Assembly (NCBI GenBank): GCA_030606485.1 | Contig: JAUWGH010000007.1 | Span: 1 to 64,000, forward strand | Direction: 5' to 3' | Source: Promethearchaeota archaeon | GTDB taxonomy: Archaea > Asgardarchaeota > Lokiarchaeia > Sigyniarchaeales > SOKP01 | DNA length: 64,000 bases | In this document: positions 1 to 64,000 of the stretch, piece after piece | Numbering within the stretch: position 1 is the first letter of the stretch | Layout: each line of letters begins with the position of its first letter | The notes under the pieces: generated by a model | What the model saw: the letters and a program-made list of their open reading frames with translations, nothing else | What the model was told of the DNA's origin: nothing | Database searches by the model: none | Program-made: the position numbers and the translations under genes

Positions 1-410
<410 letters not shown>

Positions 411-536
411 TTATTATATCTTAATTTTATTTAAATCTTTTTAGAAAAATTTACCTCAAATTTTCTTGTTAAATCAAAAAAACTTTTTAAATTAATTTTA
501 AATAATAAGAAAATTTTAATGTAATATGAAGTATAT

Positions 537-674
537 GGGCCTGTAGATCAGTGGAAGATCATTGGGTTCGGCCTCGAACCCAAATTTATGCTTGACTTGC
601 ACGTCAACTTGATTGATTTTCATTCAAGAGATCAAGAGTTCAAGAGGTCACGGGTTCAATTCCCGTCAGGTCCA
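537..674 (+). tRNA. tRNA-Ala(TGC) with two introns
   Basis: The acceptor GGGCCTG pairs with CAGGTCC, including the G3-U70 pair that marks alanine tRNA. D-arm GATC/GATC and T-arm ACGGG-TTCAATT-CCCGT are intact. The anticodon stem CTTGA (591-595) pairs with TCAAG (640-644) and the loop gives anticodon TGC. A 37-base intron (602-638) at position 37/38 is flanked by an exact bulge-helix-bulge: CTTG pairs with CAAG, with bulges CAC and AGT. A second insert of about 29 bases (about 562-590) lies between the D-arm and the anticodon stem and contains the hairpin TTGGGTTCG/CGAACCCAA. The exact edge of this first intron is uncertain. Confidence 0.85.
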
Positions 675-1068
675 TTTTTCTTATTGAATTCATATTAAAT
701 AGACCTTTTATTTTTTTGATTATATTCTCTGCTCTAATCATACATTTTCTGCTTGAAAATCCTTTTGGAAACTCAATCCAAACAATATATTTTTCAACAT
801 TAATGTTTAAAGGAAGTATTATTGAATACAAATTATTTGTTTGAATTATCAATTTTTTAAATAAATATAATTGTTTGTAGTTAATAGAATAAAAAATATC
901 AAAAATTTTTTTAAAAGATGCAATTAATTTTTCTCCCATTTTTAGGTTTGAAAAAAAAATTAAACCTTCCTCTGTTCCTAAAATAATTTTAAGTTTAGTG
1001 CTTTGAGGGTTAAATAAATGTTCTAGAATTTTATGAATTTCATCATAATTTGTGATTTTATTATACAT
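640..1068 (-). CDS. Small roadblock/longin-like protein (hypothetical)
   Basis: A 142-residue protein that I do not recognise by sequence. The alternating strand and helix pattern, with a GTEEGLIFFS strand-turn-strand near residue 31 and a long C-terminal amphipathic helix, resembles the roadblock/LC7 fold common in Asgard genomes; this is inference only. No membrane segment or signal is seen. Its last 12 codons are the antisense of tRNA-Ala exon 2, giving the familiar LTGIEPVTS tail that tRNA antisense reads produce, so the natural C-terminus may have been lost or extended when this gene abutted the tRNA. The body lies outside the tRNA and has normal composition for the genome. Confidence 0.5.
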   Translation of the reverse strand: MYNKITNYDEIHKILEHLFNPQSTKLKIILGTEEGLIFFSNLKMGEKLIASFKKIFDIFYSINYKQLYLFKKLIIQTNNLYSIILPLNINVEKYIVWIEFPKGFSSRKCMIRAENIIKKIKGLFNMNSIRKMDLTGIEPVTS

Positions 1069-1234
1069 TTTTTATTAAACCCCATTTTTCCAAATAAGAG
1101 TTGTTAGAAAAATGTTATTTTTCATTTTTATTAATTTAGAATAGAAATATATAAACTTCACTTAAAAAAATTTTAATAAAATCTAACATTAAAATTATAA
1201 AAATAATCAATTTTTTAGAATTTAGTAGTCTATT

Positions 1235-1354
1235 ATGTTAATTCAAGTTCCTGGGATCGATGGAAATACTTATGAATTCATTATAAATCTCATAGGTGTT
1301 ATTTTACTAATCTTTATTTTAATATATATTGCATTAACATCTCGTTCAGAATGA
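1235..1354 (+). CDS. Putative 39-residue single-pass membrane peptide
   Basis: An open frame too short for the ORF track starts at ATG 1235 and ends TGA 1352-1354. It encodes a polar N-terminus (MLIQVPGIDGNTYEF), one strongly hydrophobic helix of about 22 residues and a short LTSRSE tail, a layout typical of small membrane subunits. A TATA-like ATATATAAA lies about 85 bases upstream (around 1147). It sits alone between two minus-strand genes. No family is recognised, and chance occurrence in AT-rich DNA cannot be excluded. Confidence 0.35.
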   Translation: MLIQVPGIDGNTYEFIINLIGVILLIFILIYIALTSRSE

Positions 1355-1363
1355 ATATTCAAA

Positions 1364-2557
1364 TCATATTGCTGAAAAAATTTTTATCACATCATTATCT
1401 TTCAAAATATAATTCTCTCCTAATTTCATTTTCGATTTTACCTCCATCCCGTAAATGAAATGTTTTGCTAAGTCAGAATGGATTTTTTCTCTAATAAATT
1501 CCCGTATTTTTATTCCCTTTCTAACTAAAAAAACATCAGGGAGTATGTTTCCATCTTTATCTGTTAAAGTATTTAGATTTGCAACAGGATATACAGTAAT
1601 TTGGTTTAATATAGAAAATACTGCGTAATTTAATGTTTTTTGAACTCCTGTACCTCCAATTCCTTGTAATAATTTTTTCCTAATCTTTTCTAGGGTTTCC
1701 AATTCATTTTTTTTTAGATTATTTTTTTTTATTATATTAAAATCAGTATCACCAGGCATATATTTGATAATACCTTCCTTATTATATCTCCTAAGAATAA
1801 ATTCTGCTAAGGCACTGCATGGAATAATTTTCTTCTTATATTTTTTCTTTAATTCATCCAGTTTTTTTATACCAATATCTTTATCAATTTTATTCGCAAT
1901 TATTATTATCGGTTTAGAGATTTCTCTTAGATTTTTTGAAAAAATATTTAGTTCTGCTTTATCCCATTCAGATATTGACTTTCCATCTAAATTAGATTTT
2001 TCAATTGATTTTTCTATATCATCCTTTTTAATTGATAATCCAGATAATCTTTGATATAATGCTTCAATAAGCTCACTCCTCCCCTTAATAACTCTATTTG
2101 AAAATTTTTTCCAATCCTCTCTTTCAATAATTCCTTTAAACCATAAATTTATTTCATCTTCTAAAAACATTATATCTTCATATGGATCATGGGATCCTAA
2201 CTCTACTGTATTTCCATTCGCATCCAAAGATCCAGTAATATCTATAATATGTAATAGTACATCTGCTTGACTTAAATCACTCAAAAACCTATTCCCAAGC
2301 CCCTTCCCCTCATGAGCTCCTGGGACTAAACCAGCTACATCCAATAATTGAATAGGAATAAAACGAAATTGTTCTATACATTTTGAATTCTTAGGATTAT
2401 CCTTAACATTTAATTCTTTGCATACGCACAGCTTTTTAACATAACCTATTCCTTTATTAGGATCGATAGTTGTAAAGGGATAATCTCCAACTTTAGCATG
2501 AGTTAAACAAGCACTATTTAGGAATGTACTTTTACCGGAAGAAGGTTTAGGGTTAAA
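1364..2557 (-). pseudogene. YchF-family GTPase with TGS domain, 5' end missing
   Basis: This is the archaeal YchF/Obg-related GTPase. The frame is open from the stop at 2558-2560 down to 1364, well upstream of the listed TTG at 2344 (that TTG is an internal leucine). It carries PSSGKSTFLN (G1), YPFTTIDPNKG (G2), DVAGLVPGAHEGKG (G3), IIANKIDKD (G4) and a C-terminal TGS domain. The gene breaks just before the P-loop: where the family has a start codon, a first strand and GKPSSGKS, this copy reads stop-FNPKPSSGKS. The start codon, about six residues and the first P-loop glycine are absent, and no frame upstream restores them. It is either a genuine 5' truncation or an assembly join near 2551. 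Confidence 0.8.
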
Positions 2558-2962
2558 TTAGAATATTTCTTAATATAACTTTTCTAATATAATTTCCCTA
2601 CCACACCGATTAGCACATATTTTCACTTATAATTAAATTTGTTTATATTTAATTTATTGAATTTTAGTTAAATTAAAAAAAATATAATTATTAAAGTCTA
2701 TTAAAAATATTTTCACAATAAATAATTTGAATATTTTTAATTAAGTTATAGTTTTATTTATCTTTTTAATAAGATTGTTTAATAATAACAGTCTAATGGA
2801 TTTATTAAAATTAATTTATTCTTTATAATTTAAATTTTTTTGACTATCATTATTTATATTTTTAAGACCATTTATCTTAATCTATCCAGTTCTTAGTAGA
2901 TAATGTTAATAAATTTCTTGAAATCGTTTTTTCTTCGGTTTAAAGAAATATTAGTAAAGAAA
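2558..2962. other. Non-coding AT-rich gap
   Basis: About 400 bases between the broken GTPase and the HerA-like gene. All frames are closed by frequent stops, and I see no tRNA, convincing hairpin or repeat. If the GTPase truncation is real, this is foreign or rearranged DNA where its promoter should be. Confidence 0.6.
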
Positions 2963-5737
2963 TTAAAAAATAGTATTTTCAGAGACTATTTTTTTATTAG
3001 TTAAATTATTTTCTTTTTTTGGGTCAATTAAATTTTCAATTAATTGCTTTAAAAGTTCAAAATCTTGTTCTTTTTTGAGAGAAAATTCAAAATTTTTAAA
3101 TGATATAAAATAGGATTTTATTTTTCTGTTTAATTTAATAAAAATCTTTTTTAGAATTTTATAATTTTTAAGTATTTCCTTTTGATTAACTGATAATTTG
3201 GAATAATAGTTCGTTCTTTTTTGAAAATAAAAACCTTTAAAAATCATTTTATTATTTTTAATCTCGTTAATTGATGCATTTAATATATTAAAAATATTTG
3301 TATCATCAATTTCTTTTGAGATTTCTGTTTCTTTAAAAATTAAAGATAATAATATATTCTCTTTAAATTCTCTATTCCATTTAGATGAAATTTGAAATAA
3401 TTGATTATAGATATTATATCCTTCTTGAACAAGAATCTTACTTTCAACATTGTCATAAAAAGAAGAAAAGATAATTGACTGAAGTTTATCTGATAATTCT
3501 AAATTTGAAATTTTTAAGAACCGAATAGGTCCTTTTGTAATGTCAAAAATTGATAATAATAATTTATAATTTGGAATTTTTTTTTTATCTGTTTCTCCTT
3601 TCATCTCAACGTTGATAAGTTCCTTTGAATCGATGTCCTCTATTAATTCTTTAAAATAATACTCATACGCATTCTGAAATTTTCTATTTTTACCATTAAA
3701 TTTTTTTCCTAAATTATTTAATTTTAAAAATACTCTTTTGGTATATTTTAAAAGGAGATTAGCATCCTCGGCAGAAATCTCTCCTGTAGAATCGCTTATT
3801 TCAACAATTTTACTGAGTTTCTTCAATTCTGAATATATAATAAAACTCTTTTTTAATTGATTTTTTTCAATATTCTCTAGAAAATCATTAATATTACTGA
3901 ATTTGTAATTTAGTCGACATGCTATTTGTTCTAAAAGTTCCTCAATGATATTTTTGCATTCAAGCCCACAATATTCAAAAGATTTACTCAAATAATATTT
4001 TTGAGCATTCTTGATTCGCTCTTTTAAATTTTTAATTGTTATTTTCTTTTTCTCATAAAATTTTTTCATAATATTTTTTTCAGCGTTATTTGGAAACTTA
4101 TCCTCCGTATCTTTTTTAAACTCAACTAAATTTTTATTATTCCCATTAAAGAGTTTCAAATCATCTTTTTTATTTTTTCCAAATGAATTTTTAAAATCTA
4201 TTAATTTGAATTTTAATCCTTGTTTTCTCGAATTATATACTTTTTTCAACGTTTTGATAGGCTTTTTCAGTAAAATTGAATTATAATTTTCTAGCTTTGG
4301 TTCTAATTTTCTTTTTTTTTCTGCCATAAAAGGAATTTGAAGAACAAATGGGTCTTTAATTGAATTTACTCTTACAATACATTGACCTTCATTCAAATAA
4401 GATAAATAATCATAATGATCTTTTGGTAATGACAATAATTCTCCTAATATTTCCTTTTCATAATAATTTTTAAAACTTACAATAATTCCCGAATTTGCTA
4501 AAATCTCTTCACTTATATCAGGTCTAGTCGCAATACATATAAGACATTCACCAGTTCCCCTTTGTAATAAGGCAATATCCTCTAAATATGTACTTAATTT
4601 ACTTTTTTTAACTATACTTTTTGGTACAAAATATTGTGCGTCTTCTATGATAGTAATGTGTTTAATCCCTTGATATCCGCCAGATTCTAAGTTATAATCC
4701 CATAAATATTTAAGTATAACGTTTAAAAAGAAGAATATGTCCTCTTTATCCCCCCCAAGACGAATAATCGAACTTAAATCTAAAATACAATCTCTTTGTA
4801 AAATCTCTTTTATAGAAATTGATGTATTATTTTCAAAAACTTTTTTTAAAGGTCCTTCAGAAAACCTTCGAATCCTGTTCTTTATACTTATAATAGTTTG
4901 TTTTAATTGGGGAATTTGATTTTCATATTTTAGTAAATATTTTTCACAAAAATTATGAAATCCTTTCCAATTTCTTGCATTTTCTTTATTACAAACATTT
5001 ATCATGATATCTATTAAAACTTTTTCCATTTGTGGTGTATATTCAACATTAGATCCGAGAAATTGAGAGCTTTTTAAGATCTCAAATATTCTTTCAGCAT
5101 GAATAGATGGATTTATAAATTCTGGATTGAAAATATTAATTGAAAAATTTTCTCCAGGAGATAAAAGTAAAATATTCTTTAACCTTTTACATAGAAACTT
5201 ATATTCTCCTTTAAATTCTACTAATAAAAAGGGAATATTTTCTCTTTTTTTAAAATTTATTAAAAAATTTTGTACAAAATTGCTTTTACCTGTTCCCGTA
5301 AATCCACAAATAAATACGTGTCTTTCTAAGTCTTTTTTTGTCAAATAAAAATTAAATTTTTTCCTCCTTTTCCTGACCAACCGCCCAATTTTTATTTTAC
5401 CTTTTTTTGAATCCTTTCTAGCAGGAATCGGTAAATCTATAATTTTACTATTAACTGGATAAAAAGATGATAAAATTAGTGATGTAAATGAAAGAATTAT
5501 ACCAATTAATATAAGAGAAATAAATATATTTAGCGGAATTGATTCAGATTTTATATTATTTTGAAATATAAAATAAAGAATTAAAAAGAATACATTGGCT
5601 GTATTAAGAATTATTATCGATTTCTTATGGTTGGGTATTTTAAATCCTTTTTTTCTTAAAAGGAAAAATAAAAAATTAATGAAAATTAGAAAAAAAAAAA
5701 AACCGTAATAAAGTAAATGCCAAAAAATATTAACCAT
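2963..5737 (-). CDS. Membrane-anchored HerA/FtsK-like ATPase with Asgard-type C-terminal extension
   Basis: A 924-residue protein. Three hydrophobic helices occupy residues about 3-27, 38-60 and 69-93. The P-loop GFTGTGKS at about residue 146 and a Walker B of the form hhIIEDAQ at about residue 355 place the core in the HerA/VirB4/FtsK/TraG superfamily of ring-forming DNA or protein pumps (DUF87-like). Residues about 480-924 are a lysine-rich linker and helical regions. One part (GEISAEDANLLL) resembles HEPN/DUF4145-like helical bundles, and another (SIFDITKGPIRF onward) resembles longin-like modules in Asgard proteins; both assignments are inference. No NurA nuclease or relaxase lies beside it, so neither DNA-end processing nor conjugation can be assigned. 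The TM-ATPase order recalls VirD4-type coupling proteins. Confidence 0.7.
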   Translation of the reverse strand: MVNIFWHLLYYGFFFFLIFINFLFFLLRKKGFKIPNHKKSIIILNTANVFFLILYFIFQNNIKSESIPLNIFISLILIGIILSFTSLILSSFYPVNSKIIDLPIPARKDSKKGKIKIGRLVRKRRKKFNFYLTKKDLERHVFICGFTGTGKSNFVQNFLINFKKRENIPFLLVEFKGEYKFLCKRLKNILLLSPGENFSINIFNPEFINPSIHAERIFEILKSSQFLGSNVEYTPQMEKVLIDIMINVCNKENARNWKGFHNFCEKYLLKYENQIPQLKQTIISIKNRIRRFSEGPLKKVFENNTSISIKEILQRDCILDLSSIIRLGGDKEDIFFFLNVILKYLWDYNLESGGYQGIKHITIIEDAQYFVPKSIVKKSKLSTYLEDIALLQRGTGECLICIATRPDISEEILANSGIIVSFKNYYEKEILGELLSLPKDHYDYLSYLNEGQCIVRVNSIKDPFVLQIPFMAEKKRKLEPKLENYNSILLKKPIKTLKKVYNSRKQGLKFKLIDFKNSFGKNKKDDLKLFNGNNKNLVEFKKDTEDKFPNNAEKNIMKKFYEKKKITIKNLKERIKNAQKYYLSKSFEYCGLECKNIIEELLEQIACRLNYKFSNINDFLENIEKNQLKKSFIIYSELKKLSKIVEISDSTGEISAEDANLLLKYTKRVFLKLNNLGKKFNGKNRKFQNAYEYYFKELIEDIDSKELINVEMKGETDKKKIPNYKLLLSIFDITKGPIRFLKISNLELSDKLQSIIFSSFYDNVESKILVQEGYNIYNQLFQISSKWNREFKENILLSLIFKETEISKEIDDTNIFNILNASINEIKNNKMIFKGFYFQKRTNYYSKLSVNQKEILKNYKILKKIFIKLNRKIKSYFISFKNFEFSLKKEQDFELLKQLIENLIDPKKENNLTNKKIVSENTIF

Positions 5738-5989
5738 TTCAAGAAAAAATTTGGATATTTCATTTAAATACTAAACCATAAATTCTAATATCTTTTAATT
5801 TAACCTTGCCTTAGAAAAACGATAATTTTCTATTTTTATTTCGTTTTTGAACTTTTACAACTGGATTACTAATCATTATAAATCTTTTTTTTTAAAAATA
5901 CCACTCCATTAATTAATAAAGATGCGTCAGAACTGATTCTTCTTTAAGACCAGTCTTAAAAGACTAAAGAATGACAAGTTAATCATAAA

Positions 5990-6010
5990 TTAATCAAAAA
6001 TATTGATTAA
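5990..6010. promoter_or_regulatory. Candidate operator: 8-bp inverted repeat
   Basis: TTAATCAA, a 5-base spacer and TTGATTAA form a perfect dyad, with a further TTAATCA half-site just upstream (5979-5985). It lies about 110 bases upstream of the thermosome TATA-like box. The symmetry fits a dimeric DNA-binding protein, but no regulator is known and AT-rich DNA yields such dyads by chance. Confidence 0.3.
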
Positions 6011-6117
6011 TTACCACTAAAACATTTTTATAACATTGCTTTTATAAAATTTTCTAAATAATCTTATTAACATTTTACAATCTTTAAAAAAAGGAAATAT
6101 TTTTATGACATAGAGTT

Positions 6118-6130
6118 CTATAAATATAAA
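6118..6130 (+). promoter_or_regulatory. Probable TATA box of thermosome gene
   Basis: CTATAAATATAAA lies 34-46 bases before the ATG at 6164. This leaves room for a transcription start near 6145-6150 and a short leader containing the AAAGGGA Shine-Dalgarno-like element just before the ATG. It was placed by position and sequence only. Confidence 0.5.
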
Positions 6131-6163
6131 ATATCAAAATTAATACTTTTAAAGGGAAAAAAA

Positions 6164-7795
6164 ATGGTACAATTCTCAGGAGTTCCAGTAATCGTTTTGA
6201 AAGAAGGTACTGAAAGAAGACAGGGAAGAAATGCACAGAAGAATAATATAGCTGCTTCTATAGCTGTTGCAGAAGCAATAAGAACGACATTAGGTCCAAA
6301 AGGAATGGATAAAATGTTAGTTGATTCTTTAGGAGATGTAACAATCACTAATGATGGGGCTACAATACTCGATGAAATAGATGTACAGCATCCAGCAGCT
6401 AAGATGATGATAGAAATTGCAAAAACTCAAGATAAAAGAGTCGGAGATGGAACAACAACAAGTGTAATAATTGGAGGATCACTTTTAAAATCAGCACAAG
6501 AATTGATTGATCAATCCGTTCATCCAACAATTATTTTGAGAGGATATAGAAAAGCTCTTATAAAAAGTAAAGATATATTAAAAAAAATTGCTGATAAAGT
6601 AGATAGTTCCGATAAAAAAATATTAAAACAAGCTGCAATAACAGCGATGAATAGTAAATCAATAGTGGGAGTGAGAGAGCATTTTGCAGAAATCGCTGTG
6701 AAATCTATACTCCAAATTGTTGATCTTAGAGGAGATTTAAAAATAATTGATATAGATCAAATTCAAATAATTAAAAAAGAAGGGGGAAGTCTGTCAGATA
6801 CTGAATTAATCAATGGATTAATTATAGATAAAGAAATAGTACATCCAATGATGCCTAAGAGCTTGAAAAATGTAAAAATAGCTTTAATCGATACTCCTTT
6901 AGAAATTGAAAAGACTGAGTTCGATGCTGAAATTAAAATTCAATCACCAGATCAAATAACACGTTTTCTTGAGGAAGAAGAAAATATGCTAAAAAGAAAA
7001 GTATCTGCAATTATTAATTCAGGAGCAAAAGTAATCTTTTGTCAAAAAGGAATTGATGATAAAGCTCAGAGTCTTTTGGCAAGAGAAAATATAATCGCAA
7101 TTAGAAGAGTAAAACGTTCAGATATGGAAAAATTATCAAGAGCTACAAAAGCTAAGATTATAACCAATCTTGTTGAACTTACCCCCGAAGATCTTGGAGC
7201 ATCTGGATTAGTTGATGAAAAAAAAGTCGGTACTGACAACATGATTTTTGTTTCAGAATGTTCAGATCCAAAAGCTGTAAGCATCTTGATTCGAGGTGGT
7301 ATTGCACATGTTGTGGATGAAGCAGAAAGAACTTTAAATGATGCTTTATGCGTTGTGAGAAATATAGTTGATAATCCATATATTCTAGGAGGTGGCGGAT
7401 CTTCGGAAATAGAATTATCAAAACAATTAAGAGATTTTGCCACAACTATCGGTGGTCGAGAGCAATTAGCAATAGAAGCATATGCTTATTCTTTAGAGGT
7501 TGTCCCAACTACTTTAGCAGAAAATGCAGGACTTGATCCAGTTGATTTATTAGTTGAATTAAAGGCGAAACATGATAGCCCTGATGGTAAAGCAATAGGC
7601 GTAAATATTCAAACTGGAAAACCGAGCAATATGATCGAAGAAGGTGTAATTGAGCCTTTAGTGGTTTTAATGCAAGCTATCCAATCTGCGACAGAAGTTT
7701 CATCGATGATATTAAAAATAGATGATGTAATAGCTGCCTCAGGTGGAATGAAAGCAGGAGCTGGTGGTCCACAAATGCCCCCGGATATGGATTAA
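6164..7795 (+). CDS. thsA: Thermosome subunit (group II chaperonin)
   Basis: This cytosolic ATP-dependent folding chaperonin forms double rings. At 543 residues it has the normal family length, with [10 protein letters not shown] near residue 43, the nucleotide-binding GDGTT near residue 88 and a C-terminal glycine/methionine-rich tail ([12 protein letters not shown]) that projects into the ring cavity. The equatorial, intermediate and apical order is intact, including the [10 protein letters not shown] segment. The ATG is preceded by AAAGGGA. It has its own promoter and an inverted repeat upstream. The Tsr3 gene follows 60 bases later. Which paralogue it is cannot be told from one copy. Confidence 0.97.
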
Positions 7796-7855
7796 ATATT
7801 TTTTTTTAATTTTTTTTAATTTTTTTATAAAAAATTTCTCAATTTCTTTTTACAA

Positions 7856-8311
7856 ATGAATAAAATCAAACTCTTTGCATTACATTTTAATGAATGCGAC
7901 CCCGTAAAATGTACTTCACTAAAACTAAAAAAATTCGGTTTAGTAACAATCTCTAATATAGTAATTAATAAAATGAAAAACTCTATTCTTTTAGACCCCT
8001 TTGCAGAAAGAATTTTATCAGAAAAAGATATTATGTTGGTGATTAAGTATGGAATTACAGTAATTGATTGCTCCTGGAAAAATATTTTAAATATTACAAC
8101 TTTAAAATTTAAAAATAAAAGAAAATTACCCCCACTAATCGCAACAAATCCAGTAAATTATGGTAAATGGGAGAAATTAAGTTCGGTTGAAGCATTAGCC
8201 GCAGCTTTGTATATTATAGGGTTTAAGCCATTCGCAAAATTACTTCTCTCGAAATTTTCTTGGGGAACTGAATTTTTAAAATTAAATTTCGAAGGCTTAA
8301 CTAAAAATTAA
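7856..8311 (+). CDS. Tsr3-like rRNA aminocarboxypropyltransferase
   Basis: Tsr3 transfers the 3-amino-3-carboxypropyl group of S-adenosylmethionine to a modified uridine in the decoding region of small-subunit rRNA, a late ribosome-maturation step. Family signatures are IDCSWK near residue 66, LPPLIATNPVNYGKW near 90-105, LSSVEALAAALYIIGF near 109 and a WGTEFL end. At 151 residues it is slightly shorter than usual but has both conserved blocks. It follows the thermosome on the same strand and ends two bases before the convergent roadblock gene. Confidence 0.88.
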   Translation: MNKIKLFALHFNECDPVKCTSLKLKKFGLVTISNIVINKMKNSILLDPFAERILSEKDIMLVIKYGITVIDCSWKNILNITTLKFKNKRKLPPLIATNPVNYGKWEKLSSVEALAAALYIIGFKPFAKLLLSKFSWGTEFLKLNFEGLTKN

Positions 8312-8313
8312 GT

Positions 8314-9315
8314 TTATTCGAATTTTGAGCTTGTAATGATATTTATAGAATTTATTAATTGTTCTGTGATATCATTAGTTCCAATTATTTCTAATATCGA
8401 AAATATTATATTTCGTGCTTCCCCCATTACTGGAATTCCACCAAATGTTAAAGGAAATAAAGCAACAAAAGAAACATTTTGTATATTTGATTCTTTTGTA
8501 ATTTCATCAGAAAACTGTAATTTTCCAGAATGACATGCTAAAATTCCATAAAAGGATTCAGAATTTTGCCCAGAAATACATATATATGATAAGAGTCTTC
8601 CCAAAGCAATATCTTGAGCTTCCTCTAACATTTTTTGGAAACCAACATTTGCATTTGCTGAGAAGGCTTCTATTGTTAAGGGTAAAGATTGGTCAGATAC
8701 ATCTCTTGCATCTAAAGTTAAACCAGAAAGATTAACCAAACTATATCTAGAAAAAACCGGATTTTTAATTGAATCTAAAATCTTTCCTATTGCTTGTAGC
8801 TTCTCTAAGTTCTTGTAATTATCACTATTATATGAAGTAAAAGAAATTTCTGTTCCCATTGAAAATAAATAAATTGCACTGCGAACTTTATTAGAGAATT
8901 CTTCTAAATCCTTTTCTGAATTGGGAAATCCACCAAAAAAATTACCAATTTCTCTTTTTAAGTGATATGTACTGCTTGCAAGATTATCAGGATCTAAGGG
9001 CCATTCGCCTTTATAGTTATGCACTATAGTTAATAATGTTTGATTTATTCTAATTGTAATTATACAAACTTTTTCAAAAAAAGAAAAGGAAATTATCTGG
9101 TCTTTAATTCCTAAATCATTCCAATTTTCTTCACTTGCAGAAAAAGCTATTGAAGCAAGGCCAGTAATTATATTAGCATCAAAATTAAGGTCACTTTTTC
9201 TGCCTATGTGAGCGATTGATAATCCATTTTCATCACACAATATTACCATCAAAGTTTCTTTTGAAGATCTTAAAATAGCTGTTAAATATTTAATTAACGA
9301 CTCTCTAATACTCAT
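8314..9315 (-). CDS. Roadblock/LC7-domain protein, probably two tandem domains
   Basis: A 333-residue soluble protein. Residues 1-115 follow the roadblock/LC7 (MglB-like) pattern: an initial amphipathic helix, a VILCDENGLSIAHIG strand pair, a central helix, FEKVCIITIRINQTLLTIVHN strands and a final helix. Residues about 170-330 show a second similar strand-helix arrangement (LVNLSGLTLDARD, SFYGILACHSGKL, NVSFVALFPLTFGG), so a divergent tandem copy is likely. Such proteins usually bind or regulate Ras/Rab-like GTPases, and one lies 4.4 kb away at 13.7 kb. The partner is unknown. It converges on the Tsr3 gene. Confidence 0.65.
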   Translation of the reverse strand: MSIRESLIKYLTAILRSSKETLMVILCDENGLSIAHIGRKSDLNFDANIITGLASIAFSASEENWNDLGIKDQIISFSFFEKVCIITIRINQTLLTIVHNYKGEWPLDPDNLASSTYHLKREIGNFFGGFPNSEKDLEEFSNKVRSAIYLFSMGTEISFTSYNSDNYKNLEKLQAIGKILDSIKNPVFSRYSLVNLSGLTLDARDVSDQSLPLTIEAFSANANVGFQKMLEEAQDIALGRLLSYICISGQNSESFYGILACHSGKLQFSDEITKESNIQNVSFVALFPLTFGGIPVMGEARNIIFSILEIIGTNDITEQLINSINIITSSKFE

Positions 9316-9462
9316 TTATATAACCATATAAACTATTTCTCTGTTTTTTTAATTCTTGTGGATTATTTTGTTAAAATTATATTGATTTTTATAAAATTTA
9401 AAGTTATTTTAATTTCAATAATGCTGTTAGATAAATTTTTGTATATACATCTTTTCTTAATT

Positions 9463-9564
9463 TGCAGGGAGGGGGATTTGAACCCCCGTACTCCTATGAG
9501 AGTGAATCCTAAGTCCACCGCCTTTAATCAACACTATTTTTTGACCAGGCTTGGCGATCCCTGC
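9463..9564 (-). tRNA. tRNA-Leu(TAG) with D-loop intron
   Basis: Acceptor GCAGGGA pairs with TCCCTGC, with A as discriminator. Anticodon arm GTGGA-CTTAGGA-TTCAC gives TAG. A class II variable arm (TCTCATAGGAGTAC) and T-arm GGGGG-TTCAAAT-CCCCC confirm leucine. The D-arm reads GCC-AAGCCTGGTCAAA, as in other archaeal leucine tRNAs, but about 17 extra bases (plus-strand 9524-9540) separate it from the closing AAAGGC. The insert can pair GGTCAA with TTGATT, consistent with a short intron. The anticodon loop has none. Confidence 0.88.
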
Positions 9565-9740
9565 ATTTTTCAAATTATAATTATAATCCTATGATATTAT
9601 ATAGAAAATAATTTTTTCATTAAAATATTAATATTATGATAATTTTTGATTTGTTTTTTTTATTTTAAGAAAAAACCTCATAAATAAATTTTAATTTCAT
9701 TATTAATATTTTTCTATAAATTAATTAAAAAAAATTTTTT

Positions 9741-9834
9741 GCTCTCGTAGTGTAGCTCGGCCAAACTTTAAAACTGAGGCTAAGCATGCTAGGCTTTCAC
9801 CCTGGTGACCCGGGTTCGAATCCCGGCGAGAGCA
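9741..9834 (+). tRNA. tRNA-Glu(TTC) with D-loop intron
   Basis: Acceptor GCTCTCG pairs with CGAGAGC. T-arm CCGGG-TTCGAAT-CCCGG is perfect. Anticodon arm CTAGG-CTTTCAC-CCTGG gives TTC. The D-stem is GTGT with GCAT. A 19-base intron (9765-9783) is inferred in the D-loop: GGCC pairs with GGCT in a 4-bp helix, flanked by 3-base bulges AAA and AAG. Cutting after the second base of each bulge restores the usual archaeal glutamate D-arm, GTGTAGCTCGGCCAA followed by GCAT. Confidence 0.9.
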
Positions 9835-10112
9835 TAAAAATATTATTCTTTAATCCTTATTATTTAAAAAAATCGAAAATTATTGCAGCTTTTGGTTACT
9901 TACAAATGTTAGTGATATAATTTTGATTTTATCAAAGAACAATGAAGATTCTTTATTTAAAGTTATAATTAAATTTAAAAATTATTTTCTATCATTGAAT
10001 TTTATAACCAAATCTCTCTCTCTTTTTGGGTGGATGCAAAATTCAGTGATGATTGGAATTTTAACTTAAACTTTAGATAAAAATTTAATAAATTCCTTAA
10101 ATTCATTACAGT

Positions 10113-10865
10113 ATGAGTAAAAACAACATTAAAGAACATTGGAATTTAATAGCATTAGAATATCAGAAGAAAAGAAAGTTATCATTTGATGATATTGAAT
10201 ACGCTCCAGGTTATGCAAGGGAGTCTGAACTTAATCTGCTTGGGGATGTTGAAGAAAAAAGAATTGTAGAATTAGGATGTGGAGCCGCTGAAAACTCTAT
10301 TACTTTAGCAAAGAAAGGAGGTATTTGTACAGGAGTTGATATATCTTTAGAACAATTGAAATATGCTAAAAATTTAATAATAGAAAATAAAGTTAAAATT
10401 GAGTTAATAGAAGGTGATATAGAGAATTTAATAATGATCGATGATGATATATTTGATATAGCAATATCTACTTTCGCATTAGATTGGATGCAAGATTTGA
10501 ATGCGGCATTTAAGGAAGCTTATAGAATTTTAAAACCGAATGGTATTTTCGTGTTTAGTATGCAACACCCGATTTACAACCTTCTTGGTGCAGAGGATCT
10601 TGATCTTAAGGAGCTTAAAATATCGGTAAGCTATTTTGAAAAAGAAGTGACATTTGTAGAGTCTACAGGAATAGATCTTAGAGTTCACGCATCAAAAATT
10701 AGTGATATCATCAATGGATTAATCAGGATTGGCTTCAATATAGAAAACATACTTGAGCCTAAACCATTGGAAAGAGATGTCATCCCTCACGAGGAATGGT
10801 ATCAAGAAATAATAGAAATGATTCCTTCAACCTTAATTTGTAAGGTATTAAAAGTTCCAAAATAG
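10113..10865 (+). CDS. Class I SAM-dependent methyltransferase
   Basis: A 250-residue cytosolic methyltransferase of the UbiE/Methyltransf_11 type. Motif I is VELGCGAAENSITLA near residue 50, with the acidic GVDIS at motif II, EGDIENL at motif III, then ISTFALDWMQD and the LKPNGIFVFSMQHP block (motifs V-VI). The HPIYN segment after motif VI is seen in many small-molecule methylases. The substrate is unknown. It stands alone between tRNA-Glu and the GIY-YIG gene. Confidence 0.85.
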   Translation: MSKNNIKEHWNLIALEYQKKRKLSFDDIEYAPGYARESELNLLGDVEEKRIVELGCGAAENSITLAKKGGICTGVDISLEQLKYAKNLIIENKVKIELIEGDIENLIMIDDDIFDIAISTFALDWMQDLNAAFKEAYRILKPNGIFVFSMQHPIYNLLGAEDLDLKELKISVSYFEKEVTFVESTGIDLRVHASKISDIINGLIRIGFNIENILEPKPLERDVIPHEEWYQEIIEMIPSTLICKVLKVPK

Positions 10866-11013
10866 AGTAAAAAATAATTTCTTAATTGATATATCCATCA
10901 CTGAATTTTGTTACCACCCCTCTTTTTTCATTTAAATAGTTTCAATTTATAATTTTTTTAATTCAAGTTATTCAATAAAATAAAATTTGTAAAAATTGAC
11001 ATATTGATGTAAA

Positions 11014-13482
11014 ATGAGTGAAATTAGCGGAAATATATTTAGAGATACTAAAAGTGATAAAAAATGTGAAAAGAAATCAGATACTTCGAAAGAAGTTAGT
11101 GATAACTATGTTTCATATGAGGAATTTATGAAAACCGTTAAAAAAACGAGAATTTTGCCGTATTCTTATAAAAAGTTTCCACATTTTGATGAAAGATCTC
11201 CAGAACAACTAATAGAAGATATAGAAGCAGGTAAAAAGAAAGTTAAGATTGAAACTGAGCAGACTTTTGATATACACTCTGGTGTTCTTAATGTAGATAA
11301 GGCTGAAGAAAGTAACAAACACGTTTCTTATGAGGATTTTTTAAGAAGGGTTAAAAAAACCACAATAACACCTCTCTCTACAGAGAGTTTGCCAAATTTT
11401 GAAATGAAACTACAAGAACAAATCATTATAGATGGTATTGGTGTTAAAAAGAAAGTTAAAGGCGATAATAAAAATCTATTAGTATTTAAATCTAAAAATG
11501 ATTCAGAAAAAATTGATAAGACCTCAGAAAAAGTAGAAAATAAAACAAAAAAAGAGCCTATTAAAAATAGTGATGTAAAAGTAAAAGAGGAAAAATCAAA
11601 AGTTGAAGAGGAGAAGAGAAAAGAGACTTCAAAATCTTCAGAAGAAATTTTGGAAGAAAAGAAAAAATCCAAAGATATTAACCGAGAACGAAAAGAACAA
11701 AAAAAAGTTAAGGAAAAGGAAAGTAAGAAAAGTGAAGAAATAAAGGAAAAAAAATCAAAAAATATAGATACAAAAAATAAGCGAGATATTTCAAGCGAAA
11801 AAAAGAAAATTAGTGAACCCAAGAAAGAGAAGGAGAAAGAGATTGAGAAAAAGAAAGTGACGAAGGAACATTTAGAAAAGCACAAAGAAATTAAAGATAT
11901 TACAAATAAAATTAATGATTTAGAAAAACGACGAAACAACAATAACAATTTAATTGATCATAGTAAAAAGAAATCACAAGAGGGAATTTTTAACGGAATT
12001 ATAACGCGTGAAGGATACGAAAAAAAATTCAGAGAATTAACAAAAGAAAACGCACAAATTGAGAAACAATTAAGAGAATTTAACGATAATTCTTCACACT
12101 CTGAAAGATTAAACAATGAAAAATTAAGAGTGAAAAAAGGAGAGGTATTAGAAAAGAAAATTACTGAGCTGAAACAAAAACAAAAAAACGAAGAATTGAA
12201 AGAACAAGAGCAAATTTCAAAGGAAAAGGCTAAAGAATTAAAAAACCTACTTTCTAACCAAGAGAAACAAGAGCAAAAAAAGCAAGAATTGAATGGAAGC
12301 GAAAACATATCAAATAAAGATAACTCGGATTTTAAAAAGGTAAAAAATAATGAAAAAATAGAGAATAAGATGACTTCGGAAACGATTGAAAAAAGGAGAG
12401 ATGTAAATATAAAGCAAGAGGAAAACAAGAAAGAAACCCTTACAGATAAGGTTTCAAATGAATTTTTAGAACCAAAGAAAGAATTTGAACAGTCTTATGG
12501 ATATATTTATAAAGCAACAAACACAGTAAATGGAAAAGTATATATTGGACAAACTACAAGAAAAAAATTGGAAAAAAGATGGAAAGAACACATAAAAGAG
12601 GCTAAAGATAAGAGTTATAGTTCTACACATTTGCAAAATAGTATTAGAAAATATGGGGAAAAGGCATTTTCTATTAAAAAAATTGATACTGCAAATAATC
12701 AAAAAGAATTAGATGGGAAAGAAAAGGATTGGATTAAGAAATATAATTCAATGAATCCCAAAAAAGGTTATAATATGAGAGATGGTGGAGAAGGCGGAAA
12801 ATTACGACCAGAAGTAAAAGAAAAAATAAAAAAATCTATGGAAGAGAAGTGGAAAGACCCAGAACATCAACGAAAAGTAAGTAAAGCAGTGAGTAAAGCA
12901 ATGAAAAAGAAGTGGAAACACCCAGAACATCGAGAAAAAGTAATCAACGGAGTGAGTAAAGGAATGAAAAAGAAGTGGAAAGATAAAAAATATCAAAAAG
13001 ATCAGAGAAAAGTAAGAGAATCTCCCGAATTTAAAGAAAAACATAGTATGTCAATGGTAAATAAGTGGAAAGATCCAGAACATCGAGAAAATGTGAGTAA
13101 AGGGGTGGAAAAGAGGTGGAAAGATAAAGAATATCAAAAAAAGCAGAAAAAAGTAAGAGAATCTCCCGAATTTAAAGAAAAGATGCGTAAAGCATCGAAA
13201 AAAAGGTGGAAAGATAAAGAAATATCTAATATGAAAGATTTTCTAACTGATATAAAAAATTTGATCCTAAAGAAGGATTTAGAAAAAAAATATAACATCA
13301 CTGGTCCAACAATAAATAGTAAAATAAAAGATATATTAGGTCCAAATGGCCCAAAAAATTATAGAGAAGCAAAACAATTTCTTAAAGATAGAGATATTGA
13401 TAACATTTTAAAGATTTTAAAAACAAAAAAAAATAAAAAGCAAAATAAAAAAAAGCGCCCCAGACATGGATCGAACATGTGA
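11014..13482 (+). CDS. Giant coiled-coil GIY-YIG homing-type endonuclease with NUMOD3 repeats
   Basis: An 822-residue ORF. A 48-residue unit occurs twice at the N-terminus (about 31-78 and 101-148, core VSYEEFMKTVKKT and VSYEDFLRRVKKT). Residues about 160-490 are lysine/glutamate-rich coiled coil. A GIY-YIG nuclease domain starts near residue 494 (YGYIYKATN, KVYIGQTTR, with downstream Arg, His and Glu). Six tryptophan-centred NUMOD3-like units follow (KWKDPEH, RWKDKEY, SPEFKEKMRKASKKRW), then a helical DNA-binding-like tail. GIY-YIG/NUMOD3 proteins are usually intron- or phage-borne homing endonucleases. The last nine codons lie antisense in the 3' end of tRNA-Asn, so the ORF ends inside that tRNA. 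The long N-terminal extension is unusual for the family. Confidence 0.85.
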   Translation: MSEISGNIFRDTKSDKKCEKKSDTSKEVSDNYVSYEEFMKTVKKTRILPYSYKKFPHFDERSPEQLIEDIEAGKKKVKIETEQTFDIHSGVLNVDKAEESNKHVSYEDFLRRVKKTTITPLSTESLPNFEMKLQEQIIIDGIGVKKKVKGDNKNLLVFKSKNDSEKIDKTSEKVENKTKKEPIKNSDVKVKEEKSKVEEEKRKETSKSSEEILEEKKKSKDINRERKEQKKVKEKESKKSEEIKEKKSKNIDTKNKRDISSEKKKISEPKKEKEKEIEKKKVTKEHLEKHKEIKDITNKINDLEKRRNNNNNLIDHSKKKSQEGIFNGIITREGYEKKFRELTKENAQIEKQLREFNDNSSHSERLNNEKLRVKKGEVLEKKITELKQKQKNEELKEQEQISKEKAKELKNLLSNQEKQEQKKQELNGSENISNKDNSDFKKVKNNEKIENKMTSETIEKRRDVNIKQEENKKETLTDKVSNEFLEPKKEFEQSYGYIYKATNTVNGKVYIGQTTRKKLEKRWKEHIKEAKDKSYSSTHLQNSIRKYGEKAFSIKKIDTANNQKELDGKEKDWIKKYNSMNPKKGYNMRDGGEGGKLRPEVKEKIKKSMEEKWKDPEHQRKVSKAVSKAMKKKWKHPEHREKVINGVSKGMKKKWKDKKYQKDQRKVRESPEFKEKHSMSMVNKWKDPEHRENVSKGVEKRWKDKEYQKKQKKVRESPEFKEKMRKASKKRWKDKEISNMKDFLTDIKNLILKKDLEKKYNITGPTINSKIKDILGPNGPKNYREAKQFLKDRDIDNILKILKTKKNKKQNKKKRPRHGSNM

Positions 13483-13578
13483 CCGCTCGGTGTCTTTACA
13501 ATCTATTTGATTGTTTAACAGCCGAGTGCTTTTAGCACACCATTTTTAACGGTGCCTACCAAACTGAGCTACTGAGGC
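13456..13578 (-). tRNA. tRNA-Asn(GTT) with D-arm intron and anticodon-loop intron
   Basis: Acceptor GCCTCAG pairs with CTGGGGC, and T-arm ACATG-TTCGATC-CATGT is perfect. Anticodon stem CTCGG/CCGAG encloses GTT. A 24-base intron (plus-strand 13492-13515) sits at position 37/38, with a stem ACAATC/GATTGT and bulges TAA and ACA. A second insert of 25 bases (plus-strand 13531-13555) lies in the 3' strand of the D-arm; removing it restores GCTC-AGTTTGGTA-GAGC exactly. The 3' end overlaps the final codons of the convergent GIY-YIG ORF. Confidence 0.88.
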
Positions 13579-13695
13579 CTGTATGAAATTATTATTTTTA
13601 ATGATATCTTAAATACATCTTCAATTTTAAAATTTTATTTTTATACTTTAAAGCTTAATTTCCACGTCTAAATAGATGAATAGATAAGTCTTGAA

Positions 13696-14223
13696 TTATT
13701 TTTCAAGAGACGCATAGTAAATCAACCATTTTGCCATTGCTTGAAATGATTCATTAATATTTAATTCCATCTTTGAGGAAGTAAAAACAGATTGATTACA
13801 TTTGGCTTGTTCAGCGTATTTTTGAGCAGTTTCAATATCAATTTCATGATTAGGTAGATCCCATTTCATTCCTAATAAAATAATTGGAATAAAACCAGCG
13901 GTTTTTCTAATGATTGTTAACCATTCCGGTAGCTGCCTAAAAGTATCATAATCAGTGACATCAAAACAAATAAAAGCACCACTTGCTCCCTTACAATAAT
14001 CAGATAATAAACTTCTAAACCTTTCCTCTCCTGCAAAATCCCATAGCTGCATTTTGCATTGTTCACCTGTATCTAATTTCTCTTCTTTAGTATAAAATGC
14101 AGCCCCGATTGTCATCTTATGATCTTCTATAAATTTCCCAGTACAATATCTTGTAACCAGTGCTGTTTTTCCCACACCACCAGAACCAGCTACTATCACT
14201 TTAAATATCCATGAAATTGACAT
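13696..14223 (-). CDS. Ras/Rab-type small GTPase (Asgard family)
   Basis: A 175-residue single-domain GTPase of eukaryotic signature. G1 is GSGGVGKT near residue 12. G2 is the threonine in KMTIGAAF. G3 is WDFAGEERF, with Glu where Ras/Rab proteins have catalytic Gln61. G4 is GMKWDL, where the usual Asn of NKxD is Met. G5 is TSSK. The core is closer to Rab/Rag-like Asgard GTPases than to bacterial MglA. No C-terminal cysteine exists for prenylation, so membrane attachment would need another factor. The altered G3 and G4 suggest slow hydrolysis or relaxed guanine recognition (inference). Roadblock proteins in the window are possible partners. Confidence 0.92.
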   Translation of the reverse strand: MSISWIFKVIVAGSGGVGKTALVTRYCTGKFIEDHKMTIGAAFYTKEEKLDTGEQCKMQLWDFAGEERFRSLLSDYCKGASGAFICFDVTDYDTFRQLPEWLTIIRKTAGFIPIILLGMKWDLPNHEIDIETAQKYAEQAKCNQSVFTSSKMELNINESFQAMAKWLIYYASLEK

Positions 14224-14402
14224 TTGATATCACTTTTATCAATTTTTTATATAAATTTAAAAAAATTCTACTTATTTTATTTTATTTATTTTTACTTGAC
14301 ATCATATAAATAGATCCTTAATTTGGAGTGAAAGATTTTTATAAGATTTAATTCTAATAATAATTATATTTTAAAAGTACTTTTTTAAAAAAAAGTAAGG
14401 TA

Positions 14403-14765
14403 GTGTATAGAACAATACCTAATGACCAAAATATCTGCCCAAAATGCTCTTTTCCTAAGGATTTATGTATTTGTGAATCGTTAGGTCAAGAGGAACAGCG
14501 TGTTGATATTTATACTGAAAGAAGGAAATGGGGTCGATGGGTTACTGTTGTTTCTTTTCTAGGAAATATTGATATAAATTTAAATGATTTCTCAAAAAAA
14601 GCAAAAAAGTTTTGTGCTTCCGGTGGAACAGTTAAAAACAAAACAATAGAACTCCAAGGTGATCATCGACTTAAAATAAAAAAATTTTTAATAGATAATG
14701 GTTTTCCAGAAGAAAATATAGAAATTCGGAATGTTGTCAAACAAAAATATAAAAAAAGAAGATGA
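14403..14765 (+). CDS. Translation initiation factor aIF1 (SUI1)
   Basis: aIF1 binds the small ribosomal subunit and monitors start-codon selection. The 120-residue protein starts at GTG. An N-terminal zinc-binding CPKCSFPKDLCIC is followed by the SUI1 fold (RKWGRWVTVVSFLG, KKAKKFCASGGTVKN, IELQGDHRLKIKKFL). The basic loop RRKWGRW corresponds to the ribosome-contacting loop. The gene overlaps the next, unrelated-looking gene by 35 bases, so they are probably co-transcribed. The start-scanning role is of interest given the non-AUG starts seen in this window. Confidence 0.93.
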   Translation: MYRTIPNDQNICPKCSFPKDLCICESLGQEEQRVDIYTERRKWGRWVTVVSFLGNIDINLNDFSKKAKKFCASGGTVKNKTIELQGDHRLKIKKFLIDNGFPEENIEIRNVVKQKYKKRR

Positions 14766-15201
14766 TAGAAAGTTTTATAAAGTTCTATTTAAAGGATTTT
14801 TAGATTCGGAGGAAAATATTTTAAATTTAACTTTTGAAGTGTTATCTTTAAAAGAACCAGTAAAGATTGAGCCAGCCTTTATCAATAAAATAAAAGAATT
14901 AACAATAAAGAGAGAAAACATTTTCTTTTTTCAAAATATTAAGGAAGTTCACCAATTGGGAAAAGACTTTCAATTTAATAATTGCCCTTATTATTATATT
15001 TTTCTCTATACATTGAAATCAAATAGTATGAGAAAGGGAATTTTAATAGGTAATGTAAAATCAATTGGAGATGTTATTATTGGAATTTGGCCAATTGAAT
15101 TCAATTTAAAAAAGAGTTTTGATTTAAAACAATTACTCTCTGAAATAAATCATATTATTAATAATCCAGATGATTTCATAAATATAACTTTGATTAATTA
15201 A
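14731..15201 (+). CDS. Hypothetical protein downstream of aIF1
   Basis: An unrecognised 156-residue acidic/basic protein without membrane segments. Alternating strands (FYKVLFKGFL, YYYIFLYTLKS, GILIGNVKSIGDVIIGIW) followed by a C-terminal helix suggest a small alpha/beta fold. The only ATG in frame at the beginning (14731) overlaps the end of the aIF1 gene, which implies translational coupling; an AUA at 14749 is the next plausible codon. No function can be given. Confidence 0.6.
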   Translation: MLSNKNIKKEDDRKFYKVLFKGFLDSEENILNLTFEVLSLKEPVKIEPAFINKIKELTIKRENIFFFQNIKEVHQLGKDFQFNNCPYYYIFLYTLKSNSMRKGILIGNVKSIGDVIIGIWPIEFNLKKSFDLKQLLSEINHIINNPDDFINITLIN

Positions 15202-15299
15202 ACATTAAGGAGTTAAGATTTAACGTAAAAAAGAATTAAGAAAATTACGGTAAGAAACATTTAGCACCTAGTAATGGCAAAAGAACATACTCTGGAAGA

Positions 15300-15914
15300 T
15301 TAAAAAATCAATAGAGAAATTCCAGGAGAAACTCCTAGAATAAAGAAAATTATTACACTTGTAATAATTATTTTTATTCCTTTATGTTTTCCATAAAAAC
15401 CTTGTCCTATAATTAACGTAGCCCCATAAATGAATAAAAAAAATCCTATCATTGAAATAATTCCAATCAATAATAATATTATTTGCTCTATTTGAGTCAA
15501 ATTAGACCATTCAGGAGTTAAAGGCATGACCATAGTATGCAGTTCCACTATGTCATTCATAGATATGATATTAAAAATTAACATCGGTGGCTCCAATCTA
15601 GATAAAAAATAGACAATTAGTAATAAAATATTAAAATAAAATCCTAAAGCAATTATTACACAAATTATTGCGCTTATTAATTTTATTGGGCGTTTTAAAT
15701 TCTTATAATTATCTTTTGCTTGAAAATAATCATTGTTTTCATTCCAATGTTTGTCTTTATTTAAAAACATCAAAATTCCAAAAATTAAAAAAATCGTCCC
15801 AACAATATATTTTACGTATGGTAAAAATGCAAGTATATTAGTAATTATCTCATCAAAATATTCATTAGGATTACCCATAAAACTTTTGAAAAAATCAAAT
15901 CCTTCAAAAATCAT
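15300..15914 (-). CDS. Hypothetical multi-pass membrane protein
   Basis: A 204-residue protein with about five hydrophobic helices (around residues 30-48, 76-100, 135-165 and 172-204 plus an amphipathic segment). It has an extracellular-looking loop with proline and no recognisable catalytic motif. It resembles small uncharacterised archaeal integral membrane proteins. It converges on the aIF1/hypothetical pair and has no operon partner. Confidence 0.65.
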   Translation of the reverse strand: MIFEGFDFFKSFMGNPNEYFDEIITNILAFLPYVKYIVGTIFLIFGILMFLNKDKHWNENNDYFQAKDNYKNLKRPIKLISAIICVIIALGFYFNILLLIVYFLSRLEPPMLIFNIISMNDIVELHTMVMPLTPEWSNLTQIEQIILLLIGIISMIGFFLFIYGATLIIGQGFYGKHKGIKIIITSVIIFFILGVSPGISLLIF

Positions 15915-16369
15915 TAATGTCTTTGTTTTATTTTGAAAAAGCTATTTAAAGCTCTTTTTTAAAAGTAATAATATTATCAGAAATTTTTTTTATAACATTT
16001 TTTCAATTATGGGATTATAATTTTCTATTAAAAATAGTAAAATATATCTTCTTTTTTTGCTTTCTTCTTTCTTTTTTTACTCTAGGTGAAGTAATATTCG
16101 CTGACTACAAACCCAACCCTTAACACAATATGGGAACTCTCAAATTTGCTCCTATGGCGTTTTACTAAAGCAAAAATGCTATATAGATAAAATAAAATGG
16201 GTCGTTTTTAATGGCTCCAAAACGTGGGTATTTGAGCTAAGACTTTTGATGAAAAAATTTGATGATATTTTAATAAATGAGAATAACCAAAAAAATTTAC
16301 CTTGGCGAAATTACTTGAAACTCGACTAGCATTAAATAATAGAGTGAAATTATGAACTTAATAAACGAG
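15915..16369. other. Non-coding gap with a less AT-rich core
   Basis: About 450 bases without a supportable gene. The segment 16081-16340 is visibly richer in G and C than the surrounding spacer, and short peptides occur in all frames but none exceeds about 26 codons. It could hold an unrecognised RNA or the remains of a gene; no box C/D or H/ACA signature is clear. Confidence 0.5.
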
Positions 16370-17047
16370 CTACTCAGAAAATGAATAATGTCCTAGCAAT
16401 GGTACGAAACGAACACTACATACCTTGTCGACCTTAAATTTATCTTCCTTTATTTTGGTATATAAGTACAAGTCTTGGGAGAAATTCTTTGATCCCGCAG
16501 GGATACACATAATTCCTCCGACTTTTAATTGATCTTTAAATGGTTGAGGTATAGGGAGTGATGAGGCGGCTGTTACAAGAATTCTATCATAGGGTGCTTC
16601 TTTTTCATATCCTAAGGTTCCATCAGAATGAATAACATCAATTTTCTTACCAAACCCTCCTTTTTCAATATTTTTTCTAGCATTATCAGCCAACTCTTTA
16701 ATTCTCTCAACTGTATAAACATGACCTGGGTTTTTTGAATGTTCAGGAGCAATAATATAAGCACATAATGCTGCATGATATCCAGAACCAGTTCCAATTT
16801 CAAGTAACTTGTTTCCTTCATTTAGATCCAAATATTCACACATCATAGCATTCATATGGGGGGCACTTATTGTTTGTCCATAACCAATTGTTAAAGGGGT
16901 ATCAATATAAGCCATTTTTTTTTTATCCTCTGGAAGAAATAACTCTCGAGGAACATTTAACATTGCGTTTATTACCGATTTTTTATTTAAATACCTTCCT
17001 TTTTTTAATCCTTCGATTAATTCATACCTTTTCTGAATAAAATCCAT
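16370..17047 (-). CDS. pcm: Protein-L-isoaspartate O-methyltransferase
   Basis: PCMT repairs isoaspartyl residues in aged proteins using S-adenosylmethionine. The 225-residue protein has all family marks: VPRELFLPED near residue 32, the substrate-loop TIGYGQTISAPHMNA near 52-66, SAM motif I LLEIGTGSGYHAALC near 82, VERI at motif II, and YDRILVTAAS near 153. A GGGGT Shine-Dalgarno lies 8 bases before the ATG. It follows the PfkB kinase gene by 19 bases on the same strand and is probably co-transcribed with it. Confidence 0.95.
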   Translation of the reverse strand: MDFIQKRYELIEGLKKGRYLNKKSVINAMLNVPRELFLPEDKKKMAYIDTPLTIGYGQTISAPHMNAMMCEYLDLNEGNKLLEIGTGSGYHAALCAYIIAPEHSKNPGHVYTVERIKELADNARKNIEKGGFGKKIDVIHSDGTLGYEKEAPYDRILVTAASSLPIPQPFKDQLKVGGIMCIPAGSKNFSQDLYLYTKIKEDKFKVDKVCSVRFVPLLGHYSFSE

Positions 17048-17066
17048 TTTTTTTTACCCCTTTTTT

Positions 17067-18008
17067 TTAAAATAAATTTTCATTCCTCTCTTCTAAAAAA
17101 ACCAAAATTTCATTATGTGTTGGCATACCTGTTCGAGCCCCAAGCTTACCAATTTTAATTCCCGCTGCTGCATTTGCATATTTACATGCTTTAACCAAAT
17201 CCCATCCCTTAATCCAATAGGCAACTGAAAATGCACCAATAAAAGTATCACCAGCACCAGTAGTATCTACTACTTTATCTATGTTATAGGATGAAATTAC
17301 TTTTTGAAAATTCTCTGTGGAAATTAATGCACCTTGACTCCCAAGAGTAATTATCACGAGAGGTATTCCTTTTTTTGTAAGAAAACTCGCAGCTTCCTTG
17401 GGGGAATTTGTTTTAGTTATTGACATTGCCCCTTCTTTATTAGGTAATAAAACATCTACATTTTGAATTATTTTTTTTAATTTATTCCATCCCCTCATAG
17501 CAATTTGTGATTCAAGATCAAGAGAAACCTTAACATTGTTTTTCTTTGCAATTTTGATTGTCTCCTCCGTCAAATCATGATGAATTGCTGTAGTATGTAA
17601 TAATTTTGAGGAAGCTATATAATCATTATCTAAATCCTTTATTGAGAGAGAATATTGCATATAAGGAGATTGAATTATTATTTTTTCTCCACTATTTGAC
17701 GCTACAATAATGAAATTAACTGGTGTTTTAAGATCTCCCCTTTTAAAAGTATATTTTGTATCTACACCTTCATTTTTAAGATCTTTAATTAAAAACTCAC
17801 CATTCTCATCTTGTCCTACAGCTCCAATAAATCCAGAAGATACTCCTAATCTTGTTGTAGCAACTAAAAAGTTTGCTGTTACTCCACCACCAAATATTTC
17901 TTGGTGAAAAGAATCAATTTTTTCATCTGGCTTAGGAAAATGAGGGATCTGAGCTACCCAATCTACTACAATTTCTCCTAATCCTAATATTTCTGGTGAA
18001 TTTGGCAT
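17067..18008 (-). CDS. PfkB-family sugar/nucleoside kinase
   Basis: A ribokinase-fold kinase of 313 residues. The first signature GGGVTANFLVATTRLG near residue 38 and the second DTTGAGDTFIGAF near residue 250, with the catalytic Asp in GAGD, are intact. The substrate may be a sugar, nucleoside or sugar phosphate and cannot be fixed from sequence. The start was moved to the ATG at 18008, three codons inside the listed TTG, because MPNSPEILGLGE fits the family start. It lies upstream of pcm in one operon. Confidence 0.88.
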   Translation of the reverse strand: MPNSPEILGLGEIVVDWVAQIPHFPKPDEKIDSFHQEIFGGGVTANFLVATTRLGVSSGFIGAVGQDENGEFLIKDLKNEGVDTKYTFKRGDLKTPVNFIIVASNSGEKIIIQSPYMQYSLSIKDLDNDYIASSKLLHTTAIHHDLTEETIKIAKKNNVKVSLDLESQIAMRGWNKLKKIIQNVDVLLPNKEGAMSITKTNSPKEAASFLTKKGIPLVIITLGSQGALISTENFQKVISSYNIDKVVDTTGAGDTFIGAFSVAYWIKGWDLVKACKYANAAAGIKIGKLGARTGMPTHNEILVFLEERNENLF

Positions 18009-18151
18009 ATTATTCAATTTAATGAACTATTGAATTACAATTAAATTGATTAGCTTAATTAGATTTTTATTTTAATCTAATTATGTTTTCATTTATATTA
18101 TTTGTGGAAAAAAAAAAATTCAAATAATGAATTAAAATATAAACTATTGAA

Positions 18152-19873
18152 TTAACTTTCAATTTCTTTAACGATATGTTTCAATTCAAGTATTGGATCT
18201 ACTTCTTTAAAATCATATACGTTTATTTCATAATTATTACTAAAATCATTAAACTTGCATTTACCTTTGATAATAATTTCTTTACCTAATAATTTTTCAG
18301 AGATTTTTTTTAAAAAATCTTCAAACTCAGGAGTTTCTTTTATTAAAATCAAATCAGATGTTTTCACTCCTAGAATTTTTTCTGCCAGATCTCCAATAAA
18401 ACTCCCTCTTATTGTCCCGGATTCATCATCTAATGTTAAATTCAAAATCATTCTGGGAATAGAATCTTTTTTTATATCACAGGTGCAATTCTCAACCTTC
18501 TTGAAACAATCAGGACAAGAATTATAAATGGTAATATTAGAAATTTCTTTTGCAATAAAGCCCTTTACTTCGAATCTCCCAGAAGAATTTATTTCTGAAA
18601 TATTTGTATATTTTCCCGAAAATTTAGTTTTATCTGTTCCTTGAGTTGAATAATCTTGGGAGATATTTTTAACGTCTTGAATTTCTAAATCGATTTTATT
18701 AATTTCTGATGTTGTAGAAAATGAAACCTCATTTCTTGAAGAAAATGAATTAAATTTAACTAAGACATTTTTTAATGATACACCATCACCCAATTTAAGA
18801 ATATCTGAAAATCTTTCTGCGACATCTCTCCACAATGATACTCTAATTGCGTCAGTGTCATCACTCACGATAAAATTTAAAAGGGAAATTTCTTCATTAT
18901 TTTTTAATTTGACTTTTTTAAGATTATCGATTTGAGTAATAATTCCTTGAAAATTGACAAAACCTTGATGTTTTTGGAGCAGTTCAATTTTTAAGAGTTT
19001 TTTCTCCTTTTTTTTAATTTTTTCTTTTTTTATTTGTGAAGTTTTTCCAAAATATAAATCAATTTTTTCTGGATTTCTATTATTTTGTTTAGGATATAAA
19101 TTTGATATATTAACAAAATCTCCCATATTATAATCAGATAATTTTTCCACATCTAGATTCCAAAAAGTAACTGTTATTATTCCTGTAGAATCACCAATGA
19201 TTAGAGAACGAACTTTTCCAATTTCACCATCATTCCTCTTAAATTCATGTTTTGGATATATTTGCGAGATTTCTCCAGAGATCGTAATTAATCTTAAATT
19301 TAAATTAATATCTTTAATAGAAATTACTTGTTCTTTAATTTCTGGATATTTCTTATAATCAACATCATCAGGAGATAGAATAATTCTACCATTTCTACCT
19401 ATGTGGACTTCTTTTTCATTAAATCTTCCTATTTTAATATTAGCATTAATAATTTTAACTAATTCATTTTTCTGAAAATAATCATTTTCTATTATTTTTG
19501 TTTTCTCATCCCAAAGAATAATACGTATATCTCCGGTTGAGTCATGAAGTAAGAAAGAACCAACCAAGCCTAAAGTTCCATCCTTTCTTGTAAAATTATT
19601 TACTGGATAAGTTTCTCTTATTCTTCCGATCAATGAAAGATTTTTCATATTTAACGATATATCACTAATATTTATTTCTATTTTCTCTGAAGTAATTTTA
19701 TTTCTATTTTGTATCTCCACCCCCAATTCCTTGGCAACAATAAAAAGAGCTCCTTCATCAGAAATTAAACCTTTTAGGGCTAATTTTTTTTCTTCCATTC
19801 GTTCTTGTATATCTTTCTTACTTAAACCCGTTTTTTGGATAATTTTATTTATATATTCTTCGTTTTCGGTCAT
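18152..19873 (-). CDS. Replication protein A-like single-stranded DNA-binding protein, multiple OB folds
   Basis: A 573-residue RPA/COG1599-type protein. At least three tandem OB folds share the pattern xhxGxIxxhYPxxxFxRxDGxxGxVxSxxhxDxTGxIxxxxW (starting near residues 75, 190 and 305). A C-terminal OB fold carries a zinc-binding insert CPDCFKKVENCTC near residue 450, as in eukaryotic RPA70 and archaeal RPA. It coats single-stranded DNA in replication and repair. The N-terminal 50 residues look like a small helical domain (TGLSKKDIQERMEEK). A second, smaller RPA-like protein is encoded at 44.8 kb. Its gene is divergent from the HisA-like gene. Confidence 0.88.
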   Translation of the reverse strand: MTENEEYINKIIQKTGLSKKDIQERMEEKKLALKGLISDEGALFIVAKELGVEIQNRNKITSEKIEINISDISLNMKNLSLIGRIRETYPVNNFTRKDGTLGLVGSFLLHDSTGDIRIILWDEKTKIIENDYFQKNELVKIINANIKIGRFNEKEVHIGRNGRIILSPDDVDYKKYPEIKEQVISIKDINLNLRLITISGEISQIYPKHEFKRNDGEIGKVRSLIIGDSTGIITVTFWNLDVEKLSDYNMGDFVNISNLYPKQNNRNPEKIDLYFGKTSQIKKEKIKKKEKKLLKIELLQKHQGFVNFQGIITQIDNLKKVKLKNNEEISLLNFIVSDDTDAIRVSLWRDVAERFSDILKLGDGVSLKNVLVKFNSFSSRNEVSFSTTSEINKIDLEIQDVKNISQDYSTQGTDKTKFSGKYTNISEINSSGRFEVKGFIAKEISNITIYNSCPDCFKKVENCTCDIKKDSIPRMILNLTLDDESGTIRGSFIGDLAEKILGVKTSDLILIKETPEFEDFLKKISEKLLGKEIIIKGKCKFNDFSNNYEINVYDFKEVDPILELKHIVKEIES

Positions 19874-20125
19874 ATCTCTTAAACATCCTTTTGATTATTA
19901 TTTTCATTAATAAAATGATTGGTTTTAATAAAATTTCATTATTACAAATCTTTTAAAAAGTATTACTTCTGTAAATTAATAATTTATTATTATTATCAAA
20001 ATAAGTAAAAAAATGAATTGAAAAAATTTTTTAAAAAAAAAATGCTTGACAATTTATTTTTCCTATGATTTTATTAATTTTTAATTATTGATCTTTTTAA
20101 ATTAAAAAGAGATTTTTATTTCCTA

Positions 20126-20881
20126 ATGAGAATTATACCAGTCATTGATCTCCTAAATTCAATAGTTGTACATGCCATTGCTGGTAAAAGGGAAACTTAT
20201 TCTCCATTATTCTCAGTTTTAATAAAGGATTCTTCAGACCCCATTAAATTAATTGAAGCGTATATTGAAAAATTATCAGTGTCCGAAATCTACATTGCAG
20301 ATTTGGATTCAATACTTAAAAATACTCCAAATCTTGATATAATAAAAAATATCATTAATATTTTTGATATAGATATATTATTAGATCCTGGAATAAAATC
20401 TGAGCAAGATCTTTGGAAATTCTATGAATTAGGAATAAATAAGTTAATACTTGGAACGGAAACAATTCTATCTATGAAAATTATTGAAAATGCTCTCGAT
20501 ATTTTCAAGCAGAGAGATATTATTGTAAGTATTGATTTAAAAAAAAATAAACTTTTAACACAGAGTCAAGAACTTAAAAATCTTAGCCCTTTTCACTTTA
20601 TTAAGCAAATTCAAAAATTTGGAGTTTCAGAAGTTATTCTTTTAGATTTATCAAGAGTAGGTAAAAAAACAGGAAATATCCCTAGAGAATTTCTCGAAAT
20701 CCGTAATAACACAGAAATTTCTCTCTTAATTGGAGGTGGTATTAAAGATTTTAATGACATTCTTAAAATTGAAAAATATAATTTTTCAGGAGTCTTACTT
20801 GCTACGGCAATTCATGAAGGATTAATTAAACCTCAACAAATCAAAAATTATCTATTATCTTCTCTTAGGGTGATTAAATAA
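20126..20881 (+). CDS. HisA-like TIM-barrel protein (COG1411 type)
   Basis: A 251-residue (beta/alpha)8 protein related to the phosphoribosylformimino isomerase HisA. It has VIDLLNSIVVHAIAGKRETY near residue 5, IYIADLDSIL, LDPGIKSEQDL and LLIGGGIKDFNDI near residue 200, with phosphate-binding glycines. The strong VHAxxGxR start without the full HisA catalytic set fits the archaeal COG1411 family of unproven function, which tends to accompany C1-cofactor genes. MfnB lies 800 bases downstream on the same strand, in line with that. It ends one base before the convergent RING-like gene. Confidence 0.75.
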   Translation: MRIIPVIDLLNSIVVHAIAGKRETYSPLFSVLIKDSSDPIKLIEAYIEKLSVSEIYIADLDSILKNTPNLDIIKNIINIFDIDILLDPGIKSEQDLWKFYELGINKLILGTETILSMKIIENALDIFKQRDIIVSIDLKKNKLLTQSQELKNLSPFHFIKQIQKFGVSEVILLDLSRVGKKTGNIPREFLEIRNNTEISLLIGGGIKDFNDILKIEKYNFSGVLLATAIHEGLIKPQQIKNYLLSSLRVIK

Positions 20882-21415
20882 TTATTCTGTCATATAAATC
20901 TGGTTATCTTCAGATATTTCTAGTGCTTTTTTACAAACTGGACAGGATTTTTTCATCTTAACCCATTCGAAAAAATGATTTTTATGAGCTTTTGCACCAC
21001 AAACTGGACAAATTACCTGCTCATCGAAAATTTCTATACTTTTTTCACAAACTGGGCATTTAATCCTAGATGCAGTTGATATTTTTATTAAATCTTTTCT
21101 TGGATCTAAAATTACTTTTTCTGTATTATCAGGCGATGGAGTAATTGTTCTCATCTCACTACCTGTATCAAAACAGAATATACTTCCCTCACTGGAATCT
21201 TTTCGGTTTCCCAACCACACGAGCTTTCCTTTTGCGAAAATATTACCATTTCGTTCTAATGCTAAATTTATATTTTGATTTTCTATAACATAGGTTTGAA
21301 TAACCTTCGTAAACGTCACGCTATCAAAATTTTCAGTCATTTGCTTTATTACCTCTAATGGCTCTTTAAATACTTCCTTTGATATTTCTATAACTGACTT
21401 TTCTTTTGCAGGCAT
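20882..21415 (-). CDS. Protein with C-terminal RING-like zinc domain
   Basis: A 177-residue protein. The first about 115 residues form an unrecognised strand-rich domain. The C-terminus carries CPVC (near residue 121), CPVC (near 137), a GAKAHKNH segment and a final CPVC near 160, i.e. eight potential zinc ligands in C2-C2-H2-C2 order, spaced like a RING or treble-clef cross-brace. The FFEWVKMKKSCPVC ending is reminiscent of E3 ligase RINGs. Asgard genomes encode ubiquitin systems, so an E3-like role is conceivable but unproven; a plain zinc ribbon is the alternative. Confidence 0.55.
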   Translation of the reverse strand: MPAKEKSVIEISKEVFKEPLEVIKQMTENFDSVTFTKVIQTYVIENQNINLALERNGNIFAKGKLVWLGNRKDSSEGSIFCFDTGSEMRTITPSPDNTEKVILDPRKDLIKISTASRIKCPVCEKSIEIFDEQVICPVCGAKAHKNHFFEWVKMKKSCPVCKKALEISEDNQIYMTE

Positions 21416-21679
21416 AAATTTAAATCACATTTCTTTTTTATAATAAGATAATCTAAATTTGGGTTTTTAATTATTTTTAAATTTTATTAATCTTATAGAT
21501 TTTTTTTTAATATTATTTAAGAGCTTTAAAAATAATGAAGCAAATAAGAAATAAAAAAATTTTATATTATTTTCAATAAATTTTAAAATTAAGTAATAAA
21601 ATAAAAAATAATTTAAGGTTTCTGTTATTTTAATCTAAAGTTATAAATTAAATTATAGATTCCTCCAATAGATTAAAAA

Positions 21680-22414
21680 ATGAAGAGCAATCGAATATTA
21701 TTACTCGTGAGTCCACGAAATATTGAAGAAGCATTAGAAGTTATTAATTCCAATGCAGATTTTATTGATTGCAAAAATCCATCTGAAGGATCTTTGGGAG
21801 CTAACTCTCCAAAAATGATTCAGAGTATGAAAAGCATAATTCCTAAAAATAGTAACAAATTATTAAGTGCAACAATTGGTGATTTTCCAAATTTACCTTG
21901 TTCTGCTGCTTTAGCGGCATTAGGTGCTTCTTATTCTGGTGCAGATGTAATTAAGGTCGGAATAATGGGGCCTAATAACCTACAAAAAGCAATTTTATTA
22001 ATGAAAAGTGTTGTTGATGCAGTAAAAAATTATGATAAGAGAATTTTAGTAGTGGCTGCCGGATATGCTGATCAAAAAAGAATAAACACATCTCTTGATC
22101 CCATGTTAATTCCAGAAGTTGCTACAAGAGCAGGTTGTGATATTGCAATGCTTGATACTGCCATAAAAGATGGAAAAGGCTTATTTGATTTTTTAAGTAT
22201 CAAATCATTAATTAAATTTAAAAATAACGCAAAAAAGAAAAGATTATCTGTTGCCTTAGCTGGAAACCTAAAAATGAGAGATATTGAAAATATTAAGAAA
22301 ATCAAACCAGATATTATTGGTGTCCGTTCAGTTGTGTGTACTAATAATGATCGTAATAATGGAAGTATTAAAAAAGAACTTATCGAAAAATTGTGGAAAG
22401 AATTAAATTACTGA
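21680..22414 (+). CDS. mfnB: (5-formylfuran-3-yl)methyl phosphate synthase
   Basis: MfnB condenses two glyceraldehyde-3-phosphate molecules to the furan precursor of methanofuran, the C1 carrier of archaeal Wood-Ljungdahl and methanogenesis routes. The 244-residue TIM barrel has the family start LLLVSPRNIEEALEVI, the Schiff-base region ADFIDCKNPSEGSLGAN near residue 27-40, ATIGDFPNLP and VAAGYADQ. The length is normal for the family. It implies methanofuran-type C1 metabolism in this organism. The GNAT gene follows with an 8-base gap from the preferred ATG. Confidence 0.92.
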   Translation: MKSNRILLLVSPRNIEEALEVINSNADFIDCKNPSEGSLGANSPKMIQSMKSIIPKNSNKLLSATIGDFPNLPCSAALAALGASYSGADVIKVGIMGPNNLQKAILLMKSVVDAVKNYDKRILVVAAGYADQKRINTSLDPMLIPEVATRAGCDIAMLDTAIKDGKGLFDFLSIKSLIKFKNNAKKKRLSVALAGNLKMRDIENIKKIKPDIIGVRSVVCTNNDRNNGSIKKELIEKLWKELNY

Positions 22415-22422
22415 AGATAACG

Positions 22423-22920
22423 ATGTATAATAACTCAAAACAAAAAAAAATCAAAGTAGCGGAACCAAGTGACTATTTTTTTATAGAACTTTGTGCCAAA
22501 GAATGTATTGATCTAATAAAGAATTTTAAAAAAAAATTTGAAAATAATGACTTTTTTATTCTGATTGACTCTTATGAAAATAATGTTGCAGGAGTTTTAG
22601 TAAGTGAAAAAAATAATGTAATTAAATCTATCAAAGATATTTTACCAGCTATGCAAATTCATTTTGTATATGTTAATCCAGCATTTAGAGGTAAGAGAAT
22701 AGGTCATAATTTACTAAATGAATTTGTAAATATTCAAAAAAAAAATAATATTGCTTTAATATTTGCAGAACTCTTTAAAAATAATAAAAAAGGAATGAAA
22801 TTTTTTGAAAAATTTGGTTTTCAAGAAATAAAAATTACTGCTGCTAAAATTATTCTTACAAAGAATATTTGGGATGACCTAGGTATAAGTTCTCAAGAGT
22901 TCTTTGACATTTTTACATAA
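22423..22920 (+). CDS. GNAT-family N-acetyltransferase
   Basis: A 165-residue acetyltransferase. The strand MQIHFVYVNPAFRGKRIGHNLLNEF near residue 78 contains the acetyl-CoA pyrophosphate-binding R-G-x-G/R-I-G loop, and FFEKFGFQEIKI near residue 125 is the usual C-terminal motif. The acceptor substrate is unknown. The start is set at ATG 22423 rather than the track's GTG 22393, which would overlap mfnB. It is likely co-transcribed with mfnB. Confidence 0.75.
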   Translation: MYNNSKQKKIKVAEPSDYFFIELCAKECIDLIKNFKKKFENNDFFILIDSYENNVAGVLVSEKNNVIKSIKDILPAMQIHFVYVNPAFRGKRIGHNLLNEFVNIQKKNNIALIFAELFKNNKKGMKFFEKFGFQEIKITAAKIILTKNIWDDLGISSQEFFDIFT

Positions 22921-23153
22921 ATTCTTTTTTTTTCCGAATTAAATTAAAATAACTCAAAATTAAATGGATTAAAAATTTATTAGTAACGGGAAAATGATGG
23001 GCGACACTTCCTAAATACTAAAAGAAAAATTTATTAAGATTGTTGGTCTAATCATATTGTTATTTATTTTGTTCAGAAATGATAATAATTCAATTTCTTA
23101 GCGCAAGTAAAAAATAAATTTAAAAGAAAAATTAAAATATTTGGTTGATAGTG

Positions 23154-25076
23154 ATGGGAAGCACTTTAACCGAAAAAATTTTAAAAAAACATCTTATTAA
23201 GGGTAAATTAGAAAAAGGTAGTAATATTAGTATAAGGATCGACCAAACTCTAACTCAAGATGCTACTGGTACCATGGCTTATTTGCAATTCGAAGCTATG
23301 GAAGTACCTCACGTTCTAACCGAATTATCTGTTAGTTATGTGGATCACAACACTCTACAAACAGACTATAGAAATGCAGATGATCACAGATATCTACAAA
23401 GTATTGCAGCAAAATATGGTATCTACTTTTCCCGTCCAGGAAATGGTATATGTCATCAGCTTCATCTCGAACGTTTTGCTATTCCTGGGAAAACCTTATT
23501 AGGAAGTGATAGTCATACGCCAACTGGTGGAGGTGTGGGTATGATAGCAATTGGCGCAGGTGGTCTTGATGTTGCTGCTGCAATGGCTGGAGAACCCTTT
23601 TACCTTAAGATGCCAAAGGTCGTAAATGTGCACCTTACGGGGAAACTCCCTGATTTTGTATCAGCAAAAGATATTATTTTGGAAGTTTTACGTAGAATTG
23701 GTGTTAAAGGGGCTGTAAATAAAGTCTTAGAATATACAGGATCGGGAATACAAACTTTAACTGTTCCTGAAAGAGGAACGATTACAAATATGGGAACTGA
23801 AACAGGAGCGACAACTTCAATATTCCCTTCTGATGAAATGACTAAAAATTTCTTAGAAGCCCAAGAGAGAGAAGATCAATGGATTCCTTTAGAACCCGAC
23901 GATGATGCTGTTTATGATGAATTTATTGAAATAAATTTGAATAAGCTTGAACCACTTATTGCTTTACCGCATAGTCCAGGAAATGTAAAGTTAGTAAGAG
24001 AGGTTGAGGGTAAGTCTATTGATCAAGTTTGTATAGGGAGTTGTACGAATTCCACGTTAAGAGATCTAAAAATTGTTGCTAATATATTAAAGGGAAAGAT
24101 AATCGATAAACATGTTAGCCTAACGATTTCACCTGGATCTAGACAAGTTGTAGATCATCTCATTAACTCTGGCGAAATGTCCTATTTAGTAAAAGCAGGA
24201 GCAAGGATACTTGAAAATACATGTGGTCCTTGTATAGGAATGGGACAAGCACCTTCTACTGATGCAGTATCTCTCAGAACCTTTAATAGAAATTTCCTTG
24301 GAAGATCAGGAACAAAAAGTGCTAATGCATATTTAGTCAGTCCTGAAACTGCTGCAGTATCGAGTATATTTGGAAAAATAACAAATCCGAGAAAGTTAGG
24401 TAAGTATCCCAAAATAGAAATGCCAGATAAATTTATTATTAACGATAATATGATTATTTCGCCTTTAGAGGATGGTGATTCAATTCAAATCATCCGAGGA
24501 CCTAATATCAAACCTCTACCTGCATTTGAACCTTTACAAGATAAACTAACAGGAGAAGTTCTATTAAAAGTAGAGGATGACATAACTACCGATCATATTA
24601 TGCCAGCAGGTGCAAAAATACTCCCATTACGAAGTAATATTCCTGAAATAAGTAAATATGTTTTCAATATTATAGATCCCACATTTCCAGATAGATCCTT
24701 ACAAAAAGAAGGGGGCTTTATTATCGGAGGTGATAATTATGGACAAGGCTCAAGTAGAGAACATGCGGCCATCGCCCCGAAATACCTAGGACTCAAAGCT
24801 GTGATAACAAAATCATTTGCTCGTATTCATCTAGCTAACCTTGTTAATTTCGGAATCGCACCTCTTACTTTTGTAAAAAAGGAAGATTATAATAAGATTG
24901 ATCAAGGTGATCTCCTTGATATTGAGTTAAAAACCCTAGATAGTAAAAAGATCATCATGAAAAATCTAACAAAGAATTTAGAAATACCTCTTACCCATTC
25001 TCTTAGTGAGATGGAAATAGTAGTATTAAAGGCAGGAGGAAAACTGCCATTTATAAAAAAAAAGTATGCGAGTTAA
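23154..25076 (+). CDS. acnA: Aconitate hydratase
   Basis: Aconitase interconverts citrate and isocitrate through a [4Fe-4S] cluster. The 640-residue protein has the IPM-isomerase-like short aconitase layout: DSHTPTGGGVGMIAIGAGG near residue 115, cluster cysteines in CIGSCTNS near residue 297 and in CGPCIGMGQA near residue 357, and the swivel-domain DNYGQGSSREHAAIAPKYLG near 530. MGSTLTEKIL is the standard N-terminus, so ATG 23154 is preferred to TTG 23145. It heads a same-strand run with the ATP-citrate lyase genes; the next start is 6 bases after its stop. Confidence 0.95.
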   Translation: MGSTLTEKILKKHLIKGKLEKGSNISIRIDQTLTQDATGTMAYLQFEAMEVPHVLTELSVSYVDHNTLQTDYRNADDHRYLQSIAAKYGIYFSRPGNGICHQLHLERFAIPGKTLLGSDSHTPTGGGVGMIAIGAGGLDVAAAMAGEPFYLKMPKVVNVHLTGKLPDFVSAKDIILEVLRRIGVKGAVNKVLEYTGSGIQTLTVPERGTITNMGTETGATTSIFPSDEMTKNFLEAQEREDQWIPLEPDDDAVYDEFIEINLNKLEPLIALPHSPGNVKLVREVEGKSIDQVCIGSCTNSTLRDLKIVANILKGKIIDKHVSLTISPGSRQVVDHLINSGEMSYLVKAGARILENTCGPCIGMGQAPSTDAVSLRTFNRNFLGRSGTKSANAYLVSPETAAVSSIFGKITNPRKLGKYPKIEMPDKFIINDNMIISPLEDGDSIQIIRGPNIKPLPAFEPLQDKLTGEVLLKVEDDITTDHIMPAGAKILPLRSNIPEISKYVFNIIDPTFPDRSLQKEGGFIIGGDNYGQGSSREHAAIAPKYLGLKAVITKSFARIHLANLVNFGIAPLTFVKKEDYNKIDQGDLLDIELKTLDSKKIIMKNLTKNLEIPLTHSLSEMEIVVLKAGGKLPFIKKKYAS

Positions 25077-25082
25077 TTGGAT

Positions 25083-26369
25083 ATGGCACAAAAAAATATA
25101 TATGAATATGATGCAAAAAAATTTGTTGCGAGTCAATTACCTAATTATTTTCCAGAATTTAATTATCATGGAAAATTAGCAGTAATTACTCCTGAGAAAT
25201 TAGCTAATTTTGATAGATTTGTAGCAGAAAACCCATGGTTAAAAACAGATAAATTAGTAGCAAAACCAGATCAACTTTTTGGAAAGAGAGGTAAAGCTAA
25301 TTTAATATTACTAGACGCTAATTTAGAACAATTAAAGAAATTTGCCGAAGAAAAACTAGATCAGGAATTAAAAATAGGAAATATTAAAGGTGTTCTCAAT
25401 CGTTTATTAATAGAACCATACATTCCCCATGAAACTGAATACTATATGTCAATAACATCTAATCGGTATAATGATTTAATTCATTTTAGTTTTGAAGGAG
25501 GTATTTTTGTAGAAGAAAACTGGGATAAAGTAATTCATATTCCAATTCCATTTGGGACAAATATCGAATCTTTCGATTTGGAAACAAAACTTCCTAATTT
25601 AGGAAAATTTAATGATGTATTAATTCCTTTCATTAAAGGTCTTTTTCAAGTTTATTGTGCTCAAGATTTTGCTTTTTTAGAAATTAATCCTTTTGCAATT
25701 ACTGAGGATAAAAAAATTGTTCCGCTAGATTTAAAAGCTAGATTAGATGATACTGCTGCATTCTTACATATTGATACTTGGGGGAATCCACATAACCCAA
25801 TTGAATTTCCAATTGGTATTGGGCAAAAAATGGCAAAGGAAGAAGGTCTTATTAAGGATTTAGATGAAAAAACAGGTGCTTCTCTTAAATTTCAGATTTT
25901 AAATAGAGATGGACGAATTTGGACGATGGTGGCGGGTGGGGGTGCATCAGTTGTATATACTGATACAATAGTTGATCTAGGATATGGAGATGAATTAGGC
26001 AATTATGGTGAATATTCTGGCAATCCTTCTCGTGAGCACACTGAAATTTATGCTCAAAATATAATTGATCTTATTTCAACCAACCCAGATCCCCAAGGAA
26101 GGGAGAAATATCTTATTATTGGTGGTGGAATTGCTAATTTTACAGATGTTAAGGCAACCTTTACCGGAATTGTTAGTGCAATAAGAAAATCTGCTTACAA
26201 ATTAAAAAATGCAAATGTTAAAATATTTGTTCGTAGGGGTGGTCCTAATGAAAAACAAGGTCTAGAACTCATGAAGCAAGTGGGAAAAGAAACTGGCGTT
26301 CCGATTGAAGTCTACGACCGATATACACATATGACTCGAGTTGTGTCAATTGCACTTAATAAAAATTAG
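25083..26369 (+). CDS. aclB: ATP-citrate lyase, ATP-grasp subunit
   Basis: This is the smaller subunit of heteromeric ATP-citrate lyase (called AclB in Chlorobium, ACLA in plants). It forms the ATP-grasp and citrate-binding half. At 428 residues it shows the start QKNIYEYDAKKF, the nucleotide-binding LVAKPDQLFGKRGK near residue 62, EINPFAI near 200 and the CoA/citrate-domain block MVAGGGASVVYTDTI near 280. With AclA it cleaves citrate with ATP and CoA to acetyl-CoA and oxaloacetate in the cytosol. ATG 25083 is preferred to TTG 25077. The gene is tightly linked to acn upstream and to aclA 13 bases downstream. Confidence 0.93.
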   Translation: MAQKNIYEYDAKKFVASQLPNYFPEFNYHGKLAVITPEKLANFDRFVAENPWLKTDKLVAKPDQLFGKRGKANLILLDANLEQLKKFAEEKLDQELKIGNIKGVLNRLLIEPYIPHETEYYMSITSNRYNDLIHFSFEGGIFVEENWDKVIHIPIPFGTNIESFDLETKLPNLGKFNDVLIPFIKGLFQVYCAQDFAFLEINPFAITEDKKIVPLDLKARLDDTAAFLHIDTWGNPHNPIEFPIGIGQKMAKEEGLIKDLDEKTGASLKFQILNRDGRIWTMVAGGGASVVYTDTIVDLGYGDELGNYGEYSGNPSREHTEIYAQNIIDLISTNPDPQGREKYLIIGGGIANFTDVKATFTGIVSAIRKSAYKLKNANVKIFVRRGGPNEKQGLELMKQVGKETGVPIEVYDRYTHMTRVVSIALNKN

Positions 26370-26382
26370 AAGAGGTAATAAA

Positions 26383-28218
26383 ATGGAAAGTTATAAACTT
26401 TTTGATAAAAATACTCAAGCAATTATTTATGGTTTTCAAACAAGACCCGTCCAGCGAATGCTTGATTTTGATTTTGTTTGTAAAAGAAAAAAACCATCAG
26501 TTGCCGCAATAATTAGGCCAACTCAGACGGCAGCCATTGGCTATCATAAAGTCTTTTGGGGCAATAAAGAAATTGTTATTCCTATTTATAAAACACTAGC
26601 ATTAGCAACTAAAAAGCATCCAAAAGCCGATATGATGATTAATTTCTCGTCTTTTAGATCATCTTATCCCACTAGCAAGGAAGCTCTTGAGTCAGATACA
26701 ATAAGAACAGTTGTTATAATTGCTGAAGGTATTCCAGAAAGACTAAGCCGCGATTTGATTAGAATCGCACGTGAAAGAGGAAAATTTATTATAGGTCCTG
26801 CAACAGTAGGTGGAATAGTAGCAGGTAATTTCAAAATTGGAAATACAGCTGGAACTCTTGAAAATATAATTCTTTCAAAACTCTATCGTCCAGGTTCAGT
26901 TGGTTTCGTTTCAAAATCAGGCGGTATGAGTAATGAAATGAATTTTATGATTTCTCAATGCACTAATGGTATATACGAAGGTATAGCTATAGGTGGTGAC
27001 CGTTATCCGGGTTCTCGTTTAATAGATCACCTTCTACGTTATGAAGCAAATCCCGAAATTAAAATGTTGGTAGTACTAGGAGAAATAGGAGGAACAGATG
27101 AGTATGCAATTGTAGAAGCAATGAAAAATGGATCTATCAAAAAACCATTGGTCATATGGGTAACTGGTACCGCTGCAAAAATTTTACCTCAAGGATTACA
27201 ATTTGGTCATGCTGGTGCTATGGCTGGAAGCGAGAAAGAAACTGCTGATGCGAAAAACCAAGCTCTTAGAGAAGCTGGAGCAATTGTTCCAGATTCTTAT
27301 GAAGATTTAGATAAAAAAATTAAAGAAACATTTGAAAAATTAAAAAAAGAAGGAAAAATCGTGCCAATTGATGAATTTGAACCACCTAAAGTTCCAATGG
27401 ACTATTCCGAAGCCCAGCGTTTAGGCTTAGTAAGAAGGCCTACAAGCGTTATTGTTACAATTTCGGATGATCGGGGTGATGTTCCCACTTTTGCTGGTGT
27501 AGGATTAGATAAAATTATTAAAGAAAATAAATCAATTGGATATGTAATTGGTCTTTTATGGTTTAAACGAGAATTACCAGAATTTGCCCAACAATTTATT
27601 GAAATAGTAATTAAATTAACCGCAGATCACGGTCCAGCTGTAAGTGGGGCACATAATGCGATTATCACTGCTCGAGCGGGTAAGGATCTTATGTCCTCAC
27701 TTGCTTCTGGTATATTAACGATTGGACCTCGATTTGGAGGTGCTATTTCGAACGCAGCGAAATATTTTAGAGAAGCTTTACAAAAGAGAATGACTCCCTT
27801 AGAATTCATTAATTATATGAAAAATACGGTTCAAATAAATATACCAGGGATTGGTCATAGAATTAAATCCGTTCAAAATCCCGATGTGCGAGTTCAATTA
27901 CTCAAAGAATTTGTGTTTAAAAATTTCTCTAAACACCCCCATCTTGATTATGCTTTAAATGTAGAAAAAATTACTACTTCAAAAAGAAATAATCTCATTT
28001 TAAATGTTGATGGATGCATTGGTATCTGTTTCTTAGATCTTCTTGAAAACTTAGATTTTACTTCTGAAGAAATTGAGGATGTAATATATAGTGAGGCATT
28101 AAATGGTCTTTTTGTCCTTGGAAGATCTATTGGCATGATGGGACATGTTTTCGATCAGAAACGTCAGCGAGCTGGGCTTTTCAGGGAACCTTGGGACCAA
28201 ATATTATTTATAGATTAA
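26383..28218 (+). CDS. aclA: ATP-citrate lyase, citryl-CoA synthetase/lyase subunit
   Basis: This is the larger subunit (611 residues). Its N-terminal half is a succinyl-CoA-synthetase-alpha-like CoA ligase, with the phosphohistidine at about residue 276 in GHAGAMAGSEKET. Its C-terminal half is a citrate-synthase-like citryl-CoA lyase (SGAHNAIITARAGKD, GIGHRIKS with the catalytic histidines, and a C-terminal acidic residue). The ATG at 26383 follows AGAGGT at a proper distance and gives the family start, so the track's longer version is not used. Together with acn and icd it makes a citrate module: cytosolic acetyl-CoA supply or, with a reductive partner, an rTCA branch. Confidence 0.95.
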   Translation: MESYKLFDKNTQAIIYGFQTRPVQRMLDFDFVCKRKKPSVAAIIRPTQTAAIGYHKVFWGNKEIVIPIYKTLALATKKHPKADMMINFSSFRSSYPTSKEALESDTIRTVVIIAEGIPERLSRDLIRIARERGKFIIGPATVGGIVAGNFKIGNTAGTLENIILSKLYRPGSVGFVSKSGGMSNEMNFMISQCTNGIYEGIAIGGDRYPGSRLIDHLLRYEANPEIKMLVVLGEIGGTDEYAIVEAMKNGSIKKPLVIWVTGTAAKILPQGLQFGHAGAMAGSEKETADAKNQALREAGAIVPDSYEDLDKKIKETFEKLKKEGKIVPIDEFEPPKVPMDYSEAQRLGLVRRPTSVIVTISDDRGDVPTFAGVGLDKIIKENKSIGYVIGLLWFKRELPEFAQQFIEIVIKLTADHGPAVSGAHNAIITARAGKDLMSSLASGILTIGPRFGGAISNAAKYFREALQKRMTPLEFINYMKNTVQINIPGIGHRIKSVQNPDVRVQLLKEFVFKNFSKHPHLDYALNVEKITTSKRNNLILNVDGCIGICFLDLLENLDFTSEEIEDVIYSEALNGLFVLGRSIGMMGHVFDQKRQRAGLFREPWDQILFID

Positions 28219-28336
28219 AGTTACAGTTTCACATATTTAGCGTAAAGTAATTAAAATTTCATTTAAATCAGAAATAACTTAAATAAAAAATTAAAAAAGA
28301 AATGTTAAATAAAATAATATCTGAGGTTTAAAAATA

Positions 28337-29527
28337 ATGGATGAAATTATAGAAAAAGCAAAAGAACATTTCGAAATAATAGTAAGAGAGCAGTTAGAAA
28401 GAGTAAAAAGGTTAAAAAGTGAAAAGGATTGGATTGATTATTCTAAGTTAAAACCCATTATTATAGGGATTGTTGGAGGAGATGGTATTGGTCCTGAAAT
28501 TTCAAAGCATGCTAAAACAATATTTGAATTTCTTTTACAAGACGAGGTAAAAGATGGCAAAGTTGAATTGAGAGAAATTGAAGGATTAACAATTGAAAAT
28601 AGAGCAAAAGTAATGAAGGCAATACCAGATGATATTCTTGAAGAAATTAAAAAATGTCACGTTCTGTTAAAAGGTCCTACAACGACTCCTAGAAAGGGAG
28701 ATAAATGGCCTAACATTGAAAGCGCTAATGTATCAATGCGCCGTGAATTAGATCTTTTTGCAAATGTACGCCCCGTGAAAGTTCCCGAACTTGGTATTGA
28801 TTGGATGTTTTTCCGAGAAAATACTGAAGGAGCTTATATTTTAGGATCCAAAGGGGTAAACATCACTGAAGATCTCTCATTTGATTTTAAAGTAATTACA
28901 ACACAAGGAGCAGATCGTATAATCAGGCTAGCTTTTGATTATGCTAAAAAGAATAATATTAATAGAGTCACAGTTGTGACTAAAGCTAATGTAGTAAAAG
29001 CAACTGACGGGAAATTTCTTGACATGGCTGAAAAAATTGCTAAGGAATATCCCGAAGTTGAATGGGACGATTGGTATATTGACATTATGACTGCAAAATT
29101 AATAGACCCCGCTCGTCAATCTCAATTTAAGGTATTAGTAGCTCCCAATCTATATGGGGACATTATTACCGATGAGGCTGCACAAATCCAAGGTGGCGTT
29201 GGAACGGCAGGTAGTGCTAATATAGGTAAGAGATACTCCATGTTTGAAGCAATTCATGGATCAGCTCCACGTATGGTTGAAGAAGGTCGCTTAAAATATG
29301 CTAATCCCTCAAGTCTAATAAAAGCTTCAGCATTATTACTTAATCATATAGGTTTCATAGAAAAGGCGAAGAAATTGGAAATGACACTTGATATATGCGC
29401 AACATATGAGAAGAAATTAGTAATAACGGGAAGATCAAATGGCGCAACTGGGGAAGTTTTTGCAAAATATATAATGGAAACTCTCCAACATCTAAATTTA
29501 GAGGAAAAATGGAAAAGTTATCAATAG
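28337..29527 (+). CDS. icd: Isocitrate dehydrogenase (isocitrate/isopropylmalate family)
   Basis: A 396-residue beta-decarboxylating dehydrogenase. The substrate-binding SANVSMRRELDLFANVRPV near residue 133 (S, N and R ligands), catalytic Tyr in ENTEGAY, the Lys of TVVTKANVVKATDG and the metal-binding GDIITDEAAQ near residue 275 are intact. The cofactor-loop position after HGSAP reads RM rather than the usual KY (NADP) or DI (NAD), so the coenzyme is uncertain. The location after acn-aclBA favours isocitrate over isopropylmalate or homoisocitrate. A GAGGT precedes the ATG. The N-terminal 30 residues are a helical extension. Confidence 0.88.
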   Translation: MDEIIEKAKEHFEIIVREQLERVKRLKSEKDWIDYSKLKPIIIGIVGGDGIGPEISKHAKTIFEFLLQDEVKDGKVELREIEGLTIENRAKVMKAIPDDILEEIKKCHVLLKGPTTTPRKGDKWPNIESANVSMRRELDLFANVRPVKVPELGIDWMFFRENTEGAYILGSKGVNITEDLSFDFKVITTQGADRIIRLAFDYAKKNNINRVTVVTKANVVKATDGKFLDMAEKIAKEYPEVEWDDWYIDIMTAKLIDPARQSQFKVLVAPNLYGDIITDEAAQIQGGVGTAGSANIGKRYSMFEAIHGSAPRMVEEGRLKYANPSSLIKASALLLNHIGFIEKAKKLEMTLDICATYEKKLVITGRSNGATGEVFAKYIMETLQHLNLEEKWKSYQ

Positions 29528-29637
29528 ATTTAGAAATATTTCAAGAATTATTATATTTTATAAAATGTTTTTTTAATGAAAGAACTCTCTATTTAAAATT
29601 TTAATAATTTACAATAAGAAAAACAAGGAAAACAAAA

Positions 29638-30996
29638 ATGCCTAAAAAAAAAATAATTATAATAGGAGCACTTGGAATGGATTTTCATATTTTTAACACT
29701 GTCTTTAAAGATAATGAGGAATATGAGGTGATTGCATTTACAATTGCAGGAGAACAGAATATTGGAACAACTGAAGATGCAGAGAGAAAATATCCAGCTG
29801 AACTTGCAGGGAAATTATATCCTAATGGAATTCTAATGGTAACAGAGGTAAAATTGGAAGAATTAATTAAAACATATAAAGTAGATGAGGTGGTTTTTGC
29901 ATATTCTGATGTCTCACATGAAGAAGTCATGCATAAAGCTTCACGAGCTCTTGCTTCAGGAGGAGATTATCGTTTAATTTCAGGTAGAAATACTATGATT
30001 AAAGCTAATAAACCAATTATTTCAATTTGTGCTGTAAGGACTGGATGTGGGAAAAGTCAAGTATCTAGGGCTGTATATCGCTATTTAAAAAATAGAGGTT
30101 ATAAAGTTGTTGCGATCCGCGAACCAATGCCTTATGGAAATTTAATTGAACAAAATGTAATGCGTTTTGAAACTTATGAGGACTTGGATAAATTTAAATG
30201 CACTATTGAAGAGCGAGAAGAATATGAACCGTATATTAAACAAAGATTGGTAATTTATTCTGGAGTTGATTATGAAAAAATTATTCGGGAAGCAGAAAAA
30301 GAAGCAGATGTAATTATTTTCGATGGAGGCAATAACGAAATATCTTTCTATATTCCGGATTTACTTTTTGTTGTTGTAGATCCACTAAGACCCGGCCATG
30401 AAACGAAATATTATCCAGGGGAAGTAAACGCACGGATGGCAGATGCATTTGTTATTAACAAAATGAATAGTGCAAAAATAGAAGATGTTTTAAAAGTTGA
30501 AAAAAATCTCCAAGATTTAAATCCTGATGCGAAAAAGATTTTTACAAATTCTGTTGTTAGCTTAGAAAATTCTTATAACTTGAATGGTAAAAAAGTAATT
30601 GTAGTTGAAGACGGTCCTACTCTAACCCATGGGGGTATGTCGTATGGGGCAGGGTATGTCGCGGCAAAAAATAAAGGAGCTGTTATTATTGACCCAAAAC
30701 CTTATCTCACGGGTACATTGATAGAAATTTTTAAAGAATTCCCCCAAATTAAAGAAATTGTGCCTGCAATGGGATATAATGATCAACAAATAAAAGCTAT
30801 GGAAGAAACGCTTAATAAATCAAAATGTGATCTTATTGTTAATGGGAGTCCAATTGATCTTGCGAAGTTAATTAATTGTAACAAACCAATAGTTAGAGTC
30901 ACTTATGATATAGAAGCGGTAAGTAGTCCTACAATTGAGGAAGTTCTTGATGAATTCATTCAAAAGTTTTTAAAAAAACAAAACGGTAAAAATTAA
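29638..30996 (+). CDS. COG2403-type P-loop GTPase/ligase-like protein (cyclic 2,3-diphosphoglycerate synthetase relative)
   Basis: A 452-residue protein with an N-terminal Rossmann-like domain (IIIGALGMDFHIFN) and a P-loop domain whose Walker A-like CAVRTGCGKSQVSR is near residue 135, followed by IIFDGGNNEISFYIPDLL. It matches the family annotated as predicted GTPase or cyclic 2,3-diphosphoglycerate synthetase-like. Such genes are often found beside carbamate kinase and carbamoyltransferase genes, both of which lie 6-8 kb downstream here, so a link to carbamoyl phosphate metabolism is plausible though unproven. The start ATG follows AAGGAAAACAAAA. Confidence 0.75.
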   Translation: MPKKKIIIIGALGMDFHIFNTVFKDNEEYEVIAFTIAGEQNIGTTEDAERKYPAELAGKLYPNGILMVTEVKLEELIKTYKVDEVVFAYSDVSHEEVMHKASRALASGGDYRLISGRNTMIKANKPIISICAVRTGCGKSQVSRAVYRYLKNRGYKVVAIREPMPYGNLIEQNVMRFETYEDLDKFKCTIEEREEYEPYIKQRLVIYSGVDYEKIIREAEKEADVIIFDGGNNEISFYIPDLLFVVVDPLRPGHETKYYPGEVNARMADAFVINKMNSAKIEDVLKVEKNLQDLNPDAKKIFTNSVVSLENSYNLNGKKVIVVEDGPTLTHGGMSYGAGYVAAKNKGAVIIDPKPYLTGTLIEIFKEFPQIKEIVPAMGYNDQQIKAMEETLNKSKCDLIVNGSPIDLAKLINCNKPIVRVTYDIEAVSSPTIEEVLDEFIQKFLKKQNGKN

Positions 30997-31095
30997 AAAA
31001 AAAGAGAAAGAACAGAATTCAAATAGAAGTCCTATTGTTAATTAATAATTATTATTTTTTATTTTTTATAAGACAAATTTGAAGAAATTAATAGA

Positions 31096-33285
31096 ATGAA
31101 AATGTTGATTTTAGTAGAAAAAAAATATGAATTAAAAAAAATAGCAAGAGGTTATACAAATCGGACCCTTTATATCAATTTAACAAAAAATGAAATCGTA
31201 ATTAAACCAATTACCAATGAAATGAAAGATAGATTTATTGGTGGCAAAGGATTCGATCTTTGGCTTATGTGGAATGCTCTACCTAAAGACCGAATTGTAA
31301 AATGGGATGATCCAGAAAATGAAATTTGTATCTCATCTGGTCCGCTTGGAGGTAACACATTTTACCCGGGTTCTGGAAAATCAATAGTCACAACAATATC
31401 TCCATTAACAGGTATAATAATTGATAGTAATGTTGGTGGTTATTTTGGGCCATATTTGAAATTTTCTGGATTTGATGCACTGGAAATTCATGGAAAAGCA
31501 AAACAAGAAATCATAATTTTTATTGATGGAATAAATGGAATTATTCGCATTGAAGAAATAAATGATTTTGAAAATCTTTCAAATGACTCTCATTTACTCA
31601 CGCAACAATTAACGGAAAAATATGCAAAAGATGAAAATGAAAAAACTCAAATTTCTGTTGTAAGTACTGGTCCAGCTTCTAAACATACCAAATGGGGAAT
31701 GTTAAATTTCTCTTGGTATAGTCGCAAGCGTAAATGGGCTTCATGTAAACAAGCAGGACGCGGTGGAGTTGGAACTGTCTTTGCTGATAAAAATATCAAA
31801 GCTTTAATTTGTCGGTCTCCAAAAGTTGATTTAAAAATAAATAATCCAGCAGATTTTGATACAGCTCGTAAGATCGGTAAAAAATATAACCAAGAGATTA
31901 TTAAATATGATCCAATACAAAATGAAATGAGATCTGTGGGAACAGGACATCTCCCAGGGATCATGAATGTATATGATCTTCTCCCAACTGAAAATTTTCG
32001 TTTTGGGTCTCATAAGGTAATAAAAGATAATAAAATTCCTCTCAATCGAGAAACATGGCGTAAAATCTTTTCTGGGGAATCTGGTAGTGATGGTTGTTGG
32101 TTTGGTTGTACACTCAGTTGTTCCCACTATTGTAGGGGGCATAAAGTAATAACTGGTCCTTATAAAGATCAAAAAGTTATTGTAGATGGTCCGGATTATG
32201 AAACTATTGCAGGTTGCGGTCCAAACTGGGGTGTGTGGGACCCCAAATGGTTATTAGAAACAAATTTCTACTGTGATACATATGGTCTCGATACAATCTC
32301 TGTAGGAACAGGAATTGCTTTTGTTATGGAATGTTATGAAGCTGGAATTTTAAATAAAGAAATCACTAATGGACTAGAACTTAATTTTGGTAATGCTTTT
32401 GCTGCTTTAGAACTAATCCATCAAATGGCTGAAGGGAAAGGGTTTGGTTTAATTGTAGGACAAGGTATTCATATAATGAAAAACATTTTTGCTGAGAAAT
32501 ATGGAGCAGATCCTAAATTTCTTCATGATATTGGTATGGAACATAAAGGTTTAGAATTCTCTGAATATGTTACCAAAGAATCATTGGCTCAACAAGGAGG
32601 ATATGGACTTACTCTAAAAGGACCGCAACATGATGAGGCATGGTTAATATTTGAAGATATGGTTAGAAAATCTATTCCAACATTTGAAGACAAGGCTAAA
32701 GCATTATGTTGGTTTCCTTTCTGGAGAACATGGTTCTCATTAAATGGACTTTGTAAATTACCATGGAATGATGTTCAACCACCAAATAATGTTGAATATC
32801 CTGTTAGAGACCCAAAAACTAAAGAACTTGTCCGTGCAAGGATTCCAAACCATGTTGAGTGGTATTCAGAATATTTTTCAGCTGTAACTGGTCGCAAATC
32901 TACTCCTAAGGATCTTATTAGAATGTCTGAGCGAGTGTATAACTTTCAGAGAATTTTTAATATCCGACAAGGTAAGGGTCTTCGAGAACATGATTCCAAT
33001 TTACCCTATAGAGCTGTTGGTCCTGTAACACCTATTGAATATGAGAGTCGTTTAGAGAGATATGATGATCAAATTAAAGATATTGGAATTGATATTAAAG
33101 GAAAAACAACAGAAGAAAAAATTAGGATTCTACGGGAGTATCGAGAAAAACAATATGAAATGCTCCAAGATGCTGTTTATAAACAACGTGGCTGGAATAA
33201 TAAGGGTTGTCCAACGATTGAAAAAGCCAAAGAATTAGGAATTGCATATGATGATGTTATTTCTGTGATTCTTCCCTATCAATAA
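31096..33285 (+). CDS. Aldehyde:ferredoxin oxidoreductase (tungsten/molybdopterin)
   Basis: A 729-residue AOR-family enzyme that oxidises aldehydes to carboxylates and reduces ferredoxin, using a tungstopterin and a [4Fe-4S] cluster. The N-terminal domain YTNRTLYINLTKNE...FIGGKGFDLWL and the SGPLGGNTFYPGSGKS pterin-binding segment are typical. The cluster cysteines are in CWFGCTLSC near residue 333 (CX3CX3C, where classical AORs have CX2CX3C), with a fourth likely in NGLCKLPW near 553. The GLDTISVG segment near 393 is conserved. At about 100 residues above the classical 605-residue AOR, it belongs to a longer subfamily of unknown substrate. The neighbours suggest amino-acid-derived aldehydes. 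Confidence 0.9.
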   Translation: MKMLILVEKKYELKKIARGYTNRTLYINLTKNEIVIKPITNEMKDRFIGGKGFDLWLMWNALPKDRIVKWDDPENEICISSGPLGGNTFYPGSGKSIVTTISPLTGIIIDSNVGGYFGPYLKFSGFDALEIHGKAKQEIIIFIDGINGIIRIEEINDFENLSNDSHLLTQQLTEKYAKDENEKTQISVVSTGPASKHTKWGMLNFSWYSRKRKWASCKQAGRGGVGTVFADKNIKALICRSPKVDLKINNPADFDTARKIGKKYNQEIIKYDPIQNEMRSVGTGHLPGIMNVYDLLPTENFRFGSHKVIKDNKIPLNRETWRKIFSGESGSDGCWFGCTLSCSHYCRGHKVITGPYKDQKVIVDGPDYETIAGCGPNWGVWDPKWLLETNFYCDTYGLDTISVGTGIAFVMECYEAGILNKEITNGLELNFGNAFAALELIHQMAEGKGFGLIVGQGIHIMKNIFAEKYGADPKFLHDIGMEHKGLEFSEYVTKESLAQQGGYGLTLKGPQHDEAWLIFEDMVRKSIPTFEDKAKALCWFPFWRTWFSLNGLCKLPWNDVQPPNNVEYPVRDPKTKELVRARIPNHVEWYSEYFSAVTGRKSTPKDLIRMSERVYNFQRIFNIRQGKGLREHDSNLPYRAVGPVTPIEYESRLERYDDQIKDIGIDIKGKTTEEKIRILREYREKQYEMLQDAVYKQRGWNNKGCPTIEKAKELGIAYDDVISVILPYQ

Positions 33286-33326
33286 AATAAATAGAATAAA
33301 AAATCTTATCAGAAAATTGAGTTTTG

Positions 33327-35414
33327 ATGGAAAATATAACTAATCATCCCATCCTCAAGATACCTAAAAGAAAATTAGTTAATTTTAGTTTTAATGGGAA
33401 AAAATTAACGGGGTTTGAAGGAATGGTGATTTCCTCAGCTCTCTTTATGAATAAAATCAAAATTTTTGGTCATCATGTAAAAGATAACAGCCCTCAAGGT
33501 ATTTTTTGTTCTAATGGGCAGTGTGCTCAATGCACAGTTATTGTCAATGGCAAACCTGTAAAATCTTGCATGACTCCACTTGCAGACGGCATGATAATAG
33601 AAAGCTGTGAAGGTTTGCCGGAATTACCTGATGATGATAAATTGGTCTCAGTGGGAGATCCACCAATAATAGAAACTCAAGTGTTAATAATAGGTGCTGG
33701 ACCTGCTGGTCTTTCAGCCTGTCAAATCCTTGGAGAAAAAGGGGTTCAAGTAATTATAATTGATGATAAAGACAGACCTGGTGGAAAATTAGTCCTTCAA
33801 ACTCATAAATTTTTTGGCTCTCAAGAAGATGTATATGCAGGTAAACGAGGCATTGATATTGCAGAAATTCTCAGCGAGGCAGTTCACTCCTTATCTAATG
33901 TGGATGTTTGGCTTAACAGCACTGCTTTAGCTGTTTTTAGCGATGGTTTGATTGGCATATTAAAAAATAATGAAGAATATATAATAGTAAAGCCAAAATA
34001 TCTCTTAGTAGCTACAGGGGCAAGAGAACAAATGCTAGTATTTCCAGGGAATACCCTTCCAGGAGTGTATGGTGCTGGTGCATTTCAGACCTTGGTTAAT
34101 CGGGATTTAATTAAAGCTGCAGAACGTATTTTCATCGTAGGTGGCGGTAATGTCGGATTAATTGCAGGATATCATGCACTCCAAGCTGGAATTGAAGTTA
34201 TTGGCTTGATTGAAGCATTACCTCAATGTAGTGGATACAAAGTTCATGAAGATAAACTTAGATTCTTAGATGTTCCGGTTTATACCAGTCATACAATATT
34301 ATCTGCAAATGGAGATAATCAAGTAGAATCTATTACTATTGGACAAATAGATAAAAATTTTAATATTATTTCTGGAACTGAAAGAACTTTCGCTTGTGAT
34401 GCTATTTTAATTGCAGTTGGCTTAAACCCAGTAGATGAATTCTATCATAAAGCTAAGGAATATGGATTGAAAGTTTGGGTGGCTGGTGATGCTCAAGAGA
34501 TAGCAGAGGCATCTACAGCAATTTTTACTGGTAAAATTGAAGGAATTAAAATATTAAAGGAAATGAGACTTAATACAATAGATAATCTTGATAAACTTGA
34601 AGAAAAAGCAAGTATTATGAAATTAAAACCCCTTCCTCCAGTTCAAATAGATGTTCCAGATATAGAAGAAGGAATCTTTCCTGTTTTCCATTGCAATCAA
34701 GAAATCCCATGCAATCCTTGCACTTCTGTATGCCCTCAAAAGCAGATTGAAACGATTGATGATTCAATAATGCAATTACCATATTTTAAAGGGGAGAAAG
34801 AATGCACTGGTTGTGGACGATGCGTAGCTGTATGCCCTGGTTTAGCAGTAACTTTAATTGATTATCGTAAGGATAAAAACAATCCAATTGTTACTTTTCC
34901 ATTTGAAATGACAATTGAAAAGTTAAAGGTGGATCAAATAATCACAGTAGTTGGAAATCATGGCGAATTAGGCCAATTTAAAGTAATTAAGTCTAGAATT
35001 ATTAAAGAGTTTCCACTCACTCAACTTGTATCCATCAAATTAACATCTAAAATTGCTAAATATGCCGTGGGTATTAGATTACAACCATCAATTGTTAGAG
35101 AACCTTTAGAACTTTACTATAAACACCCTCTTGCTAATGATACCATTGTATGTCGATGTGAACGAGTAACAGTTGGTGAAATCAGAAAATGGATACATAA
35201 AGGAATAACTGATTTTAATGAGCTTAAAGCTTTAACTCAAGTTGGAATGGGAGCATGTGGAGGCAAAACATGCACTCCTCTTATTTATCGCATCTTCAGT
35301 GAAGAAGGAGTATCTCTTGATGAAATTACCCCCGGAACATTACGTCCTTTATTAATAGAAGTCCCCATGGGTCTTTTTGCTCGAACAAAGGAGGAGGATA
35401 AATATAGAATATGA
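33327..35414 (+). CDS. HcnAB/proline-dehydrogenase-alpha-type multi-cofactor oxidoreductase
   Basis: A 695-residue fusion. Near residues 60-90 is a plant-type [2Fe-2S] domain (CSNGQCAQC...C), as in HcnA. Then comes a pyridine-nucleotide-disulphide-type flavoprotein with FAD GAGPAGLSA near 123 and NAD GGGNVGLIAG near 272. A ferredoxin segment has CNPCTSVCP and CTGCGRCVAVCPG near 465-500. The C-terminal BFD-like [2Fe-2S] domain has VCRCERVT near 608 and CGGKTCTP. This combines in one chain what the hydrogen cyanide synthase, opine oxidase and dye-linked proline dehydrogenase systems spread over two or three subunits. It passes electrons from the DAO partner encoded next. ATG 33327 is preferred to TTG 33324. 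Confidence 0.88.
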   Translation: MENITNHPILKIPKRKLVNFSFNGKKLTGFEGMVISSALFMNKIKIFGHHVKDNSPQGIFCSNGQCAQCTVIVNGKPVKSCMTPLADGMIIESCEGLPELPDDDKLVSVGDPPIIETQVLIIGAGPAGLSACQILGEKGVQVIIIDDKDRPGGKLVLQTHKFFGSQEDVYAGKRGIDIAEILSEAVHSLSNVDVWLNSTALAVFSDGLIGILKNNEEYIIVKPKYLLVATGAREQMLVFPGNTLPGVYGAGAFQTLVNRDLIKAAERIFIVGGGNVGLIAGYHALQAGIEVIGLIEALPQCSGYKVHEDKLRFLDVPVYTSHTILSANGDNQVESITIGQIDKNFNIISGTERTFACDAILIAVGLNPVDEFYHKAKEYGLKVWVAGDAQEIAEASTAIFTGKIEGIKILKEMRLNTIDNLDKLEEKASIMKLKPLPPVQIDVPDIEEGIFPVFHCNQEIPCNPCTSVCPQKQIETIDDSIMQLPYFKGEKECTGCGRCVAVCPGLAVTLIDYRKDKNNPIVTFPFEMTIEKLKVDQIITVVGNHGELGQFKVIKSRIIKEFPLTQLVSIKLTSKIAKYAVGIRLQPSIVREPLELYYKHPLANDTIVCRCERVTVGEIRKWIHKGITDFNELKALTQVGMGACGGKTCTPLIYRIFSEEGVSLDEITPGTLRPLLIEVPMGLFARTKEEDKYRI

Positions 35415-36567
35415 TGTAATTATAATAGGTTCGGGAAGTATTGGAGTTCCAACTGCATTAGCCACAGCTCATGATGGACTTAAAACACTCGTTATTGAAG
35501 TATTACCTTCTGTTGCTCAAGGAGACAATAAACATGCAATTGGTGGAATTCGAGCAACTCATTCACAAAAAAGTAAAATCTGGATTTGCCAAAGATCCAT
35601 AGAAATCTTTTCTACTTGGAAAAAGAAGTACGGGGATGATATTTGGTGGGATGAAGGGGGTTATGTTTTTATAGCATTTACAGAAGAACAAGAGAAATTG
35701 CTAAAAGACACTGTTGATCTTCAAAAAAAATATGGCTTAAATATTGAATATGTTGGTGCGGAAAAAATTAAGGAACTTATACCTGGTATTAATGATCAAG
35801 GGTTATTGGGTGGAACTTTTAGCCCTAAAGATGGAAATGCTTCCCCTTTATTAGCCTTACATTCCTTTTTTCGGCAGTCAATAAATTGGGGGGCAGAATA
35901 TAAATTTAAAGAAGAAGTTATTGATATTTTAAAAGATAATAAGAAAGTAACTGCTGTTAAAACTATAAAGGGCACCTATAAAACAAAAAATATTATTAAT
36001 GCAGCTGGAGCTCTTGCAAAAAAGATTGGTCAAATGGCTGGGATCGATATACCCATGCAACCTGATTCTCATGAAGCTGGAATTACTGAACCTATTAAAA
36101 AATTTTTTTCACCCATGGTTGTTGATATACAACCCTTCATAGATCCTAAATTTGGAAATTCAAAAAATTATTATTTCTATCAGAATAAAGAAGGACAAAT
36201 TATTTTCTGCCTTACTCCTGATCCAAGCAAATTTGGCACAGATCGAAGAGAAACAAGTTCCTTCTTACCGCAAATCTCAAAAAGGATGATTAAACTTTTA
36301 CCTCGTTTGCGCAATATAAAAATAAGACGAACATGGCGTGGGTTATACCCAATGACTCTTGATGGAAATCCTATTATTGGACCTGTTAATGGCCTTAAAG
36401 GATATATTAATGCAGTTGGGATGTGTGGACAAGGCTTTATGCTTGGTCCCGGGGTGGGGGAACTTCTAAGTCGTCTTTTAACTAGAAAAATTAATTCTCA
36501 AGATAATGAAATTCTTGAAGATCTTTCATTATATCGAAATTTTTATCAAGTAGAAAATTTTAAGTAA
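35404..36567 (+). CDS. DAO-family FAD amino-acid oxidoreductase (HcnC/SoxB/PDH-beta type), probable AUA start
   Basis: A 387-residue flavoprotein: EYDVIIIGSGSIGVPTALA is the FAD beta-alpha-beta at the very start, with GGIRATHS near residue 50 and the closing RTWRGLYPMTLDGNPIIGP...GQGFMLGPGVGELL of the DAO family. It should oxidise a glycine-, sarcosine-, proline- or opine-like substrate and hand electrons to the preceding subunit. The track start TTG 35377 lies before a very strong AAGGAGGAGG (35388-35397), so the true start should be downstream; in frame the properly spaced codon is AUA 35404, overlapping the upstream gene by 11 bases. No ATG, GTG or TTG in frame fits. Confidence 0.85.
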   Translation: MEYDVIIIGSGSIGVPTALATAHDGLKTLVIEVLPSVAQGDNKHAIGGIRATHSQKSKIWICQRSIEIFSTWKKKYGDDIWWDEGGYVFIAFTEEQEKLLKDTVDLQKKYGLNIEYVGAEKIKELIPGINDQGLLGGTFSPKDGNASPLLALHSFFRQSINWGAEYKFKEEVIDILKDNKKVTAVKTIKGTYKTKNIINAAGALAKKIGQMAGIDIPMQPDSHEAGITEPIKKFFSPMVVDIQPFIDPKFGNSKNYYFYQNKEGQIIFCLTPDPSKFGTDRRETSSFLPQISKRMIKLLPRLRNIKIRRTWRGLYPMTLDGNPIIGPVNGLKGYINAVGMCGQGFMLGPGVGELLSRLLTRKINSQDNEILEDLSLYRNFYQVENFK

Positions 36568-36669
36568 AAATTTAAATAAAAAAATTATGGTATTACTCAA
36601 GTTAATAATTAAAGTAGAAAAATTATGATAATAAATAATTAAAATTAATGAAATTAGTGGTGCAGAAAA

Positions 36670-37602
36670 ATGACACGACATTTATTAAAGATCTCTGATT
36701 TCACAAAAGAGGAATCCGAGAAAATTATTAATAAAGCAATTGAAATCAAGGCAAATATGGAAAAATATAGTAATATTTTAAAAAACAAAACCCTTTTAAT
36801 GCTTTTTGAGAAACCATCTTTAAGAACTCGTATTTCTTTTGAAACGGGAATGGAACAACTTGGTGGCCATGCAATTTTTTATTCAATAAAAGATTCTCCT
36901 CTTGGAAAGAAAGAGAATATACATGATACAGCAAAAGTTGCCTCAAGATTTGTTGATTTAATTGCTGCTCGGGTTTTTAAAAGGGAGGATATTCGTGAAC
37001 TGGCAAAACATTCAAATGTTCCCGTTATAAATATGTTGGATGATTTCGCCCACCCTTGTCAAATTCTCAGCGATTTTCAAACTATTAAAGAGAAAAAAAA
37101 TCGTCTTAAAGACTTGAAACTCTCATATTTTGGAGATGCTCATAATAATGTTACCTATGACCTTATGAGGATGACTGCAATGTTTGGTTTAAGAATGGAT
37201 GTTGCTTGTCCCAAGGGTGTGGAGTATTCCCCTGAACAAGAAGTTCTGGATGAGGTTGCAGAACTTTCAAGGAATACTGGAGCCGAAGTAAGTATAATTA
37301 ATAATGCAATGGAAGCCGCAAAGGAATCTGATATTGTTTATACCGATTCATGGATGTCTTATGGAATTCCAGAAGAGCAAGAAGAGGAAAGAAAGAAAAT
37401 TTTTATGCCTTATCAAGTAACCTCCAATGTTATGTCAGCAGCAAAATTAGATGCAATTTTTATGAATTGTCTACCCGCAATGCGAGGATATGAACAGACT
37501 ACCGATGTTATTGACGGTTCTCAATCTATAGTATTTGATCAAGCAGAAAATCGCTTGCATGCGCAAAAAGCAATAATATTATTTTTACTAGACAAATTTT
37601 AA
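36670..37602 (+). CDS. Ornithine carbamoyltransferase-like protein
   Basis: A 310-residue aspartate/ornithine carbamoyltransferase-family enzyme. The carbamoyl-phosphate loop is FEKPSLRTRISFE near residue 48 (SLRTR instead of STRTR) with HPCQ near 124, and a DSWMSYG ornithine-type segment near 226. In the HCLPA motif the histidine is replaced by Asn (NCLPAMRG). With carbamate kinase next to it and ornithine aminotransferase behind, the likely direction is catabolic: citrulline plus phosphate to ornithine plus carbamoyl phosphate. The amino-group substrate could be different given the changed residues. Confidence 0.82.
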   Translation: MTRHLLKISDFTKEESEKIINKAIEIKANMEKYSNILKNKTLLMLFEKPSLRTRISFETGMEQLGGHAIFYSIKDSPLGKKENIHDTAKVASRFVDLIAARVFKREDIRELAKHSNVPVINMLDDFAHPCQILSDFQTIKEKKNRLKDLKLSYFGDAHNNVTYDLMRMTAMFGLRMDVACPKGVEYSPEQEVLDEVAELSRNTGAEVSIINNAMEAAKESDIVYTDSWMSYGIPEEQEEERKKIFMPYQVTSNVMSAAKLDAIFMNCLPAMRGYEQTTDVIDGSQSIVFDQAENRLHAQKAIILFLLDKF

Positions 37603-37637
37603 AAAAAGAATTGCATACATTTTGGAGAAAAATTGTT

Positions 37638-38543
37638 ATGAAAACTTTAATCGTTGCGCTTGGTGGAAATGCGCTAATAAGATTTGGAGAAGAAGGAACT
37701 ACTGAAGAACAGTTTAGAAATCTACGAACTCCAATCAAACAAATTGCAGAATTATCAAAGGAATATAATATCATTATCACACATGGAAATGGACCTCAAG
37801 TTGGAAACCTTCTATTGCAACAAGAGGGAGCCAGTGAAGTCATAAAAAGACACCTGGGAATTTTAGTAGCTGAAACCCAAGGACAAATTGGTTATATGAT
37901 CGAATCAACCTTAGACGAGGAACTTATGCACCTTAATATTGATGTTGAAAAACTATTTCTTACCGTCTTAACATATGTACAGGTTGATCCTGAAGATCCA
38001 GCATTTAAGCATCCAACGAAACCAATCGGACCTGCTTATTCAGAACCAAGGTCTGGGTATATAAAAACTCCAAAAGGATGGCGACGGGTTGTTCCTTCAC
38101 CGAAACCAATTAAGATTTATCAATGGCGTGAAATAAAAAAATTGATGCAAGAAAATTTTATTGTAATCGCTTGTGGTGGCGGAGGAATTCCAGTTATAAA
38201 AGAGGGTAAACGATTGCAGGGAGTAGAAGCCGTTATTGATAAAGATCTTGCAAGTGCAAAACTGGGCGAACAAGTTGAAGCAGATATTCTATTAATTGCA
38301 ACTGATGTTGAGTATGTTGCTTTAAATTATAAAAAATCAAATCAAAGGAATTTACATAAGCTTTCAATTTCGGAAGCAAAAAAGTATTTAAAGGAAGGTC
38401 AATTCCCAGCTGGAAGTATGGGCCCAAAAATAGAAGCTGTTATTAGTTTTATAGAATCTGGTGGAGAAAGGGCAATTGTAACATCAATTGAAAATATTAA
38501 AACAGCATTGGAGGGAAAAGCAGGAACACATATATACAAATAA
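37638..38543 (+). CDS. arcC: Carbamate kinase
   Basis: Carbamate kinase makes ATP from carbamoyl phosphate and ADP, releasing carbamate. The 301-residue protein begins MKTLIVALGGNALIRFGEEGT and has ITHGNGPQVGNLLLQQE near residue 45, IACGGGGIPVI near 175, KDLASAKLGEQ near 205 and GSMGPKIEA near 258. The track's start at 37611 is nine codons too early: ATG 37638 follows GGAGAAA. The carbamoyltransferase gene lies 35 bases upstream, so the two are probably an operon that conserves energy from citrulline. Confidence 0.95.
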   Translation: MKTLIVALGGNALIRFGEEGTTEEQFRNLRTPIKQIAELSKEYNIIITHGNGPQVGNLLLQQEGASEVIKRHLGILVAETQGQIGYMIESTLDEELMHLNIDVEKLFLTVLTYVQVDPEDPAFKHPTKPIGPAYSEPRSGYIKTPKGWRRVVPSPKPIKIYQWREIKKLMQENFIVIACGGGGIPVIKEGKRLQGVEAVIDKDLASAKLGEQVEADILLIATDVEYVALNYKKSNQRNLHKLSISEAKKYLKEGQFPAGSMGPKIEAVISFIESGGERAIVTSIENIKTALEGKAGTHIYK

Positions 38544-38620
38544 CTTATTTTTTAGTTTAATTATTATCCTCCTTGAAAATAGAAAAAATAGTTAGGAAAA
38601 AAAATTAGATTATGAAATAC

Positions 38621-39880
38621 TCATTCAACAATTACATCTTCAATTATCTTCAATGCCCAATCAATTTCTTCCTTGGTAATTATTAAAGGTGGAGCGAAAC
38701 GAATAGTTGTTGAGTGAGTATCCTTCGCTAGAATTCCCTTTTCTTTTAGGTTCTCTATGAAATGTCTTACATCTCCCTTAAACTCAATGGCGATTAATAA
38801 TCCCCTCCCTCTTACTTCTTTAACTGGGACTTTGGTTTTTTTATTTGTAATCTTTCGTAATTCCTTAATAAAATAAGCTCCAACCTCTCTTGCTCGTTCT
38901 GCGAGATTTTCATTAATATGAATATCCAATGATTTCATAGCAACTGCAGCTGCTAAAGGATTACCACCAAAAGTACTTCCATGAGTTCCTGGAGTTATTA
39001 CATCTGGACCGATAATTTCAGTTGTTGTTACAACTGCCGAAACTGGATATACTCCCCCTCCAAGTGCTTTACCTAGTAGAAACATATCTGGTTTAACATT
39101 TTCATGATCACACGCGAAAAGCTTACCAGTTCTACATAAACCCGTCTGTATTTCATCAACCATTAATAAAACATTATATTTAGTGCAAATTCTTCTAATC
39201 TTTTTTAAATATCCCTCTGGAGGGATTTTTACTCCCGCCTCTCCTTGTATTGGTTCAACCAAAAATGCTGCTACATTTTCGGGGCCAATTTCTAAGATTG
39301 TATTTTCTAATTTTTGTGCGTCTCCGTAAGGAATAATAATAAATCCTGGCGTAAAAGGACCAAAATTCCCAAAATATCTTGCATGTTGAATATCCGTACT
39401 TAATCCTACAATTGTAATTGTTCTACCATGAAAATTATCACCACATACTATAATTTTCGCCTCTCCTCTTGGTATCTTTTTCTTTATATAACCCCATGCT
39501 CTTGCGACTTTCAAACCAGTCTCCACTGCTTCTGCACCTGTATTCATCGGTAGAGCCATTATCCCTGTTTTTTTTGGATCATACACATGTGGTCCAACAA
39601 TATCACATAATTGCTTTAAATAAGGTCCCATCATGTCATTATGGAATGCTCGAGAAGTTAATGTAACTTTATCAGCTTGCTCTTTCAATGCTTTTATTAT
39701 TTCAGGATGACAATGACCTGTATTTTGACTTGAATATGCTGATAAACAGTCAAGATACTTTTTACCTTCTGGATCATATACCCAACACCCTTCTGCTTTT
39801 GATATTACTACAGGGATGGGATGATAATTATGAGCACCATATTTTAAATCCATTTCAATGAATTCTTTTGAACTTGGCAT
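38621..39880 (-). CDS. rocD: Ornithine--oxo-acid aminotransferase
   Basis: This PLP class III aminotransferase converts ornithine and 2-oxoglutarate to glutamate semialdehyde and glutamate. The 419 residues include GCWVYDPEGKKYLDCLSAYSSQNTGHCHPE near residue 31, MALPMNTGAEAVE near 107, MVDEIQTGLCRTGKLFA near 225 and the PLP lysine in LLGKALGGGVYPVSAV near 257. This is the ornithine-specific, not the acetylornithine, pattern. It is convergent with arcC, with 77 T-rich bases between them serving as likely terminators. It would drain the ornithine made by the carbamoyltransferase. Confidence 0.93.
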   Translation of the reverse strand: MPSSKEFIEMDLKYGAHNYHPIPVVISKAEGCWVYDPEGKKYLDCLSAYSSQNTGHCHPEIIKALKEQADKVTLTSRAFHNDMMGPYLKQLCDIVGPHVYDPKKTGIMALPMNTGAEAVETGLKVARAWGYIKKKIPRGEAKIIVCGDNFHGRTITIVGLSTDIQHARYFGNFGPFTPGFIIIPYGDAQKLENTILEIGPENVAAFLVEPIQGEAGVKIPPEGYLKKIRRICTKYNVLLMVDEIQTGLCRTGKLFACDHENVKPDMFLLGKALGGGVYPVSAVVTTTEIIGPDVITPGTHGSTFGGNPLAAAVAMKSLDIHINENLAERAREVGAYFIKELRKITNKKTKVPVKEVRGRGLLIAIEFKGDVRHFIENLKEKGILAKDTHSTTIRFAPPLIITKEEIDWALKIIEDVIVE

Positions 39881-40174
39881 AAAATTTCAATATTTGAAAA
39901 GAGTTTATCATATCTATTTTTTTATAATATATTTAATCAATTCTCTTAAAATAATTAAATTTTATTATGATTTTCCTGCTCATAAATTCTTGAAAATTAT
40001 TATTAAATTTATCTACAATATCTTTATTGTAAAATTCAGATTTAAGGCATTTGAGAGGAAAAGCCAAATAATAAATAAAAATGTACTCTTTAAATACTTA
40101 AAATTTGAGAAATATAGTATAAATGGATATAAAATCCATTTCTAAATTAATAATTTTAGAAGGTGTTTCTTTTT

Positions 40175-41146
40175 TTGAAAAAAAATTTAAAATCATTATT
40201 AAGTCAAAATAAATTCATTCTTTTTGGTGGAAAAGGCGGAGTGGGGAAAACCTCCATCTCGTCTGCTTCAGCAATTTGGGCTGCAGAGCATGGCAGAAAA
40301 ACATTAATAATAAGTACTGATCCAGCACATTCCTTAGGGGATTCTTTAGATCAAAAATTACCAAAAGGAGAAACAGTTCAAGTAGAAAATGTTAGTAATT
40401 TATATGCCTTAGAAATTAATCCTAAAATCAATCTGGATGAATATCAATCAGCTATGAATGTAAATCCGCTTGAATCTATGCCTTTTGGAAATTCTCTGCC
40501 TTTTATGGAAGATATAGGAAGTTTTGCGAGCATGAATCCTCCAGGAATAGATGAGGCAATGGCTTTTGGAAAAGTTTTAGAATTTATTGAGACAGAATCA
40601 GATTTTGATTTGGTAATTTTTGATACAGCTCCAACAGGACATACTTTACGCCTTCTTGCACTACCGGATCTTTTATCTGGCTGGATTGGCAAACTAATCT
40701 CTCTGCGTTTGAAATTAGGTAAAATTTTTGGTGTGTTTAAAAAAATGTTCTCAAAAACAGAAGTGGAAGGAGAAGATCCATTTGAAATGTTTAAAAAATT
40801 AAAGAATTCAATAGTAAATGCTAGGGATGAATTAAAGGATCCTTCAAAAACATCCTTTGTTATTGTTATGATCTCGGAGGCTATGGCTCTTTATGAAACT
40901 GAGCGATTAAGAAGTGGCCTTTATCAATATGAAATCCCCTTTTCCAATATAATTGTTAACCAGATTTTCCCAGAATCTATTGATTGCAAATTTTGCCAAT
41001 CTCGACGCAATATGCAGTTGAAGAACTTAAAAGAAATTAGATATCTTTACGAAGATGATTTTAATTTAATAGAAATTCCACTATTTGATACTGAGATAAG
41101 GGGTTATGAACAGCTAAAAAAGTTGGGTAAATATTTATTTCAATAA
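40175..41146 (+). CDS. GET3/ArsA-family ATPase
   Basis: A cytosolic P-loop ATPase of 323 residues that in eukaryotes targets tail-anchored membrane proteins and in other lineages pumps arsenite. The deviant Walker A GGKGGVGKT near residue 16, switch I DPAHSLGDSLDQ near 48, switch II DTAPTGHTLRLLALP near 147 and a CKFC zinc-site motif near 270 (dimer interface in GET3) favour GET3. TTG 40175 is chosen, since AGAAGGTG lies 9 bases before it. It overlaps the 3' end of the convergent ncsA gene by 7 bases. Confidence 0.92.
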   Translation: MKKNLKSLLSQNKFILFGGKGGVGKTSISSASAIWAAEHGRKTLIISTDPAHSLGDSLDQKLPKGETVQVENVSNLYALEINPKINLDEYQSAMNVNPLESMPFGNSLPFMEDIGSFASMNPPGIDEAMAFGKVLEFIETESDFDLVIFDTAPTGHTLRLLALPDLLSGWIGKLISLRLKLGKIFGVFKKMFSKTEVEGEDPFEMFKKLKNSIVNARDELKDPSKTSFVIVMISEAMALYETERLRSGLYQYEIPFSNIIVNQIFPESIDCKFCQSRRNMQLKNLKEIRYLYEDDFNLIEIPLFDTEIRGYEQLKKLGKYLFQ

Positions 41147-42099
41147 GGAGCTATTTTTTCCTTTATTTCACAAAAAAGGCAGATTTCTCTATTTTTTCCG
41201 CAAAGTTGATTACAAATTTTACAAGTATTAAAGTTAATTTTTTTTCCCCTTAATTTTTTATTAAATTCCCATAAAATATCAGATAATTCCACAAAGCCTT
41301 TGAAGAGGTTAAATTTTATTTCAGGACTATATTCTTCACAATTATTTAGAAATGATTGCACTCTTTTACGTAAAATCGGGTATTTTATTTTATAAGGGCA
41401 AGGAACATTAACAAAATTTAACTCTTTGTTTTGAGCATACAGAAGAATTTCTTTTTCGGGAATTTTCATTAAAGGTTTTATCTTTTTCATGTATATTTTA
41501 TTATTTTCTTCAAGAAATGGATTCATTCTTGAAATTTTGTTAAAATCTTTTCTTAAAAAATTCATTAAGAATGTTTGAGAAACATCATCCAAGTTATGTC
41601 CTAGAACTAAAACGGTTCCACCTAATCTTTTTCCTTCATCATTGAGCAAACGGCGTCTAATTGTTGCACATATATTACATGGATAAATTTCTCCATAATT
41701 ATTTTTATAAATTTCCAAAATTTCATCCATACTTTTTCCTAATTTCTCTTTAAATGAAACAATTTTATGTGTGATGCTATTATTTTTACAAAATTCTTTA
41801 GATTTTCTTATACTCTTCCCTCTATATTCTGAAATACCTTCATTAATGGTTAATGCAATAATTGAAGGAGAATTAGAAATCTTTTTTTGTATTTTAATTA
41901 AATTATATAAAAGTACCATCGAATCTTTCCCACCAGATAAACCTAAGATTATCTTATCTTGTGGTTTCAACATTTTAAATTTAGAAATTGTTTTGTATAT
42001 TTGGTGCTCAATAGATTTATTAAAACAATTGATGCACAAATTTTCACCAGAATAGTTCAGGTGATATATACTGTCATTTTTACAATAACTACATTTCAT
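41140..42099 (-). CDS. tRNA 2-thiolation enzyme (NcsA/TtuA-type)
   Basis: A 319-residue ATP-pyrophosphatase-family tRNA thiolase (Ncs6/TtuA group). An N-terminal zinc finger CSYCKND...CINC is followed by the PP-loop LGLSGGKDSMVLL near residue 52, the catalytic CNIC pair near 138, and a C-terminal zinc finger CKICNQLCGKNREICLFC. It adds sulphur to uridine in tRNA (s2U34 or s2U54). A ThiI-like protein at 55.8 kb provides a second tRNA thiolation candidate. The M50 protease gene lies 18 bases upstream on the same strand. Confidence 0.9.
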   Translation of the reverse strand: MKCSYCKNDSIYHLNYSGENLCINCFNKSIEHQIYKTISKFKMLKPQDKIILGLSGGKDSMVLLYNLIKIQKKISNSPSIIALTINEGISEYRGKSIRKSKEFCKNNSITHKIVSFKEKLGKSMDEILEIYKNNYGEIYPCNICATIRRRLLNDEGKRLGGTVLVLGHNLDDVSQTFLMNFLRKDFNKISRMNPFLEENNKIYMKKIKPLMKIPEKEILLYAQNKELNFVNVPCPYKIKYPILRKRVQSFLNNCEEYSPEIKFNLFKGFVELSDILWEFNKKLRGKKINFNTCKICNQLCGKNREICLFCEIKEKIAPY

Positions 42100-42116
42100 A
42101 TTTTTCTATTTTGGCC

Positions 42117-44225
42117 TTAAAAATTAAATATACTTAAAATATTCCCAAATCTCATAAATGATAAAATAATATTAGCTAAAAAAGCTAATGTAATAATCAA
42201 CCTGATCGAATTTATTATTTTTTTCTTGATTGGACTCTTACTATCAAATTGATATTCATAATTAACTACCAAAATTGACTTTTCTTTAATTTTTGATGTC
42301 TCTGGAAATGTTAAAGCCAAAACATCCTTAAAACCATCTCCAGTTCCATCAATTAAATGATAGTTATCTAAGCCAATAATTATTTCTCCTTCTTCAGATT
42401 TTAATTTTAATGAATTTATTTTGTTTATTCTATATTGATTTAATGGATACTCTTTTTTCTCTCTTTTATAGTAAAATTCTTCTGTCTTCTTTTCTGTAGA
42501 ATCATATTTTTCACCTATTATTTTATTAATAATCTCTTTAACTATTCGATCTCCATCAAAAATTGGAAGAGGCAACATATTAAATAATGTGACACTAAAA
42601 GCAACAACAAAAAACCATAAAAGTTGTCTTAATAAATAAAAAGGAAATGTGCCTGAAAACCAAATAGATAAAAAATTTTTTGGTATCCAATAATTCTCAT
42701 TACTAAATATGCCAATTTTAACTGATTTAGTAGGAATTTCTAATGTATTTGCATTAATTTCTAAAATTTCTTGGTCTCGTTTAATTTTAAAATTGATAGG
42801 TTCACTAGGATTTAAAGTCAAATTATCAATTATATTCTTAAAACTATGTTCGTTCGATTGTATATCAATCCCTTCTACCTCAAGGATTTGATCACCTTCC
42901 TTAAATATCCCCTCATTTATACCAGATTCAGTTAAATTATTAAAAACCTTTGAAATATGAATATCATTATTACCTAGATCTTCATAAAGGATTCCCATAT
43001 ACAAATTTTCAAAAATAAATGCCCCGGGAACCAAAGGTACAGCATCAACATCCAATAAATAGGATACTCCGTTATTTGCTGTAAGATTTAGATAATCACC
43101 CGGTTGGACTTGAGTTAAAGTATAATCTATTGTTATGTTTTTGGATACATCAACTTGAGTTCCATTAATCTTAGTAATGAGAGTTCCAACTGTTAGATTT
43201 TTATCGTAATTATTTCCTCCTTGAAGGGCGGAATATACTTGGTTTATTTTTAATTCTCCATTTGAAATATTTTCATAGGAAATTCCAATAAAATTGTAGA
43301 TCCCCAAAATAACAGACTTATATAAATATGAATTGGAATTTACATTATAAATCGTAAAATTAAGAGAATCTCCAACTGAACATTTAATTTGAGTTTTATT
43401 TGTTAATATTTTGTTTAAATCCACTTCATTGTCAATATCAATTAAGGTCTCGTTTATCGCTACCACAACATCTCCCTCGATTAAATTATAATAATTATAC
43501 CCACCTTCATATGGATAAGAAACATAATCAATTTGAAACACTCTAGGTCCATAAAAAGGAAAAATTAGAGTTGTAAAATTTAATATGAGTAAAATACCAA
43601 TACCAGCCATTATTGCATTTGAATATGTGCCTGCTGCTGCTATTCTCAGACGCGTTTTCCATAAACTTGGTTTTGAATTTAACGTGTGTTCATCAACTTC
43701 AACATAGGCTCCAAAACCTAACAAATAAAATAACCCTCCTGCAAAAACTCCTGTTGATAAAACATTAATATTATCTGACCCTGCAGCAATTGCATGAGAA
43801 AATTCATGAATGGTAACAACGAATAGTATTGGAATTATTAAGTACGCAAATGTTGGAAGATCAATTGTTAACCCAGGTACCAAAGGAAGAATAGCATTTT
43901 CAATCGATGGACTAATTATTAATGATACTAGATTATAAAATATGAACCAAATTCCATAAATCATAAAAAAAAAAGAAACAAAAAATCCACAACTCCAAAA
44001 TATACGCCAAAATTTTGGGTGCCATTGAGATACTCTCTTCAAAAATTTATTTAACCGTTTTGTTCCAACCATTGCAAATAATGGAATAAAAATATTTATC
44101 AATCCTTTTCTTTTTTTTCCGAATACTATGATAATGATGAGCATAATTATCCAAAATATTGAGGATATTATAAAAAAAGGATTTAACACTATTTCTAATA
44201 AAATTTCAATTAAATTTATTGACAT
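42117..44225 (-). CDS. M50 site-2-type intramembrane metalloprotease with PDZ-like repeats
   Basis: A 702-residue membrane protein. The zinc site HEFSH lies in a helix near residue 141 (VVTIHEFSHAIAAG), and the third ligand region LPLPIFDGDRI near residue 560 is conserved. Multiple helices surround them, including three N-terminal ones and one at the C-terminus. Between the two zinc-site halves lie two or three PDZ-like modules (for example KEGDQILEVEGIDI near 450 and VGTLITKINGTQVDV near 345). It resembles archaeal S2P-like proteases that cut membrane-anchored regulators; no partner is visible. The protein is unusually long between the active-site halves. Confidence 0.9.
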   Translation of the reverse strand: MSINLIEILLEIVLNPFFIISSIFWIIMLIIIIVFGKKRKGLINIFIPLFAMVGTKRLNKFLKRVSQWHPKFWRIFWSCGFFVSFFFMIYGIWFIFYNLVSLIISPSIENAILPLVPGLTIDLPTFAYLIIPILFVVTIHEFSHAIAAGSDNINVLSTGVFAGGLFYLLGFGAYVEVDEHTLNSKPSLWKTRLRIAAAGTYSNAIMAGIGILLILNFTTLIFPFYGPRVFQIDYVSYPYEGGYNYYNLIEGDVVVAINETLIDIDNEVDLNKILTNKTQIKCSVGDSLNFTIYNVNSNSYLYKSVILGIYNFIGISYENISNGELKINQVYSALQGGNNYDKNLTVGTLITKINGTQVDVSKNITIDYTLTQVQPGDYLNLTANNGVSYLLDVDAVPLVPGAFIFENLYMGILYEDLGNNDIHISKVFNNLTESGINEGIFKEGDQILEVEGIDIQSNEHSFKNIIDNLTLNPSEPINFKIKRDQEILEINANTLEIPTKSVKIGIFSNENYWIPKNFLSIWFSGTFPFYLLRQLLWFFVVAFSVTLFNMLPLPIFDGDRIVKEIINKIIGEKYDSTEKKTEEFYYKREKKEYPLNQYRINKINSLKLKSEEGEIIIGLDNYHLIDGTGDGFKDVLALTFPETSKIKEKSILVVNYEYQFDSKSPIKKKIINSIRLIITLAFLANIILSFMRFGNILSIFNF

Positions 44226-44351
44226 AGTTTAAATTTATTTTAAAGCCTGTTGAAAAAACTAAATTAGTATATTTAAATTTTAATTTCAAAAAAAGTCTTT
44301 TGTTAATATTTTTTAATTCTCTCTTTTTTCATGAAAAATTGAAAATAATGG

Positions 44352-44448
44352 TAGAGGGGGTTGGATTTGAACCAACGATCTCAGGGTTTCTTAATGGCAG
44401 ATACCAATTATGAGCCCTGTAGCATAAACCAGGCTAGCCCACCCCTCT
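44352..44448 (-). tRNA. Initiator tRNA-Met(CAT) with 21-base intron at 37/38
   Basis: Acceptor AGAGGGG pairs with CCCCTCT, giving the A1-U72 pair seen in archaeal initiators. The anticodon stem CAGGG/CCCTG has three consecutive G-C pairs next to the loop, the second initiator mark. T-arm GTTGG-TTCAAAT-CCAAC is perfect and the loop gives CAT. A 21-base intron after A37 forms a bulge-helix-bulge: bulges TAA and AAA and an inner stem TGG/CCA. Unlike the Leu, Glu and Asn tRNAs here, the D-arm has no insert. Confidence 0.9.
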
Positions 44449-44815
44449 ATTCTTAACTCTTTACTAATATTCTCGTATTTATTTTTATTAAAAATTATAT
44501 TAATTTATGATTAAATGTTAACAAAGATAAATATTATATTAATTTTAATATTCGCTTTTTTATTTAAATAATCTCCTTGAAGCAGACCCCACTATTGAGT
44601 AATGTATATTTTAAATCCATGTTAAATCGAAATCTTTTTGTTTTTTTTATGATTGAAATAAATCGAATTAAGAAAAAAATTTTCAAATTAGTAATTTTAA
44701 AGTAAAATATTATGATATTAATGGGGAAAATTTATATTTGAAACTTCCAAAAAAAATAATAAAAATTAGGATTTTTCCTAAATATTAATAATAATTATTA
44801 AATTTAAGAATTAAG
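44449..44815. other. Non-coding gap between initiator tRNA and RPA32-like gene
   Basis: About 370 bases with no open frame longer than 20 codons. It should contain the promoter of the tRNA and of the downstream genes; TTTAAATA at about 44571 and several T-rich runs are present but no single TATA box stands out. Confidence 0.5.
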
Positions 44816-45526
44816 ATGAGTAATAATACTCAAAGATTAATAAGGTACCCGGCATTAAGATGCTGGATAAAACATATTCTTGAAGGAACATACTTACCCG
44901 ACGAGAAAATACTATTTACTATTTTTGGAAAATATAAACGAGTTAGGATCTACGCAACGGTTTTGGATAAAAAGGAAATTATTAGTCAAAAAATTGAAGA
45001 AAAATCAGATTTTAATTCAAGGTTAGAGTTCGATTTGGATGATGGAACTGGCATAATAAGGGCGATTCTTTGGGGTGTTGTTGCTGAACAGTATTCCCAT
45101 ATTGTGAAAGGAGATCTGGTTGATGTAATGGGCATTATAAGACAGTGGAAAAATTATTTTTCTATTTCTCCCGAAATGATTAAACATATTGAAAATCCCA
45201 ATTTTGTGCTGTTAAGAGATGCAGAAATAATCAAAAAACTTAAAACCACTGTTCTAATGGAAATTCCAACGAAAATTGAAGATAATTTTCCTATTGATGA
45301 GCTTTCTGAAGAATATGAAATGAATCATTTATTTAAAAGTGATGATGATAAAGAACAAGTTCTAGAAAAAATTAAAGAATTAGGCGGTGAAATTAAAGGA
45401 ATTCCGTTTGAAGAATTACAGAAATCATTAGCTTTTAATGAAAATGATTTAAAAAAATATCTTAACGAATTGGAAATTGAATCAAGAATATATCAAGTTG
45501 AAGAAAATTATTATCAACTGATATAA
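44816..45526 (+). CDS. RPA32-like OB-fold protein with C-terminal winged helix
   Basis: A 236-residue protein. Residues 10-125 form an OB fold resembling archaeal RPA-associated/RPA32 proteins: RYPALRCWIKHILEGTY, KRVRIYATVLDKK, LEFDLDDGTGIIRAILWGV, KGDLVDVMGIIRQWKN. Residues about 175-236 (DKEQVLEKIKELGGEIKGIPFEEL...YQVEENYYQLI) form a winged helix, the layout of eukaryotic RPA32 and Stn1-type proteins. It probably pairs with a larger RPA subunit such as the product at 18.1 kb. It precedes the aIF2-beta gene by 148 bases. Confidence 0.82.
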   Translation: MSNNTQRLIRYPALRCWIKHILEGTYLPDEKILFTIFGKYKRVRIYATVLDKKEIISQKIEEKSDFNSRLEFDLDDGTGIIRAILWGVVAEQYSHIVKGDLVDVMGIIRQWKNYFSISPEMIKHIENPNFVLLRDAEIIKKLKTTVLMEIPTKIEDNFPIDELSEEYEMNHLFKSDDDKEQVLEKIKELGGEIKGIPFEELQKSLAFNENDLKKYLNELEIESRIYQVEENYYQLI

Positions 45527-45674
45527 TGGATATTTTAGATATATTTTATATCAAGATGTAAAAACTACAAGATTGAGAGCAAATCGAAAAACTTTTTTTT
45601 TTCTGAGAATTAAAATATTTAAGGAGTATTTAAAGTATTAAACAAAAAAAATAAGATATTAGGGAAATATAAAG

Positions 45675-46085
45675 TTGGAGTTTGAACAATATAAAAAATA
45701 TTTAAAACAAGCAATGGATCAAATTCCCGAAGGGGCTAAACAAAAAGAGCGATTTATCATTCCAGATGTTGAAATAAGACCTGAAGGAAAAAATATAATA
45801 ATTTTAAATTTTTCAAAAATTATTCAAAAGATAAATAGAGATGTAAAACATTTTTTACCAATTTTTTTAAAAAATATTGGTACGATGGGCGAAGATCGAG
45901 GAGGGCAATTGTTTTTAAAAGGACGACCTAAAAAAGATGTTCTAAATCGTCATATAAATGAGTATGTTAATAAATATGTTTTATGTAAAATATGTAATAA
46001 ACCTGATACTAGTATATCCAAAGAAGATAAGAAATTATATTTAATCTGCCAAGCATGTGGAGCACGAACTCCAATTATTGAATAA
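45675..46085 (+). CDS. Translation initiation factor 2 subunit beta
   Basis: aIF2-beta, 136 residues, is part of the heterotrimer that delivers initiator tRNA to the ribosome. It has the core RFIIPDVEIRPEGKNIIILNF, FLKNIGTMGEDRGGQLFLKGRPKKDVLNRHI and a C-terminal zinc ribbon CKICNKPD...CQACGARTPI. The start is TTG 45675, since no ATG fits the family length. It opens a tightly packed run with DUF424, NMD3, RIO1 and Pno1 genes. Confidence 0.95.
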   Translation: MEFEQYKKYLKQAMDQIPEGAKQKERFIIPDVEIRPEGKNIIILNFSKIIQKINRDVKHFLPIFLKNIGTMGEDRGGQLFLKGRPKKDVLNRHINEYVNKYVLCKICNKPDTSISKEDKKLYLICQACGARTPIIE

Positions 46086-46102
46086 AATAAGGTGTACTAT
46101 TA

Positions 46103-46399
46103 TTGCAAGTTTATCTTAAAATTCATTCTCAAGGAGGTACTGAGGTTATTGCAGTTTGTGATAATGATCTTCTTAATAAAGAATTATGCGAAGATAATTT
46201 TAAATTGAAGATTTCTAATGATTTCTATGGAGGAAAATTAATTGATATAGATGAAGCGATAAATTTATTAGCAATATCTTCGAATTTTAATATTATCGGT
46301 AATAATATCATTAGAAAAGCAATCAAAAGTGGAATTATCAATGAATCAATTATTAAAAAAATTAATAATATACCTTTGGCGTTAAAGATGATATTTTAA
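46103..46399 (+). CDS. DUF424 family protein
   Basis: A 98-residue archaeal protein of the DUF424 family: it begins MQVYLKIHSQGGTEVIAVCDNDLLNKELCEDN and continues with DFYGGKLIDIDEAINLLAISSNFNIIGNNIIRKAI. It is widely conserved in archaea, commonly beside aIF2-beta and ribosome-associated genes, as here. The role is unknown but the neighbourhood suggests translation. TTG start; next to NMD3 with 1 base between. Confidence 0.85.
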   Translation: MQVYLKIHSQGGTEVIAVCDNDLLNKELCEDNFKLKISNDFYGGKLIDIDEAINLLAISSNFNIIGNNIIRKAIKSGIINESIIKKINNIPLALKMIF

Positions 46400-46400
46400 T

Positions 46401-47342
46401 ATGTCTCCAAACCGTCCAACCCGTTTTTGCTCTATTTGTGGAAAACAATTTTCTACAAATGAAAAAATTTACGATAAATTTACTTGTCTGAGATGTTTTC
46501 TTAAAAATAAGCCATTATTTCAATTTCAGGATATATTTTATTTAAATATATGTTTAGAATGTGGTAGTTTTTCTAAGGACTCTAAAGTAAAAGTTTGGCT
46601 AACCCCTTCTACAGAAAATATATTAGAGATTGTTAAATCAGCTATTAATTATTATTTATTAGAACCATATGGAAAAAAGGAAAATATTGAATTCAAATTA
46701 ATAATCTTGGAAGAAAAAATTTCCCCAAATGCCAAAATTATTGAAGATATTTATCTTATGATTACTGGAGTTCATATATATGATGAAGATTTAATTTATA
46801 CCCAAGAGATCAAAGTTAAATTAAAATATGGCCACTGTGACAACTGTATTAGTTTAAAACAAAAAAAGATTAATGCAATTATTCAGTTAAGAGTTATTTT
46901 CGACGAACAACATAACTTAATTGAAATCGTTAAAGAAAAGATAAAAAATTTTATAGATAATGTATCAAAAAAAGATTCTACTGAGTATATTACAAAAATC
47001 GAATATGTTAAAAATGGTGTTGATATTTTTTTAAGCACACTAAATCAAACCAATAAAATAATTCGATTATTAAAACCAGAATACAATTTTTTAATAAAAT
47101 CTTCTAAAAAATTGATGAGTAGAGATGTTCAACGCGGTAAAAACATATATAGAATAAAAACTTTAATAAAATTTTTACCAATCGAAAAGCAGGATGAGGT
47201 AATTACCAAAAACATTAAATATATAGTAGATAAAATTGGGAAGAATAAAGTATATTTAATAGATACCCATGGAAATAGAATAATAAAGAACTATCAATTT
47301 TTTTTCAGCAAAAAAGTTAAAATACAAAAAAAGAATTTATAA
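46401..47342 (+). CDS. NMD3-like ribosomal large-subunit assembly factor
   Basis: A 313-residue homologue of the eukaryotic 60S export adaptor NMD3. Paired zinc motifs CSICGKQF...CLRCF, CLECG and CDNC near residues 9-140 match the archaeal NMD3 N-terminal zinc region, followed by eIF5A/OB-like strands. In archaea, which lack nuclear export, it probably acts in large-subunit maturation. It is co-directional with DUF424 upstream and RIO1 ten bases downstream, consistent with one assembly operon. Confidence 0.9.
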   Translation: MSPNRPTRFCSICGKQFSTNEKIYDKFTCLRCFLKNKPLFQFQDIFYLNICLECGSFSKDSKVKVWLTPSTENILEIVKSAINYYLLEPYGKKENIEFKLIILEEKISPNAKIIEDIYLMITGVHIYDEDLIYTQEIKVKLKYGHCDNCISLKQKKINAIIQLRVIFDEQHNLIEIVKEKIKNFIDNVSKKDSTEYITKIEYVKNGVDIFLSTLNQTNKIIRLLKPEYNFLIKSSKKLMSRDVQRGKNIYRIKTLIKFLPIEKQDEVITKNIKYIVDKIGKNKVYLIDTHGNRIIKNYQFFFSKKVKIQKKNL

Positions 47343-47352
47343 ATTTTTAGAG

Positions 47353-48180
47353 ATGGAAGAAAATAATACAGATTTTGAGGAAATAGAAGAAGATTTTATC
47401 GAAGAATATGATTTGGAAGACTCGAGAGATTTGGAAATAAAAAAAATCGATAAAAGACGAATTAAAAAGAAAGATCAATCAGCAATTAGATTGGCGGTGG
47501 ACAGTGTTTTTGATGAAAGAACAGTCTTTTTATTAAGAAAATTATTAGATAAGCAAATAATCGGGGAATTTGTTGGAATTATAAATGCAGGTAAAGAAGC
47601 CAATGTTTATTTAGCTTATGATAAAGAAGGAAATGAAATTGCAATAAAAATCTACAAAATTGATAGTAATACTTCTCGGTGGATGAGAAATTATATTACT
47701 GGGGATCCGCGCTTTAAGAAGGTGGGTAAAAATCCTTCCCAGATTATTTTTCTATGGGCTAAAAAAGAATTTAAAAATTTAAAACAAGCATATCGTGCGG
47801 GTTTATCTGTCCCTCAGCCAATACATGTCAAAAATAATGTTTTAATTATGGAATATATTGGAGATGGACCTACCCCAGCACCAATATTAAAAAAAGCCAA
47901 GAGTTTGGAAAATCCTGAGAAGTTATTCGATGAGGTGTATCAATTTATAAAAGTTTTATATAAAGCGAAATTAGTCCATGGCGATTTAAGCGAATTTAAT
48001 ATCCTCATGTTGGATCAAAAGCCTATAATAATTGATATTTCGCAAGCCGTCTCTATCGATCACCCTAAATCTGATCAGTATTTAATTCGAGATATAAAAA
48101 ATGTAATAAATTTTTTCTCTAAATTTGGAATAGAAACTCCAACAGTAAAAGAGGCATATTATGATATTATTAAAAATTAA
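47353..48180 (+). CDS. rio1: RIO1-type serine/threonine kinase
   Basis: A 275-residue atypical kinase/ATPase that drives release of late factors from pre-small subunits. It has an acidic N-terminus, then GIINAGKEANVYLAYD (P-loop-like) near residue 77, the Lys in IAIKIYKI near 97, the RIO1-type flexible loop, catalytic HGDLSEFNIL near 204 and the DFG-equivalent IIDISQAV near 225. The pattern is RIO1 rather than RIO2. The Pno1 gene follows 52 bases on, matching the conserved archaeal RIO1-Pno1 pair. Confidence 0.95.
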   Translation: MEENNTDFEEIEEDFIEEYDLEDSRDLEIKKIDKRRIKKKDQSAIRLAVDSVFDERTVFLLRKLLDKQIIGEFVGIINAGKEANVYLAYDKEGNEIAIKIYKIDSNTSRWMRNYITGDPRFKKVGKNPSQIIFLWAKKEFKNLKQAYRAGLSVPQPIHVKNNVLIMEYIGDGPTPAPILKKAKSLENPEKLFDEVYQFIKVLYKAKLVHGDLSEFNILMLDQKPIIIDISQAVSIDHPKSDQYLIRDIKNVINFFSKFGIETPTVKEAYYDIIKN

Positions 48181-48232
48181 TAATTTTTAAAAAAAGAGAT
48201 TTATTTTTAATGTTTATACAATTTGATATAAT

Positions 48233-48796
48233 ATGAAAATCCCTGAGGCTCGCATTCCCATCCTTATTGGACATAATGGAGAAATTAAAAAGGAAATTGA
48301 AAATTTAACAGGTACAAAATTAAATATTGATAGTAAGACAGGAGAAGTTGACATAGTTCAAAATTTTGAACCAAATAGTGAAAATTATAATCCTTTTAAT
48401 GTTTTATTAACTGAAAAAATAATCTCCGCAATAGGCCGAGGTTTTAATCCTAAAAAGGCTTTAAAATTACTAAAAGAAGATATATTTTTAGAAGTAATAA
48501 AGTTGGAGGATAAAATTGGTAAATCTCACAAAAAAATTAAACGAATAAAAGGTAGAATTATTGGTCGAAATGGGGAAATGAGAAAATCAATTGAAAAATT
48601 TTCTGGTGTATCAATGTCCGTTTACGGGAGAACTGTGAGCTTTGTTGGAGGATTTGAAGAAATTAAAATTGCTAGAAAAGCTCTCTCAATGATACTTTCT
48701 GGAGCTCCACTAAATGTAGTGTTAAGCTTTCTAGAAAAGAAATATAGGGAGATGAAAAAAGAAGAATTTCGTAAAATCTATAAACCCGAATTTTAG
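48233..48796 (+). CDS. Pno1/Dim2-like KH-domain protein
   Basis: A 187-residue two-KH protein. The first KH has the GxxG loop IGHNGEIKKEIE near residue 13; the second has IGRNGEMRKSIE near residue 105 followed by VYGRTVSFVGGFEEI. It is the archaeal homologue of Pno1/Dim2, an 18S/16S 3'-end assembly factor that works with RIO1, encoded just upstream. It closes the translation/assembly run. Confidence 0.93.
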   Translation: MKIPEARIPILIGHNGEIKKEIENLTGTKLNIDSKTGEVDIVQNFEPNSENYNPFNVLLTEKIISAIGRGFNPKKALKLLKEDIFLEVIKLEDKIGKSHKKIKRIKGRIIGRNGEMRKSIEKFSGVSMSVYGRTVSFVGGFEEIKIARKALSMILSGAPLNVVLSFLEKKYREMKKEEFRKIYKPEF

Positions 48797-48802
48797 TGAG
48801 TT

Positions 48803-49174
48803 TTATAAAAATCCTTTTAAATCTTTTTTAGATGCATAACTTAATATATCAACACCACAGAATACTTTCTTTAAATTTTTTAACAAATCCTCTCTGTTCT
48901 CAATTTCTTTGATTGAATAAAGTTCAATAAATTTTTCTTTACCCGCCTTAATATCAAATGTTCTTTCATAAGAATAAATTGAGAAATTATTATTATCATA
49001 TTTTTTGTGAATAACAATTAAACGGGGATAAATTTTATCTTGCTCTTCTAAAAATAATGTATATCCCTCTAGAAAGTATTCTTTTTTTATTTTGAAAATA
49101 TAATTCCAAATGCTTAGATTAAATATGATATATTCAATCTCAGTTTGAATATCATCATTACTTTCTATATCCAT
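48803..49174 (-). CDS. Hypothetical acidic protein
   Basis: A 123-residue unrecognised soluble protein (IEYIIFNLSIWNYIFKIKKEYFLEGYTLFLEE...RLIVIHKKYDNNNFSIYSYERTF). Strand-rich N-terminal half and a helical C-terminus, possibly a small roadblock- or PH-like fold. No partner or motif is visible. Convergent with the Pno1 gene, separated by 6 bases. Confidence 0.6.
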   Translation of the reverse strand: MDIESNDDIQTEIEYIIFNLSIWNYIFKIKKEYFLEGYTLFLEEQDKIYPRLIVIHKKYDNNNFSIYSYERTFDIKAGKEKFIELYSIKEIENREDLLKNLKKVFCGVDILSYASKKDLKGFL

Positions 49175-49274
49175 ACATTAGAAATATAAAAAGAACAATA
49201 TTTAAACTCAACAATAATATTTTAGAAAAAATAATTCTTCTTTTTAAGAGTTATTAAATAAAAAATTGATGAAT

Positions 49275-50381
49275 TTATTCAGTAGAAACTTCATTTAATT
49301 TAAACATTGCATCACTTAGTGTAGGTCGTGATCTAGGAATTTTAGGATTCAATATAGCTGGTCTTGGAGTATAACCAGTTCCTGTTATTTGAGGTGATTT
49401 AATGCCAGTAAGTAATAACATAACTCGAATATATCCTTCAAGATCGTCTGCAATCCTCGCTCCCCAAATTACTAGCGCATCTTTTGAATCCATTTTCTCT
49501 GAAATTATTTCAGCAACCTTATTGACTTCCCCTAATGTCATATCAGGCCCACCACTTACATGTATTAATGCCCCTTTTGCACCTTGAATATCCAAATCTA
49601 ATAAGGGGGAATTCAACGCATCATTAATCGCTTCATCAACTCGGTTTTCAGGACTATTTGATTCTCCTACGCCCACTATGGTAACACCACCAGCACATAA
49701 TATAGTTCTAACATCTGCGAAATCTAAATTTATTAATGACGGTAATGAAATCGTTTCCGTAATTCCTTTCACGATCGTAGCCAACACCTCGTCCGCAACG
49801 CTAAATGCCTCTAATAAAGGTAAATCTGGGGCGATTTCTAATAAATTATTATTATCAATAACGATTAAAGTATCTACATATTGTCTTAATATGTTAAGCC
49901 CCTTTAGGGCTTTTGCCATTCTTCCTTTTTCAGATTTAAATGGTAAAGTGACAACACTAACTACAATTGCTCCTTCTAACTTTGCAATTTCTGCAATTAC
50001 AGGAGCACTTCCAGTTCCTGTTCCACCACCTTCCCCACAGGCAATAAAAACGAGATCTGAATCTCTTAATGCATGAGTTAATTCTTTTCTTGATTCCTCC
50101 GCTGCTGCTTTTCCTATTGATGGATTTCCACCGGCACCCAACCCCCTCGTTAAATTTCTGCCAATTAATATTTTTTGATGAGAATCTATTGCATCTAGAT
50201 GTTGTTTATCTGTATTTATTCCAATACAAGTTGCACCTCTAATTCCTATTTTCATAAGACGATGTATTGTATTATTTCCGGCTCCTCCAGTCCCAATAAT
50301 TTTTATATTGGCTGAACATAATGTTTGAGCTTTAGGTCTAACTAATTCTCTCTTTTTTGCTGCTTTGATGAAACTTTCCAT
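49275..50381 (-). CDS. ftsZ: Cell-division protein FtsZ
   Basis: A tubulin-superfamily GTPase that polymerises at the division site. The 368-residue protein has IIGTGGAGNNTIHRL near residue 28, the tubulin signature CGEGGGTGTGSAPV near 118, VVTLPFKSEKGRM (T5-H6 region) and DFADVRTIL near 218, with a normal C-terminal T7 Asp-containing segment. The track start is too early: ATG 50381 begins MESFIKAAKKREL, as in archaeal FtsZ. The C-terminal TLSDAMFKLNEV may be an anchor-binding tail. Confidence 0.96.
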   Translation of the reverse strand: MESFIKAAKKRELVRPKAQTLCSANIKIIGTGGAGNNTIHRLMKIGIRGATCIGINTDKQHLDAIDSHQKILIGRNLTRGLGAGGNPSIGKAAAEESRKELTHALRDSDLVFIACGEGGGTGTGSAPVIAEIAKLEGAIVVSVVTLPFKSEKGRMAKALKGLNILRQYVDTLIVIDNNNLLEIAPDLPLLEAFSVADEVLATIVKGITETISLPSLINLDFADVRTILCAGGVTIVGVGESNSPENRVDEAINDALNSPLLDLDIQGAKGALIHVSGGPDMTLGEVNKVAEIISEKMDSKDALVIWGARIADDLEGYIRVMLLLTGIKSPQITGTGYTPRPAILNPKIPRSRPTLSDAMFKLNEVSTE

Positions 50382-50469
50382 AAAAAATTCACTTAATATT
50401 ATATATCTGGTTATAAAAAAATCAAAAAACAAAAATTTGAAATAATATATTACGTGGATGATACCAGAA

Positions 50470-51690
50470 TTAAAGTGAAAAATCTTGGTGTTTTGTGGGA
50501 TTAAATATTGTTTTATATTCTTTACTTTTAACTAGCAAAATAGCTGGTAGCTTATATGGAAATCTATTAGAAAACGTTAAACAATAAGCACCAACATTGG
50601 AAATAAGAACTCTATCTCCAATTTTTAAAGTAGGAGTAAAATAATAATCCTTTGCCAAAACGTCTTGATCAGAAGGTATTATACCCGCAATAGATGTTTT
50701 AGTATTATAAGATTCGTTTAAATTATTCAAATTATAAAACCTTAAATTACAACGCGCAAATTTAGGAACAATATGATTTCCAATATTTAGAAATATCCAT
50801 CTATTATCAGTAATATTTATTATTTTTGACATTAAAATACCTGCATCACCAACTAGAAAGCGTCCTGGCTCAAAATAAACGTTTAAATGAGAAAAATCAT
50901 ATTCTTGTAGTAATTTCTTTACACTTAGTGCAAAATTTTCAAGTCTTTCCTTTTTAAATACGACAGCTTCAGGAAACCCTCCACCAAAATTTATATTTTT
51001 TATATCAATATGCAAATTTTTTTGTAATTTCTTTAAACTTGTTAATAAAGAAATACAATTTTTTTTTAAGAGATCGATACTATTCATCTGAGTACTAAAA
51101 TGGGAAAGAATTGTAGTTAATTCTATATTTTTGCACTCAGATAAAATTAGATGCAATTTTTCTATTGTACTTTCATTAATTTCAACACCTAAACGTGCAT
51201 TATATTTCCCCGAATTAATTCTTAAACATATTTTTTGAGTTTTATTATAATTTTTTGCAAGATCATTGATTCTTTTTATATCTAAGAGACTGTAGGCTAT
51301 AATTTCTTTTATATTATTGTCTAGACATTTTAAAATTAACTGATCGGTTAAATAAATACCCCCTACAATTATTTTATTGGGAGAAAAATTAAGTTTTAAT
51401 GCTAATTCTAATTCAGGCAGACTAATAATTTCAGCACCAAAATTTCCCTCTTTAATAATTCTACAAATTTCATGCAAGTAATTTGCTTTAAATGAATAAA
51501 ATCCTTCATATCTTTCAAAATGTGAAGAAAATACACTATTAAAAATATTTATATTATCTTTAATCCGGTTTTCTAAAAACACAAAATAAGGCGTACTAAA
51601 ATCCTTTTCCAAAATAGAGTATTCTAATTCATCAAAATAAAATTTTCCTTGATCTTTCTTTAGATACGGATTTCCTGCAATAACTTTCAT
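50470..51690 (-). CDS. Fold-III PLP decarboxylase-like protein (DAP/ornithine decarboxylase family)
   Basis: A 406-residue group IV decarboxylase homologue. The PLP-lysine motif YSFKANYLHEIC near residue 66, HFSTQ near 193, the glycine loop FGGGFPEA near 225 and EPGRFLVGDAG near 265 are present. The catalytic Cys found in most DAP/ornithine/arginine decarboxylases (usually a C-x3-D segment) is replaced: here the segment reads AGIIPSDQDVLAKD, with Pro at the Cys position. It is encoded 13 bases after the glycosyltransferase gene and probably translated with it. The substrate is unknown; it may be a decarboxylase of a special pathway or a racemase-like variant. Confidence 0.78.
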   Translation of the reverse strand: MKVIAGNPYLKKDQGKFYFDELEYSILEKDFSTPYFVFLENRIKDNINIFNSVFSSHFERYEGFYSFKANYLHEICRIIKEGNFGAEIISLPELELALKLNFSPNKIIVGGIYLTDQLILKCLDNNIKEIIAYSLLDIKRINDLAKNYNKTQKICLRINSGKYNARLGVEINESTIEKLHLILSECKNIELTTILSHFSTQMNSIDLLKKNCISLLTSLKKLQKNLHIDIKNINFGGGFPEAVVFKKERLENFALSVKKLLQEYDFSHLNVYFEPGRFLVGDAGILMSKIINITDNRWIFLNIGNHIVPKFARCNLRFYNLNNLNESYNTKTSIAGIIPSDQDVLAKDYYFTPTLKIGDRVLISNVGAYCLTFSNRFPYKLPAILLVKSKEYKTIFNPTKHQDFSL

Positions 51691-51703
51691 GATGTTATTT
51701 ACT

Positions 51704-52993
51704 TTAAGAATTATTTCCTTCGATTAATTTATTATAGATTTTAAATATTTTTTCAGATATATGACTCCATAAATAATTCTTGTCTTTTATTTTCTGATAT
51801 CCTGCTTTGCCAATTTGTTTAGCATATTTTTTATTTTTCAAAAGATAAACTATTTTACTGCAAATATCTTCAGTATTATCAAATTCTACTAATAACCCAT
51901 TTTTTCCATTATCAATAACCTCTGGAGTGCTCCCAATATTAGCACCTATAACAGGCTTCTTGAATACCCATGCTTCTAAGAATGATATGCCAAAAGCATC
52001 TGAGCGGGAAGGCATAACATAGATATCACATTCTCTAAATGCAGATATTTTTTTTGTATCAAAATAACCTTTCAAATTTGAAGGAGATAAATTAACGATA
52101 TATTTATTTTTGAGTTTTTTAACCTTTTTTAACTCTCTATTAAAAGCCTCAGTGCTGGGACCTATAAATGTAAAAATTACATTCTTCTTATTCTTTAAAA
52201 TTAATGGAATTGCTTTAAGAAGAGATATTGCTCCTTTTTCAAAATTTTTATTACCGCAAAACAAAATCATTGGAGATTTTTGCTGTTTATTTCCAAAAAA
52301 AGTCCTTTTAAAATTAATTTTATTACACTTTTCATAATATTCCAAATCTATACCCATAGGAACAATTTCAATTTTTTCCGATTTTACCCCATTTTTAATT
52401 AAATATCTTTTCTCTAAAGATGTACAACATATTATCATATCAAATTTCTTTAGCAGTTCAATATAAAACGGATTTTGATACCTTTGATTTGCAAAATGGA
52501 AAAAAGGAGTACAAACAGTTGGAATATTATACATTTTACCTAAAACTAAGCTGATTAAATTATTTAAATAAGGTAGATAAGTGGAATGAATTAAATCATA
52601 TTTCATTTCATTTTCTTTTTCAAAATAATTTAAAATTTCAGAAATATTTGGACCGTTTTTAAGGAATAACTCTAAAATCTCACGAGAAATACTTAAACTT
52701 TCATAACTTGGAAATTTTTTAATAAAAGATATCTGTTCATCTAAGGTTTGGTTATATTTTATAGGAATGCGATTGATCGTTAAATTATTCACTTTCTTAA
52801 AATACATACTTTCCGTGGTAATTCTTTTTCCTTTTTGAGTGGTTAAAGCTGAAAAATCAAGAGCATTTGAACAATATATTTCAATTTCGCAATGATTAAT
52901 TTCTGATAAAATCTCAGAAATCCTTTGAAAATAAAGCTCTGCACCTGATATTGAGGGAAAAAATTTTGTAGAAAAATGTAAAATTGTTTTCAC
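51704..52993 (-). CDS. GT4-family glycosyltransferase
   Basis: A 429-residue GT-B glycosyltransferase. It starts KTILHFSTKFFPSISGAELYFQRI, with the glycine-type nucleotide-sugar loop, and has VPMGIDLEYY near residue 215, the domain ILFCGNKNFEKGAISLLKAI, and the EX7E-type DIYVMPSRSDAFGISFLEAW near residue 325. GTG 52993 is proposed as start because the family begins at KTILHFST; the track TTG at 53011 is possible. It probably decorates a lipid or cell-surface glycan; its partner is the decarboxylase-like protein. Confidence 0.85.
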   Translation of the reverse strand: MKTILHFSTKFFPSISGAELYFQRISEILSEINHCEIEIYCSNALDFSALTTQKGKRITTESMYFKKVNNLTINRIPIKYNQTLDEQISFIKKFPSYESLSISREILELFLKNGPNISEILNYFEKENEMKYDLIHSTYLPYLNNLISLVLGKMYNIPTVCTPFFHFANQRYQNPFYIELLKKFDMIICCTSLEKRYLIKNGVKSEKIEIVPMGIDLEYYEKCNKINFKRTFFGNKQQKSPMILFCGNKNFEKGAISLLKAIPLILKNKKNVIFTFIGPSTEAFNRELKKVKKLKNKYIVNLSPSNLKGYFDTKKISAFRECDIYVMPSRSDAFGISFLEAWVFKKPVIGANIGSTPEVIDNGKNGLLVEFDNTEDICSKIVYLLKNKKYAKQIGKAGYQKIKDKNYLWSHISEKIFKIYNKLIEGNNS

Positions 52994-53057
52994 AATTATT
53001 AAAAATTTCAAGTTTAAAAAAACTATGACTTTTTAAAATTAATTATGATAAAAGGTT

Positions 53058-54851
53058 ATGCAAGCAAAAAAAAATGGATCAGATGAGATAATTCAAGCAG
53101 AAAGTTTGAAGTTTGCAAAATATTTATCGAACAATATGAATCAAGAACAAATAAATCATACTAAGAGAGTTTCCCCATTCCAAGAGTTTAAATCATTACC
53201 AAAATTATTTAAGGATAAATCAAATCACCCGAATAATTCAATTCTCTCGATTTATTCTACACTTTTATCTTTCTTCAAAAATTCTTCATTTAAAATTATA
53301 CAATTTCCTTTTATTAAAACCCCATCTTTCATTTTTATTATTCATGGCAAAATTTTCCATAAAAACCGGATAATATTTAGAGCTTTTGGAAAAGGACTAA
53401 CAATTGCATTAGCAATGGCTAGTCTTTACGGAGAATTTATTGAAAGAATTCAAGCAGGGTTTTTTTTTTCCCAAAATCCTTACAAACCTCGGATCATCCC
53501 TTATTATGAACCAAGTAATTCTAAAATAATTACAGATGAAATGAAAAAACTCAATTTTCAAGATTTTTTACCTCTTTTTAAAGAAAAATGCCATCCGTTT
53601 GTCGAAAAATTTCTACCTTCTTCTGAAAAAGAATTATTATATTATTGCCCTTATCAAGATTTAACCTCTAAAAAAATTACCTGGATAATGACTAGGGTGA
53701 ATAGATTCACTACTGGATTTGCAAGCGGAAATTCTTACGAAGAAGCATTTGTGCAAGCTTTTTGTGAAATTGTTGAACGTTATTCTTCATTTATGGTTTT
53801 AAAAAATCAAATTAAATTGCCAACAATTCCTAACCATAAATTTTCTTCGCAAATTCAAAATATTATTAAGAAATTCGAACAAGAAGGCATACAGATTATA
53901 GTTAAAGATGCTTCTCTCGATTTGAATATTCCTAGTGTTGGAGTATTATTTAATTTTAAAAATGGAAAAACAAAAAGATTTCTGCTTACTTTTGGAGCAG
54001 CATCTTCATTGGATGTTGCAGTAGAACGGTGTCTCGGTGAAGCCGAACAAGATGCAAATAGTTTAACAACACGTAGTATATTTAATCATCAATATTGTCG
54101 TTCAATTATTAATCTATACAAAACATTTCATTTAGAGACGGTTTTACCTCTTAGGGATTATTTTGTGGAAGCGTACGCACAATCTAATTTTTTCCCTTCT
54201 GAATATGTAGAATTCTTAAAGGAAGATTATGGATCCCCTGAATATGAAGAATTTTATAAAATTGATTTACTGGATGAAATTAATTATATTTTTCATTTCC
54301 TAGGTAAAAAGGATTATCGAATTTACATGAAAGATTGTAACTGGTTAGGTTTTCCTTGCATAAAACTTTTTATACCAGAGTTAAATGTTGGTTATGGTCA
54401 ATTGATTAAATATTCTAATTTTAAGTTCGAGAAATTTAAACAGAAATTATTAACTAACTTTTCTGATATTACTAAGGATGATTTGAAAATTTTGGATACT
54501 CCTGAATTCATCTTATTGCTTTCTCATTTAAAAACTTTAAATAGTTTTTTTCAGATTGATTGTGAAAGTTTAGAGCGATATAGTTCGTGGAAGTTTTTTG
54601 GACTATTGGCATTTGCACTAAATCGTGAAAACTTAGCAATAAAGTATCTCAAACAGGTTGCACTTTCAATTCCAAGATTAAGAAATAAAAATGAGGTTCT
54701 TTCTGAATTAGCTCAGATTCTTCCGGATTGCCAAAGGTCATGTGAAGAATGCCGATTTATGGAAGAATGCAAATTTCTTATTCTAAAAGAATTTGAATCA
54801 AAGGTTGTAAAGGCATTTCCACGTTATTTGCGTAGATTAGAAGAAATATAG
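53058..54851 (+). CDS. YcaO-family ATP-dependent cyclodehydratase-like protein, E. coli YcaO type
   Basis: A 597-residue YcaO-domain protein. The ATP-binding motif segments are SLYGEFIERI near residue 121, EAFVQAFCEIVERYSSF near 233 and AVERCLGEAEQD near 325. Order, spacing and flanking sequence match the E. coli YcaO protein, including a C-terminal helical TPR-like region (ALNRENLAIKYLKQVALSIPRL), rather than bacteriocin or TfuA-linked YcaOs. A CQRSCEECRFMEEC cluster near 555-575 may bind metal. YcaO enzymes activate backbone amides with ATP; the E. coli type has been tied to ribosomal S12 modification. No precursor peptide or TfuA is seen here. Confidence 0.85.
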   Translation: MQAKKNGSDEIIQAESLKFAKYLSNNMNQEQINHTKRVSPFQEFKSLPKLFKDKSNHPNNSILSIYSTLLSFFKNSSFKIIQFPFIKTPSFIFIIHGKIFHKNRIIFRAFGKGLTIALAMASLYGEFIERIQAGFFFSQNPYKPRIIPYYEPSNSKIITDEMKKLNFQDFLPLFKEKCHPFVEKFLPSSEKELLYYCPYQDLTSKKITWIMTRVNRFTTGFASGNSYEEAFVQAFCEIVERYSSFMVLKNQIKLPTIPNHKFSSQIQNIIKKFEQEGIQIIVKDASLDLNIPSVGVLFNFKNGKTKRFLLTFGAASSLDVAVERCLGEAEQDANSLTTRSIFNHQYCRSIINLYKTFHLETVLPLRDYFVEAYAQSNFFPSEYVEFLKEDYGSPEYEEFYKIDLLDEINYIFHFLGKKDYRIYMKDCNWLGFPCIKLFIPELNVGYGQLIKYSNFKFEKFKQKLLTNFSDITKDDLKILDTPEFILLLSHLKTLNSFFQIDCESLERYSSWKFFGLLAFALNRENLAIKYLKQVALSIPRLRNKNEVLSELAQILPDCQRSCEECRFMEECKFLILKEFESKVVKAFPRYLRRLEEI

Positions 54852-55179
54852 TTGGGGGAATTGATCACAAAATTTAAAATTGGTATGGTGATTATATTGA
54901 AAAAGGAGAAAAACCTTGGTTTGTTTCCGATTTCTTAGTTTTACATAAATATTTTCCCAACGTTCAAAATGTCAATTAGGACTGGTACTAAACAGTAAAT
55001 TGGAGGTCTGCCAAGTTATAAATATGAAATTTTCTTTTTTATTTATAAATAATTATAAAAATATGTAACTATAAATTAAGATATAAGGTAAAAGAACCTC
55101 CAAATACATATCATATTTTCATTTTAAGAACGAGTTTTTTAGAAAATAAAGGATGTGTCGCAGATAAGAAAAAAATTAG
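54852..55179. other. Non-coding gap with a possible frameshifted coding relic
   Basis: About 330 bases. Within it, two overlapping short frames (54882-54979) read NWYGDYIEK and then, one frame over, GEKPWFVSDFLVLHKYFPN before a stop, which looks like decayed protein code rather than random DNA. The rest is AT-rich spacer. No start codon or family was recognised. Confidence 0.3.
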
Positions 55180-55437
55180 ATGAAAGAATGCAAAAAGAAA
55201 GAGAAGAGGAAATTCGTCAGAATCCAACCGATAAGGGACGTTCCTAATCTTGAGCTCGTGTCATTCTTTAACCCGGATTCTTTTTCAAGGGCAGATATTG
55301 ATGAGATAAATAAGGAATTAAAAGAAGAGGAATTCGAATTATCTTTATGTGAGAAAGGAGAGGGATATGGGGTACATTCTCACGTTCTTGAGATATGGGC
55401 AAAGCCCGAAAATAATGAAGATTATGAAGGAGATTAA
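55180..55437 (+). CDS. Hypothetical small protein upstream of SWIM gene
   Basis: An 85-residue charged protein (FVRIQPIRDVPNLELVSFFNPDSFSRADIDEINKELKEEEFEL). A basic N-terminus is followed by a short strand region and an acidic tail. No recognised domain. Its TAA overlaps the ATG of the SWIM gene (TAATG), so the two are translationally coupled, suggesting a shared function. Confidence 0.6.
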   Translation: MKECKKKEKRKFVRIQPIRDVPNLELVSFFNPDSFSRADIDEINKELKEEEFELSLCEKGEGYGVHSHVLEIWAKPENNEDYEGD

Positions 55438-55838
55438 TGTTTATGAGAAAAAATGTTTTTAATTCCCTTTTAAAAAAAATTGAAGAAAAGAGTGAATTAA
55501 CGGAGGATATAATAGAGGAACTAAAAGAACTTTTTCCAGATAAAATCGAAAAAACCTTAGAAATTTTGAAAAAAGGAATAATCCAATATACTTTTTCCCC
55601 TTCGGGAAGAAAAATATGGGCAGTAGTTGGCAGTAAAAATGATTTACATCTCATTTATCCCTATACATACTGTAGTTGCTTGGATTTTTATAAGAGTGTT
55701 GTGATAAATAGAAAGAGTATTTTATGCAAACATTTAATCGCACATTTAATCTCTTCTAGTTTGAACAGTTTTGAGGAGGTTTCTTTAAAAGACGAGGATT
55801 TCAGTAAATTTTTAAAACAATTTAAAATTAAAATTTAA
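55437..55838 (+). CDS. SWIM zinc-finger protein
   Basis: A 133-residue protein. The C-terminal CSCLDFYKSVVINRKSILCKHLIAHL fits the SWIM pattern CxCx(n)CxH (ligands near residues 79, 81, 96 and 98). The N-terminus (LLKKIEEKSELTEDIIEELKELFPDKIEKTLEIL) is helical. SWIM domains occur in transposases, ubiquitin-related kinases and Sws1/Shu2 recombination mediators; the small archaeal size best matches Sws1-like proteins. It is coupled to the preceding gene and converges on the ThiI-like gene, overlapping it by 4 bases. Confidence 0.72.
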   Translation: MFMRKNVFNSLLKKIEEKSELTEDIIEELKELFPDKIEKTLEILKKGIIQYTFSPSGRKIWAVVGSKNDLHLIYPYTYCSCLDFYKSVVINRKSILCKHLIAHLISSSLNSFEEVSLKDEDFSKFLKQFKIKI

Positions 55839-56473
55839 ATCTCAATTATCTCCGCTTCTTTTATTGATTGATCAATCAATGATAAAATTGGAATATTTTT
55901 TTCTGATTCCTCAATTATTGGAACTTTAGCATGGGTTTCGGGGTATTCTGGAAAATTTGTACAAAAATCTGATTTCTCTGAGCAAACCTCATATAGACCA
56001 ATTTTTCTGCTTATATTAAAAACATCCAATTTATTGAAACCTATTAGTGGTCTTATTATAGTTGCATTCTCTGAAATTTGCTGATATGTATATAGATTAT
56101 CCAATGTTTGACTTGCTTGTTCTCCTAATATATCACCTGTTAAAATTAAATTTGTTCCTTCCGATTCCCCAATTTTTTTTGCAATTCTGATCATAAATCT
56201 CTTACATAAAATACAAGTTAATTTCCTCTCACAATTTTCTTTTAAAAATGTTAAATTATTGGTATGATTAATGAAGAGTATCTTTATCTTTTCATTTTGA
56301 ATAAAAGATGAGAGAATTTTTACGATCTTTATTATTTTACTTTTAAATTTATTAATAATTTCATTATTTGTGATAAATGAGACGCAAACTGGGAGAAAAC
56401 CTTGTTTTATCATCAAATAAGTGGCAATAGGGCTATCAAATCCTTCAGAAAGTAAACTAATTATTTTCTTCAT
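55835..56473 (-). CDS. ThiI-like PP-loop protein lacking a THUMP domain
   Basis: A 212-residue protein that corresponds to the C-terminal adenylating domain of ThiI (tRNA 4-thiouridine synthase): IISLLSEGFDSPIATYLM at the start (PP-loop, with SEGFDS where the family has SGGIDS), the CKRF pair near 93 and GDILGEQASQTLDNL near 118. The N-terminal THUMP domain is absent, so tRNA recognition would need a partner. It overlaps the upstream YkgJ-type gene by 4 bases (ATGA), implying co-translation. Confidence 0.78.
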   Translation of the reverse strand: MKKIISLLSEGFDSPIATYLMIKQGFLPVCVSFITNNEIINKFKSKIIKIVKILSSFIQNEKIKILFINHTNNLTFLKENCERKLTCILCKRFMIRIAKKIGESEGTNLILTGDILGEQASQTLDNLYTYQQISENATIIRPLIGFNKLDVFNISRKIGLYEVCSEKSDFCTNFPEYPETHAKVPIIEESEKNIPILSLIDQSIKEAEIIEI

Positions 56474-57105
56474 ACTCTAATTTCAACCCTTTCCCATTGT
56501 TTTAGATATTTATTGAAATTTATGTTTGAAATTTTCCTAAATATTTTAATCTTGTTTGCTTTCTCTAATTCTCTTAATTTTAACATAATACTCTTGTTTC
56601 TATTTAGATGTTCTTGTGCATATATATATTCACGTGGAAAGATTTTTTTAATTTGCTCAAGATCAATATTGTATAAATTATCATAGTTTTCAATGACCCA
56701 TTTACATAAAGGATCTATGCTAATTTTAAAATTAAAAGCATCCTCTTGCTTTATTGCCAATGGATAAGCTCTACATGCAAGTGGTTTCACATCATGTACT
56801 TGGCAACCATTTTTAATATGAAAGGCGCACTGCTTATTATTATTATCCAATCTAATTCGCCATGTAACAACTAAAATTTTTTGATTTTTTTCATCTGGAA
56901 AAACTAAATCTTCAATTATTTTAAAAGAAACATTACTCTTTTTTGCAATTTCAATTAATCTATCTGCTTCATTAGGATAAAGTGGAATCCTTTTATAAGT
57001 AGGATATTCGATTGTCCCAGGCACCTCTGAGCAACAAGTACCGCAATTTTTGCATCTATACTTTAACTCTTTCATTAATATCATCTTAGAAACATTATTT
57101 CGCAT
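56470..57105 (-). CDS. YkgJ-type cysteine-cluster protein
   Basis: A 211-residue protein of the zinc/iron-chelating YkgJ family. The cluster motif CKNCGTCCSEVPG (CX2CX2CC) near residue 18 is followed by CAFHIKNGCQVHDVKPLACRAYPL near residue 98, the usual second half of the binding site. It binds a metal cofactor, possibly an iron-sulphur cluster, of unknown function. It is translationally coupled to the ThiI-like gene, which itself may need sulphur chemistry. The divergent PAC2 gene lies across a 140-base promoter region. Confidence 0.8.
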   Translation of the reverse strand: MRNNVSKMILMKELKYRCKNCGTCCSEVPGTIEYPTYKRIPLYPNEADRLIEIAKKSNVSFKIIEDLVFPDEKNQKILVVTWRIRLDNNNKQCAFHIKNGCQVHDVKPLACRAYPLAIKQEDAFNFKISIDPLCKWVIENYDNLYNIDLEQIKKIFPREYIYAQEHLNRNKSIMLKLRELEKANKIKIFRKISNINFNKYLKQWERVEIRV

Positions 57106-57245
57106 ACTTAAATATTATGTTGGTATTGTTGTAAAGATATTTTAAATCTTATCTGAATACTCTCTTCGATATTACATCATTTAAATAAGAATATTTTTAG
57201 CATTAATTTTAGATAAAATCGATTTTTTAAAGGTAAAATAAAAAT

Positions 57246-58052
57246 ATGAGAGATTTTAGAATTATTCAACATATCAACCTTTCACTTGACTCGATAAATG
57301 ATCCGATTTGTCTCCTCGGTATGCCCGGCATAGCCGATGTAGGCAAGTTCGCAATCGATCAAATTATTGGTCTCCTAAAGGCAAAACCATATTTAGAAAT
57401 TATATTTAATGATTATCCAGCTGGAGCAATAGTTGATGATTGTTTATTGTCTGCACCTAAAGCAGAAGTAATGTTTTGGAAGGATCCAAACAATAAAAGA
57501 GATTTTTTCTTAGTAACAGCAGATTCTCAGGCACTTAATCCTAAGGGAATTTATAAAATATCAGATTTTATCGCAAGTTTAATGTATAAATTTAAAATAA
57601 AATTAATAATTTCTCTGGGAGCTTTTCCAACTAATAATCCATCTAAATCTCCTTCGATATTTTTTAGTACAACAAATAAAGATTTTATAGATCAATTTAT
57701 CAAGGATGGAAAATGTAAAAGGATTAAAAAAGGAGTTATTGTTGGTGCTAATGGTTTAATTCCCACATTAGTAAAAGCCAGATTTAATATTGATGGAATT
57801 GTATTTTTAGCAGAAACTGATAATATTGCGGTAATTAATGACGAAATCACAGATCTAAAGGCATCAATATCCTTAATAAATTTATTAAAAGAAAACTTTA
57901 ATTTACCAATTGAAAGAAAATATACTTTAGAAAAAATTGAAGAAATTACTAAAAATCTACAAATCAAGAAAGAGAAATTGGAGCGCGATTTAGACAATTT
58001 CCACTTAATGGATAAAAATTCTGAAGAGAAAAGGAAATCGCTTTATATCTAA
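57246..58052 (+). CDS. PAC2-family proteasome-assembly chaperone-like protein
   Basis: A 268-residue protein. It has the PAC2 pattern CLLGMPGIADVGKFAIDQIIGLLKAK near residue 22, the FWKDPNNKRDFFLVTADSQALNPKGIYKIS block near 78, IISLGAFPT near 120 and a terminal coiled helix (LEKIEEITKNLQIKKEKLERDL). Archaeal PAC2-type proteins bind 20S proteasome subunits via the C-terminus; this one ends LYI. A possible PAC3/4-like protein is encoded at 63.3 kb. Confidence 0.85.
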   Translation: MRDFRIIQHINLSLDSINDPICLLGMPGIADVGKFAIDQIIGLLKAKPYLEIIFNDYPAGAIVDDCLLSAPKAEVMFWKDPNNKRDFFLVTADSQALNPKGIYKISDFIASLMYKFKIKLIISLGAFPTNNPSKSPSIFFSTTNKDFIDQFIKDGKCKRIKKGVIVGANGLIPTLVKARFNIDGIVFLAETDNIAVINDEITDLKASISLINLLKENFNLPIERKYTLEKIEEITKNLQIKKEKLERDLDNFHLMDKNSEEKRKSLYI

Positions 58053-58120
58053 AATATTTATAGAAGTAGCAATTTTTTAAGTTCTATTTATAATAAAACA
58101 CTTAGTCTTTCTATTTTTTT

Positions 58121-58267
58121 TTATATAGCCTTGATTCGTTTAATTACACCTGGTCTCTTCTTATAGAGAATTCGATACCCACAATGACTACATTTAATTC
58201 CGGGTAATGCCTTTAATTCATCACGAGTAACTTCTTTATTGCAACCTTTTCTAGCGCAATAATACAT
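58121..58267 (-). CDS. rpoP: DNA-directed RNA polymerase subunit P (Rpb12 type)
   Basis: A 48-residue gene missed by the ORF track because of its size, read on the minus strand from ATG 58267 to TAA 58121. The product begins MYYCARKGCNKEVTRDEL and has the signature KCSHCGYRILYKKRPG: a four-cysteine zinc ribbon (C4, C9, C26, C29) and the conserved RIL..KRP tail that contacts the polymerase core. It lies downstream of TFB on the same strand with a hairpin between. Confidence 0.93.
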   Translation of the reverse strand: MYYCARKGCNKEVTRDELKALPGIKCSHCGYRILYKKRPGVIKRIKAI

Positions 58268-58373
58268 AATCAAATTAATAATTGATTCATAGTTAAAAAA
58301 TTTTACTTTCAGAATTTATTAAATTTAATTGTGAGTTTTATGAATGATGGTTTTCACTTATCTTGCCTGTCAG

Positions 58374-58416
58374 TGGAATTTTAATCGATACCACATCGCT
58401 CTACTGTAAAATTCCA
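58374..58416. repeat. Perfect 10-bp inverted repeat with nested hairpin
   Basis: TGGAATTTTA (58374-58383) pairs with TAAAATTCCA (58407-58416), and the loop contains a second small stem CGAT/ATCG. On the minus strand it falls between the TFB stop and the rpoP start, so it could be a 3' processing or terminator structure, or part of a small RNA. T-runs downstream are weak. Confidence 0.4.
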
Positions 58417-58451
58417 AAGCTTTTTTAAGAAAATAAAAATAATAGGATAAT

Positions 58452-59387
58452 TTAATGTTCTATATTAAAATTTAATTTTGATATTAGCTCTTTATACCGA
58501 GTTCTTACAGTTGCTTCTGTTATTCCAGCAATATCTGCAATTGCCTTTTGTGTGCGACGTTCATCAGTTTGAATTGCGGCGATGTAAAGTGAAGCTGCAG
58601 CTAAACCTGTAGGTGCTTTTCCTGCAGTAATATAATGTTTTTGAGCTAACTGTAGGATTTTTGCAGCTTTATTTTGAGTTCTACCTGATAAACTCAAATC
58701 CGCACAAAATCTTGGAATAAAGTCGATTGGTGATGATACTCTTATATTTCTTATTTTTAATTCTTTTAATATTAATCTATAGCAACGCCCCAACTCTTTT
58801 TTTGTAATGGAAGAAAATTCGATAAAATCGTCTAAAGTCTTAGGTAATCCCTTTAATCTACAAGTTGTGAATAATGAAGCTGCCAACATAGCTTCAATCG
58901 ATCGACCTCTTATTAAATTCTTATATACCATTTTTCTATATATTATTGCAGCCGATTCTTTAATAGAACTTGGTAGATTTAATTGAGAACAATATCTATC
59001 TAATTCGTTCATCGCATTTGCCAAATTTCTATCAATGGATTTATGTATCCGTGATCGAGTATGCCATTTTCTCAATCTATGAACTTCGGCTTTCATTTTT
59101 GGGCTAATTTTTTTACCATGTGCATCTTTATCTTTCCAATCGATTGTTGTGCTTAAACCTTTATCGTGTAGTGTAAATGTTGAAGGAGCTCCAACTCGAA
59201 TTTTTTTAGCTTTCTCTTCTGATGAAAATGCTCTCCAATCCGGTCCGGAATCAATAATTCTTTGATTAATTACTAATCCACATGTGTTACAAATGATTTC
59301 TCCTCTAGATAAATCTGAAATAACCGTGAAATTTCCACATTCCGGGCATTTCTCTAAATTTTTCTCGTTTTCATCTTGAGTAGTCAC
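58452..59387 (-). CDS. tfb: Transcription initiation factor TFB (TFIIB)
   Basis: TFB recruits RNA polymerase to the TBP-promoter complex. The 311-residue protein has the N-terminal zinc ribbon CPEC...CNTCG (C14, C17, C33, C36), the B-reader/B-linker region DWRAFSSEEKAKKIRVGAPSTFTLHDKGLSTTI and two cyclin folds (about 115-205 and 210-305), with IADIAGITEATVRTRYKEL as the BRE-binding helix-turn-helix. The layout and length are standard for archaea. Other TFBs may exist elsewhere. Confidence 0.97.
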   Translation of the reverse strand: MTTQDENEKNLEKCPECGNFTVISDLSRGEIICNTCGLVINQRIIDSGPDWRAFSSEEKAKKIRVGAPSTFTLHDKGLSTTIDWKDKDAHGKKISPKMKAEVHRLRKWHTRSRIHKSIDRNLANAMNELDRYCSQLNLPSSIKESAAIIYRKMVYKNLIRGRSIEAMLAASLFTTCRLKGLPKTLDDFIEFSSITKKELGRCYRLILKELKIRNIRVSSPIDFIPRFCADLSLSGRTQNKAAKILQLAQKHYITAGKAPTGLAAASLYIAAIQTDERRTQKAIADIAGITEATVRTRYKELISKLNFNIEH

Positions 59388-59558
59388 AAAAAGTTAACCC
59401 TCAAACCAAGAAACCAATCTATTATTACAAAAAAAAGAAATAAACACTTTTAAATGTTTGGGTTTTGTTAATGTGTAGAATAATAATTTACTTTAAAGCT
59501 TTTGATGATTTAATATCGACAAAAAATTTAAATAACTTTTATAGCTTTTTAATATTGA

Positions 59559-60050
59559 ATGACATTAAATATGTTTAGGAGTATTCATGGACCGCATTGT
59601 TTATTAAGAGCTTTTAAAACTATTTGTCCCAAATGTAAAAATGATGTGTTCTATTGGGAATGCTCTCATGGATCTAAGGTATTTTTTGAATATCCAATAT
59701 ATGGGCGATTAATTCGGCATAAATGTAAAAAACACTCAACTAAAGAAAACTCAAAAAAAAAAAACCACATTAAGGTAAAAATCCCATTATTTATAATAAA
59801 AGATAATTTTAGTTGCCCAATTTGTGGAAAAATTTTTAGTAAAAAAAATCAACTTGTTGATCACATAAAACAGTTAAAAAAAAGTGATGAAGCTCATCAT
59901 AACTTCTATAATAATAAACTTAATTTAAAGACGGATTCAGAAATACTCAACTATGATTTAAATAAAAATTTAAGTGAAAATGAGAATAAAAATCATTACA
60001 AACCGACTTTTGGTAAGATTACAATTGTCAATAAAAAATCAAGTAAATGA
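59559..60050 (+). CDS. Zinc-finger protein with N-terminal ribbon and a C2H2 finger
   Basis: A 163-residue basic protein. The N-terminal half has CPKCKNDVFYWECSHGSK and GRLIRHKCKKH, an archaeal zinc-ribbon-like segment. The second half has a classical C2H2-like finger, FSCPICGKIFSKKNQLVDHIKQLKKSDEAHHNF, whose last His pair is shifted. It is probably a nucleic-acid-binding protein. It is divergent from TFB across a 170-base promoter region. Confidence 0.72.
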   Translation: MTLNMFRSIHGPHCLLRAFKTICPKCKNDVFYWECSHGSKVFFEYPIYGRLIRHKCKKHSTKENSKKKNHIKVKIPLFIIKDNFSCPICGKIFSKKNQLVDHIKQLKKSDEAHHNFYNNKLNLKTDSEILNYDLNKNLSENENKNHYKPTFGKITIVNKKSSK

Positions 60051-60137
60051 AAAAATAATAATATTAAAAAATTAAAAATTTAATATATTTTAACAAATTT
60101 ATTTTTAATATAAACAAAAAAATAATTATTGATTTTT

Positions 60138-60743
60138 ATGTCTATTGATTATGATGGAATTGTATCTGAATTGATGCAAAGAGATCCATCTATAATTGCC
60201 GTTGCGGTTATAACAGGAGCTCAAGATATTGTTTATTCAACAGATAATTGGGATATTAGCTCAGATATTAGTAAGGTTTCATCTGCATGGAGTTCAATGA
60301 ATGCTCAGTTTGTAATAATTTCTGGTGTAAAATACTCAATGTTACAATGTACTATTGAAAGAATGGTATGTACTAACATAAAAGGGCAGGGACACATTGT
60401 TGGGGCTAAGGATGACGAGCATAAAATTATTGCATATGTCGAACCCGAAGCGGATATAAATGGTGCTTATATGGATACAGCTCGAATCTTAGATAAAATG
60501 AGTTCAAAAACCCCTTATTTGGATGAAAATGCCCAATTAGGAACTTCCCAACCAGTAGCTCCCGTTTCTGGAGGAGTAGCTATCGATCCCCAACTAAAAA
60601 GTGAAATTACGGCTTTTCTTGATTGGATAAAAGCCGAAGATGGCCTTTCGGGATATCTAAATTATTATCTTCAACAAAATAATGCAAATATCATGAGCGA
60701 ATTGGCAAAAATTTATAGCGATTTACGCAATATTTGTCAATAA
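60138..60743 (+). CDS. Roadblock/longin-like protein with C-terminal helical tail
   Basis: A 201-residue protein. The first 115 residues follow a roadblock/longin-type order: helix (DYDGIVSELMQRD), strands (IIAVAVITGAQDIVYSTD), helix, FVIISGVKYSMLQCTIERMVC and KIIAYVEPEADI strands, closing helix. A glycine/proline-rich linker (SQPVAPVSGGVAIDP) and a helical tail follow. The ATG at 60138 is preferred to the TTG 60129 in the track. Assignment is from predicted topology only; the gelsolin-like membrane protein gene lies next on the same strand. Confidence 0.5.
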   Translation: MSIDYDGIVSELMQRDPSIIAVAVITGAQDIVYSTDNWDISSDISKVSSAWSSMNAQFVIISGVKYSMLQCTIERMVCTNIKGQGHIVGAKDDEHKIIAYVEPEADINGAYMDTARILDKMSSKTPYLDENAQLGTSQPVAPVSGGVAIDPQLKSEITAFLDWIKAEDGLSGYLNYYLQQNNANIMSELAKIYSDLRNICQ

Positions 60744-60919
60744 TTGGTATTTAACGCAATTTTTTAAATGAATATACTTGTATTTTCTTTTTTCCTTTAA
60801 AATTCTTTTTTAACAATTTCTAATTTTAAATTTTAACTATGAAAATAAAAAATTATTTTAATCTCATTGTTTCTTAAATTAATAAATAGTAATGAAAACA
60901 AATTAATTGGTGAAATCAA

Positions 60920-62101
60920 ATAAAGCTATATTTAATTCAAGATAAAGAAATCATATCTTCTAAAAAATTGTCTTATGATAATTTTATATTTATATTTGAT
61001 GCTCAAAATAAAATTGGGGGTTTTTGGAAAGGTGAATTTGCTGAAGAATTTGATGAAATTTTTGCTAAGGAAATTATAGAAAAAATTATTAAGAAATTTG
61101 GTGACTTAGATTTTAGGATTTTCGATACATTAGATCCAAAAAATGAAGAAGATAATAATAACAAAATCTTAAAAATTGAAATCTTAAAAAGATTACCTAA
61201 TAAGACCCTTTGGAAAATTAAAAGAAGGATTTCGTCCTTATTTGTATCTAAAAAAATTAGGTCTAAAATTGGAGAATTTCGCACATTTGATAGTTCATGG
61301 AAATGGCGTAGAGACTTATTAAATTTAGAAAATATTAGTAAATTGTCAATTACAAATATATTAATTATGTTTATTACCATAATCTTTATTTATAATATAG
61401 GAATTTTACAATTGTATGATGGAACTCTTTCTTTTTTGTTTATTATTTTTCTTTTATTAGCTTTAACTATAGTTAACTTAATATTTGTTTTATTTCCAAT
61501 GAGATTTCCTGGAGTTATAAAAAAAATAATTAATTTAGAAGATAAGGAACATGAAGAGGAAGAAGTCCAGACAAGAAAAATTGAAGAAATAAAGGTCATT
61601 AAAGAACCTCTTAAACCATCTATCCCTATCTTACCTTCAGAGCAGAAATCAGAAGAATCGTCAAAACTTCGATCTTTAATTAAATCTACTACTCCATTAA
61701 AAAAAAATGAAAATGAAAAAACAAAAAAAGAAAAAGAAAAATCATTAGAATCTCTTAAAGATGGAAAATCTGACCTAAAGATCCCAGAAGTTCCAGTAGC
61801 TCCTCCAAAACAGATAATCAAACTCGATTCCCCCGAAGTTTCTCCCGAACTCTTAAAAAAAATAACTAAAGGAGAAACTAAAGAACTAAAATATGTGCTT
61901 GTTAAATGTGATAGATGTAATAAAATAATTGCATTTCCTGTTCCGAAGAAAAAAGTTCTTAAATCAGAATTACCTGTTGTTCCCATTTCATATATTCATG
62001 GAAAGGGAAAGGAAAGACATTGTTTAACAGCTCATGTTGATCATGATTTTGATATTAGACGACGGCGGGTTTCTGATGTTGTATTTGAAGAATTGGAGTA
62101 A
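60920..62101 (+). CDS. Gelsolin-like domain protein with two transmembrane helices and C-terminal zinc-like domain; probable AUA start
   Basis: The track starts at TTG 60968, but the frame is open to 60914. Reading from AUA 60920, with GGTGA (60909-60913) six bases before it, adds KLYLIQDKEIISSKK and completes a gelsolin-type pattern: LSYDNFIFIFD, NKIGGFWKGEFAEEFDEIFAKEI, FGDLDFRIFD. Two hydrophobic helices follow around residues 147-170 and 175-198, then a proline/lysine/glutamate-rich linker and a C-terminal domain with KCDRCNK and HCLTAHVDHDFDIRRRR. Gelsolin folds bind actin in eukaryotes and Asgards, so an actin-membrane link is a reasonable guess. Domain identity is from pattern only. 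Confidence 0.55.
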   Translation: MKLYLIQDKEIISSKKLSYDNFIFIFDAQNKIGGFWKGEFAEEFDEIFAKEIIEKIIKKFGDLDFRIFDTLDPKNEEDNNNKILKIEILKRLPNKTLWKIKRRISSLFVSKKIRSKIGEFRTFDSSWKWRRDLLNLENISKLSITNILIMFITIIFIYNIGILQLYDGTLSFLFIIFLLLALTIVNLIFVLFPMRFPGVIKKIINLEDKEHEEEEVQTRKIEEIKVIKEPLKPSIPILPSEQKSEESSKLRSLIKSTTPLKKNENEKTKKEKEKSLESLKDGKSDLKIPEVPVAPPKQIIKLDSPEVSPELLKKITKGETKELKYVLVKCDRCNKIIAFPVPKKKVLKSELPVVPISYIHGKGKERHCLTAHVDHDFDIRRRRVSDVVFEELE

Positions 62102-62136
62102 TTATGGATTATATATTATACCTTATAATTCCTTCT

Positions 62137-62352
62137 CTATAAAAAGTAAATAAATATTAATGCAATCGAAATCGGTACAATACATAAAATAAGAAGAAAT
62201 AATAACCAACTCTTGGTCCAATTTATGAAACTATTTGGATATAAGATTGCGTTACATTCTGGGCATCGCTGAATACTCTTATCAATAATTTCTAATTTAC
62301 AATTCCAACAAAGAGTCTTTTTAAAATCTTCTTCTTTCTTCAATGATAACAA
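62137..62352 (-). CDS. Small zinc-ribbon membrane protein
   Basis: A 71-residue protein with one zinc ribbon (CWNCKLEIIDKSIQRCPEC) and one C-terminal transmembrane helix (WLLFLLILCIVPISIALIFIYFL). Layouts of this kind are frequent in archaea as tail-anchored or adaptor proteins; a GET3-type client is conceivable. No family is recognised. It converges on the gelsolin-like gene, 35 bases apart. Confidence 0.6.
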   Translation of the reverse strand: MLSLKKEEDFKKTLCWNCKLEIIDKSIQRCPECNAILYPNSFINWTKSWLLFLLILCIVPISIALIFIYFL

Positions 62353-62446
62353 TCTTAAATTTATTGAATATTAATTAAAACCAATAAACATTAATACTTA
62401 TATTATTGGAATAAAATATTTTATTTAAAAAATTTAGTTGTTGATA

Positions 62447-63268
62447 ATGTCTGGTTATTTTGGTAAATCAATTAGACTTGAAAGAATCATGGATAGAAAT
62501 ACCAGAAAAACAATTATTATACCCTTAGATCACGGTTTAACTGTAGGACCAATTAAAGGATTAGAGAGTAATTTAGGAGAAATTGTGAATAAAATTGCTG
62601 AGGGGGGTGCTAATGCTGTTTTAGGTCATATCGGCATACCACTATATGCCCATAGAAAATATGGTCAAGATATTGGTCTAATACTTCATTTATCAGGGTC
62701 AACTAATTTAAGTCCTAATCCGAATTATAAGGTTTTGACCAATAATGTTCAAGATGCCATGAAAATGGGTGCTGATTGTGTTTCAATTCATATTAATTTG
62801 GGAACAGATACAGATCCAGAGATGCTTCAAACTTTGGGGACTCTCTCAAGAGAATGTAGAGAATGGGGAATGCCACTTTTAGCAATGATGTATCCTAGAG
62901 GTGAAAAAATAGTAAAAGATGGAAAAGATGAATATGATGTTGATGTTGTTAAAATTGCCGCAAGAGTTGCTGCTGAACTCGGTGTAGATATTGTAAAAAC
63001 AAATTGGACCGGTGATATTGATTCTTTTAAAGAGGTTGTGAAAGGATGTATGGCTCCCGTGATTATTGCTGGGGGTGAAAAGCGAGGACTTTGGGGGATT
63101 TTAGAAATAACTAAAGCATCAATAGACGCGGGGGGTTCAGGTGTTGCTTATGGTAGGAACGTTTTTCAAGCAGATGATCCAACGGCAGTTGTAAAAGCAT
63201 TAGCCCTGATCGTCCATCAAGGGTACGAGGTGGAAGAAGCGGTAAGAGAAACAAATCTTTCAGTATAA
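62447..63268 (+). CDS. 2-amino-3,7-dideoxy-D-threo-hept-6-ulosonate synthase (archaeal ADH synthase)
   Basis: A class I aldolase of the FBA/DeoC group that starts the archaeal route to 3-dehydroquinate and aromatic amino acids. The 273-residue barrel has [28 protein letters not shown] at the start, [43 protein letters not shown] near 145 and the Schiff-base lysine in [11 protein letters not shown] near 184. The ADH synthase pattern is preferred to fructose-bisphosphate aldolase because of the PLDHGxTxGP start and the TEPEML-like segment. ATG 62447 is used instead of TTG 62438. Confidence 0.88.
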
Positions 63269-63305
63269 ATTTAAATAGAAACGAAATGAATAGAGAATAA
63301 AAAAA

Positions 63306-63674
63306 ATGAACATAATTGCTGAAAAGAATATACAAATAGATAATATTACTATTTACCTTACTTTAGTAAAATTATATCGAGGCTATGTTCTTTTTATATC
63401 TGATCAAGTAAATTTTGGATTAGGTTCTATTACTTTAAGCACACCACCTTTAAATGATGTTCTAAAATCAACATCTGTTTCGTATCAACTTTTTGGAATG
63501 GAACATAACTTATTATCTAAAATGATTGTTGAAAAAGCAGCGAGCTATTTAAAAGAACCAGTTATATTATTATTTTTTTTAAAGGGAAAAGAAATGGAGA
63601 ACAAGCTTATTAAGCCAATTATAACATTATTGAATCAAATTTTAGAGGAATACAAAAGGAAAATAAAAAATTAA
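63306..63674 (+). CDS. PAC3/PAC4-like proteasome-assembly-chaperone candidate
   Basis: A 122-residue small alpha/beta protein. The order LVKLYRGYVLFISDQ, GLGSITLSTPPL, KSTSVSYQLFGMEHNLLSKMIVEKAASYLKEPVILLFFLKG and a C-terminal helix parallels PAC3/PAC4 (PSMG3/4), including a STS-x-LFG turn and an A-x2-L-x3-PV strand. The similarity is weak and from inspection only. It lies between the ADH synthase and winged-helix genes. Confidence 0.4.
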   Translation: MNIIAEKNIQIDNITIYLTLVKLYRGYVLFISDQVNFGLGSITLSTPPLNDVLKSTSVSYQLFGMEHNLLSKMIVEKAASYLKEPVILLFFLKGKEMENKLIKPIITLLNQILEEYKRKIKN

Positions 63675-63705
63675 TAATTTTATTTCATTACGAGGATTTC
63701 CTAAA

Positions 63706-64000
63706 TTGAAAAAATTCATTCTTACAAATATTTTTGGTAATACGGTTCGAATAAAAATTCTTGAACTTCTTCTTGATAACATTTTGAAAAAAGAGGTTGA
63801 ATGGGAGTATATCTCTAAAATTGCTAAAGAAGCTGGAATCTCTACTTCATCTTCAAAACGGGTTATTGATTCACTCGTAGAATCTAATATTGTCGATGAA
63901 TTACCCATTAAAACTCATGCAAAAAATCCAAAAAGAAGTATTCGATTAAATTTAGATAATAAAATCGTTAACGAGCTAATCTTTTTTTATCGGAAAATCC
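63706..64000 (+). CDS. Winged-helix transcriptional regulator (3' end outside window)
   Basis: An open frame without stop reaches the window end, so the ORF track omits it. The start is TTG 63706 with GAGGA nine bases upstream. The N-terminal about 98 residues read TVRIKILELLLDN, EWEYISKIAKEAGISTSSSKRVIDSLVESNIVDEL and RSIRLNLDNKIVNEL: a winged helix with a recognition helix STSSSKRVIDSLVE, as in ArsR/MarR-like archaeal regulators. The DNA target is unknown. Confidence 0.8.
   Translation, partial: MKKFILTNIFGNTVRIKILELLLDNILKKEVEWEYISKIAKEAGISTSSSKRVIDSLVESNIVDELPIKTHAKNPKRSIRLNLDNKIVNELIFFYRKI

Follow-up and report, generated by a model that had tools for sequence, protein, structure and literature searches.

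A gelsolin-fold protein with a predicted membrane hairpin is encoded beside a profilin in Lokiarchaeia

The gene at 60920..62101 (plus strand) of the window, which is the whole 64,000-nucleotide stretch of Lokiarchaeia DNA analysed here, raises the question of whether a gelsolin-like protein could act on actin at the membrane of these archaea. An earlier note, made from the sequence alone, had proposed that a protein of this kind is encoded here. The frame was found to be open (393 aa; the coordinates include the stop) and all of the proposed parts are present, namely an N-terminal domain, a predicted two-helix membrane hairpin, a charged linker and a small C-terminal domain. Full or near-full orthologues were found in four congeneric genomes, at 98, 94, 84 and 50 % identity, and the whole-gene dN/dS was 0.37 relative to G002. 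Hence, the gene is more than a chance open frame.

The codon at 60920 is ATA, not ATG, GTG or TTG, and the first conventional start is a TTG at 60968. ATA is the probable start codon because it and the preceding GGTGAAATCAA are retained in the congeneric genomes G001–G003 (four species of the genus when that of the window is included), as is a Shine–Dalgarno-like GGTGA read directly at 60909..60913 (plus strand), 6 nt before the ATA, and because relatives from other families have ATG in the alignment column of the window's ATA. A start at TTG 60968 is a possible but less favoured alternative, given that G002 has ATG in place of this TTG and that the 16 codons between the two show non-synonymous changes only; with this start the gelsolin-like domain would lose its first strands.

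That the N-terminal domain (residues about 1–92; 60920..61195, plus strand) is gelsolin-like, as had been proposed, was supported by both profile searches and structure prediction. A profile of ten orthologues gave five matches in total, with the Asgard ProGel (7c2f) at the top (0.0066), followed by villin (two entries) and Loki2DGel. When five related membrane proteins were added to the profile, villin was matched at 7.2e-10 and Thor ProGel at 2.6e-7, followed by many gelsolins. The AlphaFold2 model, with pLDDT mostly >80 over residues 1–100, consists of four strands, a helix (46–60), a further strand (64–68) and a second helix (79–91). In a Foldseek search with this model, gelsolin-family structures made up nearly all of the 50 matches listed, one of which is titled merely as an actin complex, and the top match, ProGel 7c2f (E 4.9e-4, probability 1.00), was alone among the 50 in falling below E 0.001. 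On the profile matches and the predicted structure, then, the domain is a gelsolin fold and not a longin, roadblock or other fold. It includes the WxG signature, which reads FWKG across the window's genus and IWKG in G009. The single window protein matched no Pfam family above that family's own cut-off. As PF00626 (Pfam) gave no match to it at E up to 10, a result in keeping with the detection limit for a divergent member, we use the term gelsolin-fold rather than gelsolin. A basic helical region with a conserved WRR follows in the alignment and the AlphaFold2 model (residues about 93–137; 61196..61330, plus strand).

The two transmembrane helices of the earlier proposal were recovered by hydropathy, which placed membrane segments within about residues 138–197, and by AlphaFold2, which gave helices at 136–162 and 168–191. 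With the alignment, these define a predicted membrane hairpin with helices at about 138–162 and 168–191 (61331..61495, plus strand), and the sequence that ends helix 2, FVLFPMRFP, is strongly conserved. In the window protein, the short loop joining the two helices has no Lys or Arg and the flanks are basic on both sides; under the positive-inside rule, both ends of the hairpin are probably cytoplasmic. The long charged linker is also present and is variable in the alignments (61520..61768, plus strand). One stretch of the window's linker (LRSLIKSTTPLKKN) resembles a WH2 motif, but this candidate was rejected because its LKK is not retained in G001–G003 and the stretch is missing from G004.

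The gene upstream (60138..60743, plus strand) is, from profile searches, a profilin with a C-terminal extension. It resembles the Asgard profilins over the full profilin domain (5zza, the solved Loki profilin-2, 1.7e-19; 7pbh, 5.3e-16; 5yed, 8.7e-13; 5zzb, 3.4e-12), and 10 of the 13 members of its family matched the Pfam profilin (best 6.1e-5). An initial guess that it encodes a roadblock protein was dropped in favour of these matches. The extension, of about 75 residues, distinguishes it from the four Asgard profilins and is conserved, with many invariant residues and no Pfam match. The extension is related to a stand-alone 66-codon frame of the window's genome (L121; G000:C10:635173-635325). 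On another contig, this genome encodes a second profilin that lacks the extension. Though a PF00235 search of this genome at E 0.001 returned nothing, profile A4 detects profilins there, so the PF00235 search is too insensitive here. Profilin-like domains were also seen in open frames of about 400–450 aa in several Lokiarchaeia (G031:C2:4540-5001, G033:C16:240376-240834 and similar). The earlier note had proposed a search for Asgard actin; an actin gene (PF00022, E 2e-133) was found in the genome, on the contig that carries 60920–62101.

The first gene of the conserved set, identified by domain search and from the neighbourhoods, encodes a C2H2-like zinc-finger protein (59559..60050, plus strand), and the intergenic gaps in the window's gene set, 87 and 176 bp, are compatible with a single transcript but do not prove one. 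A TFB paralogue (58452..59387, minus strand), TFB-like by eye, is a conserved neighbour that varies in position and orientation.

Zinc-finger gene, profilin and gelsolin/C-domain gene(s) keep this order well beyond the window. In a neighbourhood comparison, profilin adjoined the gelsolin half, the C-domain or both in 40 genomes (five from the window's genus, 30 others from its family and five from a second family), and in G038, G040 and G044 a C-domain copy begins about 20 to 530 bases 3′ of profilin. The linkage therefore covers about 43 genomes from one Lokiarchaeia order, and three families of that order have the C-domain near profilin. Eleven genomes carry the gelsolin half, and profilin is directly upstream of it and co-directional in all ten that are checkable, the contig of the eleventh (G009) beginning just before the gene.

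The gelsolin-membrane half and the C-domain form a single protein in the window's genus. The two are split in the second family (Harpocratesius repetitus FW102, three Prometheoarchaeum MAGs and one further MAG). There, the gene immediately 3′ of profilin encodes the gelsolin-membrane half alone and, on contigs reaching far enough, a divergent C-domain is encoded separately beyond the zinc-finger gene. Because the separate halves flank the same profilin in these relatives, the window gene is best described as a fusion of linked parts. Fused and split forms grouped around a single profilin, as here, are a standard sign of functional association, though no proof of contact. In the second family, the stand-alone C-domain proteins (L035, L036 and L039) open with a stretch that by eye is ribbon-helix-helix-like, for which Pfam gave no support. 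A weak match in G006 (L044) was discarded, as it covers the membrane/charged region only; by eye, a cluster of ubiquitin-like, E1-like, E2-like and JAMM-protease-like genes at this locus lies near a gelsolin-like protein.

The C-terminal domain (61859..62098, plus strand) had been described as zinc-like, and this was upheld by residues C330, C333, H360, H367 and D374, which are invariant across 37 sequences, and by a confident model of five strands with core pLDDT >90. The motif given earlier as HxxxHVDHDF is present but was one residue short, the actual sequence being HCLTAHVDHDF. The Cys/His pattern suggests that the domain may bind zinc. It has no sequence relative in the PDB, no fold match at E 0.001 and no family above cut-off in Pfam or NCBIfam, known zinc domains included, and, taken on its own, appears undescribed. 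A profile search (E 0.001) found it in 113 of the 228 genomes of the phylum. The window's genome has three further, weaker copies, two of which end proteins of about 195 aa (L122 and L123) whose N-terminal part is longin-like by eye. Tandem copies lie near a small-GTPase-like gene, again by eye, in g5 and g9 genomes (L030, L033 and L034).

ProGel (7c2f), the best match in sequence and structure, is like the window protein in having a single gelsolin-fold domain. However, ProGel is a single-domain, gelsolin/cofilin-like protein, whereas the window protein adds the membrane hairpin, the linker and an unrelated C-terminal domain. Lokiarchaeia have 2DGel and '1DGelX' gelsolin-fold proteins (PMC9433394), the latter presumably consisting of one gelsolin domain plus other sequence, and this class may already include proteins like the window's. 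The available text of that source leaves X undefined, and membrane anchoring and profilin linkage go unmentioned in it. The claim that membrane anchoring sets the protein apart from other Asgard gelsolins was, however, overstated. Other proteins that combine a gelsolin-like domain at the N terminus with predicted membrane helices after it occur in related Lokiarchaeia (L062, L067, L070 and L077) and twice more in the window's own genome (L125, G000:C6:249537, and L126, G000:C8:360666, each with several predicted helices), these assignments resting on weak profile scores of about 1e-4 to 1e-7. All six have more predicted helices than the window protein and no C-terminal metal-like domain, and profilin was not detected in the neighbourhoods examined. 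A search light on subscription literature found no report of a membrane-anchored Asgard gelsolin or of a profilin–gelsolin gene pair.

We consider that the gene encodes, with a probability of roughly one half, a membrane-anchored actin-regulatory adaptor that works with the upstream profilin and places actin or profilin–actin at the membrane. This reading draws on the gelsolin fold and the predicted membrane segments of the protein, on the identification of its neighbour as a profilin, and on the conserved neighbourhood with its occurrence of both split and fused forms. The two-helix hairpin would anchor the gelsolin-fold domain on the cytoplasmic side of the membrane, with a flexible linker bearing a proline-rich motif and the small metal-site-like domain, and the profilin encoded upstream would supply or sequester actin monomers. 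With the gelsolin-fold domain as the putative actin side and the linker and C-terminal domain as the partner side, the two together could concentrate actin or profilin–actin at the membrane, and the effect may be one of tethering, capping or assembly.

The main rival, which we regard as possible though somewhat unlikely, is that the gelsolin-like domain has lost its action on actin and serves as a structural or protein-docking part of a membrane scaffold, a role like that of the gelsolin domain in Sec23/Sec24; the main business of the module would then lie with the extended profilin-fold protein and the C-terminal domain. Within the window's family, most of the other genera in which the C-domain was seen have it after profilin and lack the gelsolin half; in G017 the C-domain is joined to membrane helices without the gelsolin domain. 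The gelsolin half is, thus, not essential to a module whose profilin and C-domain occur together in three families, and its absence from so many relatives makes a loss of actin binding conceivable. The domain is also strongly divergent, most of the second family having Y-x-G or Y-x-N in place of WxG. Set against this, the best sequence and structure matches are to the actin-binding ProGel, 2DGel and villin, a profilin adjoins and an actin gene is present.

The proline-rich motif, PEVPVAPPK (61784..61810, plus strand), is conserved at about 40 residues N-terminal to the CxxC, and a sharper form of the membrane-adaptor reading, compatible with it, would make this motif a ligand of the neighbouring profilin in a membrane assembly platform, by analogy with Ena/VASP- or formin-like recruitment and without homology. 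We rate this as unlikely. Among 29 non-redundant C-domain proteins, 28 have the motif, compared with 1.6 expected from shuffled flanks; as related sequences inflate the count, these figures serve as a guide, not as a test of significance. Its distance to the CxxC is mostly constant and it is found beside profilin genes, but the g5 and g9 loci have C-domain proteins with the motif away from profilin. In the available text of PMC8410842, polyproline is bound by some Asgard profilins, but Loki profilins-1 and -2 are reported not to bind polyproline motifs. Weakest is the view that an unrelated membrane protein merely happens to lie 3′ of profilin, which is very unlikely because, though prokaryotic operons may hold genes without shared function, the order of zinc finger, profilin and gelsolin half or C-domain persists across families at 25–35 % identity while the outer flanks change, and the two halves occur both separate and fused.

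The adaptor reading bears on an actin cytoskeleton that in Lokiarchaeia spans cell bodies and protrusions (PMC9834061) and on Asgard nucleation machineries described as yet undiscovered (PMC9433394), both statements as given in the available text of these sources. No membrane-linked partner of Lokiarchaeia actin was found described in a search light on subscription literature. To our knowledge, no membrane-bound actin assembly factor is known in Asgard archaea. In the boldest form of the reading, about which we are doubtful, profilin–actin would be recruited by a profilin-linked membrane platform that combines a gelsolin fold on a hairpin, a proline-rich docking motif and a novel metal-binding domain from Asgard archaea. 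Such a platform would, if real, be the archaeal equivalent of actin assembly factors bound to membranes. The conserved set of profilin, membrane-anchored gelsolin fold and new domain supplies named candidates and, as the split form is found in MAGs of Prometheoarchaeum, a genus with a cultured member, their localisation and binding are testable. The gene pair suggests, though it falls short of proof, that actin assembly is controlled at the cell membrane in these archaea.
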